From Phyllobacterium endophyticum (lineage in GTDB: Bacteria > Pseudomonadota > Alphaproteobacteria > Rhizobiales > Rhizobiaceae), in NCBI RefSeq assembly GCF_003010935.1, contig NZ_PGGN01000001.1, positions 434,001-498,000 of the forward strand: 64,000 bases of DNA, written 5' to 3'. The first letter of the stretch is position 1, and each line of letters opens with the position of its first letter. The notes under the pieces are model-generated. The model did no database searches. It had not been told where the DNA came from and saw only the letters and a list, made by a program, of their open reading frames with translations. Made by a program: the position numbers and the translations under genes. Positions 1-64,000 of this stretch are shown here, piece by piece.

Positions 1-1
1 C

Positions 2-2503
2 GCAAGTGAGCCCAGTCTAGGCATCGAAGTTCCCGATTTTTCGGCGCTAGCTTGGGATCAATTGCGCCGCGACAACAAACTGCCACCTTCTCGAGTGGCA
101 ATCGCTCATTCGGAGCGACGTGACGGTATTGGCCGCTCCGTGCCGAATGCTGTGCTGAAAGTGCCAACCGGTGGTGGCAAGACTTATGTGGCGATCAATG
201 GACTATCACGCATTTTCGGACGCTATCTCAACAGCAATACCGGCTTTGTACTTTGGATTGTACCCAATGAAGCGATCTATTCCCAAACGCTTAATCGCCT
301 GAGGGATCGACAAGACCCCTATCGGCAAATGCTTGATCGGGCCGCTGCGGGCCGTGTTCGAATCATGGAGAAGACAGACCGACTCGATTCGCGCGATGTG
401 GAGAGCCAGCTCTGCGTTATGTTGTTGATGCTGCAATCAGCGAATCGCGAAACCAAGGATACGCTGAAGATGTTTCAGGACCGGGGCGATGTATCGGGAT
501 TCACACCACCCCAAGGCGATCAAAAAGCCCATTCGGATATGAGTGCTGCGATTCCCAATCTGTCGCTCTATGACCTTGCTGACAACCCCGTGGCTTGGCC
601 ATTGATTAAGGATTCACTGGGCAATGCCTTGCGGATAATCCGCCCTGTTGTTGTGCTCGATGAAGGCCATAGGGCCGTCTCCGATCTAGCTTTTGAGACG
701 CTTTATGGGTTCAACCCATCCTTTGTGCTGGAGTTGACCGCAACGCCCCATGATGTGCAGCCGAGAGGGGGAAGGAATCCACATCCGGGCCGTTATGCCA
801 ATGTGCTTGTTGAGGTAACCGGCGTCGAACTCGACAAAGAGGGCATGATTAAGATGCCGCTGAACCTTGATACGCGTCAAAACTCTGACTGGAAAACGAC
901 ACTTGCCGCTGCAATTGAACGGTTGAATGTACTTCAACGGGAAGCTGAGAGCCTTCGCGGTCAAACCAATCGCTATATACGTCCTATAATGTTGATACAG
1001 GTGGAACGTACCGGCAAGGATCAGCGCAGCGCGGGCCTCATCCATTCTGAAGATGTGAAGGAATGGCTTTTGACTGCTGGCTTTGATGAAGCCGAAATTG
1101 CGATCAAGACAGCCGAAACAAATGATCTAAGCGCCCCTGAAAATCAGGACCTCCTATCGCCGTTCAACCGCGTGCGGGCGATTATTACTAAGCAGGCCCT
1201 ACAAGAAGGTTGGGACTGCCCATTCGCATACGTACTTTGTTCGCTGTCTGCCAATTCAAATCTGAGGGCTATGACGCAGCTTGTTGGCCGCATCCTTCGC
1301 CAACCGGGCGCACTGAAAACCGGCATTGACCCACTCGATGAATGCTATGTGATTACGCATCAGGCAGGCACCGCTGAGGTCGTGGCAAATATCAAAGAAG
1401 GCCTGGAAAAAGATGGACTGGGTGATTTGGTGATTGCAGTCCACCAAGGGGGAGACTCGGCAAACGTCAAAACAGCGCGTTTGATTAATAGGCGCGCGGA
1501 ATTTTCATCACAAGAAATATACCTGCCCAAGGTGTTAGTCATCGAGAATGGACTGACGCGAGATCTGGACTATGAAACCGACATTTTGGCAGCCATAGAC
1601 TGGCGTGGTTTCGACCCCACCTTTATTGCTGACGCGATCCCAGAAAACACGCAAGCGGCTGCACGTCAGCTACAGCGCATCAGCATTGCAGATACGCCGG
1701 AGCATTTCGCAGCAGAAACACTTTCCATTGCGCAAGAGGCTTTGCGTTTTGATCCCGCCTATGCCGTACGCATGATTTCCGACCTCGTACCCAATCCTTT
1801 CGTTGCTCGGGAAATTGTTGGCAGCTTGCTACACGTACTGAAGACCAAGGGCTTTAATGATGCCAAGATTGGGGCGATCGCTAGCCGCATTGTTGACGAA
1901 TTGCGCCGTGCGCTCGATATGGAACGCGCGGCAAAGGCTGAAGCGCTTTTTAAAGCAGCAGTGGCGACCGGCGGTGTTCAATTCAGGTTGCGGCTAGATG
2001 GAAAGAACTGGCGGCTACCCTTCAGTGTTGAAACCACAGAACCGTTGGGAGCACCGCAACTGCACAGTATTGCTGGCGGCTCACTGGCAAAGAGCCTCTT
2101 TGCACCAATTTACGAATCAGAACTCAACACTGACGAGCGCGCGGTTGCCGGATATCTCGACAACGATGACGCACTGAAATGGTGGCACCGTAATGTGGCG
2201 CGCAAGCAATACGGTTTGCAGGGTTGGCGACGGGGCAAAATTTATCCAGATTTCATTTTTGCTGTTCAGCGAAACGAGGGTGGCGACCGGATTGCCGTTC
2301 TAGAAACGAAAGGCGATCAACTCGACAATCTCGACACGGCCTACAAGCGCGATTTGCTGAATTTCCTTTCCGATAATTTTGCTTGGGATACGACCGTTCC
2401 GGCAGGCACTCTTGAGCTTCAGGACACAAATGGAGAAACCGTGGAGTGCGCTTTGGTATTGATGAGCGAATGGAGATCGAAACTGCCGGGATATTTGGCG
2501 TAA
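2..2503 (+). CDS. Type III restriction-type helicase-nuclease (Res-like), 5' end outside window
   Basis: A superfamily 2 ATPase joined to a nuclease, as in the Res subunit of type III restriction enzymes; it would move on DNA using ATP and cut it. The frame is open from base 2, so the true start lies before the window; the TTG at 62 is only an internal codon. Visible motifs are Walker A (VPTGGGKT, about 161-184), motif II as DEGH instead of DEAH/DEAD (about 659-670), motif III (LTATPH) and motif VI (GRILRQPG). The last 100 residues hold a PD-(D/E)xK-type site (YPDF, then LETKG). The Mrr-type gene follows within 20 bases on the same strand, so the two probably share a transcript. No methyltransferase is visible; one could lie upstream. 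Helicase and nuclease are seen; the exact restriction type is inferred. Confidence 0.85.
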   Translation, partial: ASEPSLGIEVPDFSALAWDQLRRDNKLPPSRVAIAHSERRDGIGRSVPNAVLKVPTGGGKTYVAINGLSRIFGRYLNSNTGFVLWIVPNEAIYSQTLNRLRDRQDPYRQMLDRAAAGRVRIMEKTDRLDSRDVESQLCVMLLMLQSANRETKDTLKMFQDRGDVSGFTPPQGDQKAHSDMSAAIPNLSLYDLADNPVAWPLIKDSLGNALRIIRPVVVLDEGHRAVSDLAFETLYGFNPSFVLELTATPHDVQPRGGRNPHPGRYANVLVEVTGVELDKEGMIKMPLNLDTRQNSDWKTTLAAAIERLNVLQREAESLRGQTNRYIRPIMLIQVERTGKDQRSAGLIHSEDVKEWLLTAGFDEAEIAIKTAETNDLSAPENQDLLSPFNRVRAIITKQALQEGWDCPFAYVLCSLSANSNLRAMTQLVGRILRQPGALKTGIDPLDECYVITHQAGTAEVVANIKEGLEKDGLGDLVIAVHQGGDSANVKTARLINRRAEFSSQEIYLPKVLVIENGLTRDLDYETDILAAIDWRGFDPTFIADAIPENTQAAARQLQRISIADTPEHFAAETLSIAQEALRFDPAYAVRMISDLVPNPFVAREIVGSLLHVLKTKGFNDAKIGAIASRIVDELRRALDMERAAKAEALFKAAVATGGVQFRLRLDGKNWRLPFSVETTEPLGAPQLHSIAGGSLAKSLFAPIYESELNTDERAVAGYLDNDDALKWWHRNVARKQYGLQGWRRGKIYPDFIFAVQRNEGGDRIAVLETKGDQLDNLDTAYKRDLLNFLSDNFAWDTTVPAGTLELQDTNGETVECALVLMSEWRSKLPGYLA

Positions 2504-2519
2504 CAATCGCGTGGATTTA

Positions 2520-3452
2520 ATGACAATCCCTGATTATCAGAGTTTAATGCTTACAGTTCTCAAGGCCGCCGCGAATAAGGCAGTGCGTGTGCCTGATTTG
2601 GAAGATTTAGCGGCAGATGAATTTCGGATGAATGCCGACGAGCGGCAACAGCTTCTTCCAAGCGGTCGTCAAAGAATGTTGGCTAACCGTCTTCATTGGG
2701 CCAAATTCTATCTCTTGAAAGCTGGCCTCTTAAGCACCCCGCAAAGAGGTCAGTTCATCGCAACCGACGCTGGCCGTTTGTTACTTGCAAGCAAACCAGC
2801 GCGGATTGACAATGAGCAGTTGAAAAAATACCCGTCATTTCAGGCTTTCATCGCCGCAAGCAAGTCTTCCTTGAGTCAAAGGGACGAAAATCTTCCTTCC
2901 TTCACGGAACAAGACTCTCATCCCCAATCTCCCGACGATCAAATAGAAACGGCATACGCTTCACTTCTTGGTGCCTTACAGGAGGAGCTATTAGAAAGAA
3001 TTCTTGCGAGTAGTCCTAGCTTTTTCGAAGGCCTAATTGTCGATTTGCTGATTGCAATGGGTTATGGAGGATCTCATCAGGATGCAGCCCGTAAACTTGG
3101 TAGAACCGGCGACGGAGGCGTTGACGGCGTTATAAACGAGGATCGATTGGGACTTGATCGGATTTATGTTCAAGCCAAGCGCTATCAAATAGGAAGTGCT
3201 ATCCATACTCCGACAGTGAATGCCTTCGTAGGTAGTTTGGAAGGCTTCAAGGCATCGAAAGGCGTGTTTGTCACTACCTCTAGGTTTTCAGAAGGCGCTA
3301 GAACATACGTAAGAAGCATCTCTAAAAGTGTTATCCTTATCGATGGAAAGCAGCTTGTTGATCTCATGATTGAACACAATGTGGGGGTGCGGGTTCACCG
3401 CACGCTGCAGTTCAAGCGTCTAGATGAAGATTTTTTTTCCGACGAAGAATAG
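2520..3452 (+). CDS. Mrr-type restriction endonuclease
   Basis: About 310 residues. The N-terminal part resembles the winged-helix DNA-binding domain of E. coli Mrr (a start like MTIPDYQ, then a long helical region). The C-terminal part is a PD-(D/E)xK nuclease fold with GVDG and the QAK catalytic motif near residue 218, followed by a strand ending in FVTTS. Mrr enzymes cut modified DNA, so the likely job is type IV restriction. ATG at 2520 is chosen over GTG at 2511 because the known family begins with MT(V/I)P; neither has a strong ribosome site. The gene is visibly richer in A and T than the chromosome after 3.9 kb, which fits horizontal transfer together with the preceding helicase gene. 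Confidence 0.85.
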   Translation: MTIPDYQSLMLTVLKAAANKAVRVPDLEDLAADEFRMNADERQQLLPSGRQRMLANRLHWAKFYLLKAGLLSTPQRGQFIATDAGRLLLASKPARIDNEQLKKYPSFQAFIAASKSSLSQRDENLPSFTEQDSHPQSPDDQIETAYASLLGALQEELLERILASSPSFFEGLIVDLLIAMGYGGSHQDAARKLGRTGDGGVDGVINEDRLGLDRIYVQAKRYQIGSAIHTPTVNAFVGSLEGFKASKGVFVTTSRFSEGARTYVRSISKSVILIDGKQLVDLMIEHNVGVRVHRTLQFKRLDEDFFSDEE

Positions 3453-3511
3453 CGTGCCCGCATAACTTTAAAGAGTGACAATTTGACTCAACACACCGTG
3501 ACAGCCTGACA

Positions 3512-3536
3512 TTTGTTGGTATTTTTGTTGGTATTT
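3512..3536 (+). repeat. Tandem 12-bp-period direct repeat, possible integrase arm site
   Basis: The unit TTTGTTGGTATTT occurs twice with a period of 12 bases and a one-base overlap. Short direct repeats of this kind beside a tRNA-like end are typical arm-type binding sites for tyrosine recombinases at the ends of genomic islands. The repeat is seen directly; the role is inferred, because no integrase gene lies inside the window. Confidence 0.5.
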
Positions 3537-3591
3537 CTTCTGTGCTCATATAATTTCATGAACGATTACAACATGTTATACAAGTGATTAG

Positions 3592-3613
3592 ATGCCTCTT
3601 CTGGCACCAAATG
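3592..3613 (+). other. Possible att site: sequence like a tRNA 3' end
   Basis: GCCTCTTCTGGCACCA, directly followed by a strong terminator, has the layout of the 3' part of a tRNA gene: T-stem strand, 7-base acceptor strand, discriminator, CCA. No 5' half of a tRNA precedes it, and the T-loop is not canonical. It could be the duplicated tRNA end left at one side of an integrated island whose other side carries the whole tRNA. The tRNA species cannot be named from this piece. Confidence 0.3.
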
Positions 3614-3622
3614 ATGTTAAAG

Positions 3623-3648
3623 AGCCCGCGTTTGCGGGTTTCTTTTTG
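3623..3648 (+). terminator. Rho-independent terminator
   Basis: A GC stem (CCCGC / GCGGG with flanking A-T and G-T pairs), a four-base loop and then TTTCTTTTT. It ends the transcript from the nuclease genes or, at the intact tRNA, would end the tRNA transcript. Confidence 0.75.
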
Positions 3649-3921
3649 TGCCTCCTTGTCTTAGGCGATTAGCAGCCAAATTAAAATCCGATCGCGTCCG
3701 TTCCGTCTTATTTGCGGAACCATGTCCCTTTCCAGGGTGAGCTTGATGCATACAGGCACCTGCACTAGGCTACCGCTCTAGGAGGAAAGCCTGATCTTCA
3801 GACCCAGATTGACTCCATTCCACGATCATCAGAAGTCAATGCTACATTCATTTGCACTTGATTTTTACGGCTCGAGGCTCGATATCCAGCGCAACTTAAG
3901 AATAATGAATGGACAGGATAC

Positions 3922-4632
3922 ATGGCTGAAGAAAAGAAAAATCACGACGCTTCCGATCTCGACCAGCGCGACCTCAAGAACCCGCGCGATCGCGATGCGC
4001 TGAAACGCGCTGCCGATGATTTTCTCAAGTCACGCAAGGCCGAGGAATATGCTCTGGCCCAGGAAGATGAGGTCGAGACAAATGCCAACAATTGGGCAGA
4101 GCTCGACAAATTGCGCGCTGAGAATGGCGACCTGAAAGACCAATTGTTGCGGTTGGCCGCCGATATGGAGAACTTGCGCAAGCGTACCGCACGCGATGTA
4201 CATGACGCGCGCGCCTACTCAGTGGCGAATTTCGCGCGTGACATGCTCTCGGTGTCGGACAATCTGAAGCGCGCTCTCGAGGCCATTCCTGCCGATGTGC
4301 TCGCCAAAGGTGATGCCGGCTTCAAGAGCCTTGCCGAAGGCGTTGAAATTACCGAGCGGTCGCTGATGTCTGCCTTGGAAAGGCACGGTGTCAAGAAGCT
4401 GGACCCGCTGGGCCAGAAGTTCGATCCGAACTTTCATCAGGCAATGTTTGAGATTCCCAATGCTGACGTCCCGCAGAACACAGTAGTTCAGGTCGCGCAG
4501 AGCGGCTTTGTCATAGGCGACCGCATGCTGCGCCCCGCGCTTGTCGGCGTGTCCAAAGGTGGCCCGAAGCAACCGGCTGAAGCTCAGCCTGAACCTGGCC
4601 CTATTGATCCACAGGCTGAAAGAGACGCCTGA
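3922..4632 (+). CDS. grpE: GrpE, nucleotide exchange factor of DnaK
   Basis: 236 residues, slightly long for GrpE because of a charged N-terminal region and a Pro/Gln-rich tail. The coiled-coil dimer stalk lies at about 55-100 ([25 protein letters not shown]), followed by the beta-domain signature with DPNFHQAMF and the end [19 protein letters not shown]. GrpE drives ADP release from DnaK in the cytoplasmic Hsp70 cycle. In relatives it usually follows hrcA directly; here the preceding genes are a nuclease pair, so the usual neighbour has been displaced or lies beyond the island. A terminator follows at 4668. Confidence 0.97.
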
Positions 4633-4667
4633 CCGGCAATTGACCTAGCCTGCGGGCGACGCATGGC

Positions 4668-4701
4668 GGCGGAGCAGGAAATTCCAGGCTCCGCCTTTTT
4701 T
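4668..4701 (+). terminator. Terminator after grpE
   Basis: GGCGGAGC pairs with GCTCCGCC across a 12-base loop and is followed by six T. It closes the grpE transcript 35 bases after the stop codon. Confidence 0.9.
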
Positions 4702-4789
4702 CTGGCAACGATAATTCAGCAATATTGAGATATCTATTTCCCAGCACGGACCGGCGGTCCGCCCCTATACAGGGAACGTAAGATGGGAA

Positions 4790-5449
4790 ATGCCGATGAC
4801 CATGATTCAGGTGTTCAATTATGCCGGGATATTTGTCTTTGCCGCCACAGGAGCGCTCGCTGCTTCACGGCGGCAGCTCGACATTATCGCGTTCGTCTTT
4901 CTTGCAGCCGTGACAGGCATCGGTGGTGGCACTTTACGGGACTTGATCCTTGGCGTGCCGGTCTTCTGGGTGCAGGACCCCGGAAATCTGCTGGTCTGCG
5001 CAGCCGCAGCCATTCTCGTCTATTTCTCCGCCAACCTCCTCGAGTCGCGCTACCGTCTGCTCCTGTGGCTCGATGCGTTAGGGCTTGCGGCATATAGTGT
5101 GATCGGCGCTGCCAAAAGCCTGGCGCTTGGTTTTGATTCGACCATTGCCGTTGTCACCGGCGTCATGACCGCAACATTTGGAGGCATCCTCCGCGATATC
5201 ATTTCCGGAGAGCCGTCTGTCCTGATGCGGCGCGAGATTTACGTCACGGCGGCTCTGGCTGGCTCGCTTACCTATATCCTGCTGCATGGGACGGCCGCCG
5301 GCCCCGAATTTTCCGCGCTCGCAGCCACCGTCGCCGCGTTTGTTGTCCGGGGCGGAGCGCTATATTTCGGCTGGTCGCTGCCGACCTATCACAAGCCTGG
5401 TCGCACGGCGGAGGAACTCAAGCGAGACGGCTATATCAAGTTAAAGTAG
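4790..5449 (+). CDS. TRIC/UPF0126 (YicG-like) membrane protein
   Basis: 219 residues, about seven membrane segments arranged as two related halves. Each half carries the family's GG-x(2)-RD loop: GGGTLRD near residue 45 and GGILRD near 128. Prokaryotic members fold like trimeric intracellular cation channels, and some (E. coli YicG type) are described as glycine transporters; the substrate here is unknown. The start is taken at 4790 (MPMTMIQVF); Met at 4796 or 4802 is possible. The 3' end overlaps the convergent adenosine kinase gene by 9 bases. Confidence 0.88.
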   Translation: MPMTMIQVFNYAGIFVFAATGALAASRRQLDIIAFVFLAAVTGIGGGTLRDLILGVPVFWVQDPGNLLVCAAAAILVYFSANLLESRYRLLLWLDALGLAAYSVIGAAKSLALGFDSTIAVVTGVMTATFGGILRDIISGEPSVLMRREIYVTAALAGSLTYILLHGTAAGPEFSALAATVAAFVVRGGALYFGWSLPTYHKPGRTAEELKRDGYIKLK

Positions 5450-6433
5450 ACCGGCGTGCTCTGCGGCAGCTTTCAGATTCTGCTGCGGGCGTGGGCCGAT
5501 CTGCTGGATAACGAGGCCAGCGGTCAGAGAACCAAGCCTAGCACAATCCGTCAAGGACCGGCCGTTCGTATAGCCAAACAGGAATCCGGCTGCGTAAAGG
5601 TCGCCTGCGCCCGTCGTGTCGACCAGTTCGGCGATCTCGATTGCTGGAACCGCAACGGTTTCATTCTTCGATACCACGACGGAGCCTTTCTCCGAGCGGG
5701 TGACCGCGGCAAGCTTGCAATCGTTGCGGATTAGTTCAAGACCCTTTTCGAAATCATCCGTTTCGTAGAGTGACTTCAGTTCAGCCTCGTTGGCAAAGAC
5801 GATATCCACGGTGCCGGAGCGCATCAACTCAAGGAACTCGTCGCGGTACCGGTCGACGCAAAATGGATCGGACAACGTCATGGACACCTCGCGTCCGTGC
5901 TCGTGGGCGATTTTGGCCGACAGGCGAATTGCTTCCTTGGCCCGGGGGGGATCCCACAGATAACCTTCGAAATACGTGACCTTGGCTTCGGAAACCTTGG
6001 ACGTTTCCACGTCTTCCGGACCAAGCTCGACGCAGGCGCCGAGATAGGTATTCATCGAACGTTCGCCGTCCGGCGTGACGAAGATCATCGAGCGAGCGGT
6101 AGGGGGCGGCGATGCAAGAACCCGCGTGTCAAAGGCCACGCCCTGCGAACGAATGTCGTGGGTGAATACATGGCCAAGCTGATCATCAGCTACCTTGCCA
6201 AAATAAGCGGCACGGCCGCCAAGGCTTGCAACGCCTGCGGCTGTATTGCCGGCACTGCCGCCGGATGCCTCGATCGCCGGACCCATGCGCTCATAGAGGA
6301 ACTCGGCACGGTCGGCATCGATCAGGTTCATGGCGTTCTTGATGATGCCGTTCTTGATGATAAAGTCATCGTCGGTGCGAGCGATGATATCGACAATGGC
6401 ATTGCCTATGCAAAGCACGTCAAAGCTGGACAT
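5441..6433 (-). CDS. Adenosine kinase (PfkB family sugar kinase)
   Basis: 330 residues of the ribokinase/PfkB family. The N-terminal signature (GGSAGNTAAGVASLGG, about 57-72) binds the sugar. Near the C-terminus lies DTTGAGD with the catalytic Asp and the anion hole, followed by YAAGFLFG. Rhizobial and Brucella members of this subfamily are annotated as adenosine kinases, which turn adenosine into AMP with ATP; a different nucleoside or sugar cannot be excluded. The gene is divergent from the CysZ-like gene across about 160 bases and converges with the TRIC gene, overlapping it by 9 bases. Confidence 0.88.
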   Translation of the reverse strand: MSSFDVLCIGNAIVDIIARTDDDFIIKNGIIKNAMNLIDADRAEFLYERMGPAIEASGGSAGNTAAGVASLGGRAAYFGKVADDQLGHVFTHDIRSQGVAFDTRVLASPPPTARSMIFVTPDGERSMNTYLGACVELGPEDVETSKVSEAKVTYFEGYLWDPPRAKEAIRLSAKIAHEHGREVSMTLSDPFCVDRYRDEFLELMRSGTVDIVFANEAELKSLYETDDFEKGLELIRNDCKLAAVTRSEKGSVVVSKNETVAVPAIEIAELVDTTGAGDLYAAGFLFGYTNGRSLTDCARLGSLTAGLVIQQIGPRPQQNLKAAAEHAGLL

Positions 6434-6592
6434 GGATACTCCGGGATTGCGGTCAGTTGCCTGTTGGTCATTTTGGCGCTTGTCCTAGCGCGTCGACACC
6501 CGGTTGACCACCCCCTCTTTGGTGTGTTGCCTTGTCTGATCTGTGAACTGCCCCTATGTGCGCAAGGCATAAAACTTGGAGAGCGGCGTCAA

Positions 6593-7306
6593 ATGGTTGT
6601 GGAAAGCGCCCGTGCGGCGGCAAGTCATCTGTTTCGACCGGAGTTTCGTTCGGTTCTGTGGAAATCCATCGGACTGACTGTCTTGCTGCTCATTGGTTTC
6701 TGGTTCGGCCTGCGGGAATTGTTCGAGGCGCTGGCATGGCCGTTCTTTGATCAGATGCTCCCCGATCTGCCGTCGTGGACCGGATGGATAGGTGTTGTTG
6801 CCGGCGTCCTTGCCAGCATTGGGCTTGCTCTGGGCCTCGCATTGCTGGTCGCGCCGGTCACAGCCATCGTTGCGGGACTGTTTCTCGATGACGTGGCCGA
6901 ACTTGTAGAAAAAGAGGATTATCCGCTCGATCCGAAAGGACGCCCGCTGCCGGCCCTGCGATCATTCGTTCTATCGGTGAAATTCCTTGGCGTTGTCATC
7001 CTCGGCAATATCGCCGCTCTGCTGATGCTGCTTATCCCCGGCATCAATTTCATCGCTTTCTTTGTCGTGAATGGTTATCTCCTCGGTCGTGAATTCTTTG
7101 AGTTTGCTGCGATGCGCTTTCGTCCGGAGGTGGAGGCCAAGGCTTTGCGCTCGAAATATGCGACTAGGGTGTTTCTTGCCGGGTTGGTAATTGCCGCTTT
7201 CATGGCAATTCCGATCGTCAATCTTTTGACGCCACTCTTCGCCGCGGCCATGATGGTACACCTGCACAAGGAAATCGCACGATACGAAGACAGCAGAACG
7301 CGGTGA
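6593..7306 (+). CDS. CysZ/EI24-like membrane protein (putative sulfate transporter)
   Basis: 237 residues from ATG at 6593, which is preceded by GGAGAG. The frame stays open for about 700 bases further upstream, but that part is antisense to the kinase gene and is rejected. There are about four membrane segments, with a central region rich in G, L and V and a conserved GINF turn near residue 147, as in the EI24/CysZ family. CysZ brings sulfate into the cell, but many members have unproven function. It ends one base before the stop codon of the convergent nth gene. Confidence 0.8.
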   Translation: MVVESARAAASHLFRPEFRSVLWKSIGLTVLLLIGFWFGLRELFEALAWPFFDQMLPDLPSWTGWIGVVAGVLASIGLALGLALLVAPVTAIVAGLFLDDVAELVEKEDYPLDPKGRPLPALRSFVLSVKFLGVVILGNIAALLMLLIPGINFIAFFVVNGYLLGREFFEFAAMRFRPEVEAKALRSKYATRVFLAGLVIAAFMAIPIVNLLTPLFAAAMMVHLHKEIARYEDSRTR

Positions 7307-8065
7307 TTAGACGGCCTGTGGCGGCAACGGCACCAGCGGCGCCGGAATATCGGTCGTTTTCTCCGCTGCCTTGCAAATGTCCGCGATGACGCAGGAGGGG
7401 CATTCGGGCTTGCGCGCCTTGCATGTATAACGCCCGTGCAGAATCAGCCAGTGGTGGGCGTGATAGAGGTACTGCGCCGGGATGATCTTCATAAGCCGCG
7501 CTTCCACCTCATCAGGTGTCTTGCCCGGAGCAAGGCCAAGCCGGTTGCCGATGCGGAAGATGTGCGTATCGACGGCCATGGTCGATTGGCCGAAAGCCAT
7601 GCTGAGCACGACATTCGCCGTCTTGCGGCCAACACCTGGCAGTTTGATGAGTTCGTCACGATCATCGGGAACTACGCAGCCATACTGGTTGATCAACGCC
7701 TCGGATAGAGCAATCAGGTTTTTTGCCTTGTTGCGCCAGAGGCCGATGGTACGGATGTGATCGCCGACTTTTGCCTCGCCCAGGGCGAGCATCTTTTCCG
7801 GTGTGTCGGCAACCTTGAACAAGGCGCGGGTCGCCTTGTTGACACCAGCATCTGTCGCTTGTGCCGACAGGACAACGGCAACAAGCAGCGTGAACGGATT
7901 GATATGTTCGAGTTCGCCCTTGGGTTCGGGGCGTTGAATCGAGAACCGCCGAAAGATTTCATGAATCTCGGCTGCGCTATACCTCGCTCCGGCAACCCTT
8001 CGCGCCTTGGCTGGTGTCGTAACGCTCACATGATCTTCACAAATTTTGCGCTTGGGATTTTCCAT
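7307..8065 (-). CDS. nth: Endonuclease III, DNA glycosylase/AP lyase
   Basis: 252 residues. The helix-hairpin-helix (LPGVGRKTANVVLSMAFG) carries the catalytic Lys, VDTHIFRI holds the catalytic Asp, and the C-terminal C-x6-C-x2-C-x5-C cluster (CKARKPECPSCVIADIC) binds [4Fe-4S]. The enzyme removes oxidised pyrimidines in base excision repair. The start at 8065 (MENPKRKI) is chosen because the 55 residues possible upstream look non-coding and would overlap the divergent DUF2244 gene. It has about 40 residues more at the N-terminus than the E. coli enzyme, as in many alphaproteobacteria. Confidence 0.95.
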   Translation of the reverse strand: MENPKRKICEDHVSVTTPAKARRVAGARYSAAEIHEIFRRFSIQRPEPKGELEHINPFTLLVAVVLSAQATDAGVNKATRALFKVADTPEKMLALGEAKVGDHIRTIGLWRNKAKNLIALSEALINQYGCVVPDDRDELIKLPGVGRKTANVVLSMAFGQSTMAVDTHIFRIGNRLGLAPGKTPDEVEARLMKIIPAQYLYHAHHWLILHGRYTCKARKPECPSCVIADICKAAEKTTDIPAPLVPLPPQAV

Positions 8066-8079
8066 AGTGCATCTATACT
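8052..8079 (+). promoter_or_regulatory. Candidate promoter for the DUF2244 gene (leaderless start)
   Basis: TTGGGA (8052-8057), 16 bases, then TATACT (8074-8079). The first base of the transcript would fall at about 8086-8088, on or next to the ATG at 8088, so the mRNA would have almost no leader. The -35 box lies inside the first codons of the divergent nth gene. This is read by eye. Confidence 0.4.
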
Positions 8080-8087
8080 CAAATGCC

Positions 8088-8594
8088 ATGAGCCAAACAA
8101 TGAAGCCATTGGACCCTGCGGGGTCGAACGACGAAGAGATTTTTCGCGCGCTTCTCGTTCCACACCGGTCGCTGGGTCGGCCGGGTTTTCTCATTCTGAT
8201 GGGCACGCTAGGTCTCAGCAGTTTCCTCACCGGCTTGTTTTTTCTGTCGCTCGGTGCCTGGCCTGTCTTTGGCTTTTTCGGCCTCGACGTTCTGCTGGTC
8301 TATATTGCTTTCCGTATGAACTATACGTCGGCAAAGGCTCACGAAGAGGTATGCGTATCGCGCGTCGCCTTGCGGATCAGACAGGTTGCGCCCTCTGGCC
8401 GGGCAAAGCTGCACGAGTTCAATCCATTCTGGACAAGGTTCAGCGTCGATCGCCATTCCGAGATTGGCATCACCTCGATGCTGGTCGAAGGGCAGGGCAA
8501 GGCCGTAACGATCGGCTCATTTCTCAATCCCGATGATCGCGAGACCTTCGCCTCGGCATTTCAAAGTGCTCTGGCAACTGCCAAGGGCAGGTGA
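8088..8594 (+). CDS. DUF2244 family membrane protein
   Basis: 168 residues with two adjacent membrane segments at about 40-82 (FLILMGTLGLSSFLTGLFF and the following LDVLLVYIAF), then a soluble beta-rich C-terminal half containing FNPFWTRF and ending in a region rich in Ala. This matches the DUF2244 pattern of small alphaproteobacterial inner-membrane proteins; the function is unknown. It is divergent from nth with only 22 bases between start codons. The ada gene follows 76 bases later on the same strand, and nth, this gene and ada commonly lie together in relatives. Confidence 0.8.
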   Translation: MSQTMKPLDPAGSNDEEIFRALLVPHRSLGRPGFLILMGTLGLSSFLTGLFFLSLGAWPVFGFFGLDVLLVYIAFRMNYTSAKAHEEVCVSRVALRIRQVAPSGRAKLHEFNPFWTRFSVDRHSEIGITSMLVEGQGKAVTIGSFLNPDDRETFASAFQSALATAKGR

Positions 8595-8670
8595 AATCGA
8601 AGAGCGGCAAGAATCGGGTGGCGACAGAATGATGCGAGTGGTCATATGGTTTCAATGAGAGGTAAAGCCG

Positions 8671-9573
8671 ATGAAACCACATGCCATACTTCATAAAGAT
8701 ATCACCCCCACTGGCGACGACTATGCGATCGTCAGCCATATCATAGAACGCATCAGCAGGGACTATCGCGATCAGCCTTCGCTCGAGACGCTGGCACGCG
8801 ATACCGGTCTGTCGCCGACAGCGCTGCAAAAACTCTTCACCCGGTGGGCGGGGCTCTCTCCGAAAGGGTTTCTGCAGGCGGTGACCATCGATCATGCGCG
8901 GCGTCTGCTGGATGAAGGCATGCCGTTGCTGGAGACCGCATACGAGACCGGTCTGTCCGGGCCCAGTCGCCTCCACGACTTGTTTGTCACCCATGAGGGC
9001 ATGTCGCCAGGTGACTACAAGACCCGGGGCGCTGGTCTCACCATCCGCTATGGCTTTCTCATCTCGCCCTTTGGGCAGGCGCTGGTGATGGTGACAGACC
9101 GAGGTCTTGCAGGGCTTGCCTTCGCGGATCCCGGCAAGGAGCGCGAGGCGCTTGCGGACATGTCCTCTCGCTGGCCCAATGCGACCTATGTGGAGGATCT
9201 TGCCGCTACCGCTCCCTATGCGGCGCGAGTATTCAATCCGGCGGAGTGGCGTGCCGACAGGCCGCTTAAAGTCGTTACTATCGGTACCGATTTTCAGTTA
9301 CGCGTCTGGGAAGCCCTGTTGAAGATTCCCATGGGCAAGTGCGTCGCCTATTCGGATATCGCCGCGGATATCGGCTCGCCATCGGCATCACGGGCGGTCG
9401 GCGCTGCCGTCGGCGCCAATCCGGTCAGTTTCGTCGTACCGTGCCATCGAGCCGTTGGAAAATCCGGAGCTTTGACTGGCTATCATTGGGGTCTGACGCG
9501 CAAACGGGCCATTCTCGGGTGGGAAGCGGGACAGTTGAGCAACGGCAACGCCGGTCAGGCGCAAGCCGGTTAG
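8671..9573 (+). CDS. ada: Ada-like: AraC regulator fused to O6-methylguanine-DNA methyltransferase
   Basis: 300 residues. Residues about 15-115 are an AraC-type double helix-turn-helix; about 125-290 are the O6-alkylguanine-DNA alkyltransferase domain with the acceptor Cys258 in PCHRAVG. The N-terminal zinc-binding domain of E. coli Ada (with its methyl-phosphotriester acceptor Cys38) is absent, so the usual switch that turns Ada into an activator is missing. The protein can still repair O6-methylguanine; how or whether it senses damage is unclear. A terminator lies 52 bases after the stop codon. Confidence 0.92.
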   Translation: MKPHAILHKDITPTGDDYAIVSHIIERISRDYRDQPSLETLARDTGLSPTALQKLFTRWAGLSPKGFLQAVTIDHARRLLDEGMPLLETAYETGLSGPSRLHDLFVTHEGMSPGDYKTRGAGLTIRYGFLISPFGQALVMVTDRGLAGLAFADPGKEREALADMSSRWPNATYVEDLAATAPYAARVFNPAEWRADRPLKVVTIGTDFQLRVWEALLKIPMGKCVAYSDIAADIGSPSASRAVGAAVGANPVSFVVPCHRAVGKSGALTGYHWGLTRKRAILGWEAGQLSNGNAGQAQAG

Positions 9574-9624
9574 CTACAAGTCTTGACCATCCTCTTGGAG
9601 AGGGGAGATCGCTAGCAGAGGACT

Positions 9625-9648
9625 GGCGGGCAAGCCCGCCTTTGTTTT
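9625..9648 (+). terminator. Terminator after ada
   Basis: GGCGGG pairs with CCCGCC across the loop CAAG and is followed by TTTGTTTT. It separates ada from the copper operon. Confidence 0.8.
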
Positions 9649-9671
9649 GCACACTGATCTGCCCAAGCCTC

Positions 9672-9702
9672 TTGACCTTCCAGTTACTGGAAACATTACC
9701 TT
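9672..9702 (+). promoter_or_regulatory. CueR-type copper-responsive promoter of copA
   Basis: TTGACC (-35, 9672-9677) and TACCTT (-10, 9697-9702) are separated by 19 bases, longer than the standard 17. The spacer holds the perfect inverted repeat TTCCAG-TTA-CTGGAA (9678-9692). A long spacer with a centred palindrome is the hallmark of promoters that MerR-family activators twist into shape. The matching regulator cueR is the second gene of the operon. Confidence 0.9.
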
Positions 9703-9739
9703 TGGTGCACTATCTGGTTCATAACCGAAAGTTCGCACC

Positions 9740-12244
9740 ATGAAACATGACCACCACCCGACCAATCATAACCATGATCACTCCTGTTGCAGTGGCAAGA
9801 ACTCTGCACAAGCAGTGGACGTGCGCGATCCGGTGTGCGGGATGACGGTTGATCCCGCGGCAGGCAAACCGGCAGCCGAATTTGGCGGACGTTTGTTCCA
9901 TTTCTGCTCGGCGGGTTGCCAAAACAAATTTGCGAAGTATCCCGAGGCATATCTTGATGCAACCGACCCTGTCTGCGGCATGAAAGTAGACCGGGCGAGT
10001 GCTCGATATTTCCTGCGGCATGAAGGTGAGAAATATTACTTCTGCTCGGCAGGTTGCCTGGCCAAATTCGAAGAGTCCCCGCGGGATTATCTCGGCGGCC
10101 GGCCAGCGCCTGAACCGATGCCCGCGGGAACGCAATATACCTGTCCCATGCACCCGGAAATCGTTAGGGACGGTCCCGGCTCTTGCCCCATTTGCGGTAT
10201 GGCGCTGGAGCCTATGGGGATCCCGACCGGAGACGAAGGACCGAATCCGGAGCTCGTCGACTTCAACCGTCGTTTTTGGATAAGTGCTATCTGTTCGGTA
10301 CCACTCCTGCTCATCACCATGGGCCCTATGCTCGGCCTGCCGTTACGCGCCTGGATCGGTGAGAATCTTGCGATCTGGTTGGAATTTGCGCTGGCGACTC
10401 CGGTCGTAGTCTGGGCTGCTATTCCATTTTTCGAACGGGCGTGGACGTCCTTTGTCAATCGCAGTGCGAATATGTGGACGCTGATAGCAATCGGCGTCGG
10501 CGCGGCCTACGCCTTCAGTGTGGTGGCAACTATCGTGCCTGACATCTTCCCGCATTCCTTCCGCATGCATGGCGGTTCCGTACCTGTCTATTTCGAAGCT
10601 GCGGCAGTTATCGTTACGCTCGTCTTCCTTGGCCAGATACTGGAGCTCAAAGCGCGAGAACGAACAGGGTCGGCGATCCGCGCTCTTTTAGACCTTGCGC
10701 CCAAGACAGCCCGCCGCGTTGCGAGCGATGGCAGCGAAACGGACGTACCGCTCGATGAAGTGGTTGCAGGAGACAGGCTGCGGGTGCGCCCCGGTGAAAG
10801 CGTGCCAGTGGATGGTATCGTGCTCGAAGGCCACTCCTCTATCGACGAATCCATGCTCACCGGAGAACCCCTGCCAGTCGAAAAGACCGAACATGACGCG
10901 GTTACCGGCGGCACCCTTAATCGAAATGGCACGTTGTTGATCGAGGCGGAGAAGGTGGGCGCAGATACGATGCTGTCTCAAATCGTTGGCATGGTTGCAT
11001 CGGCCCAACGTTCGCGTGCGCCGATCCAGGGCTTGGCGGACCGCGTCGCTGCCTGGTTTGTTCCGGCAGTCGTCATAGTCGCTATCATGGCCTTCCTCAT
11101 CTGGTCGGCGGTTGGACCACAGCCGAGCATGATTTACGGCCTTGTTGCCGCGGTTTCAGTGCTGATTATCGCCTGTCCATGCGCACTTGGGCTCGCAACC
11201 CCGATGTCGATCATGACGGCAACGGGGCGGGGGGCGCATGCTGGCGTGTTGATCAAGGACGCCGAAGCTCTCGAACGGTTTGCTGCTGTCGATACGCTCA
11301 TCGTCGACAAGACCGGAACGCTGACAGAAGGCAAGCCAAAACTTACTGATATGGTTGCAGAACCGGGTTTTGCTGAAGACGAATTGCTGGCCCTTGCTGC
11401 AAGCCTTGAGAAGGGCTCCGAACACCCGCTCGCCGAGGCTATTGTCGAGGGGGCAAAGTCGCGCAATCTCACGCTTGCCGATGCAATCGGCTTCGAGGCG
11501 GCTATCGGCAAGGGAGTTTCCGGTTCAGTCAGAGGAAAATCCGTATCGCTCGGAAACAGGGCGATGATGCAGGATATCGGTGCGGATGTTTCTGCGCTGG
11601 TCAAGCAGGCTGATCAATTGCGGGCACTCGGCAAGAGTGCGCTCTTCATCGCAGTGGACGGCAAGGCGGCAGGTATCGTTGCCGTTGCCGATCCGATCAA
11701 GGCGACAGCCGCCGAGGCGATACGCCAACTGCACAGGGCAGGGTTGAAGATAGTCATGGCGACCGGCGATAATGCCGTCACGGCGCAGGCGGTGGCGCGC
11801 GATCTCGGCATCGACGAGGTTCGGGCCGACATGCTGCCGGAGAGCAAGAAACAGCTTGTAGAAGAGTTGCGGGCGAAAGGCGCGATGATCGCCATGGCCG
11901 GTGACGGCGTCAATGACGCTCCGGCGCTCGCAGCGGCCGATGTTGGCATAGCCATGGGTACTGGCGCCGATGTGGCAATGCAAAGTGCCGGGATAACGCT
12001 GGTGAGGGGTGATCTTAATGGCATCGTTCGCGCCCGTCACCTGGCAGGCGCCACGATCCGCAACATCAAACAGAACCTGTTCTTCGCCTTCGTCTACAAC
12101 ATGCTGGGCGTGCCGGTCGCAGCAGGGTTACTCTATCCCATATTCGGTCTACTGCTGTCGCCAATGCTGGCTGCAGCGGCAATGAGCCTTTCGTCGGTGT
12201 CGGTCATCGCGAATGCCTTAAGGTTGCGAACGATCCAATTGTAG
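9740..12244 (+). CDS. copA: Copper-exporting P1B-type ATPase
   Basis: 834 residues. CPC (479-481) in a membrane helix marks a Cu(I) exporter; DKTGT with the phosphorylated Asp523 and GDGVND (721-726) complete the P-type ATPase core. The N-terminus is not the usual HMA fold: it has a His-rich tail (about residues 2-14) and CC, two YHS modules (each DPVCGM then FCSAGC, about 31-58 and 74-105) and a third metal-binding segment (TCPMHPEI then CPICGM, about 134-157). It pumps copper from cytoplasm to periplasm. The CueR-type promoter upstream and cueR 18 bases downstream support copper; silver may be carried too. Confidence 0.95.
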
Positions 12245-12262
12245 TCAGACTGCGAGGTTGTC

Positions 12263-12655
12263 ATGAATATTGGAAACGCCTCTGGCAAATCCGGGTTGCC
12301 TGCGAAGACAATCCGCTATTACGAGGATATCGGGCTTTTGAAGCCTGAGCGGTCGGAAAATGGCTACCGCGATTACTCCATGTCGGACGTGCATAAATTG
12401 CGGTTCCTGCAGCGAGCGCGTGGCTTGGGTTTTTCTGTGGAGGAGTGCCGCCAGCTCCTGGCCCTTTATGAGGATAAAAGCCGCGCCAGCGCCGACGTGA
12501 AATCCATCGCAAGATCAAAGCTTCAGGAGATCGACCGCAAGATCATCGAGCTAAGGGAACTGCAGGAGACATTGAAACACCTGGTGGCGCATTGCCATGG
12601 AGACCAGCGGCCCGATTGCCCCATCCTCGAGAGTATTTCCGGCTCGGTCAGCTGA
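12263..12655 (+). CDS. cueR: CueR, MerR-family copper regulator
   Basis: 130 residues. An N-terminal winged helix-turn-helix (TIRYYEDIGLLKPERSENGYRDY) is followed by a long dimer helix and the metal loop CHGDQRPDC-PIL near residues 112-121. Two Cys spaced by seven residues are the Cu(I)/Ag(I) ligands of CueR. It would activate the 9672-9702 promoter and thus its own operon, a feedback arrangement. The 3' end overlaps the convergent Dabb gene by 8 bases. Confidence 0.93.
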   Translation: MNIGNASGKSGLPAKTIRYYEDIGLLKPERSENGYRDYSMSDVHKLRFLQRARGLGFSVEECRQLLALYEDKSRASADVKSIARSKLQEIDRKIIELRELQETLKHLVAHCHGDQRPDCPILESISGSVS

Positions 12656-12941
12656 GTGTCGAAACCACGTCCGCAGAGATTCGCAGCTCACGTAGCGGCC
12701 GAACGACAGCAGTCGTTTGCTCGTAAATCGGATGCGCCTTGTATGCGGCCAAGGCTTCGGCATCCTTGAATTCGCCATAGACGACCACGTCGATCTCGCC
12801 TGAGATAGGATCGGTCTTGGTATTCTGCATGACTTCGAAGATTGTGGAGTGAGGAATTTCCCCGAGCCGTTTCAGGCCTTTGACAATCAATCCAACATCA
12901 TCCTTGTTGCGGGCACTGAAGAATACAATATGACGGATCAC
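12648..12941 (-). CDS. Dabb (stress-responsive alpha/beta barrel) domain protein
   Basis: 97 residues covering one Dabb module. It starts MIRHIVFF, as is usual in the family, and has the YKAHPIYEQ segment with a conserved His near residue 70. Dabb proteins are small dimeric ferredoxin-like barrels; bacterial ones mostly have no assigned function. It lies 95 bases after preA on the same strand and could be read from the preTA transcript. It converges with cueR, overlapping by 8 bases. Confidence 0.8.
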   Translation of the reverse strand: MIRHIVFFSARNKDDVGLIVKGLKRLGEIPHSTIFEVMQNTKTDPISGEIDVVVYGEFKDAEALAAYKAHPIYEQTTAVVRPLRELRISADVVSTLS

Positions 12942-13036
12942 GGTTTGGTTCCTGCTGCGTTTGGCTGCGCCGGACTCTTAATACCCCCATCATTTCAGTC
13001 AATAGATGCGCTGTCGCAGGCCGCCGAGAAGACCGA

Positions 13037-14347
13037 TCATTCGGCGGCAAGCTTCGCCATTGGGTTATTCGGATGCGTGGTCCAGTTGGCATAGTCCGGC
13101 TGAATCGGCATCTTCGTGCGCGGATCGACGCCCGAGATCATCGGTACCATGCTGATGCAGTTTTCGACGGGGCAAACACTCACGCACAGATTGCAGCCGA
13201 CGCACTCCTCGTCGATAACTTCGAACTGCCGCGCGCCATCGACCGTCGACGTGATAGCCTGATGGGACGTGTCTTCGCACACGATATGGCAGCGGCCACA
13301 CTTGATGCAAAGGTCCTGGTCGATCTGCGCCTTGGTGATGTAGTTGAGGTTCAGATATTGCCAGTCGGTAACATTCGGCACTGCGAGGCCCTGGAAGTCC
13401 TCAATGCTGCGGAACCCGCGGGAATCCATCCAATCGGAGAGGCCGGAAATCATTTCCTGAACAACCTTGAAACCATATGTCATCGCTGCGGTACAAACCT
13501 GCACATTTCCGCAACCGAGTGCGATGAATTCCGCTGCGTCCCGCCATGTGGTGATGCCTCCAATGCCGGAAATCGGCAGGCCGCGCGTTTCGGGATCGCG
13601 AGCGATCTCCGCCACCATGTTCAAAGCGATCGGCTTTACGGCCGGGCCGCAATAGCCGCCATGCGAGCCGCGTCCGTCGATCGTTGGATTGGGAGCAAAG
13701 TTGTCGAGATCCACTGAAACGATCGAGTTGATGGTGTTGATAAGCGATACGGCGTCGGTGCCGCCGGATTTCGCCGCTCGCGCGGGCTTGCGAATGTCGG
13801 TTATATTCGGCGTAAGCTTGGTGATGACCGGCATGCGCGTATACTGCTTGCACCAGCGGACGACCATTTCGATATATTCCGGCACCTGACCAACGGCTGC
13901 ACCCATGCCCCGCTCGGACATGCCATGCGGACAGCCGAAGTTCAGCTCAATTCCATCGGAGCCGGTCGCCTCGACAAGAGGCAGGATGGCTTTCCACGCT
14001 TCTTCATCGCACGGCACCATGATCGAGGCGATGAGGGCGCGATCCGGCCATTTCTTCTTTACCTCGGTCATTTCCCGCAGGTTCACTTCCAGCGGCCGGT
14101 CGGTGATGAGTTCGATATTGTTGAAACCGAGCAGCCGTCGATCCGGCCCGTGGATAGCGCCGTAGCGGGGTCCGTTGACATTGACCACAGGCGGGCCCTG
14201 TTCTCCAAGGGTCTTCCAGACAACGCCGCCCCAGCCTGCCTTGAAGGCCCGTTCGACGTTATAGGCCTTGTCTGTCGGTGGCGCTGAGGCCAGCCAGAAC
14301 GGATTTGGAGATTTGATGCCGAGGAAATTCGATGAAAGATCAGCCAT
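13037..14347 (-). CDS. preA: Dihydropyrimidine dehydrogenase subunit PreA
   Basis: 436 residues. A dihydroorotate dehydrogenase-like FMN barrel (about 1-310) contains the active-site Cys in NFGCPHGMSERGMG and the phosphate-binding ISGIGGI. A C-terminal ferredoxin module has two [4Fe-4S] motifs (CIKCGRCHIVC and CVGCNLCVSVC). With PreT it reduces uracil and thymine to 5,6-dihydro forms using NAD(P)H, the first step of reductive pyrimidine degradation. It starts 10 bases after preT ends. The later enzymes of the pathway lie at 53.8-58 kb. Confidence 0.95.
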   Translation of the reverse strand: MADLSSNFLGIKSPNPFWLASAPPTDKAYNVERAFKAGWGGVVWKTLGEQGPPVVNVNGPRYGAIHGPDRRLLGFNNIELITDRPLEVNLREMTEVKKKWPDRALIASIMVPCDEEAWKAILPLVEATGSDGIELNFGCPHGMSERGMGAAVGQVPEYIEMVVRWCKQYTRMPVITKLTPNITDIRKPARAAKSGGTDAVSLINTINSIVSVDLDNFAPNPTIDGRGSHGGYCGPAVKPIALNMVAEIARDPETRGLPISGIGGITTWRDAAEFIALGCGNVQVCTAAMTYGFKVVQEMISGLSDWMDSRGFRSIEDFQGLAVPNVTDWQYLNLNYITKAQIDQDLCIKCGRCHIVCEDTSHQAITSTVDGARQFEVIDEECVGCNLCVSVCPVENCISMVPMISGVDPRTKMPIQPDYANWTTHPNNPMAKLAAE

Positions 14348-14357
14348 GTCAGTTCCT

Positions 14358-15815
14358 TTAGCCGACCACTTGGATCGTATGAATGGTTCGGTGTTCCGGC
14401 AACGGGGTGCCGTCGGCGCTCGTCGTCATCACGGCCTCGACAAAGCCACTGACTTTCTCCGGTTGCTGCATGAGGGTCCGGTGGATAGATTCTGCAGCAA
14501 TCTTGCCGTCCTGTACCGCGGCAACTGTGAGGTCCTGACCACCCGCAACACAATCGCCGCCCGCCCATATGCCGGGGACTGAGGTTCGCCCTTCATCGTC
14601 AACGCTGACACGACCTCGAGACAGCGCGATACCTGCTCCGGTAAGCACGGCTTCTGCCGGTGTCTGGCCGATCGCCTTGAACACCTGATCGCTGGCGAGC
14701 GTGATGCTCTCGCCTGAAGGACTGAGACGGCCATCGGCCATATTTGTATAATCGAGCGTAATACCGCAAACCTCGCCGCGGTCATTGCGTGTCAGCGCAC
14801 GTGGTTGGAGCCAATGACGGATGATGACGCCGTTCTTCAAAGCCAGTTCCTGTTCGAAATCACTGGCGTTCATATGTTCGGGTCCGCGACGGTAGGCGAT
14901 GATGACGTTCTCGGCGCCGAGCAGCTTCGTTTGCACCGCAACATCAATAGCCGTCATGCCGCCACCGATCACGACGACGTCGCGGCCTACTGCAATCTGC
15001 GAAAGGTCGTCGCTCTGACGGAGAACCGATATAAAATCCACCGCATCGATGCAGCCGGCAGCATCTTCGCCATCCAGGCCCAGTTCGTTGACACCCGGCA
15101 GCCCCATGCCGAGGAACACCGCGTCGAAACCTGTTTTCAAGGCATCGAGACTGATATCGCGGCCGAGCGCCTTGTCATTGTGAATGGTGATACCCCCGAT
15201 GTCGAGAACGAAATCCAGTTCCTTCTGCGCAAAATCGGCGACGCTTTTATAGGCAGCAATACCATATTCGTTCAGCCCCCCGGCCTTTGGCCTTGCCTCG
15301 AAAATAGTGACATCATGCCCGCGCATGGCCAACCGATGGGCGGCCGACAGACCCGCTGGGCCGGCTCCAACTATCGCGACAGACTTGCCGGTCGGCTCTG
15401 CCCGATCGAAAGGATGCTGGCCATTCGCCATCAGATGGTCGGTAGCATAGCGCTGAAGAAGCCCGATTTTCACCGGTTTGCCTTCTGCGGCCTCGCGAAC
15501 GCAGGCTTGCTCGCACAAAGTTTCGGTAGGGCAGACGCGGGCGCACATACCACCAAGAATGTTTTCAGAGAGAATGGTCTTGGCTGAGCCGGTAGGATTG
15601 TCCGCGGCGATTTCGCGAATGAACAGCGGAATATCGATCCCCGTCGGGCAGGCATTCATGCATGGTGCGTCGTAGCAGAAGTAACACCTGTCTGATTCCA
15701 CGAAGGCTTCGTGCCGGCTAAGCGGCGGGTGAAGATCAGAAAAAACGTCCGCGTAGGCGCCGGATGCGAGCCGCTCGGCTCTGACGTCACGGATTCCAGA
15801 ATCCATTGGTCCCAT
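14358..15815 (-). CDS. preT: Dihydropyrimidine dehydrogenase subunit PreT
   Basis: 485 residues of the glutamate-synthase-small-subunit type. The N-terminus carries Cys motifs for two [4Fe-4S] clusters (CYFCYDAPCMNAC and CARVCPTETLCEQAC). Next come an FAD-binding GAGPAGLSAA (about 150) and a second nucleotide site, VVIGGGMTAIDVA. It takes electrons from NAD(P)H and passes them to PreA. The ATG at 15815 is chosen because AGGAG lies 10 bases upstream; a second ATG three codons on has worse spacing. The promoter region (15816-15975) contains a RutR-like palindrome at 15933-15948. Confidence 0.95.
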   Translation of the reverse strand: MGPMDSGIRDVRAERLASGAYADVFSDLHPPLSRHEAFVESDRCYFCYDAPCMNACPTGIDIPLFIREIAADNPTGSAKTILSENILGGMCARVCPTETLCEQACVREAAEGKPVKIGLLQRYATDHLMANGQHPFDRAEPTGKSVAIVGAGPAGLSAAHRLAMRGHDVTIFEARPKAGGLNEYGIAAYKSVADFAQKELDFVLDIGGITIHNDKALGRDISLDALKTGFDAVFLGMGLPGVNELGLDGEDAAGCIDAVDFISVLRQSDDLSQIAVGRDVVVIGGGMTAIDVAVQTKLLGAENVIIAYRRGPEHMNASDFEQELALKNGVIIRHWLQPRALTRNDRGEVCGITLDYTNMADGRLSPSGESITLASDQVFKAIGQTPAEAVLTGAGIALSRGRVSVDDEGRTSVPGIWAGGDCVAGGQDLTVAAVQDGKIAAESIHRTLMQQPEKVSGFVEAVMTTSADGTPLPEHRTIHTIQVVG

Positions 15816-15932
15816 GAAATCTCATCTCCTCGTTTTGACTGCGTCCGGTTCCCGTGGATCAGCAGTCTTTTCGATGGCCGGTATATCCGGACCTGCAGCG
15901 AGAATGGCAGATTTTCTCGGAAGGTCAAATTT

Positions 15933-15948
15933 TTTATCAAACGGTCAA
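15933..15948 (-). promoter_or_regulatory. Weak RutR-like palindrome upstream of preT
   Basis: On the minus strand the sequence is TTGACCGTTTGATAAA. It matches 11 of the 14 fixed positions of the known E. coli RutR box (TTGACCA-nn-TGGTCAA) and lies about 118 bases before the preT start. A further GGTCAA (plus strand, 15923-15928) sits beside it. The link with the RutR-type regulator at 53 kb is inferred. Confidence 0.35.
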
Positions 15949-15975
15949 GAAAATGTACTTCGCAGATGCGGAAAA

Positions 15976-16007
15976 TTTCAAAAAATTGGCCCGGACTTGC
16001 CGGGCCA
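15976..16007 (-). terminator. Terminator of the glycosidase gene
   Basis: Read on the minus strand: GGCCCGG, loop CAAGT, CCGGGCC, then AATTTTTT. It lies just after the glycosidase stop codon and before the preT promoter region. Confidence 0.85.
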
Positions 16008-16036
16008 TTTCCTATGTCTCGCATCGAGATCCAAGT

Positions 16037-19000
16037 TCAATCGATCATACGCCGCAATATCAGCTCAGTGATATTAGCCCGGTTCGATATGCCCCCAGCG
16101 CCACCACTGTCACCATAGGTCGAATATGAGTCGAGATAGGACATGTTGTAAAAATCGCTGAACTTGATTGTATAGGACATGCCCGCCACCAGCGTCACCG
16201 GGACAGGGGTCGATTCGCCCCAAGTATCCCAGTTTGGCAAATGCGGCATGACGACGACGCCTTTGCCCGTAGTCTCACCCGCACCCCTTACCTCCATTTG
16301 CTTGACCGCCGCAGTCACGCCGGTATTTACACGCCCAAAAGCATTGCCGTAGCGCAGGAGAACGTGATAGCTCCCGCTGACAGATGGCGTGACGGTGAAG
16401 GTCAGCTCTTCGCCTGGGACACCCCAGTCTGACCAGGATCTGCGACCATGGTCGTCCTTCAGTTGCGCATGTGAACCTGCAACAGAATTGTTCGTCGCTC
16501 TTTCAGCACCAATAAATGTGAGTCTGCCATCACCCCAGTAACATGCCGGATCGGTTCGCTGCGACACGCTATTATTCAGTCCGAGAGTATATTGCCGGTC
16601 GAGTGAATAGCATAGAGTTTGACTCATATTCGACTGGCCCGGCGTATCGGTCCAGCCGCGATCCGTGACGCCGGTAGCTACCGAAACGCCATTGCGGTAG
16701 ATATTGATGGCGGTTCCGGCCGGATTGGCACCTTTCCAGTTGATATTGATCAATCCATTGCTGTCCTTTGTCAGGGCCCAGCGATCTGCGGTCAGGTCGA
16801 GGTCAACCGGTTGCGGGCCGTACAGGTCAGTGTCTGCGGAAACCACCTTGGCCGCCCCGCCATCTACCTTGTTGTTGATCAGCTCTACGACGAAAATATT
16901 CATTCCGTCGTTTTTGAGATCTGACGCTTTCGTGTAGCGGTCCAGCAGTATCTGCGCGCCATTCAGCGTGACCGATTGCGCAGTGTAGAAACCATTATCG
17001 ACTAAACTTGCATCGGGCAAATTCACTTTGACTGTAATTTTTCTGCCTCGATAATCGAGATTGTTCAACTGGATCTGCCGGGCACCTTTGAAGACACTCC
17101 TATGCATTTTTTTAGTGATCGACGGCTGGAACCGGATACCTGTCATGTCGGCCTCGCGCCCGAATACGACGTCGAGGACGGAACCGATGTAACCGCCCAC
17201 CGACCACAATTGCTTATCGGAATTGACAGCCGGGCGATCCTCAGGCTTATCTGCTGTCACCGCGAGCTTGGTGAATTCGAAATTCTCCATATTCGACAGG
17301 TTCAATGCTGCACCATTGATGAGAGTTTCGAAGTTGCGGTCGACTACGTCTGAATTGCGCCCCTTGGCCGCCGCTTTGATCAGGTAACTGGAAACGAACG
17401 GCCAGATGGCCCGATTGTGGTAGACCTTCACATCGCGCATCTGGGGCCAGACGACCGGTGCGCCAGCCGCTGTATGGGGATAGTTGTTCAGAATGCTCGT
17501 TGCTTCGGCTTCATCAGCAATGCCGTCCTGAATCGCCAGAGCCTCACCAATCAATTCGTAGCGGCGCACTGGAGCCTGATCAAGCTCTGTAGTCTTCATC
17601 ATGCTGAACAGACCCGCTTCCTTCAGCCAGAGGTCGCTCTTTATGTGCTGTTTAAGAACATCGGCCCAGCCGCCATACTTGGCGGCGTCCGAGGTCTGCT
17701 TAAGCTCTACGGCCATTTTCGCTGCGACATCGAGAATCTTCCAGTGATTGATGTTGGTAGACAGCGTTTTCGACATCGCAATGTGGACCACAGTATCCTT
17801 CACCCAGTCGGGATAGGTCTGTTCGCGCCAATCGAGGAATGACGTTTCGCCGCGATAGAGCCCATCACGATTGTCATAGGCGGCAAGGCGATCGTTTTCG
17901 ATCGTGTTGCGAATGGCGGTATAGGCATCGTTCAGGAATCGCGTGCGATCCTCACCGTCGAGATATTTGAGAAGTTCGAAAGCAGCACGCGCCCAAACCA
18001 CGCGATCGGTACTGATCGGCCAGCTGCCACCACTGCCGGTGTCCTGAACGATTTCCGTTGTTTCGGCACCGAGTATCTGCGTTGCACTGCGCCGCTTGGA
18101 CAATTTGAACAGCAGGCTGTTCTTGGCAACCTGCGGATTGATCTGCGCAAGACCAAGATCAACGGCATAGGCTGTATCGCGCGTCCAGACATAGGTCCAC
18201 TCGTCTCCTGTCTGGTAGCAGCCAATGCTACCGCCACAAGGTATGGCATTGCCGTTATTGTACGCGCGATCCTTGACGGAGGTCACGGTCAGTTCCCTGG
18301 CTTCCTGCATCGCCATGGCAAACAGCCCATCGAACATCTGGCTGCCGGTGCGGATTGTCGGAGCGTCTGGCTGTTCTGTAATTTGGAGTTGTTTACCTTT
18401 GCCTTCTTTCCGCTGGTCTTGAGTGCTGGTCAGCTTGTAGGTGCGCAGCGTCGACGCTGAATCGGCAGTCTCTATCGCAGCGCTGCTGCCATTCCAGCTG
18501 AGCGTTTTAATGCCACCATCAAGATTGACGGGATCGGCAACGGGAGGCGCCTTGACTTCGACGCACTCGTCACCGACGAGCGTGCCCGATTCACACCGCG
18601 TAACCACAACTGGGGTGACGACGCACTCGTTGCCAACACGAATGCCCTTCTCACACGCGCTAGTCACCACCTTCGGTTTGACGACGCATTTGCCGTCCTC
18701 AAGGGTACCTGTCTCGCATCGGGCAAGTACATCGGGCTTGATCACGCATTTGTCACCTTCGAGCGTCCCTGTATCGCAACGGGCAACCACAACGGGTTTG
18801 ATGATGCACTCGCCGCCTTCGGGAGTGCCGCCCTCGCACGCGCCGGTAATCACGCTCGGTTTGACAACGCACTTGCCGCCGTCAAGGGTGCCGGTTTGGC
18901 ATACCAGAGCCACATCCGGCGTGATGATGCATTTGCCATCAACGAGGGTGCCCGACTGGCATACGGTGGTGGCGACGGGCGTGACAACACACTTCCCATC

Positions 19001-19195
19001 GATCAAGCTGCCCTGCTCGCACTTGTCGATAACGACTTCCGGCGTGATGACGCATTTGCCATCCACAAGGGTGCCTGCGCACGAGACAAAAGTTCCGGAC
19101 CCGTCGTCCGCACCTGCCGTTTTGTTTGAGTCATTGCAGGCGGCCAGCATGAAACAACATGCCAAGGCTCCCAACAGCATCCGAAACGAAGCCAT
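16037..19195 (-). CDS. Cys-repeat lipoprotein with six-hairpin (MGH1-like) glycosidase domain
   Basis: 1052 residues. The signal peptide ends in the lipobox LAAC with lipidated Cys20, so it should be anchored in a membrane facing the periplasm or outside. Residues 39-218 are nine Cys-containing repeats. Residues about 280-720 look like an (alpha/alpha)6 glycosidase of the MGH1/glycogen-debranching type, with WTRDTAYAVDLGL near 335, STDRVVWA, and SFLDWREQTYP near 455. About 780-840 resembles a fibronectin III-like module (NIYRNG), and the last 150 residues a beta-sandwich carbohydrate-binding module. The substrate is unknown; an alpha-linked glucan or mannosyl/glucosyl glycerate-type sugar is only a guess. 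It is transcribed alone and ends at its own terminator. Confidence 0.8.
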   Translation of the reverse strand: MASFRMLLGALACCFMLAACNDSNKTAGADDGSGTFVSCAGTLVDGKCVITPEVVIDKCEQGSLIDGKCVVTPVATTVCQSGTLVDGKCIITPDVALVCQTGTLDGGKCVVKPSVITGACEGGTPEGGECIIKPVVVARCDTGTLEGDKCVIKPDVLARCETGTLEDGKCVVKPKVVTSACEKGIRVGNECVVTPVVVTRCESGTLVGDECVEVKAPPVADPVNLDGGIKTLSWNGSSAAIETADSASTLRTYKLTSTQDQRKEGKGKQLQITEQPDAPTIRTGSQMFDGLFAMAMQEARELTVTSVKDRAYNNGNAIPCGGSIGCYQTGDEWTYVWTRDTAYAVDLGLAQINPQVAKNSLLFKLSKRRSATQILGAETTEIVQDTGSGGSWPISTDRVVWARAAFELLKYLDGEDRTRFLNDAYTAIRNTIENDRLAAYDNRDGLYRGETSFLDWREQTYPDWVKDTVVHIAMSKTLSTNINHWKILDVAAKMAVELKQTSDAAKYGGWADVLKQHIKSDLWLKEAGLFSMMKTTELDQAPVRRYELIGEALAIQDGIADEAEATSILNNYPHTAAGAPVVWPQMRDVKVYHNRAIWPFVSSYLIKAAAKGRNSDVVDRNFETLINGAALNLSNMENFEFTKLAVTADKPEDRPAVNSDKQLWSVGGYIGSVLDVVFGREADMTGIRFQPSITKKMHRSVFKGARQIQLNNLDYRGRKITVKVNLPDASLVDNGFYTAQSVTLNGAQILLDRYTKASDLKNDGMNIFVVELINNKVDGGAAKVVSADTDLYGPQPVDLDLTADRWALTKDSNGLININWKGANPAGTAINIYRNGVSVATGVTDRGWTDTPGQSNMSQTLCYSLDRQYTLGLNNSVSQRTDPACYWGDGRLTFIGAERATNNSVAGSHAQLKDDHGRRSWSDWGVPGEELTFTVTPSVSGSYHVLLRYGNAFGRVNTGVTAAVKQMEVRGAGETTGKGVVVMPHLPNWDTWGESTPVPVTLVAGMSYTIKFSDFYNMSYLDSYSTYGDSGGAGGISNRANITELILRRMID
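18542..19081 (-). repeat. Nine in-frame repeats of about 60 bp (two Cys per unit)
   Basis: Each unit codes for about 20-21 residues of the form C-x2-GTL-x-(D/G)-(G/D)-(K/E)-C-(V/I)(V/I)-x-P-x-V(V/I). The first Cys recurs at residues 39, 59, 79, 99, 120, 140, 160, 181 and 201, and the second Cys 9 residues later. Units differ by several residues each, so the repeat is old or selected to diverge, not freshly amplified. Confidence 0.95.
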
Positions 19196-19455
19196 GATTC
19201 CTCCTGAGTATGAATAAAAAATGCGTTTCTAAAAAATTGTGCGCATGCAGTAGGCAGCCAAACGGCTCGCACGATTGCTCGTACGATGGCGCGGACTGTA
19301 AAAAAAGTTTGGGGTTCCTCCCAAGGAAACCGCAGGGTTTTTGCTATAGGTCCGAGAAAACAACGTCAATAATACGATAGTCAAAGAAAATCGGAAATCA
19401 GCCCGATAAGCACAATCTAACGCAACTGAGTGCCTCATAAATTATCGAAATCGTG
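19196..19455. other. Non-coding gap between glycosidase and RND operon
   Basis: The right part receives the end of the RND transcript and holds a probable terminator; the left part should carry the glycosidase promoter. The glycosidase start is preceded by AGGAGG-like bases (TCAGGAGGAATC on the minus strand). Nothing else stands out. Confidence 0.5.
19300..19331 (-). terminator. Probable terminator of the RND efflux operon
   Basis: On the minus strand, GGTT(T)CCT pairs with AGGAACC over a TGGG loop, with one bulged T. After CCAAAC a run of seven T follows. Confidence 0.5.
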
Positions 19456-22400
19456 CTATTCCGCTGCCAGCGGTGGTTGTGAGGCGACTTCCAGAAGTTC
19501 ACGGTTGAGCCGCGCTTCCTCCTCGGCTTTGGGCTTGGAAAAGCCTGCAAGCAACAGGTAGGCAACTGGCGTCAGGAAAAGCGTCGAAGCGGTTGCCATG
19601 CCGAGTCCGCCGACGATGACCCAGCCGAGTGCGATGCGCGCCTCTGCGCCGGCGCCACTCGCAAGTACCAGCGGTACACCGCCAAGAATCGCGCAGAGCA
19701 TGGTCATCACCACAGGACGAAGGCGAATGTTCGAGGCCTCCTCGATCGCCTCGCGTACTGTCCTGCCTTGGTCACGTAAATGATTGGCGAATTCTACGAT
19801 AAGAATGCCGTTCTTCGCCATGATGCCAACCAGTAGTACCAGCCCGATTTGGCTATACACATTCATGCTGGTCCCGGTCATCAACATGGCGAAAATTGCA
19901 CAGGCAAGACCGAGTGGCACCGTCGCCATTACGGTAACCGCACTGATGAAGCTTTCAAATTGGGCCGCGAGAACCAGAAGAATGATCAGGATGGCAAAGC
20001 TGAACGTCGTGATCATGCTGGATGAGTTTTCACCCAGCGTCGCAGCCTCGGCCAGGGGTATGATTCGATATCCGGCGGGCAATAGCGGTGCTGCGATCTC
20101 CTGCACGTCCTTGAACGCGTCTCCCAGCGCGAAGTCCGGGCTGAGACCGGAGGTGATGGCGACGGAACGCATCTGCTGCTCGCGCGTCAGCGCCGGTGGC
20201 ACAGCAACTTCGGTAAGCTTGGCGATGGTCGACATGGGAACGAAGCGGCCGTCCCCTGTCCGCAGAAAGACGTTCTCAAGGTCGGTGGGATCATTTATGG
20301 GATTGGTGGTCGACACCAGTTTCACGTCGAAACTGCGATCTTCGATATAGACGGAGCCGATCTTATATCCATCGAGTACCGATTGCAGGGCTTCGGCGAG
20401 GCCGGTGATGTCGATACCGAGGTCGGATGCTCGCTCGCGGTCGATTGACACGGCCAGTTGCGGCTGCGTTGGCTCGTTGGTCAAGCGTGGGCGGTCAAAG
20501 CGACTGTCCTTTTCAAGCTCGGTTACGATCTTGGCGGCAGTCGTACCGAGTTCCGCGTAGCTTGTACCCACAACCGCAAACTGCAGACCGTTGCCGGCAC
20601 CGCGGATACCAAGAGAATTCGGTTGCGCCGCAAATACCTGAATGCCCGGGATACTGCGCACGCGCTTGGAGACGTCAGTGATGATCTCCTGCTGGCTCCG
20701 TGACCTGTCTTTCCAGCCAGCAAGGCTGAGAACCATGAAGCCGCGGTTGGTATTGCCGTTCTGGCCCGCGATGGAAAATGTGTTCTGGATTTCCCCTGAA
20801 TCGCGCAGTGGCTGGATCAAGGCCTCTATCTGGCGCATCTCATCATTGAGATATTCGAGGCTTACGCCCTGTGGTGCAGTGATGCGCAGGAAAGCCGAGG
20901 CGCGGTCTTCCGTGGGCGTCAGTTCCTGTTTGATCATTGAAAATGCACCGAATGCGATACCGGCAAACAGGATCGAGATCAGTACGACAATCCACGGTGC
21001 AGAAAGGCAGGCGCGCAACATCCGTTTATAGAGTCCCCCGAACCACCCGCCGATACGAGCAACCCGTCCTGGTGCGTGGGTGACATCCTGGTGTTTTGCC
21101 TCACTGGCGCTGAGTAAGCGAGACGCCAGCATCGGGCAAAGCGTCAGCGCCACGACAGCCGACAACAGAACGCAGATCGCCAGAACGAAACCAAACTCGC
21201 GAAAGAGCCCTCCGGTTTGGCCGGGCAGGAAGGACAGCGGGACGAACACCGCTGCGAGCGTCACCGTCGTGGCAACCACCGCAAAGAACACTTCCTGCGT
21301 GCCCAGAACTGACGCTGCGCGCGGGCCCATGCCCTGGTTGCGCCGGCGAACAATATTTTCGAGCACAACGATTGCATCGTCTACGACGAGGCCAGTGGCC
21401 AGAACAAGGGCGAGCAGAGTCAGGATGTTGATCGAAAATCCGGCGAGATAGATAGCGGAAATCGTGCCTATCAGCGCGACAGGCATGCTCACGGCGGGAA
21501 TGAGCGTGGCGCGAATGTCCCAGAGGAACAGATAGATGATCAGGATTATGATGAACACGGAAACGCCGAGGGCGATCTCCACCTCATGCACTGCACCGTT
21601 GACGAAGTCGGCATCGTCGCTGGTCACACGAATGTCGACGCCCTCCGGCAGGGTTTGCTGCAACTGGGCAACAGCCGCGCGAACCCCCTTCGAAATGTCG
21701 AGCGTGTTGGATTGCGCCTGGCGGATGATACCAAGTCCAATGCCTGTCTTGCCGTTGGCGCGCAATGTCGAGGTACCGATATCGGGACCCATGGTTACGG
21801 TGGCCACGTCGCGAATTCTCGTCTGGCCCTTGATGATGATGTTTTCGAACTCTTCCGGCGTCGTCACAGGCGCCGTCGCGCGCACGACGATGCTCTGATC
21901 ATTGCTGTTGAGCTGTCCGGCTGGAGTATCGAAAGCCATTGTGGTCAACGCGTTGCGAATATCCGCAACATTCATGCCAAGGCTGGCAACCTTGCCCTGA
22001 TCGATATCGATACGGAAAATCTTGCTGCGACTGCCATTGACCTGAACGTCCGCGACGCCCGGTACAGAAGCCAGAACATCCTCGATCTGGTCCTCCACGA
22101 GCACGGTCATGTCTTCGACCGCCATCGTGTCCGAGGTTACGGCAAGACGCATGACCGCATCCGAATTGGCATCTGCCTTGACGATCTGCGGCGGATCGGC
22201 TTCGTCTGGCAAGGTGTTGGTGATGCGGCTGATGGCGTCTCGCATGTCGGCGGCGGCAACATTGAGATCCACGCCGTCGTTGAATTCGACGGTCACGCGG
22301 CTATTGCCGAAGGAGGAACTCGATGAGATGGACTTGACGCCCGATACGCGCGAAACCGCCCCCTCGATGGCCGATGTAAGCTCACGGTCGACAGTCTCGG

Positions 22401-22593
22401 CGGCAGCCGATTCGAACACAGTCGAAACAGTCACGACGGGCCGGTCCACGTCGGGCAATTCGCGGACATCGACCCCGTACCACGCGGCGAGACCGGCCAC
22501 CACAATCAGTGCATTGAGCACCAGGGCCATGATCGGGCGGCGAATGAAGAGCGCGGTAAAAGTGGAATCGTTCTGTCCGTTCGACGTGGTCAC
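19456..22593 (-). CDS. RND efflux permease (HAE1 family)
   Basis: 1045 residues, the normal length for AcrB/MdtB-type pumps, with twelve membrane segments and two large periplasmic loops. It begins with FIRRPIMALVLN, as the family does. The proton-relay Asp pair sits in ATGLVVDDAIVVLENI in the fourth helix. It uses the proton gradient to expel drugs or other hydrophobic compounds. It lies 8 bases after its adaptor gene; no outer-membrane channel gene is adjacent, so a TolC-like protein encoded elsewhere must be used. The substrate is not predictable. Confidence 0.93.
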   Translation of the reverse strand: MTTSNGQNDSTFTALFIRRPIMALVLNALIVVAGLAAWYGVDVRELPDVDRPVVTVSTVFESAAAETVDRELTSAIEGAVSRVSGVKSISSSSSFGNSRVTVEFNDGVDLNVAAADMRDAISRITNTLPDEADPPQIVKADANSDAVMRLAVTSDTMAVEDMTVLVEDQIEDVLASVPGVADVQVNGSRSKIFRIDIDQGKVASLGMNVADIRNALTTMAFDTPAGQLNSNDQSIVVRATAPVTTPEEFENIIIKGQTRIRDVATVTMGPDIGTSTLRANGKTGIGLGIIRQAQSNTLDISKGVRAAVAQLQQTLPEGVDIRVTSDDADFVNGAVHEVEIALGVSVFIIILIIYLFLWDIRATLIPAVSMPVALIGTISAIYLAGFSINILTLLALVLATGLVVDDAIVVLENIVRRRNQGMGPRAASVLGTQEVFFAVVATTVTLAAVFVPLSFLPGQTGGLFREFGFVLAICVLLSAVVALTLCPMLASRLLSASEAKHQDVTHAPGRVARIGGWFGGLYKRMLRACLSAPWIVVLISILFAGIAFGAFSMIKQELTPTEDRASAFLRITAPQGVSLEYLNDEMRQIEALIQPLRDSGEIQNTFSIAGQNGNTNRGFMVLSLAGWKDRSRSQQEIITDVSKRVRSIPGIQVFAAQPNSLGIRGAGNGLQFAVVGTSYAELGTTAAKIVTELEKDSRFDRPRLTNEPTQPQLAVSIDRERASDLGIDITGLAEALQSVLDGYKIGSVYIEDRSFDVKLVSTTNPINDPTDLENVFLRTGDGRFVPMSTIAKLTEVAVPPALTREQQMRSVAITSGLSPDFALGDAFKDVQEIAAPLLPAGYRIIPLAEAATLGENSSSMITTFSFAILIILLVLAAQFESFISAVTVMATVPLGLACAIFAMLMTGTSMNVYSQIGLVLLVGIMAKNGILIVEFANHLRDQGRTVREAIEEASNIRLRPVVMTMLCAILGGVPLVLASGAGAEARIALGWVIVGGLGMATASTLFLTPVAYLLLAGFSKPKAEEEARLNRELLEVASQPPLAAE

Positions 22594-22601
22594 AGGTTAC
22601 C

Positions 22602-23750
22602 TCAGCCCCGCTCGCCTACCGAGGCCGTCGGCCCAGCTTCGGTATTTGCCTGCGGCGACGGCTGACCCTTTATCTGGACGGTGCCGTCCTGACGAACTGA
22701 CTGCACTCCCTCGGCAACGATCTGGTCGCCCGGCTTTATGTCGGCGTCGACCAGCACGGAAGCCGTGTTGCGCTGGACGATTCGAACCGGAACGCGTGTG
22801 GCTTTGTTGTCTGCGATCCTCCAGACATAGGCGCCATCCGTGCCCCATTGTACCGCAAGCGGATCGACGGTCGGGTATGTGTCGCCAGGAAAGGCGACCG
22901 ACATCTGGAAAGCCATTCCCTCACGCAAGGCATCATTCGGATTCATGATCTTCGCCTGAACGTGGAGCGTACGGCTGGTCGGATCAACACGATTGTCGAT
23001 TGCGCTTATCGTTCCCTTGAACGTTTCGCCCGGGCGGGCGATGGAGGTCGCAGTCACCGGCAAATCGACGGTAATCGATGGCGCGAACCGCTCGGGCACC
23101 CAGAAGTCGACAAGGAGGTCAGAACGGTCGTCAATTGTTGCGATTGTCGTCGAGATGGTTACGTAATTGCCGGCATTGATCGGCAGTATGCCGACAATTC
23201 CGCCAATAGGAGCTTTGATGGCGCGGCGATCGAGAGCGAGTTCCGCCTCGCGAACATTGAGGGCGGCATTGTCTACCGCCAACGCTGCTTCCGAAAGCTG
23301 GACTGCGGAGACCGTGTTGCTTGAACGCAGGCTTTCTGCCCGCTTGAGTTTCGTCTGAGCGTCACTAAGTGCAACGCGTGCCTTGTCGACGAGAATGATC
23401 TCAGCTTCGGAATCGAGCCGCGCAATCACATCTCCGGCTTTTACCTTGGTGCCTGAAGTAACCAGGATGTCGGTGAGTCGCCCCGCTGTGAAAGGCGTGA
23501 CTGCAACAGAGCTCTTGGCCTTTCCCGTACCAATGGCCGACAATTTGTCGTTTATCTTGGCCTCGGAAGCCGCGCGCACAACAACGAGCGGCAAGGCCTG
23601 CCCACCGCGCCGCTGTCCCACGGCAGGTTCGGTCGCCGCTGTCGGGGTGCGGTCAATTCCCGCTTTGGAGCGTGGAAAGAAATACAGCCAGCCAGCTCCG
23701 GCAACAGCCAGGATGAGCAAAGCAGTAACAAGCTGTTTTCCGAGACGCAT
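22602..23750 (-). CDS. RND efflux periplasmic adaptor
   Basis: 382 residues. An N-terminal membrane anchor (LVTALLILAVAGAGWLYFF) is followed by a biotinyl-lipoyl half (VTSGTKVKAGDVIARLDSE), a coiled hairpin rich in Ala, Glu and Leu, the second lipoyl half (APIGGIVGILPINAGNYV) and a beta barrel. The start at 23750 (MRLGKQ) places the anchor at the true N-terminus; 18 further upstream residues are possible but look unnatural. It couples the permease at 19456 to an outer-membrane channel. It is divergent from pncB across about 270 bases. Confidence 0.92.
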   Translation of the reverse strand: MRLGKQLVTALLILAVAGAGWLYFFPRSKAGIDRTPTAATEPAVGQRRGGQALPLVVVRAASEAKINDKLSAIGTGKAKSSVAVTPFTAGRLTDILVTSGTKVKAGDVIARLDSEAEIILVDKARVALSDAQTKLKRAESLRSSNTVSAVQLSEAALAVDNAALNVREAELALDRRAIKAPIGGIVGILPINAGNYVTISTTIATIDDRSDLLVDFWVPERFAPSITVDLPVTATSIARPGETFKGTISAIDNRVDPTSRTLHVQAKIMNPNDALREGMAFQMSVAFPGDTYPTVDPLAVQWGTDGAYVWRIADNKATRVPVRIVQRNTASVLVDADIKPGDQIVAEGVQSVRQDGTVQIKGQPSPQANTEAGPTASVGERG

Positions 23751-24018
23751 ATACCACTCCGAAATGCCGGTTCCGCACAAGGCAGAGCCAGCACCACCAA
23801 TCATATATCAACGCACCATCTGGTGCGAACGGTTGTTTGTAACTGAGAATAATGGCCTTTTGTTTAACCTGCGATGACAATTCCGTTACGTTACAGATAT
23901 TTGGCCGGCACCGCCATCTATCGCTGCCGCCTGGTGCGGGGGGATTTGCGGTGCTCTCTTGAAGGCTCGGCCCTGCCGTGCAACATGGCGGGCGGGGATT
24001 TCGCGAAGAAGGCAGTCA

Positions 24019-25326
24019 ATGGCGACCAAGACCGATATTGCAAGGCGGGTGTTCAACCACACGTTCAAGCTCGATCCGATTGTCCGCAGCCTGCTCGACA
24101 CGGATTTCTACAAGCTTTTGATGCTGCAGATGATTTGGGGCGTTTACTCTAAGGTCGATGCGACATTCACGCTGATCAATCGGACCACGCGTGTGCGCCT
24201 GGCCGAGGAAATCGACGAAGAGGAACTGCGCGAACAACTCGATCACGCGCGCACCATTCGCTTTTCCAAGAAGGAAATGATTTGGCTCGGCGGTAATACC
24301 TTCTATGGAAAACGCCAGATTTTCGAGCCGGATTTCCTTGAGTGGCTGTCGAATTTCCAATTGCCTGAATACGAGCTGACGAAGCAGAACGGCCAGTATG
24401 AGCTGAACTTCCACGGGCCATGGATGTACACGACCATGTGGGAAATTCCGGCGCTGACCATTATCAACGAGTTGCGGTCCCGCGCGGCCATGAAACGGAT
24501 GGGGCGTTTCGAGCTCGACGTTCTTTATGCCCGGGCCAAGGCCAAGATGTGGTCGAAGGTAGAGCGGCTTCGTGCATTGCCCGAGATCAGGATTTCCGAT
24601 TTTGGCACACGCCGCCGTCACTCGTTTCTCTGGCAGCGATGGTGTGTGGAGGCGCTGAAGGAAGGCATTGGCGAAGCTTTCACAGGCACGAGCAATGTGC
24701 TTATGGCGATGGACAATGATCTGGAAGCGCTTGGCACGAATGCGCATGAATTGCCGATGGTTCTTGCTGCACTAAGCACTACCGAGACAGAATTGCGGCA
24801 ATCGCCTTACAAGGTCCTTCAGGACTGGAATCGTTACTATGGCGGTAACTTGCTGATCGTCTTGCCCGATGCATTCGGAACCACGGCATTCTTGCGCGAT
24901 GCGCCGGATTGGGTAGCGGATTGGACGGGTTTTCGTCCGGACAGCGCCCCTCCGATCGAGGGCGGAGAGAAGATTCTCGCCTGGTGGCGCTCCAAGGGCA
25001 AGGATCCACGCGAGAAGTTGCTCGTATTTTCTGATGGACTGGATGTCGACACGATCGAGGCAACCTATCGTCACTTTGACGGAAGGGTGCGCATGAGTTT
25101 CGGTTGGGGAACCAATCTGACCAATGATTTCGAGGACTGCGCCCCGCGGTTCAATGATCAGCTCAGTGCGATTTCACTCGTGTGCAAGGTCAGCCGGGCC
25201 AATGGGCGGCCAGCGGTGAAGCTTTCGGACAATCCAAAGAAGGCGACGGGCGATCCTCGCCAGATCAGGCGATATCTGGAAGTTTTCGGCGCAGAAGACC
25301 GCATAGAACAGGCCGTGAGAGTCTGA
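24019..25326 (+). CDS. pncB: Nicotinate phosphoribosyltransferase
   Basis: 435 residues from ATG at 24019 ([12 protein letters not shown]), the usual length and start in Brucella relatives. [16 protein letters not shown] at the N-terminus, [12 protein letters not shown] in the middle, GTSNVLMA, and DGLDVD with [10 protein letters not shown] toward the C-terminus are family hallmarks for phosphoribosyl-pyrophosphate binding. It joins nicotinate to PRPP in the NAD salvage pathway. It converges with the LacI-type regulator, 26 bases apart. Confidence 0.97.
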
Positions 25327-25352
25327 TCTTTTAGTCATCCGATGTGTTGCGA

Positions 25353-26390
25353 TCAGGCTGACCTGCGCAACATGATCTCCCCGTTAAGGAGGATGCGCTG
25401 GTCTGCCGGCAGTTCAGACTTCGTTCCATCGCTTTCACCCAGCTTGTCAAAGAGGAGCTTGATCGCCAATCGTCCAATTTCGTTGTAGTTCTGTGCAACC
25501 GTCGTCAATGGCGGGCACATGTACCGCGACAATGGTTGATCGTCATGGCCAGCGACCCGCAGATCGTAGCCTTCCCCCCGCCCCACTTTCAATCCCGCCT
25601 GAAAGGCCGCGGCGAGAACGCCATAGGCTATCCGGTCATTGGCGCAGAGTACCGTCTTGGTTGGAAAACCACCGTCTCGCAGTATCTGTGCGGTTGCATC
25701 GAAGGCAAATTTCTCAAATTCCCAGTTGGCATTGGCTTCATGCACGACGAAGCGGGGTTCGAGGTTGAGGTTCTGCATGGCCTCGACGTAGCCCTCGCGG
25801 CGTTCGAGTGCATTGCTGTTTACCAATGTCATGCCGAAGTAGCATGGCTGATCGCCAGACCGGGTCAGATAGTCGACTATCAGTTTGAAGCTTTGCCGGT
25901 TGTTGGTACCGACAAATGGCGACGTCGCGTCGAGCGGCGAGTCGATATAGATCAGGGGTATCGACTCGCCCAGCCTGGCAAGTTTCTCATGATGCGACTG
26001 CACACCGAGAGGTCCAATGATAGCACCGGCGACGTTCATGGACTTGAACGTTTCGATGGCGCGTTCCTCAAGCTCTGGCTTACCGTCGGAACTCAAAACG
26101 AAAGCAAGATAGCCCGACTGTTCCGCGATACCCTCGATACGCCGCGTCAGCGCCATGTAAAACGGATCGGTTGAGTTGGGAACGATTAGGCCAAGGATGT
26201 TGGTTCGACGGCGGTTGAGATTGACCGCGAATATGTTTGGCCGGAAACCCGATTGTTTGACGGCAGCTTCAATGATTTCTCTGGTCTTCTTGCGGACCGA
26301 ATTGGGGTCGTTGAAATATTTCGACACGGTTGGTCTCGACAACCCGACAAAGGTGGAGAAGTCTTCCATGGTCTTGATCGGCTGTTTCAC
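25353..26390 (-). CDS. LacI-family transcriptional regulator
   Basis: 345 residues. The N-terminal helix-turn-helix (DFSTFVGLSRPTVSKYFNDP) and hinge (SGFRPNIFAVNLNRRRT) are followed by a periplasmic-binding-type sensor domain from about residue 63 (ILGLIVPNSTDPFY). Such regulators bind a sugar or related ligand and repress operons, but no sugar operon is adjacent here, so neither target nor ligand can be named. The helix-turn-helix begins unusually late, after MKQPIKTME. Confidence 0.9.
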   Translation of the reverse strand: MKQPIKTMEDFSTFVGLSRPTVSKYFNDPNSVRKKTREIIEAAVKQSGFRPNIFAVNLNRRRTNILGLIVPNSTDPFYMALTRRIEGIAEQSGYLAFVLSSDGKPELEERAIETFKSMNVAGAIIGPLGVQSHHEKLARLGESIPLIYIDSPLDATSPFVGTNNRQSFKLIVDYLTRSGDQPCYFGMTLVNSNALERREGYVEAMQNLNLEPRFVVHEANANWEFEKFAFDATAQILRDGGFPTKTVLCANDRIAYGVLAAAFQAGLKVGRGEGYDLRVAGHDDQPLSRYMCPPLTTVAQNYNEIGRLAIKLLFDKLGESDGTKSELPADQRILLNGEIMLRRSA

Positions 26391-26692
26391 AGCTGCATTC
26401 CTTTATGGCCACCCTGCACCCAACCGGAATCTGTTGTCCGGCTAAGAAATTTGCAGGGATTATCGCAATCATTGCTGAAAACTGCGCTCGCGCAATACAT
26501 CACCCGATTGATATACACCCGCTCTTAATGGTTGAAAAATTTACAGTGTGCATGTCATGCGTCAAGAAATTATTTAATCCACTCCAACTAGCACGCGCTA
26601 ATCTGGTGAAAAGTAGCAAGCGCTTCGACGGCGATAAGCGGAGCGTTTTGGACCTCCCAATCCTTTTTCCGGCCATCGGAGCCGTTTACATG
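26391..26692. other. Non-coding gap upstream of the LacI regulator
   Basis: About 300 bases without a credible gene; the short open frames there show no ribosome site and no family resemblance. It should contain the LacI promoter. An AAGCGCTT palindrome with the central CG favoured by LacI-type operators lies at 26618-26625, about 230 bases before the start codon, which is only suggestive. Confidence 0.45.
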
Positions 26693-26723
26693 AAAAAACC
26701 CGCCGGTTTGCACCGGCGGGTTT
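26693..26723 (-). terminator. Terminator after rpsA
   Basis: A ten-pair stem (AACCCGCCGG with CCGGCGGGTT), a six-base loop and, on the minus strand, a run of T. It lies 28 bases after the rpsA stop codon and ends the aroA-cmk-rpsA block. Confidence 0.92.
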
Positions 26724-26750
26724 CTATGTCGCTGAACTGAAAAGAATAGC

Positions 26751-28451
26751 TTAGTTCTTTTCGCGGCTCTTCAGAGCGGCACCCAGGATGTCCCCGAGTG
26801 ATGCACCGCTGTCGGTTGAACCGTACTGGGCAACAGCTTCCTTCTCTTCGGCGATTTCCAGCGCCTTGATCGAGACCTGCAGCTTGCGGGTCTTCTTGTC
26901 GAAGGCGATGACGCGGGCGTCAACCTTCTGACCAACCGTAAAGCGTTCCGGACGCTGTTCGTCGCGGTCGCGGGACAAGTCAGCGCGGCGAATGAAGCTG
27001 TCCAGGTCGTGATCGACCAGGCGCACTTCTAGACCGCCATCGGTAATGCCCGTAACTTCAACGGTAACAACGGCGTTCTTGCGCAGTTCACCCGAAGTTG
27101 CGGCTTCGCCGACCTTGTCGCCCGTCAACTGCTTGATGCCGAGGGAGATACGCTCTTTCTCGACGTCGACGTCAAGAACCTGCGCCTTGACGACGTCACC
27201 CTTGTTGTACTCTTCGATGACCTGCTCGCCGGGACGGTTCCAGTCGAGGTCGGAGAGGTGAACCATGCCATCCACATCGCCATCGAGACCAATGAACAGG
27301 CCGAACTCGGTCTTGTTCTTGACTTCGCCTTCGACGATCGTCCCCACTGGGAACTTGTCCGCAAAGGTTGTCCATGGATTGTCGAGGGTCTGCTTGAGGC
27401 CCAGCGAGATGCGGCGCTTGACCGGATCGACTTCGAGCACAACGACTTCAACTTCCTGCGTGGTCGAGAGCAGCTTGCCCGGATGCACGTTCTTCTTTGT
27501 CCAGGACATTTCGGAAACGTGAATAAGGCCTTCGATGCCCGGCTCGATCTCGACGAATGCACCGTAGTCGGTGATGTTCGTAACGGTACCGGTGATCTTT
27601 TTGCCGATTGGGTATTTCGCACCGATACCATCCCAAGGATCGCTCTCGAGCTGCTTCATGCCGAGAGAAATACGATGGGTTTCCTGGTTGATACGAATGA
27701 TCTGGACCTTGACAGTCTGGCCAATGGACAGGATTTCCGAAGGATGGTTGACGCGGCGCCAAGCCATGTCGGTCACATGCAGAAGACCATCGATGCCGCC
27801 GAGATCAACGAACGCACCGTAATCGGTGATGTTCTTGACAACGCCTTCAACGACCTGACCCTCTTCGAGGTTCTGGACGATTTCGGAGCGCTGTTCCGCA
27901 CGGCTCTCTTCAAGAACGGTACGGCGCGAGACAACGATGTTGCCGCGACGCTTGTCCATCTTGAGGATTTCAAAGGGCTGCGGATTGTGCATCAACGGGG
28001 TAACGTCGCGGATCGGACGGATGTCGACCTGCGAGCGCGGCAGGAAGGCTACGGCGCCGTCGAGGTCGACAGTGAAACCACCCTTGACCTGATTGAAGAT
28101 CACACCATCGACGCGTTCGCCGCGGTTGAACTTCTCTTCGAGACGGACCCAGCTTTCTTCGCGACGTGCTTTTTCGCGCGACAGAACTGCTTCGCCGAGG
28201 GCATTTTCGATGCGCTCGACATAAACTTCAACGATATCGCCCGGCTTGAGCGACCCGTCCTTGGCTTTCGCGCCGAATTCCTTCAGCGGAACACGACCTT
28301 CGACCTTGAGGCCGGCGTCGATGATCGCCATGTCTTTTTCGATGGCGACGATACGGCCTTTTACTACGTAACCTTCAGCAAGGTCATTGGTGGCAAAGGA
28401 CTCGGCGAGAAGAGCTTCGAAATCTTCACGCGTTGGATTGGCTTCAGACAT
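26751..28451 (-). CDS. rpsA: 30S ribosomal protein S1
   Basis: 566 residues with six S1 (OB-fold) RNA-binding repeats; repeats three to six show the ITDYGAFV / KTEFGLF type of motif and ISLGMKQ / ISLGLKQ ends. S1 binds mRNA at the 30S subunit during initiation. The start at 28451 (MSEANPTRED) has AGGAG eight bases upstream. A longer reading with 32 more residues is rejected. It lies 137 bases after cmk on the same strand. Confidence 0.97.
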   Translation of the reverse strand: MSEANPTREDFEALLAESFATNDLAEGYVVKGRIVAIEKDMAIIDAGLKVEGRVPLKEFGAKAKDGSLKPGDIVEVYVERIENALGEAVLSREKARREESWVRLEEKFNRGERVDGVIFNQVKGGFTVDLDGAVAFLPRSQVDIRPIRDVTPLMHNPQPFEILKMDKRRGNIVVSRRTVLEESRAEQRSEIVQNLEEGQVVEGVVKNITDYGAFVDLGGIDGLLHVTDMAWRRVNHPSEILSIGQTVKVQIIRINQETHRISLGMKQLESDPWDGIGAKYPIGKKITGTVTNITDYGAFVEIEPGIEGLIHVSEMSWTKKNVHPGKLLSTTQEVEVVVLEVDPVKRRISLGLKQTLDNPWTTFADKFPVGTIVEGEVKNKTEFGLFIGLDGDVDGMVHLSDLDWNRPGEQVIEEYNKGDVVKAQVLDVDVEKERISLGIKQLTGDKVGEAATSGELRKNAVVTVEVTGITDGGLEVRLVDHDLDSFIRRADLSRDRDEQRPERFTVGQKVDARVIAFDKKTRKLQVSIKALEIAEEKEAVAQYGSTDSGASLGDILGAALKSREKN

Positions 28452-28588
28452 ACATACTCCTGGGTGTCCGGAAAATTCATCGGACACAGCACCGGTGGTT
28501 CGTGTTACGGATCGTCTGCGTGCCAACCCGCCCCCTTTAGGGAGCAATCCGGTGCGAGGGCTGACTGCAAACGTATTTTGCGGCTAGT

Positions 28589-29563
28589 CTAATGCTTGTT
28601 CTTTGCGAGGGCCTGATCGATCAGGGTTTTGGCGCTAAGAAACGCGGTCTCTATATCCATTTCCGTCGTATCTAGCAAGTGCGCGTCGGCCGCAGGCTTC
28701 AATGGCGAATCGGTGCGCCCCATATCACGGGCGTCGCGCCGGGTAAGATCCTCCAGAATCTCGTCATATTTGGCACTGCCGCCTCCCGATTTGATCTCTG
28801 CATAGCGGCGCTGCGCGCGCGCTTCCGGCGATGCGGTGATGTAGAGTTTCACCGGCGCGTCGGGACAAACCACCGTACCGATGTCGCGTCCATCCAATAC
28901 GGCGCCTGGCGGGCGCTCGGCGAAGCTGTGCTGCATGGCAACCAGCGCGCGGCGCACAGCCGGCATTACCGCCACCTTTGATGCTGCCTCGCCTACGTCG
29001 TGGGCGGACAGCACCGAACGATCGAGTTTCGTCAGGTCGATTGTCCTCGCAGCTTTTTCCGCCAGAAATTCATCGTCGAGTGGCATGTTCTGGTCCATGA
29101 GGGCCTTGGCTACAGCCCGGTAGGTCAGGCCCGTATCGAGATGATGAAATCCATATGCCTCAGCGATTCGCCGCGCGAGCGTGCCTTTGCCCGATGCCGC
29201 CGGACCGTCGATGGCAATGGTAAAGTGCGTTTGAGGCGTCGGCCGGTCTTTTTCATCCCTGCCGAAGGCCCACTGGCCGAGAGCGAAGATAAGATAGGCG
29301 GCCGCCAGAACCAGCGTGATGAGCGGTGTGATGCCGAAGGTGATTATAACGTAACTGCCCACTGTCGTTATTGCTTGCTCCAGCCATTCTGGCAAAGACG
29401 CAGCAAAATCCTGCAGCAGCGTGTCAACAGCAAGGATCAGTACGAATTGGCAAATGAACAGCCAGAACAGCAGGGCAAACAGACCAAAGCGAACGCGTAA
29501 GCCAAAGCGTTCAATGGCATAGGGAATGGCAACGACAGCAAATGACGCCAGCAGACGGAACAT
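28589..29563 (-). CDS. cmk: Cytidylate kinase with an N-terminal membrane domain
   Basis: 324 residues, about 105 more than usual. Residues from about 108 on are a normal (d)CMP kinase: P-loop [40 protein letters not shown], and [13 protein letters not shown]. It makes CDP and dCDP from CMP and dCMP. The first 105 residues form about three hydrophobic segments ([61 protein letters not shown]) in the same frame. No ATG, GTG or TTG occurs near the kinase boundary, so an independent kinase start is not evident. The ATG at 29563 overlaps the stop codon of the preceding small gene (TAATG), suggesting coupled translation. The kinase call is firm; the fusion is read from the sequence and not proven at protein level. 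Confidence 0.85.
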
Positions 29564-29868
29564 TAATGTTTGGTCCTCTTGCCTATGACAAAACCTATGC
29601 CGTAACCGGCCATCGATCCAATTGCGGGCGGCAGGAGAAGAAATTGCAACGGCGCCCGCTCGCCGATGCTTGCATTCCACGCATAGAGGAAGATGAGAAG
29701 CAAAGGAAGAACGACGCAAAAAATCGATCTGCTGACCCCCGGCCAAGGCTTTTCAGCCTCGCTGGCAACAGTCCCGGCACAGGCACTTCTCGCCGCCCAG
29801 ACCACGAAGGGAACGCTAGACATGACATAGAGGAGATAGACGGTAAGACGCGACATGAGCTCGGTCAT
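29563..29868 (-). CDS. Small membrane protein of unknown function between aroA and cmk
   Basis: 101 residues. There is a membrane segment at about 8-28 ([20 protein letters not shown]), a charged loop, and two more at about 46-65 and 75-95 ([15 protein letters not shown] and [18 protein letters not shown]). A GGGAAG ribosome site lies seven bases before the ATG at 29868. The gene starts 18 bases after aroA and its stop codon overlaps the cmk start. I do not recognise a family. Its coupling to the membrane extension of cmk suggests the two hydrophobic pieces may work together, but this is inference. Confidence 0.65.
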
Positions 29869-29886
29869 CGCTGACTTCCCGTGCCG

Positions 29887-31311
<1,425 letters not shown>

Positions 31312-31486
31312 TCATGGTCATCTTGCAAATTCAATGACTGGCACAAGCATTTTTTCGCTTTGACAAATGCGCCGAATTGCGTTTATGGGACCGCAAATCC
31401 ATTTTGATGAGCGCTGACATAAGCGTTGGGTCATGACAGGCCCCAATGTAGTCGAATGCAAGCGCAGCCAGAAGACGAGGCAAAAC

Positions 31487-31870
31487 GTGGCAAATCCAAA
31501 ACTTGGCACCAAGCGAATTGACCCGGAGACCGGGCAGAAATTCTACGATCTCAATCGGGATCCGATCGTTTCGCCCTATACGGGAAAGACATATCCGCTC
31601 AGCTACTTTGATTCGACTGCAGCGTCAGCGCGCGAGGAAGAAGAAGAGGTCGAGACGGAAGAGCTCGATGTTGCTCTGGAGAAGCCGGAATTCGTGGCGC
31701 TCGAAGAGGCTGACGCCGAAGGCGATGATGTTCCGGATATCGGCGACGACGATGTGGAGGTCGAAGACGCCGACGATGACGACACCTTCCTCGCCACTGA
31801 CGAGGAAGATGAAGATGACGACGTCACCGATATCCTTGGCGGCGGTATCGGTGACGACGACGAGAATTGA
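31487..31870 (+). CDS. TIGR02300 family protein with very acidic tail
   Basis: 127 residues from GTG at 31487, with AGACGAGG a few bases upstream. The first 40 residues (KLGTKRIDPETGQKFYDLN, then PYTGKTYPLSYF) are the conserved TIGR02300 head. This copy lacks the Cys often found near the TGxKFYD motif: Asp is found where many relatives have CP. The remaining 85 residues are mostly Asp and Glu and probably disordered. The function is unknown. Linkage with aroA-cmk-rpsA and tRNA-Ala is standard in Hyphomicrobiales. Confidence 0.85.
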   Translation: MANPKLGTKRIDPETGQKFYDLNRDPIVSPYTGKTYPLSYFDSTAASAREEEEEVETEELDVALEKPEFVALEEADAEGDDVPDIGDDDVEVEDADDDDTFLATDEEDEDDDVTDILGGGIGDDDEN

Positions 31871-32030
31871 TTTTGTTTATTCCTGTTCACCAAAAATATC
31901 CGGCGAACAGGACTTGATCTTCGGGACGGCGGGCGATAAGTACCGCCATCTTCTCGAAAGCAGGCGAGCTTCCAGATCTCGCCTGAACACTTGGCCGGTG
32001 CAACCGGTGCGGCATCAAAGCCACTGAGAT

Positions 32031-32106
<76 letters not shown>

Positions 32107-32169
32107 TTTCTTCTCCGTGCCTAAATCAGAAACAGCGCGCCACTTCGACGGCGCCGCGGTTACGGAAAC

Positions 32170-33093
32170 TCACCTGCTCGCCTTATAGAGTTTCACACCT
32201 ATCTCGAACATCTCTTCGGGGGCGTAATCGGGCGTGAAAGCGGAGGGTACTCCAGTCAACTGGTGAATTTTTCCACCCTCGGGCATGCCGTCCACGACTT
32301 CGAGTTCGCCAGGTGGATCGGTGGGAAGGGCCATTTCTCCATTGCCCCATATGCCGGCCATCTCGGTGTAATCCTCGGGGCTGAACGTATATAACCGGCG
32401 GTGCGATCCCTCATCGAGATATTTTTGACATTCCGGGATTTTGGCCAAGGGGATATTCGGTGTCGGCAGCATCTTCTCTATGTCGACGCCGGTAATTTTC
32501 TTGAGGGCCAATGCATATGCGTGGGCGTGAACCGATCCCCGAACAAGTAGGTACCCGCAAACTTCTCTTCCCGTCGGATCCGAAAGCGTTTCATAAACGC
32601 GAAGTTTATGTAGGCGGGCACCGCACTCCAGGTGGAAATTGTGCAAAAGATCCATGACGACGTTGCCGGTCGTTGTTACGAAGTCGTTGTTCCAGGGGAT
32701 CCCTCCGCTGTTCGATGGAGTGGCGCCGCCACCGTTCGACAGGAATGCTGCGGCCAGCCTGATGTCGGTCATGTCTTCGAACGGAGCATCCGAGATATCA
32801 CCGCCGTCTTCTTCATCCGCATCGCTGTCGGGCCCGTTGTTGAGCATTGTCACGCCATTGCTGACGAGTTCCACATGACCCAGTTCCTCGGCCGTGATCG
32901 AAGCCACGAGACTGTAGAATGGACGCAGTTTCTCCTTGCTGCGGAAGTTGAAGCTCTGGAACATGTAGTTGTTCAGCGTCGACATCTCGCCATACTTGCC
33001 TCCCAGCAGTTCCTGCAATGCAGCACCGGCGTTGGGATCCATCTTTTTAGGTGCCGGGAGATCGATCTGTAGTTTGTTCACGCGCATAAACAT
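32170..33093 (-). CDS. Manganese catalase (ferritin-like)
   Basis: 307 residues. The four-helix di-manganese fold is shown by ELLGGKYGEMSTLNNYMFQSFNF, the metal ligands in AEELGHVELV, and the later helix HNFHLECGARLHKLRVYE. The C-terminal arm ends in DYAPEEMFEIGVKLYKASR. It splits hydrogen peroxide without haem. The ATG at 33093 has AGGAG about nine bases upstream; the frame stays open far upstream into rfbD, which is rejected. The gene stands alone between tRNA-Ala and the rhamnose cluster, so it may be a recent addition. Confidence 0.93.
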   Translation of the reverse strand: MFMRVNKLQIDLPAPKKMDPNAGAALQELLGGKYGEMSTLNNYMFQSFNFRSKEKLRPFYSLVASITAEELGHVELVSNGVTMLNNGPDSDADEEDGGDISDAPFEDMTDIRLAAAFLSNGGGATPSNSGGIPWNNDFVTTTGNVVMDLLHNFHLECGARLHKLRVYETLSDPTGREVCGYLLVRGSVHAHAYALALKKITGVDIEKMLPTPNIPLAKIPECQKYLDEGSHRRLYTFSPEDYTEMAGIWGNGEMALPTDPPGELEVVDGMPEGGKIHQLTGVPSAFTPDYAPEEMFEIGVKLYKASR

Positions 33094-33224
33094 ATTGGAG
33101 TCTCCTCTTGGTGAGGCAACCCAACCGCAGCAATCCTCTTTGGTTCCCGATAAAACCATGCGACAGCCGATTACCGTCGAACTGTCCCCGCTGCGACGTA
33201 GCGGCTCGCGTTGAGCGTTATCGC

Positions 33225-34112
33225 CTAGTGTCTGCCGGTTAACATACCGATCACCGGTACGAGTGATGGTTGCCAATGGGGCGCCCGCCAGCCGAACACG
33301 TCGAAGAACTTCTCGGTGGCCAGTCTGGAGTTTAGTGGGCGCGTTGCCCTCGTCGGATATTCCGCTGTCAGGATGTCCCTGACCTGCGCGTAAGGCCCAC
33401 CGTTCCGGCGGCTTTGCGCAAAGATTTCCCGCGCGAAAGAACTCCAGCTGGTATCTCCCGTACCGGCCAGATGATAGGTGCCATACGCATCGAACGTCGC
33501 GTCCATTCGCAATCTTTCGGCGACTTGCAAAATGCCGTCCGCAATATCGAACGCAGACGTTGGATTTCCCCATTGGTCCGACACCACGGAAACAACGTCG
33601 CGGCTTTCGGCCAATCCGAGCATCGTCTTGACGAAGTTCCCGCCAAACGGGCTGTAGACCCAGGCGGTACGCAAGACGAGATGCCGTGCGTTCGCAGCCG
33701 CTACGGCCAACTCCCCGTCAAGTTTGGACTGACCATAGACGCTGCGCGGTCCTGTACGGTCTTTTTCGGTATAGGGCTGTTCCCCCTCTCCAGAAAAAAC
33801 ATAGTCGGTGGACAAATGAAGCACTGGCACGCCAATCGTCGCGGCAGCCTCTGCTATCGCCCCTGCGCCTGTTACGTTGATGGCGAATGCAAGGTCCGGC
33901 TCGTCCTCTGCCCGGTCCACCGCGGTATAGGCGGCTGCAGAAACGACGAGATCAGGCTTGGCGGCCCGAATGGTCTCGGCAATCGTTCCGGGCCGGGTCA
34001 GATCCAGCTGCGGGCGCCCGAGAGCGACGACGTGAACCGACGGATGCCGTGCCGCGCGTTCGACGAGGCTGCGCACAACCTGTCCCTCCCGGCCGGTAAC
34101 CGCAATCCTCAT
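33225..34112 (-). CDS. rfbD: dTDP-4-dehydrorhamnose reductase
   Basis: 295 residues of the extended SDR family, with TGREGQVV at the N-terminus (NADPH site) and LSTDYVFSG, the YGQSK catalytic Tyr-Lys, and LRTAWVY. It performs the last step of dTDP-L-rhamnose synthesis. It overlaps rfbB by four bases (ATGA), so the genes are translationally coupled. It is the last gene of the rfbA-C-B-D operon read leftward. Confidence 0.95.
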
Positions 34113-35182
34113 GATGCTCCCTTGGTCGCTGCCCCAAGTCGCTCACCGGCGTAACGTTCGCCCCGGATCGGCTGCCACCACCATTCATTGTCGAGATACC
34201 ACTGGATGGTTCGCTCAAGTCCAGTCTCGAACGTCTCTGCCGGCTTCCAGCCGAGCTCGCGTTCTATCTTGGAGGCGTCGATGGCATAACGGCGGTCGTG
34301 GCCCGGCCGGTCGGTGACAAAGGTGATGAGGTCGCGGTAACGTTTGCCGCCGCTTCTGGGCCGCTTGTTGTCCAGTATATCGCAGATCGTCTCGACGACA
34401 CTGAGATTGGTACGCTCTGCCCGCCCGCCGATATTGTAGCTTTCGCCGGGTTTGCCCTTGGTGACCACCAGTTCCAATGCCCTGGCATGATCTTCTACAT
34501 ACAGCCAGTCACGCACGTTTGCACCGGCACCGTAAACGGGAAGCGGTTTCTGATCCAGCGCATTGAGGATGACCAGCGGGATCAGCTTTTCCGGAAAATG
34601 AAAAGGACCATAATTGTTGGAACAGTTCGAAAGAACGACAGGCAGACCATAAGTCTCGTGCCATGCCCTGACCAGATGGTCGGAAGCAGCTTTCGATGCT
34701 GAATAGGGCGAGGATGGCGCGTAGGGAGTATCCTCGGTGAAGATGCCACTGTCGAAGGGCAGGTCGCCAAAAACCTCGTCTGTCGAAATGTGGTGAAAGC
34801 GAAAGTTCGATTTGTTCGGCTCCGGCATTTCCCGCCAATAGGTCAAGGCAGCGTTGAGCATCCGAAACGTGCCGATAATGTTGGTTTCGATGAAGGCAGC
34901 CGGACCGTCGATTGACCGGTCGACATGACTTTCCGCCGCCAGATGCATTATTGCATCGACCTTTTCACTGCGCAGGATGCCGAGGATAGTGGTTTCGTCG
35001 CAGATATCCGTTTCGAAGAAACTATAATTCGGATGGTTCTCCAACTGGCGCAGTGAAGCAAGATTACCTGCATAGGTAAGTTTGTCGACATTGACGACGT
35101 GGTTCTTCGGGTTGCCGGCAAGATGGCGGCAAACCGCGGATCCAATAAAGCCTGCTCCGCCGGTAACGAGTATTTTCATCAA
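34109..35182 (-). CDS. rfbB: dTDP-glucose 4,6-dehydratase
   Basis: 357 residues. [11 protein letters not shown] binds [27 protein letters not shown] and [15 protein letters not shown] form the active site with the Tyr-Lys pair; [15 protein letters not shown] follows. It makes dTDP-4-keto-6-deoxyglucose, the second step to dTDP-rhamnose. The N-terminus begins MMK; either Met could be used. It starts 12 bases after rfbC. Confidence 0.97.
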
Positions 35183-35194
35183 CAGGGTGGCTCC

Positions 35195-35749
35195 TCAGGG
35201 AAATAGATCGGCATCGTCCAGCGAAGGCGCGTTCCGGTCCTTGTCAGAAAGCTGAACAGCAGGGGATGCGAAAGGCCATTCGATACCTATGGACGGATCG
35301 TCGAACCGGATGCTGCGGTCGTGCTCGGGTGAATAATAGTCGGTAACCTTGTAGATCACTTCGGTGTTTTCCTCCAAGGTCAGAAAACCGTGCGCGAAAC
35401 CTTTTGGAACGAGAATCTGGTTCCATTTCGCAGCCGACACCTCAAGTGCGATCCATTTCCTGAACGTAGGCGAAGCCCTCCGTATATCGACGACGACGTC
35501 GAGTATGGAACCGCTCACCACCCGAACGAGCTTGTCCTGGGCGCGTGGCGGCAATTGGTAGTGCAGGCCGCGCAAAACCCCCTTGGCAGCCGAAAGAGAG
35601 TGGTTGTCCTGGACGAATTGGAGATTGATACCTGCGTCGGCCAGAGCCTTTGCATTGTACGTCTCCGAGAAAAAGCCCCTGTCGTCGCCGAACTTGCGTG
35701 GCCGGATCTCAACGACGCCATCCAGAGCGAGTGAAATGACGTTACTCAT
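35195..35749 (-). CDS. rfbC: dTDP-4-dehydrorhamnose 3,5-epimerase
   Basis: 184 residues, the normal size for the RmlC cupin. [15 protein letters not shown], the catalytic His in [16 protein letters not shown] and [18 protein letters not shown] are all present. It epimerises C3 and C5 in the third step to dTDP-rhamnose. Its start overlaps the end of rfbA by 8 bases. Confidence 0.97.
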
Positions 35750-36626
35750 CGTTTGCTACCTCAGCGGCGCGCCGGCGCAGGTAATCGGCATAATCGGTCC
35801 TGCCCATCTTCTCCGCCCGCGCAAGCACCTGTTGTGCATTCAGCCAGCCCCATTCGAGGCCGATTTCTTCGGGACAGGCGATCTTTATCCCTTGCCGGTG
35901 CTCGATCGTCCGCACGAATGACGAAGCCTCGTGCAGACTGTCATGCGTCCCCGTATCGAGCCATGCATAGCCGCGTCCCAATCGCTGAACCAGCAGATCG
36001 CCGCGCTCGAGATAGATGTTGTTGACGCTGGTAATCTCGAGTTCGCCGCGGTGCGAGGGTTTGATGGACCGGGCTATATCGACGACTTCATTGTCGTAGA
36101 AGTAAAGGCCGGTAACAGCCCAGCTGGACTTTGGCTTGGCAGGTTTCTCCTCGATCGATATTGCGCGGCCAGTCGATTTGTCGAACTCGACCACACCATA
36201 TCGTTGCGGATCCTCCACATGGTAGGCGAATACGGTGCCGCCTTTCTTGCCGGATGCTGCCGCCTGGCAGAGGTCGGAGAGACGATCGCCGAAATAGATA
36301 TTGTCGCCAAGAATCATGGCAACACTGTCGTCACCGATGAACTTGCGCCCGATGATGAAAGCTTCGGCGAGGCCATTCGGACTTGGTTGCTCGGCATAGG
36401 AAAACTTCACGCCGAATTCGCTGCCGTCTCCAAGCAATTTCTGGAAGAGCGGCAAATCGTGGGGCGTCGAGATGACCAGAATTTCGCGTATCCCCGCCAG
36501 CATCAGGACGCTCAGCGGGTAATAGATCATCGGCTTGTCGTAAATGGGAAGCATTTGCTTCGATACGGCGATAGTCAATGGATAGAGGCGCGTACCGCTT
36601 CCACCTGCAAGTATAATCCCCTTCAT
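35742..36626 (-). CDS. rfbA: Glucose-1-phosphate thymidylyltransferase
   Basis: 294 residues. [11 protein letters not shown] is the nucleotide-binding loop; [26 protein letters not shown] and [15 protein letters not shown] are RmlA signatures. It joins dTTP and glucose-1-phosphate, the entry step to dTDP-L-rhamnose. First gene of the leftward rfbACBD operon, divergent from the glycosyltransferases, so a shared promoter region lies between about 36627 and 36834. Confidence 0.97.
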
Positions 36627-36834
36627 TCAATCTCATCCTTGCCAAACATACAAAATATCCCAGAAAATAATCTACTGGACAAACGAAGCTGATTTCAGCA
36701 CAAGCGCGAAATGCGGTTCCCTCATCTTTATGGCAGACATTTGGCGGCAATGGTTGATCAAGTCAACTACGCCCAGGGTTCAGTCGCGTCTGTTCCGGGA
36801 AGAATTCGCTCATTTGTACGCGCGATTGCATTTG

Positions 36835-37773
36835 ATGGCGGCCATGGATCCTGAAATGCAGCTTGAAACCCGATCGGCGGTCAGCGCTATCATCGTTACG
36901 TATAATCCCGGCTTCGCCGCCCTGAGACTGCTTCTCGATGCGATTATTCCACAAGTGGAGCAGGTGTTCATCATCGATAATGGCTCGACGGCCGACATTG
37001 CAGCGTGGCTGGTCGAACAGGATATTCAGGTCGATCTCGTGAGACTCGGTGATAATTTCGGTATCGCCAAGGCACAAAATCGCGGCATAGCAGAGGCTCG
37101 GGCGCGCGGCGCGACCTTCATTCTCCTTCTCGATCAGGATAGTCTACCTGCGCCGGACATGGTGGCTAAATTGCTATCGGCTGCAAGAACGAAAATCACC
37201 AATGGTGTGAAGCTGGCATGTGTCGGACCGCGCTATTCAGACGTAAGGCAGAATAATCCGCCGCCATTCATCCGGACGCGGGGTTTACGTCTGGAGCGCC
37301 AAGCCTGCACGAGGGCGGATGCCGTCGTGGACGTCGATTATCTCATCGCTTCGGGCTGTCTCATACCGATGTCAGCGCTCGATGACGTGGGCGGAATGCG
37401 CGAGGAATTGTTCATCGACTATGTGGATATCGAATGGGGGCTGAGGGCGCAGCAGAAAGGCTATAGCTCCTTTGGCGTTTGCGCCGCGCTCATGCGGCAC
37501 GACCTGGGCGATGAACCGGTGTTATTCCGTGGCAGGCAGATCCCCGTGCACAGTCCGATTCGGCATTATTACCATTTCAGAAATGCCATCTGGCTCTACC
37601 GCCAGCCGTGGTTGCGTTTGAACTGGAAGGTGATAGACGGATCCCGTCTCCTGCTGAAATTTGCATTCTACAGTCTGATGACTGTTCCCCGGCTCCAGCA
37701 CGCAAAAATGATGACGATGGGTGTCTTCCACGGATTCATCGGCAAGATGGGAAAAAAGGCCGGCAATGCCTGA
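36835..37773 (+). CDS. Glycosyltransferase family 2 (rhamnosyltransferase-like)
   Basis: About 312 residues from the chosen start. The GT-A fold begins with SAIIVTYNPGF, followed by IDNGST, LGDNFGIAKAQNRGI and the metal-binding LLDQDSLP (DxD). DYVDIEWGLRAQQKGY is the acceptor-side motif. This pattern fits rhamnosyltransferases, which suits the dTDP-rhamnose genes next door. The start is uncertain: ATG at 36835 or 36844 puts the domain at the N-terminus, while 36730 adds 35 residues of unclear value. None has a good ribosome site. It would add a sugar to surface polysaccharide at the cytoplasmic face. Confidence 0.85.
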   Translation: MAAMDPEMQLETRSAVSAIIVTYNPGFAALRLLLDAIIPQVEQVFIIDNGSTADIAAWLVEQDIQVDLVRLGDNFGIAKAQNRGIAEARARGATFILLLDQDSLPAPDMVAKLLSAARTKITNGVKLACVGPRYSDVRQNNPPPFIRTRGLRLERQACTRADAVVDVDYLIASGCLIPMSALDDVGGMREELFIDYVDIEWGLRAQQKGYSSFGVCAALMRHDLGDEPVLFRGRQIPVHSPIRHYYHFRNAIWLYRQPWLRLNWKVIDGSRLLLKFAFYSLMTVPRLQHAKMMTMGVFHGFIGKMGKKAGNA

Positions 37774-38575
37774 ACCCGTCAATATGGAACTCACGGCTTG
37801 CGTCGTCGTCTTCAAACCCGACAGGCTAACAGTGATAAGAACACTGAAAAGTCTGAGGCAGGCGCTCGACTCCCTGCCGCCGCAGCTTGTAAAGCTCACC
37901 ATCGTCGATAATTCGCCAGGCAATGCAGACCATACCTGGTTGCAGGAAGTATTAGGTGAATTTCCCTGCGAGATTATTTCGGGACAGGGCAATGTCGGGT
38001 TCGCCAGGGCGAACAATCTTGTTCTCGGGAATGTCGGCAAGTATCACCTCGTGCTCAATCCGGACGTGGAAATGGAGGCGGATGCGCTGGAGCAGGCACT
38101 CGCTTTCATGCGGGACAATGACGATTGCGCCCTGCTTACGCCACAGGCATTCAACCCCGACGGCAGCAAGCAATATTTGTGCAAGAGATACCCGACGCTG
38201 TTTGACCTTTTTCTGCGCGGATTTGCGCCGGCTTGGCTCAAATCATCGTTCAGGAAGCGGCTCGACAGGTATGAGATGCGCGACCAGCCCGCAAACGCGA
38301 TTGCATGGGATCCCCCCATTGTCAGCGGGTGCTTCATGTTGTTTCGTGGCGAAGTTTTTGAAAAGCTTCAGGGCTTTGATTCGCGTTACCTGCTCTATTT
38401 CGAAGATTTCGACATCTCCCTGCGTACTGGTGAGATCGCGCGCATCGCCTATGTGCCGTCAGTTCGGATAGTGCACGAGGGCGGGCGAGCCGCTGACAAG
38501 GGGCTCTGGCACATCTGGCAGTTCATGCGCTCTGCCGCGATCTTCTTCAGGCAGCATTCGATGAAGATATTCTGA
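37766..38575 (+). CDS. Glycosyltransferase family 2
   Basis: 269 residues from ATG at 37766, overlapping the previous gene's end by 8 bases. TACVVVFKP, TIVDNSPGNAD, QGNVGFARANNL and the metal motif LNPDVEM are GT2 features; the later YFEDFDISLRTGE is the conserved ED-x2-D-x-(S/C) region of Wbb-type transferases. It probably works with the preceding enzyme on the same oligosaccharide. It converges with the phosphohexomutase gene three bases later. Confidence 0.9.
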   Translation: MPEPVNMELTACVVVFKPDRLTVIRTLKSLRQALDSLPPQLVKLTIVDNSPGNADHTWLQEVLGEFPCEIISGQGNVGFARANNLVLGNVGKYHLVLNPDVEMEADALEQALAFMRDNDDCALLTPQAFNPDGSKQYLCKRYPTLFDLFLRGFAPAWLKSSFRKRLDRYEMRDQPANAIAWDPPIVSGCFMLFRGEVFEKLQGFDSRYLLYFEDFDISLRTGEIARIAYVPSVRIVHEGGRAADKGLWHIWQFMRSAAIFFRQHSMKIF

Positions 38576-38578
38576 AAT

Positions 38579-40000
38579 TCAAGCTTCGTTGAGGGCCTTT
38601 TCGGCGCGGCTCAAGCCCCACTGCAAAAGTTCGTCGGCCCGTTCTCCCGCTGCCGCTTCTGCGTAGCAGCGCAACTCCGGCGCATTGCCCGATGCGCGAT
38701 AGTGGATCACCTCGCCGGACGAAAGCACAATCCGGACACCGTCAATGGCATCGTTCTCCCTGATCGCGCCGAGATCCGCAAAGAAGCGTTCTCTGAGGCT
38801 TTCGTCGAGCAGGCTTCGTAGAAAAGGTCCGCTTCGGTTGGCGTCGACATGCTCGATTCGACCACTGCGCGTAAAGCGCTCGGGCATGGTCTGGAGGAGT
38901 TCGGACAGCGGGACACCTTGCTCGGCAGCCATTCCGAGAACAGCCAGAATGGGAAGCATGGCGTCGCGGGTCGGCAAGGCATCCACCAGTCCTGCATTTG
39001 TTGAAACGGGAGAACCTAACAGAACACCGCCATTGGCCTCGAAGCCAACAATGCGATCGTACCCATCCTGGCGCGCCTGCTCCATGCCCTCGATGACGTA
39101 TGGCGAACCGACGCGGGTGCGGTAGACCTTTGCAAACAGACCGCTGAGCTCGATCGCCGTGTTGGATGTAACGGGGGTGACGACCGCGTCCGCTTGCAGA
39201 AAACAAGCGGTCAGAAGCCCGACGCTGTCCCCGCGCAGGAACACACCCTGTTCATCGGCTATAAGAGGCCGGTCTGCATCTCCATCCGTCGAGACGAGGG
39301 CGTCCAGCTTGTATTTTTTGACAGCCGCATCCGCGAATTGCATGTCTTCCGCACGTAGAGCTTCGGTATCCACCGGCACAAAGACCTCTGAACGGGCGAG
39401 GGCAACGGCGTCGGCACCCAGTTCCTGCAGCACGGCCACGATCAAGTCGCGCGCAACCGAGCTGTGTTGATAAACGCCGATTCGCCGACCGGACAGGCTC
39501 CCGGACTTCAAAAGCGAGAGACACCGGCTGGTGTAGTTTTCCAGCGCATCGGGCGAAATCGCTAGGGGCTCGCTCGAAAGCGGGGGCGCTGCTGCTTCAA
39601 GGTCGAGGGTCGAAAGGATGCCAGCCTCGTCGCTCTTGTCGATTTCGCCGTCCGGGCGGTAAAACTTGAGACCGTTGCGATCTGCCGGAATATGGCTGCC
39701 CGTGACCATGATTGCCGCAACCTTGGCGCTCATTGCGCGGTATGCCAGCGCCGGTGTGGCAACCGGGCCGCAGTTCTCGACATCCATGCCGAATTTTCGT
39801 GCCGCAGCTATGCATGCAGCTGCCATCCGGGGACTGCTCGATCGCAGATCGTATCCGACGAGCAAAGGACCACCGGCAGAAATCCGGTGAGCGCTTTGCA
39901 TATGTTTGAGAAACGCCACCGTATAGGCGTGGCAAACTGAATCAGGCAGATCTGTTACAAGGCCGCGAAGCCCGCTCGTTCCAAACTTCAGACTTGTCAT
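38579..40000 (-). CDS. Phosphomannomutase/phosphoglucomutase
   Basis: 473 residues of the alpha-D-phosphohexomutase family. LKFGTSGLRG at the N-terminus, the phosphoserine loop MVTGSHIPADRNGLKF, the metal site STDGDADRPL, the sugar loop FEANGGVLLGS and the C-terminal phosphate loop RASGNAPELRCY are all seen. The active-site motif reads TGSHIP, as in a subgroup related to NoeK. It interconverts hexose-6- and hexose-1-phosphate for sugar nucleotide synthesis. The start at 40000 (MTSLKFG) is chosen because a GAAG ribosome site then lies nine bases upstream. Confidence 0.9.
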   Translation of the reverse strand: MTSLKFGTSGLRGLVTDLPDSVCHAYTVAFLKHMQSAHRISAGGPLLVGYDLRSSSPRMAAACIAAARKFGMDVENCGPVATPALAYRAMSAKVAAIMVTGSHIPADRNGLKFYRPDGEIDKSDEAGILSTLDLEAAAPPLSSEPLAISPDALENYTSRCLSLLKSGSLSGRRIGVYQHSSVARDLIVAVLQELGADAVALARSEVFVPVDTEALRAEDMQFADAAVKKYKLDALVSTDGDADRPLIADEQGVFLRGDSVGLLTACFLQADAVVTPVTSNTAIELSGLFAKVYRTRVGSPYVIEGMEQARQDGYDRIVGFEANGGVLLGSPVSTNAGLVDALPTRDAMLPILAVLGMAAEQGVPLSELLQTMPERFTRSGRIEHVDANRSGPFLRSLLDESLRERFFADLGAIRENDAIDGVRIVLSSGEVIHYRASGNAPELRCYAEAAAGERADELLQWGLSRAEKALNEA

Positions 40001-40137
40001 GGGCACCATCTTCTTCGGGCAACCGGAACCGCCGGGACCGCGAATTCGGCTTGAGGATTACTCGTGCCCGTGTAACGCTTTTGGCGTCAGATGACAACGA
40101 AAGCCACGGCGGGCTATCTAGACAAGGCAATGGAATG

Positions 40138-40725
40138 TCACTGTACATCGGGGGAACGCGCGATACGCCGGACCTCATCGGCAGCCGCTTCGAGAACATC
40201 CTGCGACATAGCGCCGTCTGACAGAACACGAGAGATAGTCACTGCGCCCACCATGAGCGACAATATGGCCATCGCCTTATGACGAGGCTCCACGCCCTCT
40301 GGCTCTGCCATCAGTTCGTCGAGGATCTGCAGATGAGCCTCGATTCCCTCTTGAAACGGGGCCCGTACCTCTTCGCTTTGACGTGCGGCGTCGGATCCAA
40401 GTGCCACCAGCGGGCACCCGTCGCTCCTTTCCTGCCGGTGGCCCTCTGACAGGTAGAACGCGACGACCGCTTCAAGCGGATCAGCACTATTCTCAGCTGC
40501 TGTCGACCATCTGCGGGTTGCACTCTCCATCGCCCGCTTTGATGCCTGCGCCGCCAGATCGTCTTTCGATTCGAACTGCTTGTAGAATCCGCCCTTCGTT
40601 AGGCCGGCACCTTTCATCAAATCCTTCAGCCCGATGCCGTCGAAACCATGCTCCCGGAAGAGCTGGCTTGCGACATTTATCACCGCCTCGCGATTTGCTT
40701 CCGCTTGGGCACGGCTCACACGCAT
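40138..40725 (-). CDS. TetR/AcrR-family regulator of the adjacent RND pump
   Basis: 195 residues. The N-terminal helix-turn-helix (ASQLFREHGFDGIGLKDLMKGAGLTKGGFYKQF) is typical of the TetR family; the Ala- and Glu-rich remainder is the ligand and dimer domain. It is divergent from the efflux operon across 92 bases that contain a perfect inverted repeat, so repression of its own gene and the pump is likely. The inducer is unknown. Confidence 0.92.
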   Translation of the reverse strand: MRVSRAQAEANREAVINVASQLFREHGFDGIGLKDLMKGAGLTKGGFYKQFESKDDLAAQASKRAMESATRRWSTAAENSADPLEAVVAFYLSEGHRQERSDGCPLVALGSDAARQSEEVRAPFQEGIEAHLQILDELMAEPEGVEPRHKAMAILSLMVGAVTISRVLSDGAMSQDVLEAAADEVRRIARSPDVQ

Positions 40726-40748
40726 TGTAATCTCCTTTTAGATTTCAT

Positions 40749-40788
40749 TTGACATCTATATATCATTTAGAGTTAGATCGCAATCTAA
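40749..40788 (+). promoter_or_regulatory. Promoter and TetR-type operator of the second RND operon
   Basis: TTGACA (40749-40754), 18 bases, then TTAGAT (40773-40778), which is also the left half of the perfect inverted repeat TTAGAT-CGCA-ATCTAA (40773-40788). A looser pair TTAGAT...ATCTAT lies just upstream (from 40738). A repressor at the palindrome would block the polymerase directly. Confidence 0.6.
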
Positions 40789-40817
40789 TTTGAACGCTGC
40801 GCCCGTCAAGAAGGTAA

Positions 40818-41942
40818 TTGAAGATGTCTCGCAAGTTTCTTTTCTCATTCATTGCCTTTCTGGCGGCAGCCGGCGTTGCGATAGTCGCGTTTGTTGCCGA
40901 GCCATTCGGAAAGACCGCGGAAGCCGCGGATCCCCGCATGACCCCGCCGCTTGTCAAGATTGTGAGGGCAAAGGCCTCCGAGGCAGCGGAGCGGACCTTC
41001 ACGGGGACCATCGCGGCACAGGTACAGAGCGATCTCGGGTTTCGTGTGCCTGGAAAGATCATCGAGCGTTACGTGGACGCTGGGGAGAAGGTCAAAGGTG
41101 GCGAGCCATTGATGCGTATCGATGAGACTGACCTGCGCCTTGGGCTCACGGCGAAACGCAATGCAGCCACCGCTGCGCGGGCGGTGTTCACGCAAGCCGA
41201 GGCCGACGAGCGGCGCTACGCCGCCCTCGTAAAGAATGGCTTGGCCGCCTCTCCCCAACGTTATGAGCAGGCAAGGACGGCGCTCGACACAGCTGCCGCA
41301 CAACTTGCTGCGGCCGAAGCCGACGCGCGGGTGGCCGAGAATGAGGCCACTTATTCGCTCTTGGTCGCTGACACAGATGGAACAGTGGTTGAGACTCTCG
41401 GCGAGCCTGGACAAGTGGTTGCAGCGGGACAGACGGTAGTCAGACTTGCCAAGGCCGGGGCCCGGGAAGCACTCGTCTGGCTGCCTGAATCGCTTCGGCT
41501 GGAGATCGGCGAAGTGGCGCGCGCCAGGGTGTACGGAAATGAGGCGGAGGAAGGACGGGCACAGCTTCGCCAGATGTCAGACGCTGCAGACCCTCAGACG
41601 CGCACTTACGAGGCACGCTGGCTTCTGGAGGGGGCGGCGGCTTCGGCTCCGCTTGGCGCGACAGTGACGATAAGTGTTCCAAACAAAAACACTCAGTTGC
41701 TTGCACTCATCCCGATTGGCGCAGTGCTGGATGACGGCAGTCGAACCGGCGTGTGGGTGTTCGAAGAGAATTCATCGCGTGTCCACTTCAGGCCGGTGAA
41801 GATCGAACGCATCGGCGAGGCGGACGCAGTGGTTTCAAGCCTGAAGGCAGGCGAGCCGGTCGTCGCGCTCGGGGCCCACCTGCTCGTCGACGGCGCGAGC
41901 GTCCGGACCAAGGCGGAACTAACCGGAGCGGCGAACCAGTGA
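40818..41942 (+). CDS. RND efflux periplasmic adaptor
   Basis: 374 residues. An N-terminal hydrophobic segment (FLFSFIAFLAAAGVAIVAFVA) serves as signal or anchor. There are lipoyl halves (KIIERYVDAGEKVKGGEPLM and the later TDGTVVETLGEPGQVVAAGQ), an Ala/Glu-rich coiled hairpin between them, and beta-barrel sheets after. It bridges the permease that follows and an outer-membrane channel. Its stop codon overlaps the permease start by three bases (GTGA), so the two are coupled. Confidence 0.92.
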   Translation: MKMSRKFLFSFIAFLAAAGVAIVAFVAEPFGKTAEAADPRMTPPLVKIVRAKASEAAERTFTGTIAAQVQSDLGFRVPGKIIERYVDAGEKVKGGEPLMRIDETDLRLGLTAKRNAATAARAVFTQAEADERRYAALVKNGLAASPQRYEQARTALDTAAAQLAAAEADARVAENEATYSLLVADTDGTVVETLGEPGQVVAAGQTVVRLAKAGAREALVWLPESLRLEIGEVARARVYGNEAEEGRAQLRQMSDAADPQTRTYEARWLLEGAAASAPLGATVTISVPNKNTQLLALIPIGAVLDDGSRTGVWVFEENSSRVHFRPVKIERIGEADAVVSSLKAGEPVVALGAHLLVDGASVRTKAELTGAANQ

Positions 41943-44900
41943 ATCTCAACCTTTCAGCTCTGGCCGTCCGCGAGCGGGCCGTCACCTTGTTCTTCATCCT
42001 CCTTCTGGCCGCCGCGGGCATCTACGCCTTCGTCAAACTCGGACGCGCAGAGGATCCCTCCTTCACCATCAAGACTATGACAGTGACAGCTGTCTGGCCG
42101 GGGGCAACAGCGCGCGAGATGCAGGATCTTGTCGCCGAGCCACTTGAGAAGCGGCTCCAGGAACTGACCTATTACGATCGTGTCGAGACGACCACACGGC
42201 CGGGCTATGCGTTTTTGACCGTCACTTTGAAGGATAGTATGCCGCCTGATGAGGTGGAGGAGGAGTTCTACCAGGCCCGCAAAAAGCTTGGAGACGAGGC
42301 TCGCAACCTGCCGAAAGGTGTTCTCGGACCTTTTGTCAACGACGAGTATTCCGACGTGAGCTTCGCTCTTTATGCGTTGAAGGCCAAGGGAATGCCTATG
42401 CGCGAGCTCGCGCGGCAGGCCGAACTGATCCGGCAGGATCTTCTGCACGTACCGGGCATCAAGAAGATCAATATTCTCGGAGAGCGTCCTGAACAGATCT
42501 TCGTCGAATTCTCCTATGCGAAGCTGACTACCCTTGGAATCTCGGTACAGGACATCGCTGCCGCTTTGCAGAGGCAAAACACGGTCACCCCCGCGGGCTC
42601 GATCGACACAAAGGGGCCTCAGGTATTCATGCGCTTCGATGGTGCATATGCTGGCGTCCAGGCGATCGCCGATACACCCATCGTCGCTGGTGGACGCACG
42701 TTGAAGCTTTCGGATTTGGCAGAAGTGCGGCGCGGCTATGAAGACCCTGCTACCTACCTCATCCGCCATGAGGGTGATCCGGCCATCATGCTGGGCGCAG
42801 TCATGCAGCAGGGCTGGAATGGTCTCGAACTCGGCAAGGCACTCGAGGAAAGGTCTGCCGCAATCGCTCGAAACCTCCCGCTGGGCATGACGCTCGCGAA
42901 GGTCAGCGATCAGGCGGTGAACATCGAAGCTGCCGTTGGCGAGTTCATGATGAAATTCGCCATGGCCCTCGGGGTCGTATTGCTCGTCAGTCTCATCAGT
43001 CTTGGTTGGCGGGTGGGAATCGTGGTTGCCCTCGCGGTTCCGCTCACGCTTGCCGTCGTCTTCCTCATAATGCTGGAAACCGGCAGGTTCTTCGATCGGA
43101 TCACACTGGGCGCGCTGATTCTGGCGCTGGGACTTCTCGTTGATGACGCCATCATCGCCATCGAGGTGATGGTCGTGAAGATGGAAGAAGGAATGGACCG
43201 CATCAAGGCGGCCGCATACGCATGGAGCCATACGGCAGCGCCGATGCTGTCGGGAACTCTCGTAACGATAATCGGCCTGATGCCGGTTGGCTTCGCGCGG
43301 TCCACCGCGGGTGAATATGCGGGGAATATCTTCTGGGTCGTGGGTTTCGCCCTGATTGTCTCCTGGGTCGTCGCGGTGATCTTCACGCCGTATCTGGGCG
43401 TCAGGATGCTGCCTGAGATCAAGGCAGTCGAAGGTGGCCATCAAGCCATTTACGATACTCCCAACTACCGCCGTCTGCGTGCGCTCATCGAACTTGCAGT
43501 TCGCCACAAGTTCATGACATGCGCTTTGGTCGGCATCGCTATGGCCGTTTCCGTGGCCGGGATGGCAGGCGTCAAACAACAATTCTTCCCGACGTCGGAT
43601 CGCCCGGAGGTTCTGGTCGAGGTCCGCATGCCCCAAGGCACGAGCATCGGGACGACGACGGTCGCGGTCGAGAAGGTCGAAAGCTGGCTTCAACACCAGC
43701 CCGAGGCGACAACCGTCACGAGCTATGTCGGCCAAGGTGCTCCTCGCTTCTTTTTTGCCATGGCGCCGGAATTGCCAGATCCCGCTTTTGCCAAGATTGT
43801 CGTACTCACACCTGATGCCACCGCGCGCGAAGCCTTGAAACAGCGCCTTCGAGCTGCCGTTTCGGACGGATTGGTCCCAGAAGCCTATGTTCGGGTCACG
43901 CAGCTTGTGTTTGGCCCCTACACTCCGTTTCCTGTCGAGTTTCGGATCATGGGCCCTGATTCCGGCGAATTATACGAAATCTCACGGAAGGCTCTCGATA
44001 TCATGAAAGGCGTGCCGGACGTCCGCCAGGCGAACCGTGACTGGGGCAATCGAACGCCGGTCCTTCGTTTCACCCCTGACCAGGACCGCCTCAACGGTAT
44101 CGGCCTTTCGCCGGTGGAAGCTTCCCAGCAGATGCAACTGTTGTTGACGGGTATCCCCATTACGCAGATACGCGAAGATATCCGCAATGTGCCGGTCGTC
44201 GGTCGCAGTGCCGGTGAGAACCGGCTTGATCCTTCAAGACTGGCAGACTTTTCGCTGATGAGCAGGAATGGCCGGCAAATCCCGCTCGATCAGATCGGCC
44301 GTTCCGAAATCAGGTTGGAAGGGCCCGTCATGAAGCGCCGCGACCGGACACCGGTTGTCACGATCCGTTCGGACATCAATGAAAAGGCGCAACCACCCGA
44401 AGTCTCCCAAAAGGTTCTGAAGGCGCTTCAGCCGCTGATCGCCTCGCTTCCCGCGGGCTATCGCATCGAGATGGGTGGAAATATCGAGGAGTCGCTCAAG
44501 GCCAACGCTGCCCTCGTCAAGATTTTCCCGGTGATGATCGCCGCCATGTTGTTCGTTATCATCCTCCAGGTCCGTAGCCTTTCAACCATGACCATGGTCA
44601 TGATGACGGCGCCGCTGGGCCTCGCCGGCGTGGTGCCGGTGCTTCTTCTTTTCAATCAGCCCTTTGGCTTCAACGCCATCCTCGGGTTGATCGGACTGGC
44701 TGGAATCCTGATGCGTAACACCTTGATTCTGACGGAACAGATCAAGGAGAATCAGGCAGCCGGTCTCGACGACTACCACGCGGTCATCGAGGCAACGGTG
44801 CAGCGGACGCGACCTGTCATCTTGACTGCACTTGCGGCCGTCCTGGCCTTCATTCCACTTACCCATTCGGTGTTCTGGGGATCGATGGCATACACGCTGA

Positions 44901-45049
44901 TTGGCGGAACAGCCGTAGGTACCGTGATGATCCTCCTCTTTCTTCCCGCTCTTTACGCAGCATGGTTTCGCATCAGTCCGGCGAAGAAAAACGACGAGCG
45001 GGAAACGATTGGGGAATCGCCTATGAAAGCGGCAATCGCTGCCGAGTAG
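41939..45049 (+). CDS. RND efflux permease
   Basis: 1036 residues from GTG at 41939. It begins with NLNLSALAVRERAVTLFFILLL, the usual first helix; a 62-residue upstream reading is out of place and rejected. The fourth helix has LALGLLVDDAIIAIEVM with the proton-relay Asp pair. The protein resembles the TriC/MexK-like branch (start SALAVRERAVTLF, sequence GRAEDPSFTIKTM). No outer-membrane channel gene is adjacent. It exports toxic or hydrophobic compounds of unknown identity under control of the divergent TetR protein. Confidence 0.93.
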   Translation: MNLNLSALAVRERAVTLFFILLLAAAGIYAFVKLGRAEDPSFTIKTMTVTAVWPGATAREMQDLVAEPLEKRLQELTYYDRVETTTRPGYAFLTVTLKDSMPPDEVEEEFYQARKKLGDEARNLPKGVLGPFVNDEYSDVSFALYALKAKGMPMRELARQAELIRQDLLHVPGIKKINILGERPEQIFVEFSYAKLTTLGISVQDIAAALQRQNTVTPAGSIDTKGPQVFMRFDGAYAGVQAIADTPIVAGGRTLKLSDLAEVRRGYEDPATYLIRHEGDPAIMLGAVMQQGWNGLELGKALEERSAAIARNLPLGMTLAKVSDQAVNIEAAVGEFMMKFAMALGVVLLVSLISLGWRVGIVVALAVPLTLAVVFLIMLETGRFFDRITLGALILALGLLVDDAIIAIEVMVVKMEEGMDRIKAAAYAWSHTAAPMLSGTLVTIIGLMPVGFARSTAGEYAGNIFWVVGFALIVSWVVAVIFTPYLGVRMLPEIKAVEGGHQAIYDTPNYRRLRALIELAVRHKFMTCALVGIAMAVSVAGMAGVKQQFFPTSDRPEVLVEVRMPQGTSIGTTTVAVEKVESWLQHQPEATTVTSYVGQGAPRFFFAMAPELPDPAFAKIVVLTPDATAREALKQRLRAAVSDGLVPEAYVRVTQLVFGPYTPFPVEFRIMGPDSGELYEISRKALDIMKGVPDVRQANRDWGNRTPVLRFTPDQDRLNGIGLSPVEASQQMQLLLTGIPITQIREDIRNVPVVGRSAGENRLDPSRLADFSLMSRNGRQIPLDQIGRSEIRLEGPVMKRRDRTPVVTIRSDINEKAQPPEVSQKVLKALQPLIASLPAGYRIEMGGNIEESLKANAALVKIFPVMIAAMLFVIILQVRSLSTMTMVMMTAPLGLAGVVPVLLLFNQPFGFNAILGLIGLAGILMRNTLILTEQIKENQAAGLDDYHAVIEATVQRTRPVILTALAAVLAFIPLTHSVFWGSMAYTLIGGTAVGTVMILLFLPALYAAWFRISPAKKNDERETIGESPMKAAIAAE

Positions 45050-45208
45050 GCACTGTCGAGAGCAGATGGATCTTCGATTGTGTGTCGGCCTGGAAACCGG
45101 GGCAACAGGATAAGCGCCGCTTGACCGGGGATCCGCGCCGGAATGGCGCCTGACAATGGATTGTCTTATCAGGCTTGCTGAGTACAGACTTCGTGAGAAA
45201 AATCGAAG

Positions 45209-45282
45209 TGGCTGGGGAACCTGGATTCGAACCAGGACTAACGGAGTCAGAGTCCGTGGGTCTACCGTTAACCTATTCCCCA
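45209..45282 (-). tRNA. tRNA-Gln (anticodon CTG)
   Basis: 74 bases on the minus strand, ending in GCCA. Acceptor TGGGGAA pairs with TTCCCCA; the anticodon stem ACGGA/TCCGT encloses loop CTCTGAC with anticodon CTG; the T-arm is CCTGG-TTCGAAT-CCAGG. It lies after the RND operon and reads toward it. Confidence 0.96.
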
Positions 45283-45377
45283 AAAAGCTGGCAGCATTGG
45301 CCGGTGCGGGTCGTCATATAGTTGAATTCCACCCAGATGCAAACCCCTGATCTCAAGTTTTTTGGAGATGCCTGTTC

Positions 45378-46136
45378 CTAGCGTAACAATGATCTTGTCG
45401 TGGGAGAGAGCCGGGCGACGATCGGATGCGCCAGGACATAGGTCTCCAGCCGCGGCAATTCTGCCCGCCAGGCAGGGTTATCACGCAACGCTCGGGCGAA
45501 TGCCGATTGTGCGTGAAGTGACTCGAATCGCGAGAAGACGATAACGACATTCTCGCCCTCGCGTATCGGCAGGCGCGTGAATGTATTGGGGCTGTGCTCG
45601 GAAGCGAATGTCGCAATCGTGTGGTTTCCGGCGGCGCGCAGAAGCGGTGCAAGGACTTCCTCATGGAAGTCCAGGAATCCCGCTTCGGCAGGAGCCTGAA
45701 GCCGATAGGTCACGGTCTCGATGATGGAATGCGGTAAACTGCCCAAGGCAAGGTCGCCGCGGTCTCGAGGGAGCGTAAAGCCACTGGCCGCACGGGCGGG
45801 ATGCAGCAGAAGAACATCATCGGAGTCGATCATCGTGGCGTTGGCCGCATTGCGGTGAGCTCTCCAGACCGGGCCGTCGTAGAATGCTGTCAGCGCTTGG
45901 CGGCGTGCCTCCATGCCGGAGAATCCCCGCAACCAGACGAACGCATCGGGGTCATCGGCGTCCCGAAACTGGCCGACGATCGTCATCCCGCATGTTTCCT
46001 GACCTTCAAGAAAATGGGTTTCGAACAGCGAAATCAGGTCGTCTCGCCGCCCAGGATGCAGCGTGTAGCGGCGGAGCTCAATGATGGGGCTGTGGACGTC
46101 GCCCATCGATATAGGCGCAGGTTCCAAGACGGTCAC
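45378..46136 (-). CDS. NIPSNAP family protein
   Basis: 252 residues forming two ferredoxin-like NIPSNAP modules (about 18-110 and 135-240). The first begins with IIELRRYTLHPGRRDDLISLFE and holds FVWLRGF. The family has no settled biochemical role. The start is GTG at 46136, with GGAGGAG seven bases upstream, a very strong ribosome site. It is divergent from a TetR-type gene across about 100 bases that carry two copies of a palindrome, so the two genes probably form a regulator-target pair. Confidence 0.85.
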   Translation of the reverse strand: MTVLEPAPISMGDVHSPIIELRRYTLHPGRRDDLISLFETHFLEGQETCGMTIVGQFRDADDPDAFVWLRGFSGMEARRQALTAFYDGPVWRAHRNAANATMIDSDDVLLLHPARAASGFTLPRDRGDLALGSLPHSIIETVTYRLQAPAEAGFLDFHEEVLAPLLRAAGNHTIATFASEHSPNTFTRLPIREGENVVIVFSRFESLHAQSAFARALRDNPAWRAELPRLETYVLAHPIVARLSPTTRSLLR

Positions 46137-46159
46137 GTTAATTCTCCTCCCGGAAAAAC

Positions 46160-46177
46160 AAACAGGTCATCCTGTTT
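46160..46177. promoter_or_regulatory. TetR operator copy 1
   Basis: AAACAGG-TCAT-CCTGTTT, a perfect 7-4-7 inverted repeat between the NIPSNAP gene and the TetR gene. A second copy with the same layout starts 27 bases later. Confidence 0.7.
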
Positions 46178-46186
46178 ACTAAACTA

Positions 46187-46204
46187 AAACCGGTTGTCCT
46201 GTTT
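46187..46204. promoter_or_regulatory. TetR operator copy 2
   Basis: AAACCGG-TTGT-CCTGTTT, the same 7-4-7 layout with one mismatched pair. It lies 27 bases from copy 1, centre to centre, and about 35 bases before the TetR start codon. Confidence 0.65.
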
Positions 46205-46238
46205 TGTCAATGCGTTATTGTTCACCGGGAGGTTCATC

Positions 46239-46847
46239 ATGAAGCAGGAAACCGCCGAACGGCCGAAACGCATCAATAATCCGCAAGGCATGCGTGCGCG
46301 AATTCTCGACGTTGCCGCCGATCTTTTCCAACGAAACGGATATAACGCAACAAGCGTGCACGACGTCGTTCGTGGTGCAGCCACCACCGGGGGCGCACTG
46401 CACCATCATTTTGCGACAAAGAAGGCACTTGGTCTTGCTGTCATCGCCGAACGTGTGGCCAGGGAGGTAGACGAGACCGCAATCCAGCCCATCGCCACCG
46501 CTCCGTCGGCGGCCGCGGGTATTCGCACGGTATTCAATGGCGTTGCCGATGTGCTTGAACGTAATCGGGCCGTGTCGGGCTGCCCTCTCAATAACCTGGC
46601 ATTGGAGCTATCGCTGGCAGACGCGGACTTTCGCGAGGCGGTGAACGCAGTCTTCGACCGCTGGCGGGCGGCACTCTCGTCCCGGTTGCGGGCCGACAGA
46701 CCGGATCTCGATGCATCGCGGTCACATGATCTCGCGACATTGGTGGTCGCGAGCTACTCCGGCGCCATGGCCATGGCCAAGGCCAGCCAGAGTGCTGAAC
46801 CGCTGCGGGCATGCGCCAAGCAGTTGCAAACCCTCTTCGCTTCCTGA
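46239..46847 (+). CDS. TetR/AcrR-family regulator
   Basis: 202 residues from ATG at 46239, with GGGAGG ten bases upstream. The helix-turn-helix (AADLFQRNGYNATSVHDVVRGAATTGGALHHHFATK) is clear; the rest is the ligand domain, with CPLNNLALELS typical of the TetR_C group of YxaF/LmrA-like proteins. It probably controls the NIPSNAP gene and itself via the tandem palindromes. The ligand is unknown. Confidence 0.92.
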   Translation: MKQETAERPKRINNPQGMRARILDVAADLFQRNGYNATSVHDVVRGAATTGGALHHHFATKKALGLAVIAERVAREVDETAIQPIATAPSAAAGIRTVFNGVADVLERNRAVSGCPLNNLALELSLADADFREAVNAVFDRWRAALSSRLRADRPDLDASRSHDLATLVVASYSGAMAMAKASQSAEPLRACAKQLQTLFAS

Positions 46848-46937
46848 ACTTTTTCGACAGCCGCGCTTTTTGGCTGGATTGGCGGCAAGAAATAGCCCAA
46901 AGCAATCGAAAAACCTTTCGATTCAGGAAACGATCCG

Positions 46938-47888
46938 ATGATTACTGCCCCGGCGCGCTTTGCCAGCGCGTCCATCTCGTCAGCCGCGCGCAGCGGCGTG
47001 CTGCTCATGCTTCTCGGCATGCTCATGTTCTCGCTCAACGACGTCATGGGGAAATGGCTCGTCTCCACCTATTCCGTGGGACAGGTGGTTTTCATCCGCA
47101 GCGTCGCAGCGCTCGTCGTGCTCGCGCCGTTTCTCTGGTTTAGTGGCCCGGCAAAAATCATTCAGGTGGATCGCCCGTGGCTGCAGGCTGCGCGCGTAGT
47201 TCTTTCCACGGCAGAAGTCTTTGCCTTCTATTTCGCTGTTGTCTATCTGCCGTTGGCCGATGTCATGACCTATTGGCTTGCCGCACCCATCTATGTGGCG
47301 GCGGTCTCGCCTTTCGTGTTGAAGGAGCCCGTGGGCTGGAGGCGCTGGACGGCCATCATCGTCGGCTTCATAGGCGTGGTGATTGCGCTTGAGCCCTCGT
47401 CGCAGGCGCTGACGCCACAGGCGATCATCTCCATACTGGGCAGCATGTTCTTTGCCTTCATGCTGCTGCTTGGCCGTTCGCTCCGCGGCACGCCGGACAC
47501 GACGCTGGTCTTCTGGCAAATCATTGGCGCTGGGCTTGCCGGGTTGGTTGCCGTCACTTTCGAGTGGACGCCGGTCAGCCTGCGCGACGTCTTCCTGTTG
47601 GCATTGCTTGGCGTTGTAGCCATGCTCGCGCATGTTCTCGTCAACCGCGCATTGAAGCTCGCCGACGCTGCAACCGTCGCGCCCCTGCAATATACTCTGC
47701 TCTTCTGGGCGATCCTCTTCGGGTGGCTGGTGTTTGGAGACGTGCCGCGCGTGTCGATGCTGGTTGGTTCGGGCTTTATCGTCGCCTCTGGACTGTTCAT
47801 CTTCTTCCGCGAACAGCAGTTGAAGCGTGAGGGACGGATGAAGGCACCGGCCGAAACCGTGGTCACGGGATCGGGTGAAGGCCCCTGA
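46938..47888 (+). CDS. DMT-family (EamA) transporter
   Basis: 316 residues with ten hydrophobic segments in two EamA halves (first about 18-145, second about 160-290). It begins with GVLLMLLGMLMFSLNDVMGKWL, as is common for this group of drug/metabolite exporters of Hyphomicrobiales. The substrate is unknown. It lies 90 bases after the TetR gene on the same strand and may be co-transcribed with it. Confidence 0.88.
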   Translation: MITAPARFASASISSAARSGVLLMLLGMLMFSLNDVMGKWLVSTYSVGQVVFIRSVAALVVLAPFLWFSGPAKIIQVDRPWLQAARVVLSTAEVFAFYFAVVYLPLADVMTYWLAAPIYVAAVSPFVLKEPVGWRRWTAIIVGFIGVVIALEPSSQALTPQAIISILGSMFFAFMLLLGRSLRGTPDTTLVFWQIIGAGLAGLVAVTFEWTPVSLRDVFLLALLGVVAMLAHVLVNRALKLADAATVAPLQYTLLFWAILFGWLVFGDVPRVSMLVGSGFIVASGLFIFFREQQLKREGRMKAPAETVVTGSGEGP

Positions 47889-47948
47889 TCGGCATACGCC
47901 ACATACCGGAGCAGAACTCTACCAGCTTCGAAGTGCGGAAAAGAGTTT

Positions 47949-48143
47949 TTACACGCTGTCGTAGCTGCGGCGTTGCAGCGCCGCATCGAAGTGATTGACG
48001 GCTTTCTCGAACTTGTCGCGACAGCCCGGGTTGCAGAACCCGACGACTGCGCCGTTATAGAGCGTCAGGCTATCCTCCTGTATTGGATCGCCCGACCATG
48101 GGCAGGTGGTGTTGATGGCGTCGCCGATCTTCAATTGAGTCAT
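47949..48143 (-). CDS. Small YHS-like Cys protein
   Basis: 64 residues from ATG at 48143, with GGGGAG eight bases upstream. It contains TTCPWSGDPI and later GFCNPGCRDKFEKAVNHFD, the pattern of a minimal YHS/TRASH metal-binding module (CP-x(n)-FC-x2-C). Such small proteins of rhizobia are sometimes annotated as glutathione S-transferase-like without proof. It starts 22 bases after the OsmC gene on the same strand, so the two probably form an operon. Confidence 0.75.
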   Translation of the reverse strand: MTQLKIGDAINTTCPWSGDPIQEDSLTLYNGAVVGFCNPGCRDKFEKAVNHFDAALQRRSYDSV

Positions 48144-48165
48144 GCTGTCTCCCCTTTGGTGAAGC

Positions 48166-48627
48166 TCAGACAGGCTGAACCGATATATGAGTAACCACGG
48201 AATTGGCAATGAAACATTGCTCGTGCGCGTCATGGTGCAAGTGCTGCTCGGTCTCCGCATCTGGCGCGGCGCTTGCATAGGTCACATTCGGCCTGAGCGT
48301 GACCCGGCTGACGTAAAGCTTCCCCTTGTCATTTTTGGCGAGTTCGCCTTCCGCCATATCGCGATATTCGTCGACGACGAAACCTTTCCTGGCGGCGCCG
48401 TTCAGAAAAAACAGCATGTGGCAGCTCGAGATCGATGCGACAAAAGCCTCCTCCGGATCCACGTTCTCGGCCGTGGAATAGGGCAGGCGCACAATGTGCG
48501 GGGAAGATGAGGCAGGGACTTCCGCGCCGCCATCGAATTGCCAGACATGCGCACGGCTGTATTTATTGTCTGTGAAGATTGCACCCTGCGGCCGTGTCCA
48601 GAGAACAGTTGCGCCAAATGTGGTCAT
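48166..48627 (-). CDS. OsmC family protein
   Basis: 153 residues from MTTFGATVLW. It has the OsmC fold: an N-terminal beta region, then VDPEEAFVASISSCHMLFFL with the conserved Cys on the central helix, and HHDAHEQCFIANSVV with the second Cys. OsmC/Ohr proteins reduce organic peroxides through the Cys pair. A longer reading by 27 residues is rejected because it overlaps the promoter region of the divergent SDR gene. It forms a likely two-gene operon with the small YHS protein. Confidence 0.88.
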   Translation of the reverse strand: MTTFGATVLWTRPQGAIFTDNKYSRAHVWQFDGGAEVPASSSPHIVRLPYSTAENVDPEEAFVASISSCHMLFFLNGAARKGFVVDEYRDMAEGELAKNDKGKLYVSRVTLRPNVTYASAAPDAETEQHLHHDAHEQCFIANSVVTHISVQPV

Positions 48628-48722
48628 CTCTTGCGTTTCCCAAATCCAGATAGTTTTGAAGCCGAGCTTGTCAAAACGCGCTCGAATTGTCGATAAGGGA
48701 TCAAACAACCGGAGAGGACAAC

Positions 48723-49505
48723 ATGGATCTTGGTTTAAAAGGCAGGCGCGCCATTGTCTGCGCGAGTTCGAAGGGACTCGGGCGTGGCGTTGCGGAAAAA
48801 CTGGCGGAAGCCGGTGTGGACCTGACGCTGAATGCGCGAACCGAAGCGACGCTGCGTACGACAGCCGATGAGATTGCCGCCAAATATGGCGTCAAGGTCC
48901 AGATCGTTGCCGAGGACGTGACTACGGACGCAGGACGCAAGGCACTCCTGAAGGCAGAGCCGGAGCCCGATATCCTCGTCAACAATGCGGGTGGTCCGCC
49001 AGCCGGCAATTGGTCCGATTGGGGCGAGGAGGAATGGCTGAAGGCGATCAACAACAACATGCTGACACCCATCCTTTTGATGAATGCGATCCTGCCGGGA
49101 ATGATAGAGCGGAAATGGGGACGAGTACTGAATATCACGTCCGGTTCGGTAAAGTCGCCGATCGCTTCACTTGGACTTTCCAACGCGGCCCGCAATGGCC
49201 TTACCGGGTTCGTCGCCGGCACCGCCCGGCAAGTGGCGAAGCACGGCGTCATCATCAACAATATCCTTCCTGGATCGCATGACACGGACCGGACCAAAGG
49301 CTTCTTGGAGCGCACAGCGCAGGCAAGGGGCATCACCATAGAGGAGGCCCGCGCCGAAGCCTATGCGGAAAACCCGACCGGCCGCTATGGCACGGCCGAA
49401 GAATTCGGCGCAGCCGCGGCTTTCCTGTGCAGCCAGTATTCAGGTTTCATCGTCGGCCAGAACCTGTTGCTCGATGGTGGCGCGTATAATTCAACGCAAG
49501 GGTGA
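48723..49505 (+). CDS. Short-chain dehydrogenase/reductase with altered active site
   Basis: 260 residues from ATG at 48723 with GGAGAGG upstream. The nucleotide-binding ASSKGLGRGVAEKLAEAG, VNNAGGPPAG and the C-terminal LLLDGGAY are normal for SDRs. In the active-site helix, aligned on GLTGF, the usual Tyr-x3-Lys reads Ser-Asn-Ala-Ala-Arg (LGLSNAARNGLTGF), so neither catalytic residue is present. Ser of ITSGSV is kept. This matches a known subgroup often annotated 3-oxoacyl-ACP reductase-like; the reaction is unknown. It converges with kdpE 17 bases later. Confidence 0.85.
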   Translation: MDLGLKGRRAIVCASSKGLGRGVAEKLAEAGVDLTLNARTEATLRTTADEIAAKYGVKVQIVAEDVTTDAGRKALLKAEPEPDILVNNAGGPPAGNWSDWGEEEWLKAINNNMLTPILLMNAILPGMIERKWGRVLNITSGSVKSPIASLGLSNAARNGLTGFVAGTARQVAKHGVIINNILPGSHDTDRTKGFLERTAQARGITIEEARAEAYAENPTGRYGTAEEFGAAAAFLCSQYSGFIVGQNLLLDGGAYNSTQG

Positions 49506-49522
49506 GCTTCAGCCGGCCCGTT

Positions 49523-50209
49523 TCACTCCGCGATAAACCGGTAGCCGACTCCGGCTTCCGTGCGGATAAACTGCGGACTATTGGCGTCGTCCTCGATCTT
49601 GGCCCGCAGCTGGCCGACAAACACGCGCAGATACTGCAGGTCATGCACGTGCGCAGCGCCCCATACGGAGGCGAGGAGCTGGCGATGCGTCAGTACCATA
49701 CCAGCGTGGAGTACCAGGTGTACGAGCAGTTGATATTCCTTGCGGGTCAGATGCACTTCCTCGCCATTACGGCTGACGAGCCGCTTGACCATGTCGACAA
49801 CGAGCCCTTTGGCCTCAAATCGTGACGGCACGCTGGTGCCCGCGGCCTGCTGGCGTAGGGCCGTCCGTATGCGCGCCAGCAGTTCTCCGATACCGAATGG
49901 CTTCTCGACATAATCATTGGCGCCGAGATCCAGAGATGCGATCTTCTCGGCCTCCCGGTCCCGAGCCGAAAGAATGATGATGGGCACGTCGGAAAAGGCG
50001 CGCACGGTCTCGATGACTTCCTTGCCGTCCTTGTCCGGAAGGCCGAGGTCAAGAATGATCAGATCCGGTGCGCTCGTGGCCGCCAGGCGCTCGGCCTCGG
50101 CCCCGGTTGATGCCGCGATGACCTCATAGCCGGATGCCGCCAGGGCGGGGTTGAGGAACCGCTGTATCTGCGGTTCATCGTCCACGACGAGGATGCGATG
50201 CTGGTTCAT
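49523..50209 (-). CDS. kdpE: KdpE, OmpR-type response regulator
   Basis: 228 residues. The receiver domain (ILVVDDEPQIQRFL, phosphorylated Asp in LIILDLGLPDKDG, LSARD) is followed by a winged-helix output domain (TRKEYQLLVHLVLHAGMVLTHRQLL, GVGYRF). In other bacteria KdpE turns on the high-affinity potassium pump kdpFABC. It overlaps kdpD by four bases. No kdpFABC genes are near. Confidence 0.93.
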   Translation of the reverse strand: MNQHRILVVDDEPQIQRFLNPALAASGYEVIAASTGAEAERLAATSAPDLIILDLGLPDKDGKEVIETVRAFSDVPIIILSARDREAEKIASLDLGANDYVEKPFGIGELLARIRTALRQQAAGTSVPSRFEAKGLVVDMVKRLVSRNGEEVHLTRKEYQLLVHLVLHAGMVLTHRQLLASVWGAAHVHDLQYLRVFVGQLRAKIEDDANSPQFIRTEAGVGYRFIAE

Positions 50210-52887
50210 GCGACCGCTGCCCTTTCCGGGCCCGCGACAGGCAGCCGCACAATGAACCGTGTTCCCCGCTTGCGGATCGCGGGGCTCTCCGCCTTGATCG
50301 TACCACCCATCGATTCGATGAAGCCACGGGAGATCGAAAGCCCCAGCCCGGTACCCGGCGCACGGCCGTCGCTCTTCACGCGCCGGTAGAACTTGTCGAA
50401 GATTTTGTCCAGGTCCTTGGGCGGGATCCCTTTGCCCTGATCGGTTACGCTGATGGCAACTTCCTCGCCGTCCTGTTTCGCATAGACGGCGATCGGCCCG
50501 TCGCCAGCATATTTGGCGGCATTGTCCAGGAGGTTGAACATTGTCTGGCCGAGCAATGAAGCATCGCCGTTTACCATCGGCAGGTCAGAAGCAATGCTGG
50601 TTTCAATGACAATCCCCGGCTTGAGCTTTTTCATTCGCTCTATGGACGAGGCGATCACTTCTGCGGCGTCCACGGGAAGTTTCTTTGCCTTGAGCGTTCC
50701 CGCCTCGATGCGGGTCATGTCGAAAAGATTGGCGACGAAACGCGTCAGCCGCGCGGCCTCCTCTTCGATTGCGAGCAGAAGGTCGTCGCGTGTATGGGCC
50801 TTGATGCGGCTCCCCAGCTCACGCAAAGTTGTGACGGCGCCGGTGATGGATGCCAAGGGTGTTTTCAGATCATGCGACAGCGATGAAAAAAGCGCCGTAT
50901 GGAGTTTTTCGCTTTCTTGCAACGCAGCCGTTTTGGCGTTTTCCCGTACGAGTTGCGCCCGATCGATCGCGATCGCTGTCTGATCGAGGATTGCGGTCAC
51001 CATCCGATCGTCGTTCTCACTCAGGCCCGGTTGATCATCCATGGAAAGGCCGAGCACCCCGGATACCCCGTTGGACGTGTGAATTGGCAAGAACTGCCAG
51101 CCGATCTGCGGCAATGTCGCGGTATCGGCACCGGCGCGCTCGTTCTTTTCGTACGCCCAGCGTGCAGCCGTCATATCGGTGCCGTCCAGCGTCAGGTCTG
51201 GCGGCCATGCGGCTTGTAGCGACAGGTCGTTGTCATCGGGCATCAGAATGACGACCCCGGAGCCAAAGGTTGAATGGAGATGGGATGCCGAGGAAATGAG
51301 AACATCGTCAAGGCGCGCCGTGCCCGAGAGCTTGCGCGAAAACTCATAGAGCGCCTGCGTGTTCTTCGCCTGGTTCCGGGACTGGGCGACCTGATCGCGC
51401 AGGCGCCCTGCAAGGTCGCCAATCATCAGCGCAACGGCAAGGAAGATGATCAGCGAGAATAGTTGGTGTGGTTTTGCGATACTCAGGTCGTGCAGCGGTT
51501 CGAGAAAGAAGAAATTGTAGAAGACAAACGAAAGACCTGCTGCGATCACCGCTGAAAGCCGGCCGCATATCATCCCGGAGAGGATGACCGCGACCAGGAA
51601 CAGCATGGAAAGATTTTGCGCATGAACGATGTCGCTTGCGGCGAGACCGAGCAATGTCGTCACGACCGTCGCCGCAATGGGAACCGCGATCGCCTTGGCA
51701 AGTTCGGGCCCGCTGCGCTGGCGCATGGAGGGCGCCGCATAGGAGATACCCCGTTCCTCACCGGTCACGATGTGAACGCCGATATCGGTGAAACGTTTGA
51801 TGATTTCGTTCGGCAGGGAGCGTCGGAACGGATTGGCCCAACGCGCGGACCTAGGGCGACCGACAACGATCTGGGTGACGTTTTCGCGCCGGGCTATACG
51901 AAAGATTTCCTCGACGAAATCTTCGGCAATCACGCGGCGTGTTTCGGCACCAAGCCGTTCGGCCAAACCGAGGAGTTCATCGAGGCGCTTGCCCGTCGCC
52001 TCGCCCGCGTCGTCGGTCTCGGTCAGCGATACCACGAGCCAGCGGGCGTTGAGGCCTGATGCCAGGCGGCTGGCCGTGCGCACGACCTTTTCAGAGAGGT
52101 CGTCCGGACCAACGCAGACCAGCAGCCTTTCGCCTGTTGCCCATGGTCCTTCGATGGAGTTTTCCCGCAACAGGTCGATCATCTGATCGTCGACGCGGTC
52201 TGCCGTGCGGCGTAGCGCCAGCTCGCGCAGCGCGGTCAGATTGGCGGGCTTGAAGAAGCCTGCCGCGGCGCGCTCGGCATTGCCGGGAAGATAGACCTTT
52301 CCTTCCTTCAGGCGCATGATCAACTCTGCCGGAGACAAATCGACGAGCAGGACGTCGTCGGCACGCTTCAGCACGACATCCGGCACGATCTCGCGAACAG
52401 TCACGCCGGTAATGCTGGTAACGACGTCCGAAAGGCTTTCGAGGTGCTGGACGTTCATTGCCGTCCAAACGTCGATGCCCTGCCAGAGCAGTTCCTCGAT
52501 ATCCTGGTACCGTTTCGGATGGCGGCTGCCGGGCACATTACTGTGGGCAAGCTCGTCCACCACAAGGATTTTCGGCTTGCGGGCGATAGAAGCGTCAATG
52601 TCGAATTCTTCCAGCACCTTGCCGCGATAGCGAACCTGCTTGCGGGGTATGCTCTCCAGGCCATCGAGCAATTCCGCGGTCTCGATTCGGCCGTGGGTTT
52701 CGACGAGACCGACAACGATGTCAGCGCCATCCTCCTTGAGGCGACGCGCTCGCAGCAACATGGCGTAAGTCTTGCCGACGCCGGGAGCTGCGCCCAGGAA
52801 GACAGTCAGCTTGCCTCGGGTTTCACGGGCGGCAAGCTCCAGAAGTTTGTCAGGATCGGGTCGGTTTTTTTGACCGTGATCGGTCAT
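50206..52887 (-). CDS. kdpD: KdpD, sensor histidine kinase
   Basis: 893 residues, full length. The N-terminal KdpD domain has Walker A GAAPGVGKT near residue 32 and VDELAHSN; next come a universal-stress-like domain (about 250-370), four membrane helices (about 400-500), a GAF region, the phospho-acceptor His in LSHDLKTPLASITG and an ATPase domain (DNAAKYA, GTGLGLSISRGF). KdpD senses potassium shortage and phosphorylates KdpE. All domains look intact. The space upstream, where kdpC usually lies, instead holds a TetR gene in the same direction. Confidence 0.95.
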   Translation of the reverse strand: MTDHGQKNRPDPDKLLELAARETRGKLTVFLGAAPGVGKTYAMLLRARRLKEDGADIVVGLVETHGRIETAELLDGLESIPRKQVRYRGKVLEEFDIDASIARKPKILVVDELAHSNVPGSRHPKRYQDIEELLWQGIDVWTAMNVQHLESLSDVVTSITGVTVREIVPDVVLKRADDVLLVDLSPAELIMRLKEGKVYLPGNAERAAAGFFKPANLTALRELALRRTADRVDDQMIDLLRENSIEGPWATGERLLVCVGPDDLSEKVVRTASRLASGLNARWLVVSLTETDDAGEATGKRLDELLGLAERLGAETRRVIAEDFVEEIFRIARRENVTQIVVGRPRSARWANPFRRSLPNEIIKRFTDIGVHIVTGEERGISYAAPSMRQRSGPELAKAIAVPIAATVVTTLLGLAASDIVHAQNLSMLFLVAVILSGMICGRLSAVIAAGLSFVFYNFFFLEPLHDLSIAKPHQLFSLIIFLAVALMIGDLAGRLRDQVAQSRNQAKNTQALYEFSRKLSGTARLDDVLISSASHLHSTFGSGVVILMPDDNDLSLQAAWPPDLTLDGTDMTAARWAYEKNERAGADTATLPQIGWQFLPIHTSNGVSGVLGLSMDDQPGLSENDDRMVTAILDQTAIAIDRAQLVRENAKTAALQESEKLHTALFSSLSHDLKTPLASITGAVTTLRELGSRIKAHTRDDLLLAIEEEAARLTRFVANLFDMTRIEAGTLKAKKLPVDAAEVIASSIERMKKLKPGIVIETSIASDLPMVNGDASLLGQTMFNLLDNAAKYAGDGPIAVYAKQDGEEVAISVTDQGKGIPPKDLDKIFDKFYRRVKSDGRAPGTGLGLSISRGFIESMGGTIKAESPAIRKRGTRFIVRLPVAGPERAAVA

Positions 52888-52996
52888 ATATGCCTCGAAT
52901 TATTCGTTCTGCACGTGGAGTACCTCAACGTTTAGCCCAGCTTGGCCGTAAATGCCAAGGCGGGCTGCGTCGCTGGTCCGCTCCCCGGCGCCCGCG

Positions 52997-53650
52997 TCAG
53001 CCTCGTGGCCTGATTCCATTGAGGATTATGCTCAGCACTGCCTGGGCCGTCTGTTCTTTGAAACCGGGGCGGCCGACCTGACTGCCCATGATTGCGCGCA
53101 CCTGCACGTCGAAATCCGCATAGTGCTGGGTGGTCGCCCAGATCATGAAGATGAGATGATAAGGGTCGACCGGTGCGAGCTTGCCCTCGCCCACCCAGCG
53201 GCGAATGACTGCGGCTTTTTCGTCCACCAGGGGCTTCAGGTGCTTGGTGAGAAAATCACTGATGGCCGGTGCGCCATGCAAAACCTCGTTGGCGAACAAT
53301 CGCGAGGCTTCCGGGTGAGTCTCGGACATGTTGATCTTCAACGTGATGTATTTGCGCAATTGTTCGATCGGGTCTCCCTCGGCATCGATCTCGGCGAGTG
53401 GTGCAAGCCATTCCGCCAGCGTCTCCTCGAGCAGCGTCACATAAATGTTCTGCTTGCGCGGAAAATAGTAAAGAAGGTTCGGCTTGGACATGCCGGCTCG
53501 CTCGGCGATCTGGTCGATCGTCGTGCCGCGAAAGCCATAGGTGGAGAAAATGTCGAGAGCCGCGTCGAGGATAAGACGGCGATTGATTTCCTGTATCCGC
53601 GTCGTTTTTTCCGGCGCTTCCTTCAGTTTGTCCTTGCCCGCCCTCGCCAT
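52997..53650 (-). CDS. rutR: RutR-type TetR regulator of pyrimidine degradation
   Basis: 217 residues. The DNA-binding helices (ALDIFSTYGFRGTTIDQIAERAGMSKPNLLYYFPRK) and the ligand part (LRKYITLKINMSETHPEASRLFANEVLHGAP, LVDEKAAVIRRWV-GEGKLAPVDPYHLIFMIWATTQHYADF) follow E. coli RutR closely, as remembered; RutR binds uracil or thymine and then lets go of DNA. It is divergent from the pyrimidine-degradation operon, with a RutR box between. The symbol is given by resemblance. Confidence 0.85.
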   Translation of the reverse strand: MARAGKDKLKEAPEKTTRIQEINRRLILDAALDIFSTYGFRGTTIDQIAERAGMSKPNLLYYFPRKQNIYVTLLEETLAEWLAPLAEIDAEGDPIEQLRKYITLKINMSETHPEASRLFANEVLHGAPAISDFLTKHLKPLVDEKAAVIRRWVGEGKLAPVDPYHLIFMIWATTQHYADFDVQVRAIMGSQVGRPGFKEQTAQAVLSIILNGIRPRG

Positions 53651-53762
53651 GCACCGCGTTTCCCTATCATTTGCCCGGACGGGCCTTTTCGTCGCATCCT
53701 GGAACTGCTCTAAAGACTTATAAAGCGCTTGACCGTCTTCCTATGCTCTTCTAGCCTGCATT

Positions 53763-53778
53763 TTGACCAAGTAGTCAA
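53763..53778. promoter_or_regulatory. RutR box before the pyrimidine operon
   Basis: TTGACCA-AG-TAGTCAA differs from the known RutR consensus TTGACCA-nn-TGGTCAA at one base. It lies 113 bases from the regulator's start codon and 79 bases before the transaminase gene, so it can serve both directions. Confidence 0.75.
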
Positions 53779-53856
53779 GTTTTTGATTGTGCTGCAAGTT
53801 CAATCATTCGGGAACACAAAACAAGCGGTAACATCCGCGCTTCGGAGGCTTCACAA

Positions 53857-55182
53857 ATGTCTAAAGCGGCATACGGGACCAATAATCTTGACGCGTTCTG
53901 GATGCCATTTACGGCAAACCGCCAGTTCAAGGAAAATCCCCGGCTATTGGTAAGCGCCAAGGACATGCACTACAAATCCCATGACGGCCGCGAAATCCTG
54001 GACGGAACGGCGGGTCTTTGGTGCTGCAATGCCGGTCATGGTCGCCCCAGGATCGTCGAGGCCGTGCAGAAGCAGGTTGCTGAGCTCGATTATGCGCCGG
54101 CGTTCCAGATGGGCCATCCAAAAGCGTTCGAGCTTGCCGCCCGCCTTGCCGCCATGCTGCCATCGCCCCTCGACCATGTGTTCTTCACCAATTCCGGCTC
54201 TGAGTCGGTCGATACCGCGCTCAAGATCGCGCTCGCCTATCATCGCGCCAAGGGCAATGGCACCAAGGTCAAGCTGATCGGCCGTGAGCGCGGCTATCAC
54301 GGCGTCGGTTTCGGCGGAATTTCGGTTGGCGGCATTTCCGGCAATCGCAAGACCTTCGGCAATGCCCTCAGCGGCATCGATCATATCCGTCACACGCACG
54401 ATCTTGCACGAAATGCTTACACGCGCGGTGAACCGGAATATGGCGCCGAATTTGCCGATGACCTTGAAAAGGTGGTCGCGCTGCACGATGCCTCCAACAT
54501 TGCGGCGGTTATCGTCGAGCCGGTCGCCGGATCGACCGGTGTTCTCATTCCGCCGAAGGGCTATTTGAAGCGCCTGCGCGAGATATGCACCAAGCATGAC
54601 ATCCTGTTGATTTTCGATGAAGTCATCACCGGTTTCGGCCGTCTAGGCACGCCGTTTGCCGTCGATTATTTCGGCGTGGTTCCCGATCTCGTCACCACTG
54701 CCAAGGGCATCACCAGCGGCGTTATCCCCATGGGTGCGGTTTTCGCGTCGAAGCAGATCTACGAGACTTTCATGACGGGCGCGGAAAACATGATCGAGCT
54801 TTTCCACGGCTACACCTATTCCGGCCATCCTGTTGCCTGTGCAGCGGCGCTTGCGACGCTCGATACGTATGAAGAAGAAGGGCTCTTGACCCGCGCATCC
54901 GAGATATCGGGTTACTGGGAGGAGGCGCTGCATGCATTGAAGGGACTGCCGCATGTCATCGACATTCGAAATCTCGGGCTGATCGGCGCAATCGAGCTTG
55001 AGCCGATCGAAGGTGCGCCCACCAAACGGGCTTTCCAGGCATTCCTCAAAGCCTATGAAAAGGGCGTGCTGATCCGTACCACCGGCGATATTATCGCGCT
55101 GTCCCCGCCACTGATCATCAGCAAGGGGCAGATCGAGCATCTTTTCGACACGCTGGCCGACGTTCTGAAAAATCTCGATTGA
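53857..55182 (+). CDS. Class III transaminase, probable beta-alanine/3-aminoisobutyrate:pyruvate type
   Basis: 441 residues of the omega-amino-acid transaminase group. FTNSGSESVDTALKIA binds PLP phosphate; LLIFDEVITGFGRLG holds the PLP-pyridine Asp; the Lys of TTAKGITSG is the PLP anchor. In an operon with dihydropyrimidinase and carbamoyl-beta-alanine amidohydrolase it would convert beta-alanine or 3-aminoisobutyrate to the semialdehyde, the fourth step of reductive pyrimidine breakdown. The first gene of the operon, with CGGAGG nine bases upstream. Confidence 0.9.
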   Translation: MSKAAYGTNNLDAFWMPFTANRQFKENPRLLVSAKDMHYKSHDGREILDGTAGLWCCNAGHGRPRIVEAVQKQVAELDYAPAFQMGHPKAFELAARLAAMLPSPLDHVFFTNSGSESVDTALKIALAYHRAKGNGTKVKLIGRERGYHGVGFGGISVGGISGNRKTFGNALSGIDHIRHTHDLARNAYTRGEPEYGAEFADDLEKVVALHDASNIAAVIVEPVAGSTGVLIPPKGYLKRLREICTKHDILLIFDEVITGFGRLGTPFAVDYFGVVPDLVTTAKGITSGVIPMGAVFASKQIYETFMTGAENMIELFHGYTYSGHPVACAAALATLDTYEEEGLLTRASEISGYWEEALHALKGLPHVIDIRNLGLIGAIELEPIEGAPTKRAFQAFLKAYEKGVLIRTTGDIIALSPPLIISKGQIEHLFDTLADVLKNLD

Positions 55183-55192
55183 GGCTCTAGGC

Positions 55193-56440
55193 ATGGCGCT
55201 TACAGGAAATCTCAGAATCAACGGCGACCGTCTCTGGGACAGCCTGATGGAGATGGCAAAGATCGGACCCGGTTTGCGCGGCGGCAATAACCGCCAGACA
55301 TTGACGGATGAAGATGGCACAGGCCGCCGCCTGTTCCAGACCTGGTGCGAGAAGGCAGGCCTTTCCATGGGCGTCGACACCATGGGCAGCATGTTCTTCA
55401 CTCGGCCAGGGACCGATCCCGATGCGCTGCCGGTCTATGTCGGCAGTCACCTTGATACCCAGCCAACGGGCGGAAAATATGACGGCGTGCTTGGCGTGCT
55501 TGGCGGGCTCGAGCTGATCCGCACCCTCAACGATCTCAATATCAAAACCAGGCACCCGATCGTGGTCGTCAACTGGACCAATGAGGAGGGCACGCGTTTT
55601 GCTCCCGCCATGCTGGCCTCCGGTGTTTTCGCGGGTATCCACGATCAGGACTGGGCGTACAATCGTGAAGACGCCAAGGGCAAGAAGTTCGGTGATGAGC
55701 TCGATCGAATTGGCTGGAAGGGCGACGAAAAAGTTGGCGCCCGCAAGATGCATGCACTGTTCGAGCTGCATATCGAGCAAGGCCCGATCCTCGAAGCCGA
55801 GGGCAAGGATATCGGCGTTGTTACCCATGGTCAGGGCCTCTGGTGGCTGCAGATCACGTTGACCGGCAAGGAAAGCCATACGGGCTCGACACCGATGCCG
55901 ATGCGCAGGAATGCGGGCCTTGGCATGGCCCGCATCACCGAACTCGTCCACACTGTCGCCATGGCACATCAGCCTGGTGCAGTCGGAGCGATCGGCCATG
56001 TAGATGTCTATCCAAACTCTCGGAATGTCATCCCGGGTAAGGTCGTGTTCACGGTCGATATCCGCTCGCCCGATCTTTCGACGCTGACCGCCATGAAGGC
56101 GGAGATCGAGGCAAATGCGTCAAGGATTGCCAAGGAACTTGGCCTTGAAATCCTGATCGAGGAGGCGGGCCATTTCGATCCGGTGACCTTCGACGAAGGC
56201 TGCGTAACCGCGGTGCGCAATGCGGCGGAGCGGCTCGGCTACAGTCATCGCAACATCGTGTCAGGCGCCGGGCATGACGCCTGCTGGATCAACCGCGTGG
56301 CGCCGACGGCAATGGTCATGTGCCCGTGCGTCGGCGGGCTCAGCCATAACGAAGATGAAGAAATCTCAAAGGAATGGGCGACTGCCGGCACCGATGTACT
56401 GATGCACGCGGTCCTGGAGAAGGCGGAGATTCAGCCCTGA
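55193..56440 (+). CDS. N-carbamoyl-beta-alanine amidohydrolase (M20 Zn-dependent hydrolase)
   Basis: 415 residues. Metal ligands are in GSHLDTQPTGGKYDGVLGV and WTNEEGTRF; FELHIEQGPILE and SGAGHDACWI complete the M20 allantoate/carbamoyl amidase pattern. It releases ammonia and carbon dioxide from N-carbamoyl-beta-alanine, giving beta-alanine, the third step of the pathway. Allantoate amidohydrolase activity is possible by family, but the dihydropyrimidinase partner argues for pyrimidines. It starts 10 bases after the transaminase. Confidence 0.9.
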   Translation: MALTGNLRINGDRLWDSLMEMAKIGPGLRGGNNRQTLTDEDGTGRRLFQTWCEKAGLSMGVDTMGSMFFTRPGTDPDALPVYVGSHLDTQPTGGKYDGVLGVLGGLELIRTLNDLNIKTRHPIVVVNWTNEEGTRFAPAMLASGVFAGIHDQDWAYNREDAKGKKFGDELDRIGWKGDEKVGARKMHALFELHIEQGPILEAEGKDIGVVTHGQGLWWLQITLTGKESHTGSTPMPMRRNAGLGMARITELVHTVAMAHQPGAVGAIGHVDVYPNSRNVIPGKVVFTVDIRSPDLSTLTAMKAEIEANASRIAKELGLEILIEEAGHFDPVTFDEGCVTAVRNAAERLGYSHRNIVSGAGHDACWINRVAPTAMVMCPCVGGLSHNEDEEISKEWATAGTDVLMHAVLEKAEIQP

Positions 56441-56499
56441 TCCGCTAACTCAAAATACAGCAACCTGTTCGGCAAAAAACCAATAAGGGGAACGGACAA

Positions 56500-57954
56500 A
56501 TGGCTACGAAAGTGATCAAGGGCGGTACAATAATCGCCGCCGACCGCACCTATAGGGCGGATATCCTGATCGACGGCGACACCATCGCCGCTATCGGAGC
56601 AAATCTTTCGGGCGACGAAATCATCGATGCAAGCGGCTGTTATGTGATGCCGGGAGGGATCGATCCGCATACGCACCTCGAAATGCCCTTCATGGGCACG
56701 CACTCCACGGACGATTTCGATACCGGCACCGCCGCAGCCTTGGCTGGCGGCACGACCATGGTGGTGGATTTTGTTCTGCCGGGTCAGGATGGCCTGCTTG
56801 CCGCCTTGCAGGACTGGTTCCAGAAAGCCGGCAAGGCGCGCACGGACTACTCTTTCCACATGGCTATCACCGCCTGGAACAAGCAGGTGTTCGATGAGAT
56901 GCCCAAAGTGGTCGAGCGGGGCATCAATACCTTCAAGCATTTCATGGCTTACAAGGGCGCGCTGATGGTGGACGATGACGAGATGTTCGCCTCTTTCCTG
57001 CGTTGCGGAGAAATTGGCGCAATGCCGCTCGTGCACGCGGAGAATGGCGATGTTGTCGCGCATCTGCAGCAAAAGCTGCTCGCCGAAGGAAATAATGGAC
57101 CTGAGGCGCACGCCTACTCGCGCCCGCCGGAGGTGGAGGGTGAGGCCGCCAATCGCGCTATCATGATCGCCGATCAGGCGGGAGTACCGCTCTACATCGT
57201 GCATGTGTCCTGCGAGCAATCGCACGAAGCCATTCGCCGCGCCCGGGCCAAGGGCATGCGCGTCTATGGCGAGCCACTGATTCAGCATCTCGTTCTGGAC
57301 GAGAGCGAGTACAAAAACGAAGATTGGGACTATGCAGCGAGGCGCGTCATGTCGCCGCCCTTCCGCGACAAGATCAACCAGAATGGATTGTGGGCGGGTC
57401 TGGCCACAGGGAGCCTTCAGGTCGTTGCCACGGATCACTGCGCTTTCACCACCGAGCAGAAGCGCTTCGGTGTCGGCGATTTCACCCGGATTCCGAACGG
57501 AACCGGCGGGCTTGAAGACCGCATGCCCGTCCTGTGGACAAAAGGCGTTCTTACCGGTCGGCTGACACCTAACGAGTTCGTGGCCGTGACGTCGACCAAT
57601 ATTGCACAAATTCTCAATATCTATCCTCGGAAAGGCGCTATTCTTCCGGGGTCGGACGCAGACATCGTCATATGGGATCCCAACGCGAAAAAGGTCATTT
57701 CGGCGAAGACGCAGAAGTCGGCAATCGATTACAACGTCTTTGAAGGGTTCGAGGTAACCGGCCTGCCGCGTATGACGCTTTCGCGAGGGCAAGTCGCCTT
57801 TAAGGATGGTGAAGTGCTGGCGTCGACCGGGAGCGGCCGTTTCGTTGAGCGCGAAGCCAATCCGTCCGCAAACCGCGCACTTTCCACTTGGAAGGAATTG
57901 ACGGCTCCGCGTAAGGTGGAACGCGATCCGAAGAACATTCCGGCAGGCGTATAG
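56500..57954 (+). CDS. hydA: Dihydropyrimidinase
   Basis: 484 residues of the cyclic amidohydrolase family. GGIDPHTHLEMPFMGT and LVHAENGD hold metal ligands; Lys in FKHFMAYKG is the site of carboxylation that bridges the two zinc ions; TDHCAFTTEQK follows. It opens dihydrouracil and dihydrothymine, the second step. It begins 59 bases after the amidohydrolase, with AAGGGGAA upstream. Gene name by common use; D-hydantoinase is the same family. Confidence 0.95.
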   Translation: MATKVIKGGTIIAADRTYRADILIDGDTIAAIGANLSGDEIIDASGCYVMPGGIDPHTHLEMPFMGTHSTDDFDTGTAAALAGGTTMVVDFVLPGQDGLLAALQDWFQKAGKARTDYSFHMAITAWNKQVFDEMPKVVERGINTFKHFMAYKGALMVDDDEMFASFLRCGEIGAMPLVHAENGDVVAHLQQKLLAEGNNGPEAHAYSRPPEVEGEAANRAIMIADQAGVPLYIVHVSCEQSHEAIRRARAKGMRVYGEPLIQHLVLDESEYKNEDWDYAARRVMSPPFRDKINQNGLWAGLATGSLQVVATDHCAFTTEQKRFGVGDFTRIPNGTGGLEDRMPVLWTKGVLTGRLTPNEFVAVTSTNIAQILNIYPRKGAILPGSDADIVIWDPNAKKVISAKTQKSAIDYNVFEGFEVTGLPRMTLSRGQVAFKDGEVLASTGSGRFVEREANPSANRALSTWKELTAPRKVERDPKNIPAGV

Positions 57955-57959
57955 ACCCC

Positions 57960-58796
57960 ATGTCAGTCGTCACGCTCCGACCCAAGGCGAACTCGATGCC
58001 ACAAGCGGCCAAAAACGTCATTGACGTCAAAGACCTGTCGCTGGTCTTCCAGACCAATGACGGCGCGGTCAACGCCTTGTCGAACATCGATCTTGTGGTC
58101 AATGCCGGCGAGTTTGTTTCCTTTATCGGCCCGTCGGGTTGTGGGAAGACCACGTTGCTCCGGGTAATAGCCGATCTTGAACAGCCAACGTCGGGTTCGA
58201 TCTCGGTCAATGGCATGACGCCCTCCGAGGCACGGCAAAAGCGCGCCTATGGCTACGTGTTTCAGGCGGCGGCCCTCTATCCCTGGCGCACGATCGGCGG
58301 AAATGTTTCCTTGCCGCTCGAAGTGATGGGGATTGCCAGGGAAGAGCGCAAGGACCGTATCGCCAGGAACCTCGAGTTGGTGAACCTGACCGGTTTCGAG
58401 AAGAAATTTCCCTGGCAATTATCGGGCGGCATGCAGCAGCGCGCCTCCATAGCCCGCGCGCTATCGTTTGATCCCCACCTGCTCTTGATGGATGAGCCGT
58501 TTGGCGCACTCGATGAGATTGTCCGCGACCATCTCAACGAGGAACTGTTGAAACTCTGGGCAAAGACGCAGAAGACCGTGGTCTTCGTTACCCATTCCAT
58601 CCCCGAGGCTGTTTTCCTGTCAACGAAGATCGTGGTGATGAGCCCCCGGCCGGGCCGCATCCATGAAGTAATCGACTGCAATCTCGGCTCCGAGCGTACG
58701 CTCGACATTCGCGAGTCTCCCAAATTTCTTGAGATCGCCCATCGGGTCCGCGAGGGTCTCCGCCACGGTCACTCCTATGACGAGGCACATCTATAA
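57960..58796 (+). CDS. ABC importer ATPase (nitrate/taurine/pyrimidine type)
   Basis: 278 residues. Walker A GPSGCGKTT, Q-loop VFQAAALYPW, signature LSGGMQQRASIARAL, Walker B LLLMDEPFGALDE and the switch His in FVTHSIPEAV are in order. It drives the importer made with the two permeases and the binding protein that follow. It starts 5 bases after the dihydropyrimidinase gene, so pyrimidines or related ureides are the likely cargo. Confidence 0.93.
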   Translation: MSVVTLRPKANSMPQAAKNVIDVKDLSLVFQTNDGAVNALSNIDLVVNAGEFVSFIGPSGCGKTTLLRVIADLEQPTSGSISVNGMTPSEARQKRAYGYVFQAAALYPWRTIGGNVSLPLEVMGIAREERKDRIARNLELVNLTGFEKKFPWQLSGGMQQRASIARALSFDPHLLLMDEPFGALDEIVRDHLNEELLKLWAKTQKTVVFVTHSIPEAVFLSTKIVVMSPRPGRIHEVIDCNLGSERTLDIRESPKFLEIAHRVREGLRHGHSYDEAHL

Positions 58797-58808
58797 TGAG
58801 GGGGCTTT

Positions 58809-59687
58809 ATGCGTAAGGTCCTCTACGACAGGGTCATTCCTGTCGGCACGGTTTTGTTGGCGATCATCGCGCTCTGGTACGCCTTCGCTGTCATCCTCAA
58901 TGCGCCCTTCGAGCGCGATCAGGCGGCCCGGGCAAATGCGGAGATTTCGACAAGCCAGCTTATCGCCAACACGATGCGCCAGGAGCGCCCGGTGCTTCCC
59001 GCACCCCATCAGGTGGCGGCGGAAATACGCAAGACCGTTTTCGAGATCAGCCCAACCTCCAAGCGGAGCCTTGTCTACCACGGCTGGGTAACACTCTCTT
59101 CGACGCTGCTCGGCTTTGGGCTCGGCACGCTTCTCGGCATTCTTCTGGCCGTCGCCATCGTCCATTCGCGAACGCTCGACAAGAGCCTGATGCCATGGAT
59201 CATCACGTCCCAGACCGTACCGATCCTCGCTATCGCGCCCATGATCATCGTCGTGCTCAATGCCGTCAATATAACGGGCCTGCTGCCCAAGGCGATGATA
59301 TCGACATACTTGTCATTCTTCCCCGTTGCCGTCGGCATGGTGAAAGGCCTGCGCTCTCCGGAGATCATGCACCTTGATCTCATGCGCACCTATAATGCCT
59401 CCAAGGCGCAGGTCTTCTGGAAGCTGCGTTGGCCGGCATCGATGCCGTACCTGTTCACCTCGATGAAAATCGCTGTCGCCATCAGCCTCGTCGGCGCCAT
59501 TGTCGGCGAATTGCCCACCGGCGCCGTTGCGGGCATCGGCGCGCGGCTTCTCGCGGGCTCCTACTACGGGCAGACTGTGCAGATCTGGGCAGCATTGATC
59601 GCCGCAGCCCTGATGGCGGCGATTCTCGTCAGCTTGATCGGAGTGATTGCAACGTTCGTCAATCGGCGAATGGGCGTGCGGACATGA
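58809..59687 (+). CDS. ABC importer permease 1
   Basis: 292 residues, six or seven membrane helices. The family EAA-type loop reads DLMRTYNASKAQVFWKLRWPASMPYL, which contacts the ATPase. Between helix one and the core lies a charged periplasmic stretch (about 38-90). It starts 12 bases after the ATPase gene and overlaps the second permease by four bases (ATGA). Confidence 0.9.
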   Translation: MRKVLYDRVIPVGTVLLAIIALWYAFAVILNAPFERDQAARANAEISTSQLIANTMRQERPVLPAPHQVAAEIRKTVFEISPTSKRSLVYHGWVTLSSTLLGFGLGTLLGILLAVAIVHSRTLDKSLMPWIITSQTVPILAIAPMIIVVLNAVNITGLLPKAMISTYLSFFPVAVGMVKGLRSPEIMHLDLMRTYNASKAQVFWKLRWPASMPYLFTSMKIAVAISLVGAIVGELPTGAVAGIGARLLAGSYYGQTVQIWAALIAAALMAAILVSLIGVIATFVNRRMGVRT

Positions 59688-60784
59688 GGCGCTCGCCGCT
59701 CGCCATAGGTGCGTTCCTGCTCGCGGCGGCGTCCCTGGTGCTGCCAACAGGCGCGGACGCGCCGGGCTTTTCCTTTTTTGCAGCTCCCGCTCTGCTGTTT
59801 GCGGCTTCTGCGCTGGCGCTGTTCGCTTCCGCTTCAACAAGTTCGCTGGTCGCGCTGCTGATACTGGTTCATGCGGCAGCTTTCTATCTGATCCGTTTGC
59901 TTGGTTCCTTTGCCATGTCACCTCCCGCGATCGGCTACTGGTGCATGGTCATCACTGCATGGTTGCTGGCATGGCTGGCCGTACAGAGACTGGCGGAGCT
60001 GCGGCCGCAATCTGCCATCGTACAGCGAACGGTAAATCTTGCGCTTCCCGTTTTGTTTGGCGCATGGTTGCTGATCCTTTGGGAGATTGTCGTTCGCGGA
60101 TTTGGCGTTCCCTCGATCCTTCTGCCGCCCCCATCCATGATCGCAGCACGTATCGCTGCCTCCGTACCGACGCTCTGGGCAGACTTCCAGCAGACTTTCC
60201 TGAAGGCTGCCATTGCAGGCTACGCCATCGGTTGCGGTTCGGGCTTCCTCGCAGCGATCGTCGTCGATCGCGTGCCCTTCCTGCGCAAGGGTCTTCTGCC
60301 GATCGGTAATCTCGTTGCGGCGTTGCCCGTCGTCGGCATCGCGCCGATCATGGTCATGTGGTTTGGCTCCTATTGGGAGTCGAAAGCCGCCGTCGTCGTC
60401 ATCATGACCTTCTTCCCGATGCTCGTGAACACGGTTGCCGGGCTTGCCGCATCTGGCGCCATGGAACGCGATCTCATGCGCACCTATGGCTCCACCTATG
60501 GCCAGACCCTGTTGAAGCTGCGTTTGCCGGCGGCGATGCCCTTCATTTTCAACGCGTTGAAAATCAATTCGACCCTGGCGCTCATCGGTGCGATCGTTGC
60601 CGAATTCTTTGGCTCGCCGATTGTGGGCATGGGCTTTCGCATCTCAGCGGAAGTCGGCCGCATGAATGTCGATATGGTCTGGGCGGAGATATTCGTCGCT
60701 GCTCTTGCAGGCTCTCTATCCTATGGGCTGATCACACTCGTCGAGCGTGCGGTCACCTTCTGGCATCCGTCCTATAGAACTTGA
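59684..60784 (+). CDS. ABC importer permease 2 with extra N-terminal membrane domain
   Basis: 366 residues from ATG at 59684. The core permease is in the last 240 residues, with the EAA-type loop DLMRTYGSTYGQTLLKLRLPAAMPFIF. The first 110 residues form four more hydrophobic stretches (such as LAIGAFLLAAASLVLPTG and LVALLILVHAAAFYLIRLL) beyond the standard layout. The purpose of the extension is unknown. The two permeases probably form a heterodimer. Confidence 0.88.
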   Translation: MRRSPLAIGAFLLAAASLVLPTGADAPGFSFFAAPALLFAASALALFASASTSSLVALLILVHAAAFYLIRLLGSFAMSPPAIGYWCMVITAWLLAWLAVQRLAELRPQSAIVQRTVNLALPVLFGAWLLILWEIVVRGFGVPSILLPPPSMIAARIAASVPTLWADFQQTFLKAAIAGYAIGCGSGFLAAIVVDRVPFLRKGLLPIGNLVAALPVVGIAPIMVMWFGSYWESKAAVVVIMTFFPMLVNTVAGLAASGAMERDLMRTYGSTYGQTLLKLRLPAAMPFIFNALKINSTLALIGAIVAEFFGSPIVGMGFRISAEVGRMNVDMVWAEIFVAALAGSLSYGLITLVERAVTFWHPSYRT

Positions 60785-60808
60785 AAAAGAACAGAGGAGA
60801 ACTGAAAC

Positions 60809-61795
60809 ATGAAGAATATGATTGCACTCGTGGCCGGTTTGGCCGTGACACTGACGGCAGGTTCCGCTCTTGCCGCGGACAAGCTGGTACTTCAGCTGAA
60901 ATGGGTCACGCAGGGCCAGTTTGCCGGCTATTACGTGGCGAAGGACAAGGGGTTCTATGAGGAAGCCGGACTCGATGTCGAGATCAAGCCGGGCGGGCCC
61001 GATGTTGCCCCGCCACAGGTAATTGCTGGCGGCGGCGCGGATGTCGTTGTCGACTGGATGCCCTCGGCGCTCGCGACACGTGAAAAGGGCCTGCCCCTCG
61101 TCAATATCGCTCAACCGTTCAAGCGTTCGGGCATGATGCTCACCTGCCGCAAGGAAACCGGCATCACGAAACCGGAAGATTTCAAGGGCAAGACGCTTGG
61201 CGTCTGGTTCGGCGGCAATGAATATCCATTCCTGTCATGGATGAATCACCTCGGCCTCAAGACTGATGGCGGGCCCGATGGCGTGACCGTTCTGAAACAG
61301 GGCTTCAACGTCGATCCCCTGATCCAGAAGCAGGCCGATTGCATTTCCACCATGACCTACAACGAATATTGGCAGGTGATCGATGCGGGCATTCCCGCGG
61401 ATCAGTTGGTGACGTTCAAATACGAGGACGAGAAGGTGGCAACGCTGGAGGATGGTCTCTATGTCTTGCAGAAGAGCCTTGATGATCCGAAAATGGTCGA
61501 AAAGCTCGCGAAGTTCGTCAAGGCTTCCATGAAGGGGTGGGAATACGCGCGCGCCAATCCGGATGAGGCCGCGACGATCGTGCTCGACAATGATGCCAGC
61601 GGCGCCCAGACGGAAAAGCACCAGAAACGCATGGTTGCCGAAATCAACAAGCTGACGGAGGGTTCCGACGGCGTGCTCGACGTGGCAGCTGCGGAGCGCA
61701 CGGTCGAGACATTGCTTGGCGGCGGTTCGGATCCGGTCATCACCAAAAAACCTGAGGGCGCCTGGACGACGAAAGTCACGGACGCCGCGAAGTAA
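60809..61795 (+). CDS. ABC importer substrate-binding protein (NMT1/THI5-like)
   Basis: 328 residues. The signal peptide ends at SALAAD (cleavage after residue 22). The mature part starts with LVLQLKWVTQGQFAGYYVAKDKGFYEEAGLDV, the standard opening of NMT1/THI5-like binding proteins that capture pyrimidine-type and sulfonate ligands in the periplasm. This subfamily, plus the operon, points to uracil, thymine or a breakdown product as ligand. Last gene of the seven-gene operon; a hairpin follows. Confidence 0.9.
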   Translation: MKNMIALVAGLAVTLTAGSALAADKLVLQLKWVTQGQFAGYYVAKDKGFYEEAGLDVEIKPGGPDVAPPQVIAGGGADVVVDWMPSALATREKGLPLVNIAQPFKRSGMMLTCRKETGITKPEDFKGKTLGVWFGGNEYPFLSWMNHLGLKTDGGPDGVTVLKQGFNVDPLIQKQADCISTMTYNEYWQVIDAGIPADQLVTFKYEDEKVATLEDGLYVLQKSLDDPKMVEKLAKFVKASMKGWEYARANPDEAATIVLDNDASGAQTEKHQKRMVAEINKLTEGSDGVLDVAAAERTVETLLGGGSDPVITKKPEGAWTTKVTDAAK

Positions 61796-61805
61796 TAGCT
61801 TCGGG

Positions 61806-61826
61806 TGCAGCTTCTAGGAGGCTGCA
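61806..61826 (+). terminator. Terminator-like hairpin after the pyrimidine operon
   Basis: TGCAGCTTC pairs with GAGGCTGCA around the loop TAG, nine pairs. The following T run is short, so it may be only an RNA end-stabiliser. Confidence 0.5.
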
Positions 61827-61834
61827 TCTTATGT

Positions 61835-61870
61835 GCGTGGTTCGACAAGGCTGAGCCTGTCGGACCACGC
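61835..61870. repeat. Long imperfect palindrome, REP-like element
   Basis: GCGTGGTTCGACAAGGC faces GCCTGTCGGACCACGC over a three-base centre, with one bulge and one wobble. The core GTGGTTCGACAAG resembles a widespread intergenic palindrome of alphaproteobacteria (from memory). It lies between converging genes and may also end transcription in both directions. Confidence 0.55.
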
Positions 61871-61892
61871 GCAATGGTAGTGCTATACTATA

Positions 61893-63746
61893 TTACTCCC
61901 AATGATCCGGGATTTGCCTGACGGCACCGCGTGCGGCACTGGTTGCCATCGCGCCATAGGCCCGCAACGCAGTCGTTACCTTGCGCTTGCGCTTTTCCTC
62001 GGGCTTCCAGGCGGCAGTGCCTTTGGCTTCCATATGCGCGCGGCGATCGGCGATAACTGCATCATCGACTGCAAGGTGGATTTTGCGGTTCGGAATGTCG
62101 ATGTCGATGATATCGCCTTCGTGAACCAGCCCGATCAACCCGCCTTCAGCCGCTTCCGGGGAAACGTGGCCAATGGACAGGCCTGACGAGCCGCCTGAGA
62201 AGCGTCCGTCAGTGATCAGCGCGCAGGCTTTGCCGAGACCCTTGGACTTCAGATAGCTGGTCGGGTACAGCATCTCCTGCATGCCAGGACCGCCGCGCGG
62301 TCCTTCGTAGCGGATCAACACGATATCTCCCGGCTTGACGCCACCGTTCAGAATACCAAGAACTGCGCTGTCCTGGCTTTCGAAGATGCGCGCGGGGCCC
62401 GAAAACTTCAGGATCGAGTCATCCACGCCTGCTGTTTTGACGATGCAGCCATCCTCGGCAAGATTGCCGTAAAGCACGGCCAGCCCGCCATCCTTGGAAT
62501 AGGCATGTTCCACATTGCGGATAACACCCGTTTCGCGGTCAAGGTCGACATCGGCAAAGCGGCGTTCCTGGCTGAAGGCGACCTGCGTCGGCACTCCGCC
62601 CGGTGCAGCCATGAAGAAATCATGCACGGACTTGTTCTTGCTGCGAACGACGTCCCAACGATCGAGCGCCGCGCCGAGAGTGGCGGCGTGCACTGAATAG
62701 ACCGAAGTATCGAGCAGACCGGCGCGATCGAGTTCGCCAAGGATTCCCATGACACCGCCGGCATGATGCACGTCTTCCATGTGCACGTTGGCGACTGCCG
62801 GTGCGACCTTGCAGAGAACCGGAACACGGCGGGAGAGGCGGTCGATATCCGCCATGGTGAAGTCGACCTCGCCCTCATGCGCAGCCGCAAGCAGATGCAG
62901 CACGGTGTTGGTTGAGCCGCCCATCGCGATATCCAGCGTCATGGCGTTCTCGAAAGCCGCGAACGAAGCGATGGAGCGCGGCAGTGCAGTCTCATCGTCC
63001 TGTTCGTAGTAGCGGCGTGCAAGATCAACAACCAGATGACCAGCCTCGACGAAGAGGCGGCGGCGGTCGGCGTGGGTTGCGAGCGTGGAGCCGTTGCCCG
63101 GAAGTGAAAGGCCAAGTGCTTCGGTCAGGCAGTTCATGGAATTTGCCGTGAACATGCCGGAGCAGGACCCGCAGGTGGGGCAGGCGGAGCGCTCGATGGC
63201 CGTTACCTCGGCATCGGAGATGCGGTCGTCGGCGGCAGCAACCATGGCGTCCACAAGGTCGAGCTTCTTTTCCTTGTCATCCCAAACGACCTTGCCAGCC
63301 TCCATCGGCCCGCCGGAAACGAATACGACGGGAATGTTCAGGCGCAGTGCTGCCATCAACATGCCGGGGGTAATCTTGTCACAATTGGAGATGCAGACCA
63401 TCGCATCGGCGCAATGTGCGTTGACCATGTATTCGACGCTGTCGGCGATGATCTCGCGGCTCGGGAGCGAATAGAGCATCCCGTCGTGGCCCATGGCGAT
63501 GCCGTCATCGACGGCGATAGTGTTGAATTCCTTGGCAACACCGCCGGCGCTTTCGATTTCACGGGCAACGAGCTGGCCCAGATCCTTCAGATGCACGTGA
63601 CCGGGTACGAATTGTGTAAACGAGTTTACCACCGCAATAATCGGCTTGCCGAAATCTTCGTCCTTCATGCCTGTAGCGCGCCAGAGCCCACGGGCTCCTG
63701 CCATGTTGCGGCCATGTGTGGTTGTGCGTGAACGATAGGGCGGCAT
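61893..63746 (-). CDS. ilvD: Dihydroxy-acid dehydratase
   Basis: 617 residues, the usual length. The iron-sulfur Cys residues are in [11 protein letters not shown] and [37 protein letters not shown] and [20 protein letters not shown] are family signatures. It makes the 2-oxo acids for valine, leucine and isoleucine. It lies divergent to no gene in view and precedes, in the same direction, nothing closer than the palindrome. The Lrp-type regulator upstream is read in the same direction, 160 bases away. Confidence 0.97.
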
Positions 63747-63906
63747 CTGCGTAAATCCTGATGGTAAATTGCCTGGGAAAGTATCTTACTAGAAAAACCA
63801 CTTCCATGGCAAAAGAATGGAGATTTGTTACCCCGCCGGGGCATTATCTTTGCACTGATTACATAGTGAATATCACCACTGCATAAAACGGGACGTAGTG
63901 TCTCGC

Positions 63907-64000
63907 CTAAAAGGCGGTAAACGTCATTGTCGTCAGCGAGCGGGCAATGCCCGGTATATCGAGCACATTATCGTTGATGAATTTGCCGACGTCTTGTTCT
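63907..64000 (-). CDS. Lrp/AsnC-family regulator, C-terminal end only
   Basis: Only the last 30 codons and the stop (63907-63909) are inside the window; the gene starts beyond the right edge. The readable end DVGKFINDNVLDIPGIARS then LTTMTFTAF matches the close of the RAM ligand-binding domain in Lrp/AsnC regulators. Such regulators often lie near amino acid genes, here ilvD. The call rests on a short stretch. Confidence 0.6.
   Translation of the reverse strand, partial: EQDVGKFINDNVLDIPGIARSLTTMTFTAF

Follow-up and report, generated by a model that had tools for sequence, protein, structure and literature searches.

A lineage-specific in-frame fusion of cytidylate kinase to a predicted membrane domain in Phyllobacterium

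In Phyllobacterium endophyticum the only cytidylate kinase gene that could be detected is joined in frame to an upstream membrane domain, and we consider it likely that this lineage-specific fusion tethers the sole detected CMP kinase to the inner membrane as one polypeptide, with the kinase on the cytoplasmic face. According to its list of open reading frames, the window analysed here (the whole stretch of 64,000 nucleotides, G000:C4:434001-498000) carries on its minus strand the gene order aroA, a gene for a 101-residue membrane protein, the fused gene and rpsA. From its sequence we take the ORF at 29887..31302 (minus; the true start may be further in) to be aroA, encoding EPSP synthase, presumably also the product of the gene named aroF in the gene-order paper cited below. 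The small membrane protein gene (29868..29563, minus; 101 aa) begins 18 nt past the aroA stop, and its own stop codon overlaps the ATG of the fused gene (TAATG). The fused gene (29563..28589, minus) runs from the ATG at 29563..29561 to the stop at 28589 and encodes 324 residues: a membrane domain (residues 1-101; 29261..29563, minus) with three predicted helices and a 12-residue stretch, homologous to stand-alone small membrane proteins elsewhere; a variable charged linker (residues 102-113; 29225..29260, minus); and a (d)CMP kinase domain (residues 114-324 and the stop codon; 28589..29224, minus). The downstream ORF at 26751..28547 (minus), whose true start is probably inside the frame, is presumably rpsA (ribosomal protein S1), judging by its sequence and the gene order. 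A sequence-only reading of the window had described the in-frame fusion, with about 105 residues carrying three hydrophobic segments ahead of the kinase, its coupling to the 101-residue gene and the lack of an ATG, GTG or TTG near the kinase boundary, and these descriptions held on closer analysis. A gene-order paper describes the linkage group aroF > cmk > rpsA as conserved quite uniformly among alphaproteobacteria (PMC1173090); by that description, the membrane genes inserted at this place are a departure.

Elsewhere in the window, a gene for a very acidic protein (31433-31870, plus) is divergent from aroA. Genes of the same kind are found near cmk at two other loci (L021 and L026) and near aroA at a third (L131), so that this gene belongs to the wider neighbourhood. 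Rfam models reached their gathering score at just two places in the window, a tRNA-Ala gene (GGC; 32031-32106, plus), beyond aroA and the acidic-protein gene, and a tRNA-Gln gene (CTG; 45209-45282, minus).

The position of start codons bears directly on whether the long polypeptide is the product. The window sequence offers no in-frame ATG, GTG or TTG closer than 50 codons before the 11-residue P-loop motif of the kinase, the only canonical in-frame codons inside the extension being a TTG at codon 57 and a GTG at codon 68. For comparison, 73 unfused cmk loci were given and 72 of them scanned, L110 being without the motif; a canonical start was located within 20 codons of the motif in 71 of the 72, and at 24 codons in the remaining one. 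The ATG of the fusion is preceded, within the 3' end of the small gene, by a Shine-Dalgarno-like AGAGGA (29574..29579, minus; duplex -5.8 kcal/mol). Across 20 genomes of the genus, the anti-Shine-Dalgarno pairing before this ATG averaged -6.5 kcal/mol, compared with -2.0 for the background, and in 19 of them the site was no weaker than the 10th percentile of the background energies. Since no stop codon separates the two parts in any of these genomes (20/20), translation from the upstream ATG must yield the fusion. A candidate kinase-only product from a standard start was rejected because no such start is common to the genus genomes. A broader alternative is that the cell produces a soluble Cmk as well, or even chiefly, from a non-standard linker codon or by cleavage, and that the long form is minor. 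A canonical start does lie within 20 codons of the motif in seven of the 20 fused genomes (at differing positions, one of them ATG), and in eight the pairing of the best canonical or near-cognate linker codon, a best-of-several figure, reaches the 10th percentile of the background. We nevertheless regard this alternative as improbable: a canonical linker start common to all 20 is absent and the window sequence has none, ribosomes coming from the well-marked upstream ATG must run into the kinase, and a start at the Ile codons that all 20 genomes share at the first residue of the motif would remove part of the kinase's first strand.

Comparison of cmk loci across genomes found both the extension and the small gene in every genome grouped as Phyllobacterium. 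The match to the fused protein starts at residue 1 and extends as far as residue 322, 323 or 324, with no internal stop, in all 20 genus genomes (that of P. endophyticum included), 16 of which are named separate records, and a search of named records supplied a 21st genome with the fusion (L044). The named full-length matches (n = 17) all belong to Phyllobacterium, save two labelled Rhizobiales bacterium. A sequencing error joining two frames, which the sequence-only reading had offered as a possible refutation, is ruled out by this recurrence: we found no evidence in support of an assembly or sequencing error, the identical join is present in 20/20 genomes and again in the 21st, and the chance that an artefact made it is practically nil. 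The small membrane gene likewise precedes the fusion in 20/20 genomes, with first-read lengths of 101 to 125 aa. The stop codon of this gene overlaps the fusion ATG in 12, abuts it in two, and lies 6 nt before it in one and 64 to 67 nt before it in five. No relative of this small gene was found outside the genus; a single search of 297 genomes of the order, with up to 15 first-look candidates scored per genome, returned the P. endophyticum genome only. Within the fused gene, linker length varies among the genus genomes by whole codons only. The membrane part had a median pairwise dN/dS ratio (Nei-Gojobori) of 0.10, compared with 0.44 in the linker and 0.064 in the kinase (164, 127 and 183 pairs with usable dS, respectively, out of 190), values that are rough as dS is near saturation. 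As judged from these codon comparisons, the extension is evidently under purifying selection.

The extension is predicted to be an integral membrane domain with two strong hydrophobic segments and a weak one. Hydropathy peaks of the fused protein lie at residues 4-22, 28-46 and 77-95, and three segments, of which the first is weak, are shared by the window protein, five other genus proteins and three stand-alone proteins. In all six genus proteins checked, segment 1 is followed by a loop of net positive charge and segment 2 by an acidic one, a charge pattern that, by the positive-inside rule, places the kinase in the cytoplasm. We infer a cytoplasmic kinase either way, whether segment 1 spans the membrane (three helices, N terminus outside) or does not (a hairpin, N terminus inside). 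An AlphaFold2 run on an alignment of 32 sequences modelled helices at residues 2-21, 28-54 and 59-105. As segment 1 is weakly hydrophobic and the third helix of the model spans 47 residues, the helix number is unsure. Confidence in the model was only about 70-80 (pLDDT) in the membrane part, below 50 at linker residues 104-110 and mostly above 85 in the kinase (mean 83); the pTM of 0.62 indicates that the membrane part and the kinase are poorly fixed relative to each other. Taken with the charge pattern, the hydrophobic segments make the membrane tether proposed in the sequence-only reading the natural interpretation of the extension.

The kinase domain appears intact, with the Cmk fold kept in the model, and is predicted to be a complete (d)CMP kinase. 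Pfam Cytidylate_kin (PF02224) matched residues 116-305 with 188 bits (cut-off 26) and TIGR00017, the (d)CMP kinase model, matched residues 114-305 with 173.7 bits (cut-off 135.55). The best solved relative, by sequence search as well as by fold (E 2.1e-16 for the latter), is the E. coli CMP kinase, and a Foldseek search with the AlphaFold model returned 2cmk, 1kdo and 1cke as best matches (E about 1e-16). In its own genome the fused protein was the one match both of a protein search, in which all 10 candidates were scored, and of PF02224, for which 7 of 98 first-look candidates were scored. With no second cmk found, the anchored enzyme must supply CDP and dCDP from CMP and dCMP, and this sole detected copy must serve RNA, DNA and CTP supply.

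The fusion has a restricted distribution. In a kinase-domain tree of 46 rows, the 18 fused rows fall on one branch (support 100/96) with a single label change, a topology that fits one origin of the fusion. The nearest other rows (support 92/84, not starred) are all unfused, namely Paramesorhizobium deserti, Mesorhizobium sp. RMAD-H1, P. leguminum, P. salinisoli and P. phragmitis. Three species named Phyllobacterium (leguminum, salinisoli and phragmitis) are thus without the fusion, and as all 20 genomes grouped as the genus are fused, these three evidently lie outside that group. From the aroA stop to the kinase motif there are 23 nt in P. leguminum and 26 nt in P. salinisoli; in P. phragmitis there are 215 nt without a membrane gene. 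The membrane profile gave no match in these five unfused genomes nor in a sixth (that of L053), and matched the positive control (L047). In Paramesorhizobium deserti and Mesorhizobium sp. RMAD-H1 another gene, of the FMN_bind_2 kind, is located between aroA and cmk; retention of the membrane gene at this place in Paramesorhizobium was considered and rejected, the gap gene being closely like the FMN_bind_2 gene of genome G105, which is discussed below. Found fused only in the genus and absent from its closest relatives examined, the extension does not answer a general need of the aroA-cmk-rpsA block, and any benefit should be lineage-specific or slight, the nearest relatives being unfused and without a match to the family.

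More generally, the contents of the gap between aroA and cmk differ by lineage: an FMN_bind_2-type gene in Paramesorhizobium (L049 and L050, before position 3010), the same type of gene after the membrane gene in G105 (L131 3832-4497), frames upstream of cmk that we take to be SDR-like in L062 and DsbA-like in L027, and membrane genes in Phyllobacterium. The P. phragmitis gap (L052) encodes GEMSGRTEGG in one frame and, to our eye, reads like an interspersed rhizobial palindromic repeat. The gap looks like a tolerated insertion place within an otherwise stable block.

Outside the genus, the extension has few relatives. When 297 genomes of the family were searched with one sequence as query, 155 gave matches at a loose limit of E 1, among which only G105 was strong outside the genus (E 1.8e-11). 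The next, G186 (E 3.4e-4), lies inside a long frame that we take to be transporter-like and was set aside as a chance match, and the remaining matches were taken as chance too. Profile searches with the extension, in which up to 12 candidates per genome were scored so that stand-alone relatives may be undercounted, matched the P. endophyticum genome, G532 and G533 among 397 genomes of the order, and 10 of 394 genomes of the family, made up of eight of the genus (P. endophyticum included), G105 and G533. The G105 homologue is a free-standing protein of 117 residues, 32% identical to the window domain over 97 residues (BLASTP, E 2e-14 for the pair), and its gene starts 2 nt past the aroA stop; it is followed by the FMN_bind_2 gene, further ORFs and, about 3.3 kb away, an unfused cmk. 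The homologues of G533 (109 aa) and G532 (110 aa) also stand alone, the first near a gene that is presumably alr. In G532 the gene (L134 1498-1830) adjoins that of a terminase large subunit (1847-3208; Terminase_6N/6C), a neighbour that would be in keeping with dissemination by a phage or gene transfer agent. Plasmid records contained no match to the extension, and none of the 63 stretches of viral contigs that fit a pattern encodes a relative. A named family could not be convincingly assigned from Pfam, NCBIfam or PHROGs: the best Pfam match was EII-Sor (E 0.0061, in 8 of 16 members, below its cut-off for the window row), the G105 protein also matched DUF6338 below cut-off (E 0.011), and PHROGs gave nothing for the window domain and E-values of 0.016 and 0.03 for two stand-alone relatives. 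By these comparisons, the extension is a domain of a rare family of small membrane proteins without a convincing Pfam or PHROGs name. As the G105 kinase falls elsewhere in the tree than the fused branch, the membrane gene may either have been gained by transfer or have been present anciently, with losses since.

We propose that, in an ancestor of the genus, a small free-standing membrane-protein gene located after aroA ran into cmk in frame. The resulting N-terminal domain, either three helices or a two-helix hairpin with a weak first helix, would insert into the inner membrane, and the flexible linker would hold the complete (d)CMP kinase at the cytoplasmic face, perhaps with the small upstream membrane protein as a partner. 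The sequence-only reading had suggested that such a tether places CDP supply near the synthesis of CDP-diacylglycerol, a purpose that is unsupported as stated: CDP-diacylglycerol synthase works on CTP, for which nucleoside diphosphate kinase has to convert CDP beforehand, so that the product of Cmk is one step short. CMP recovery therefore fits better than CDP supply. CDP-alcohol phosphotransferases release CMP at the membrane and the transfer of Kdo from CMP-Kdo releases it as well, and the anchored kinase could re-phosphorylate CMP where these reactions set it free. Local recovery of CMP is the purpose of the tether that we prefer; it draws on general biochemistry, is more weakly inferred than the tether itself, and is put forward tentatively, as less likely than not. 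CDP-alcohol phosphotransferases are nothing special to the genus, PF01066 giving three hits in the P. endophyticum genome and hits in 14 of 14 control genomes too.

About as likely as local CMP recovery, and possible though not favoured, is the explanation that the membrane domain is the useful part, with a task of its own, perhaps shared with the small upstream protein, and that the fusion fixes co-expression while the placement of the kinase is a tolerated by-product. Its homologues exist without an attached cmk, fused and stand-alone forms alike retain the pattern FG.FA..F.L...Q, which is more than a plain anchor seems to need, and a second conserved membrane gene stands ahead of the fusion in 20/20 genomes; against this, very few genomes of the order carry the family and the six unfused relatives tested gave no match to it, so that any such task is dispensable elsewhere. 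A more ambitious version of the tether, which we hold to be rather doubtful, is that the only CMP/dCMP kinase of the genus is an integral membrane enzyme in complex with the genus-specific small protein, recycling CMP at sites of phospholipid and lipopolysaccharide synthesis, and that the family marks a Rosetta-stone link to pyrimidine nucleotide supply; if true, it would newly connect an orphan membrane protein with that supply. A conserved Cmk that is predicted to be anchored and is the only copy detected offers a natural test of whether membrane placement alters lipid or nucleotide metabolism, and the fusion partner gives a first functional handle on an unnamed small membrane-protein family.

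Other Cmk fusions were sought in a survey of Cmk frames over 398 genomes of the phylum, from which the best-scoring matches were listed. Among the matches listed there were at least 19 open frames of 290 residues or more; 17 were examined, two near 700 residues (G1087 and G992) being left out. Five of these 17 read as AroA-Cmk and 12 have a standard start no more than 15 codons from the motif, and hydropathy above 1.6 occurred only within the AroA half of two of the five AroA-Cmk frames. No other membrane-fused Cmk was found among the 17 long frames examined, and upstream hydropathy above 1.6 was found at none of the 72 unfused loci. Bacterial nucleoside monophosphate kinases are, to our knowledge, known as soluble enzymes. 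Among titles and abstracts of the open-licence literature we found none on a membrane-fused Cmk, and no paper there joined Phyllobacterium and cytidylate kinase.

Compared with E. coli Cmk (PDB 1cke, 2cmk; TIGR00017/PF02224), the Phyllobacterium enzyme has the same fold and the same aroA-cmk-rpsA gene neighbourhood but carries about 113 extra N-terminal residues that include the membrane domain, and a canonical start is absent from the kinase boundary in the window sequence. (d)CMP kinases are typically, though not by strict definition, soluble and about 220 residues long, whereas here 324 residues with a hydrophobic N-terminal domain are encoded. The stand-alone proteins of G105, G533 and G532 share with the extension a length of about 110 residues, the three hydrophobic segments and the conserved pattern, and differ from it in being fused to nothing; the G105 gene also shares the place of the fusion directly after aroA, whereas the G533 and G532 copies lie in other surroundings. 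A soluble Cmk is likewise fused in frame to another protein in AroA-Cmk (NF008816, PRK11860), PanC-Cmk (NF010004) and Cmk-Der (NF007071), and AroA-Cmk, like the Phyllobacterium fusion, joins neighbours of the block. Scores against the models of these soluble fusions were far under their cut-offs and covered the kinase only; for NF008816 the score was 190.7 bits against a cut-off of 943, on the kinase half, and with aroA a separate ORF the window gene is not an AroA-Cmk fusion. Unlike the soluble Cmk fusions, the Phyllobacterium enzyme has as its partner an uncharacterised membrane protein.
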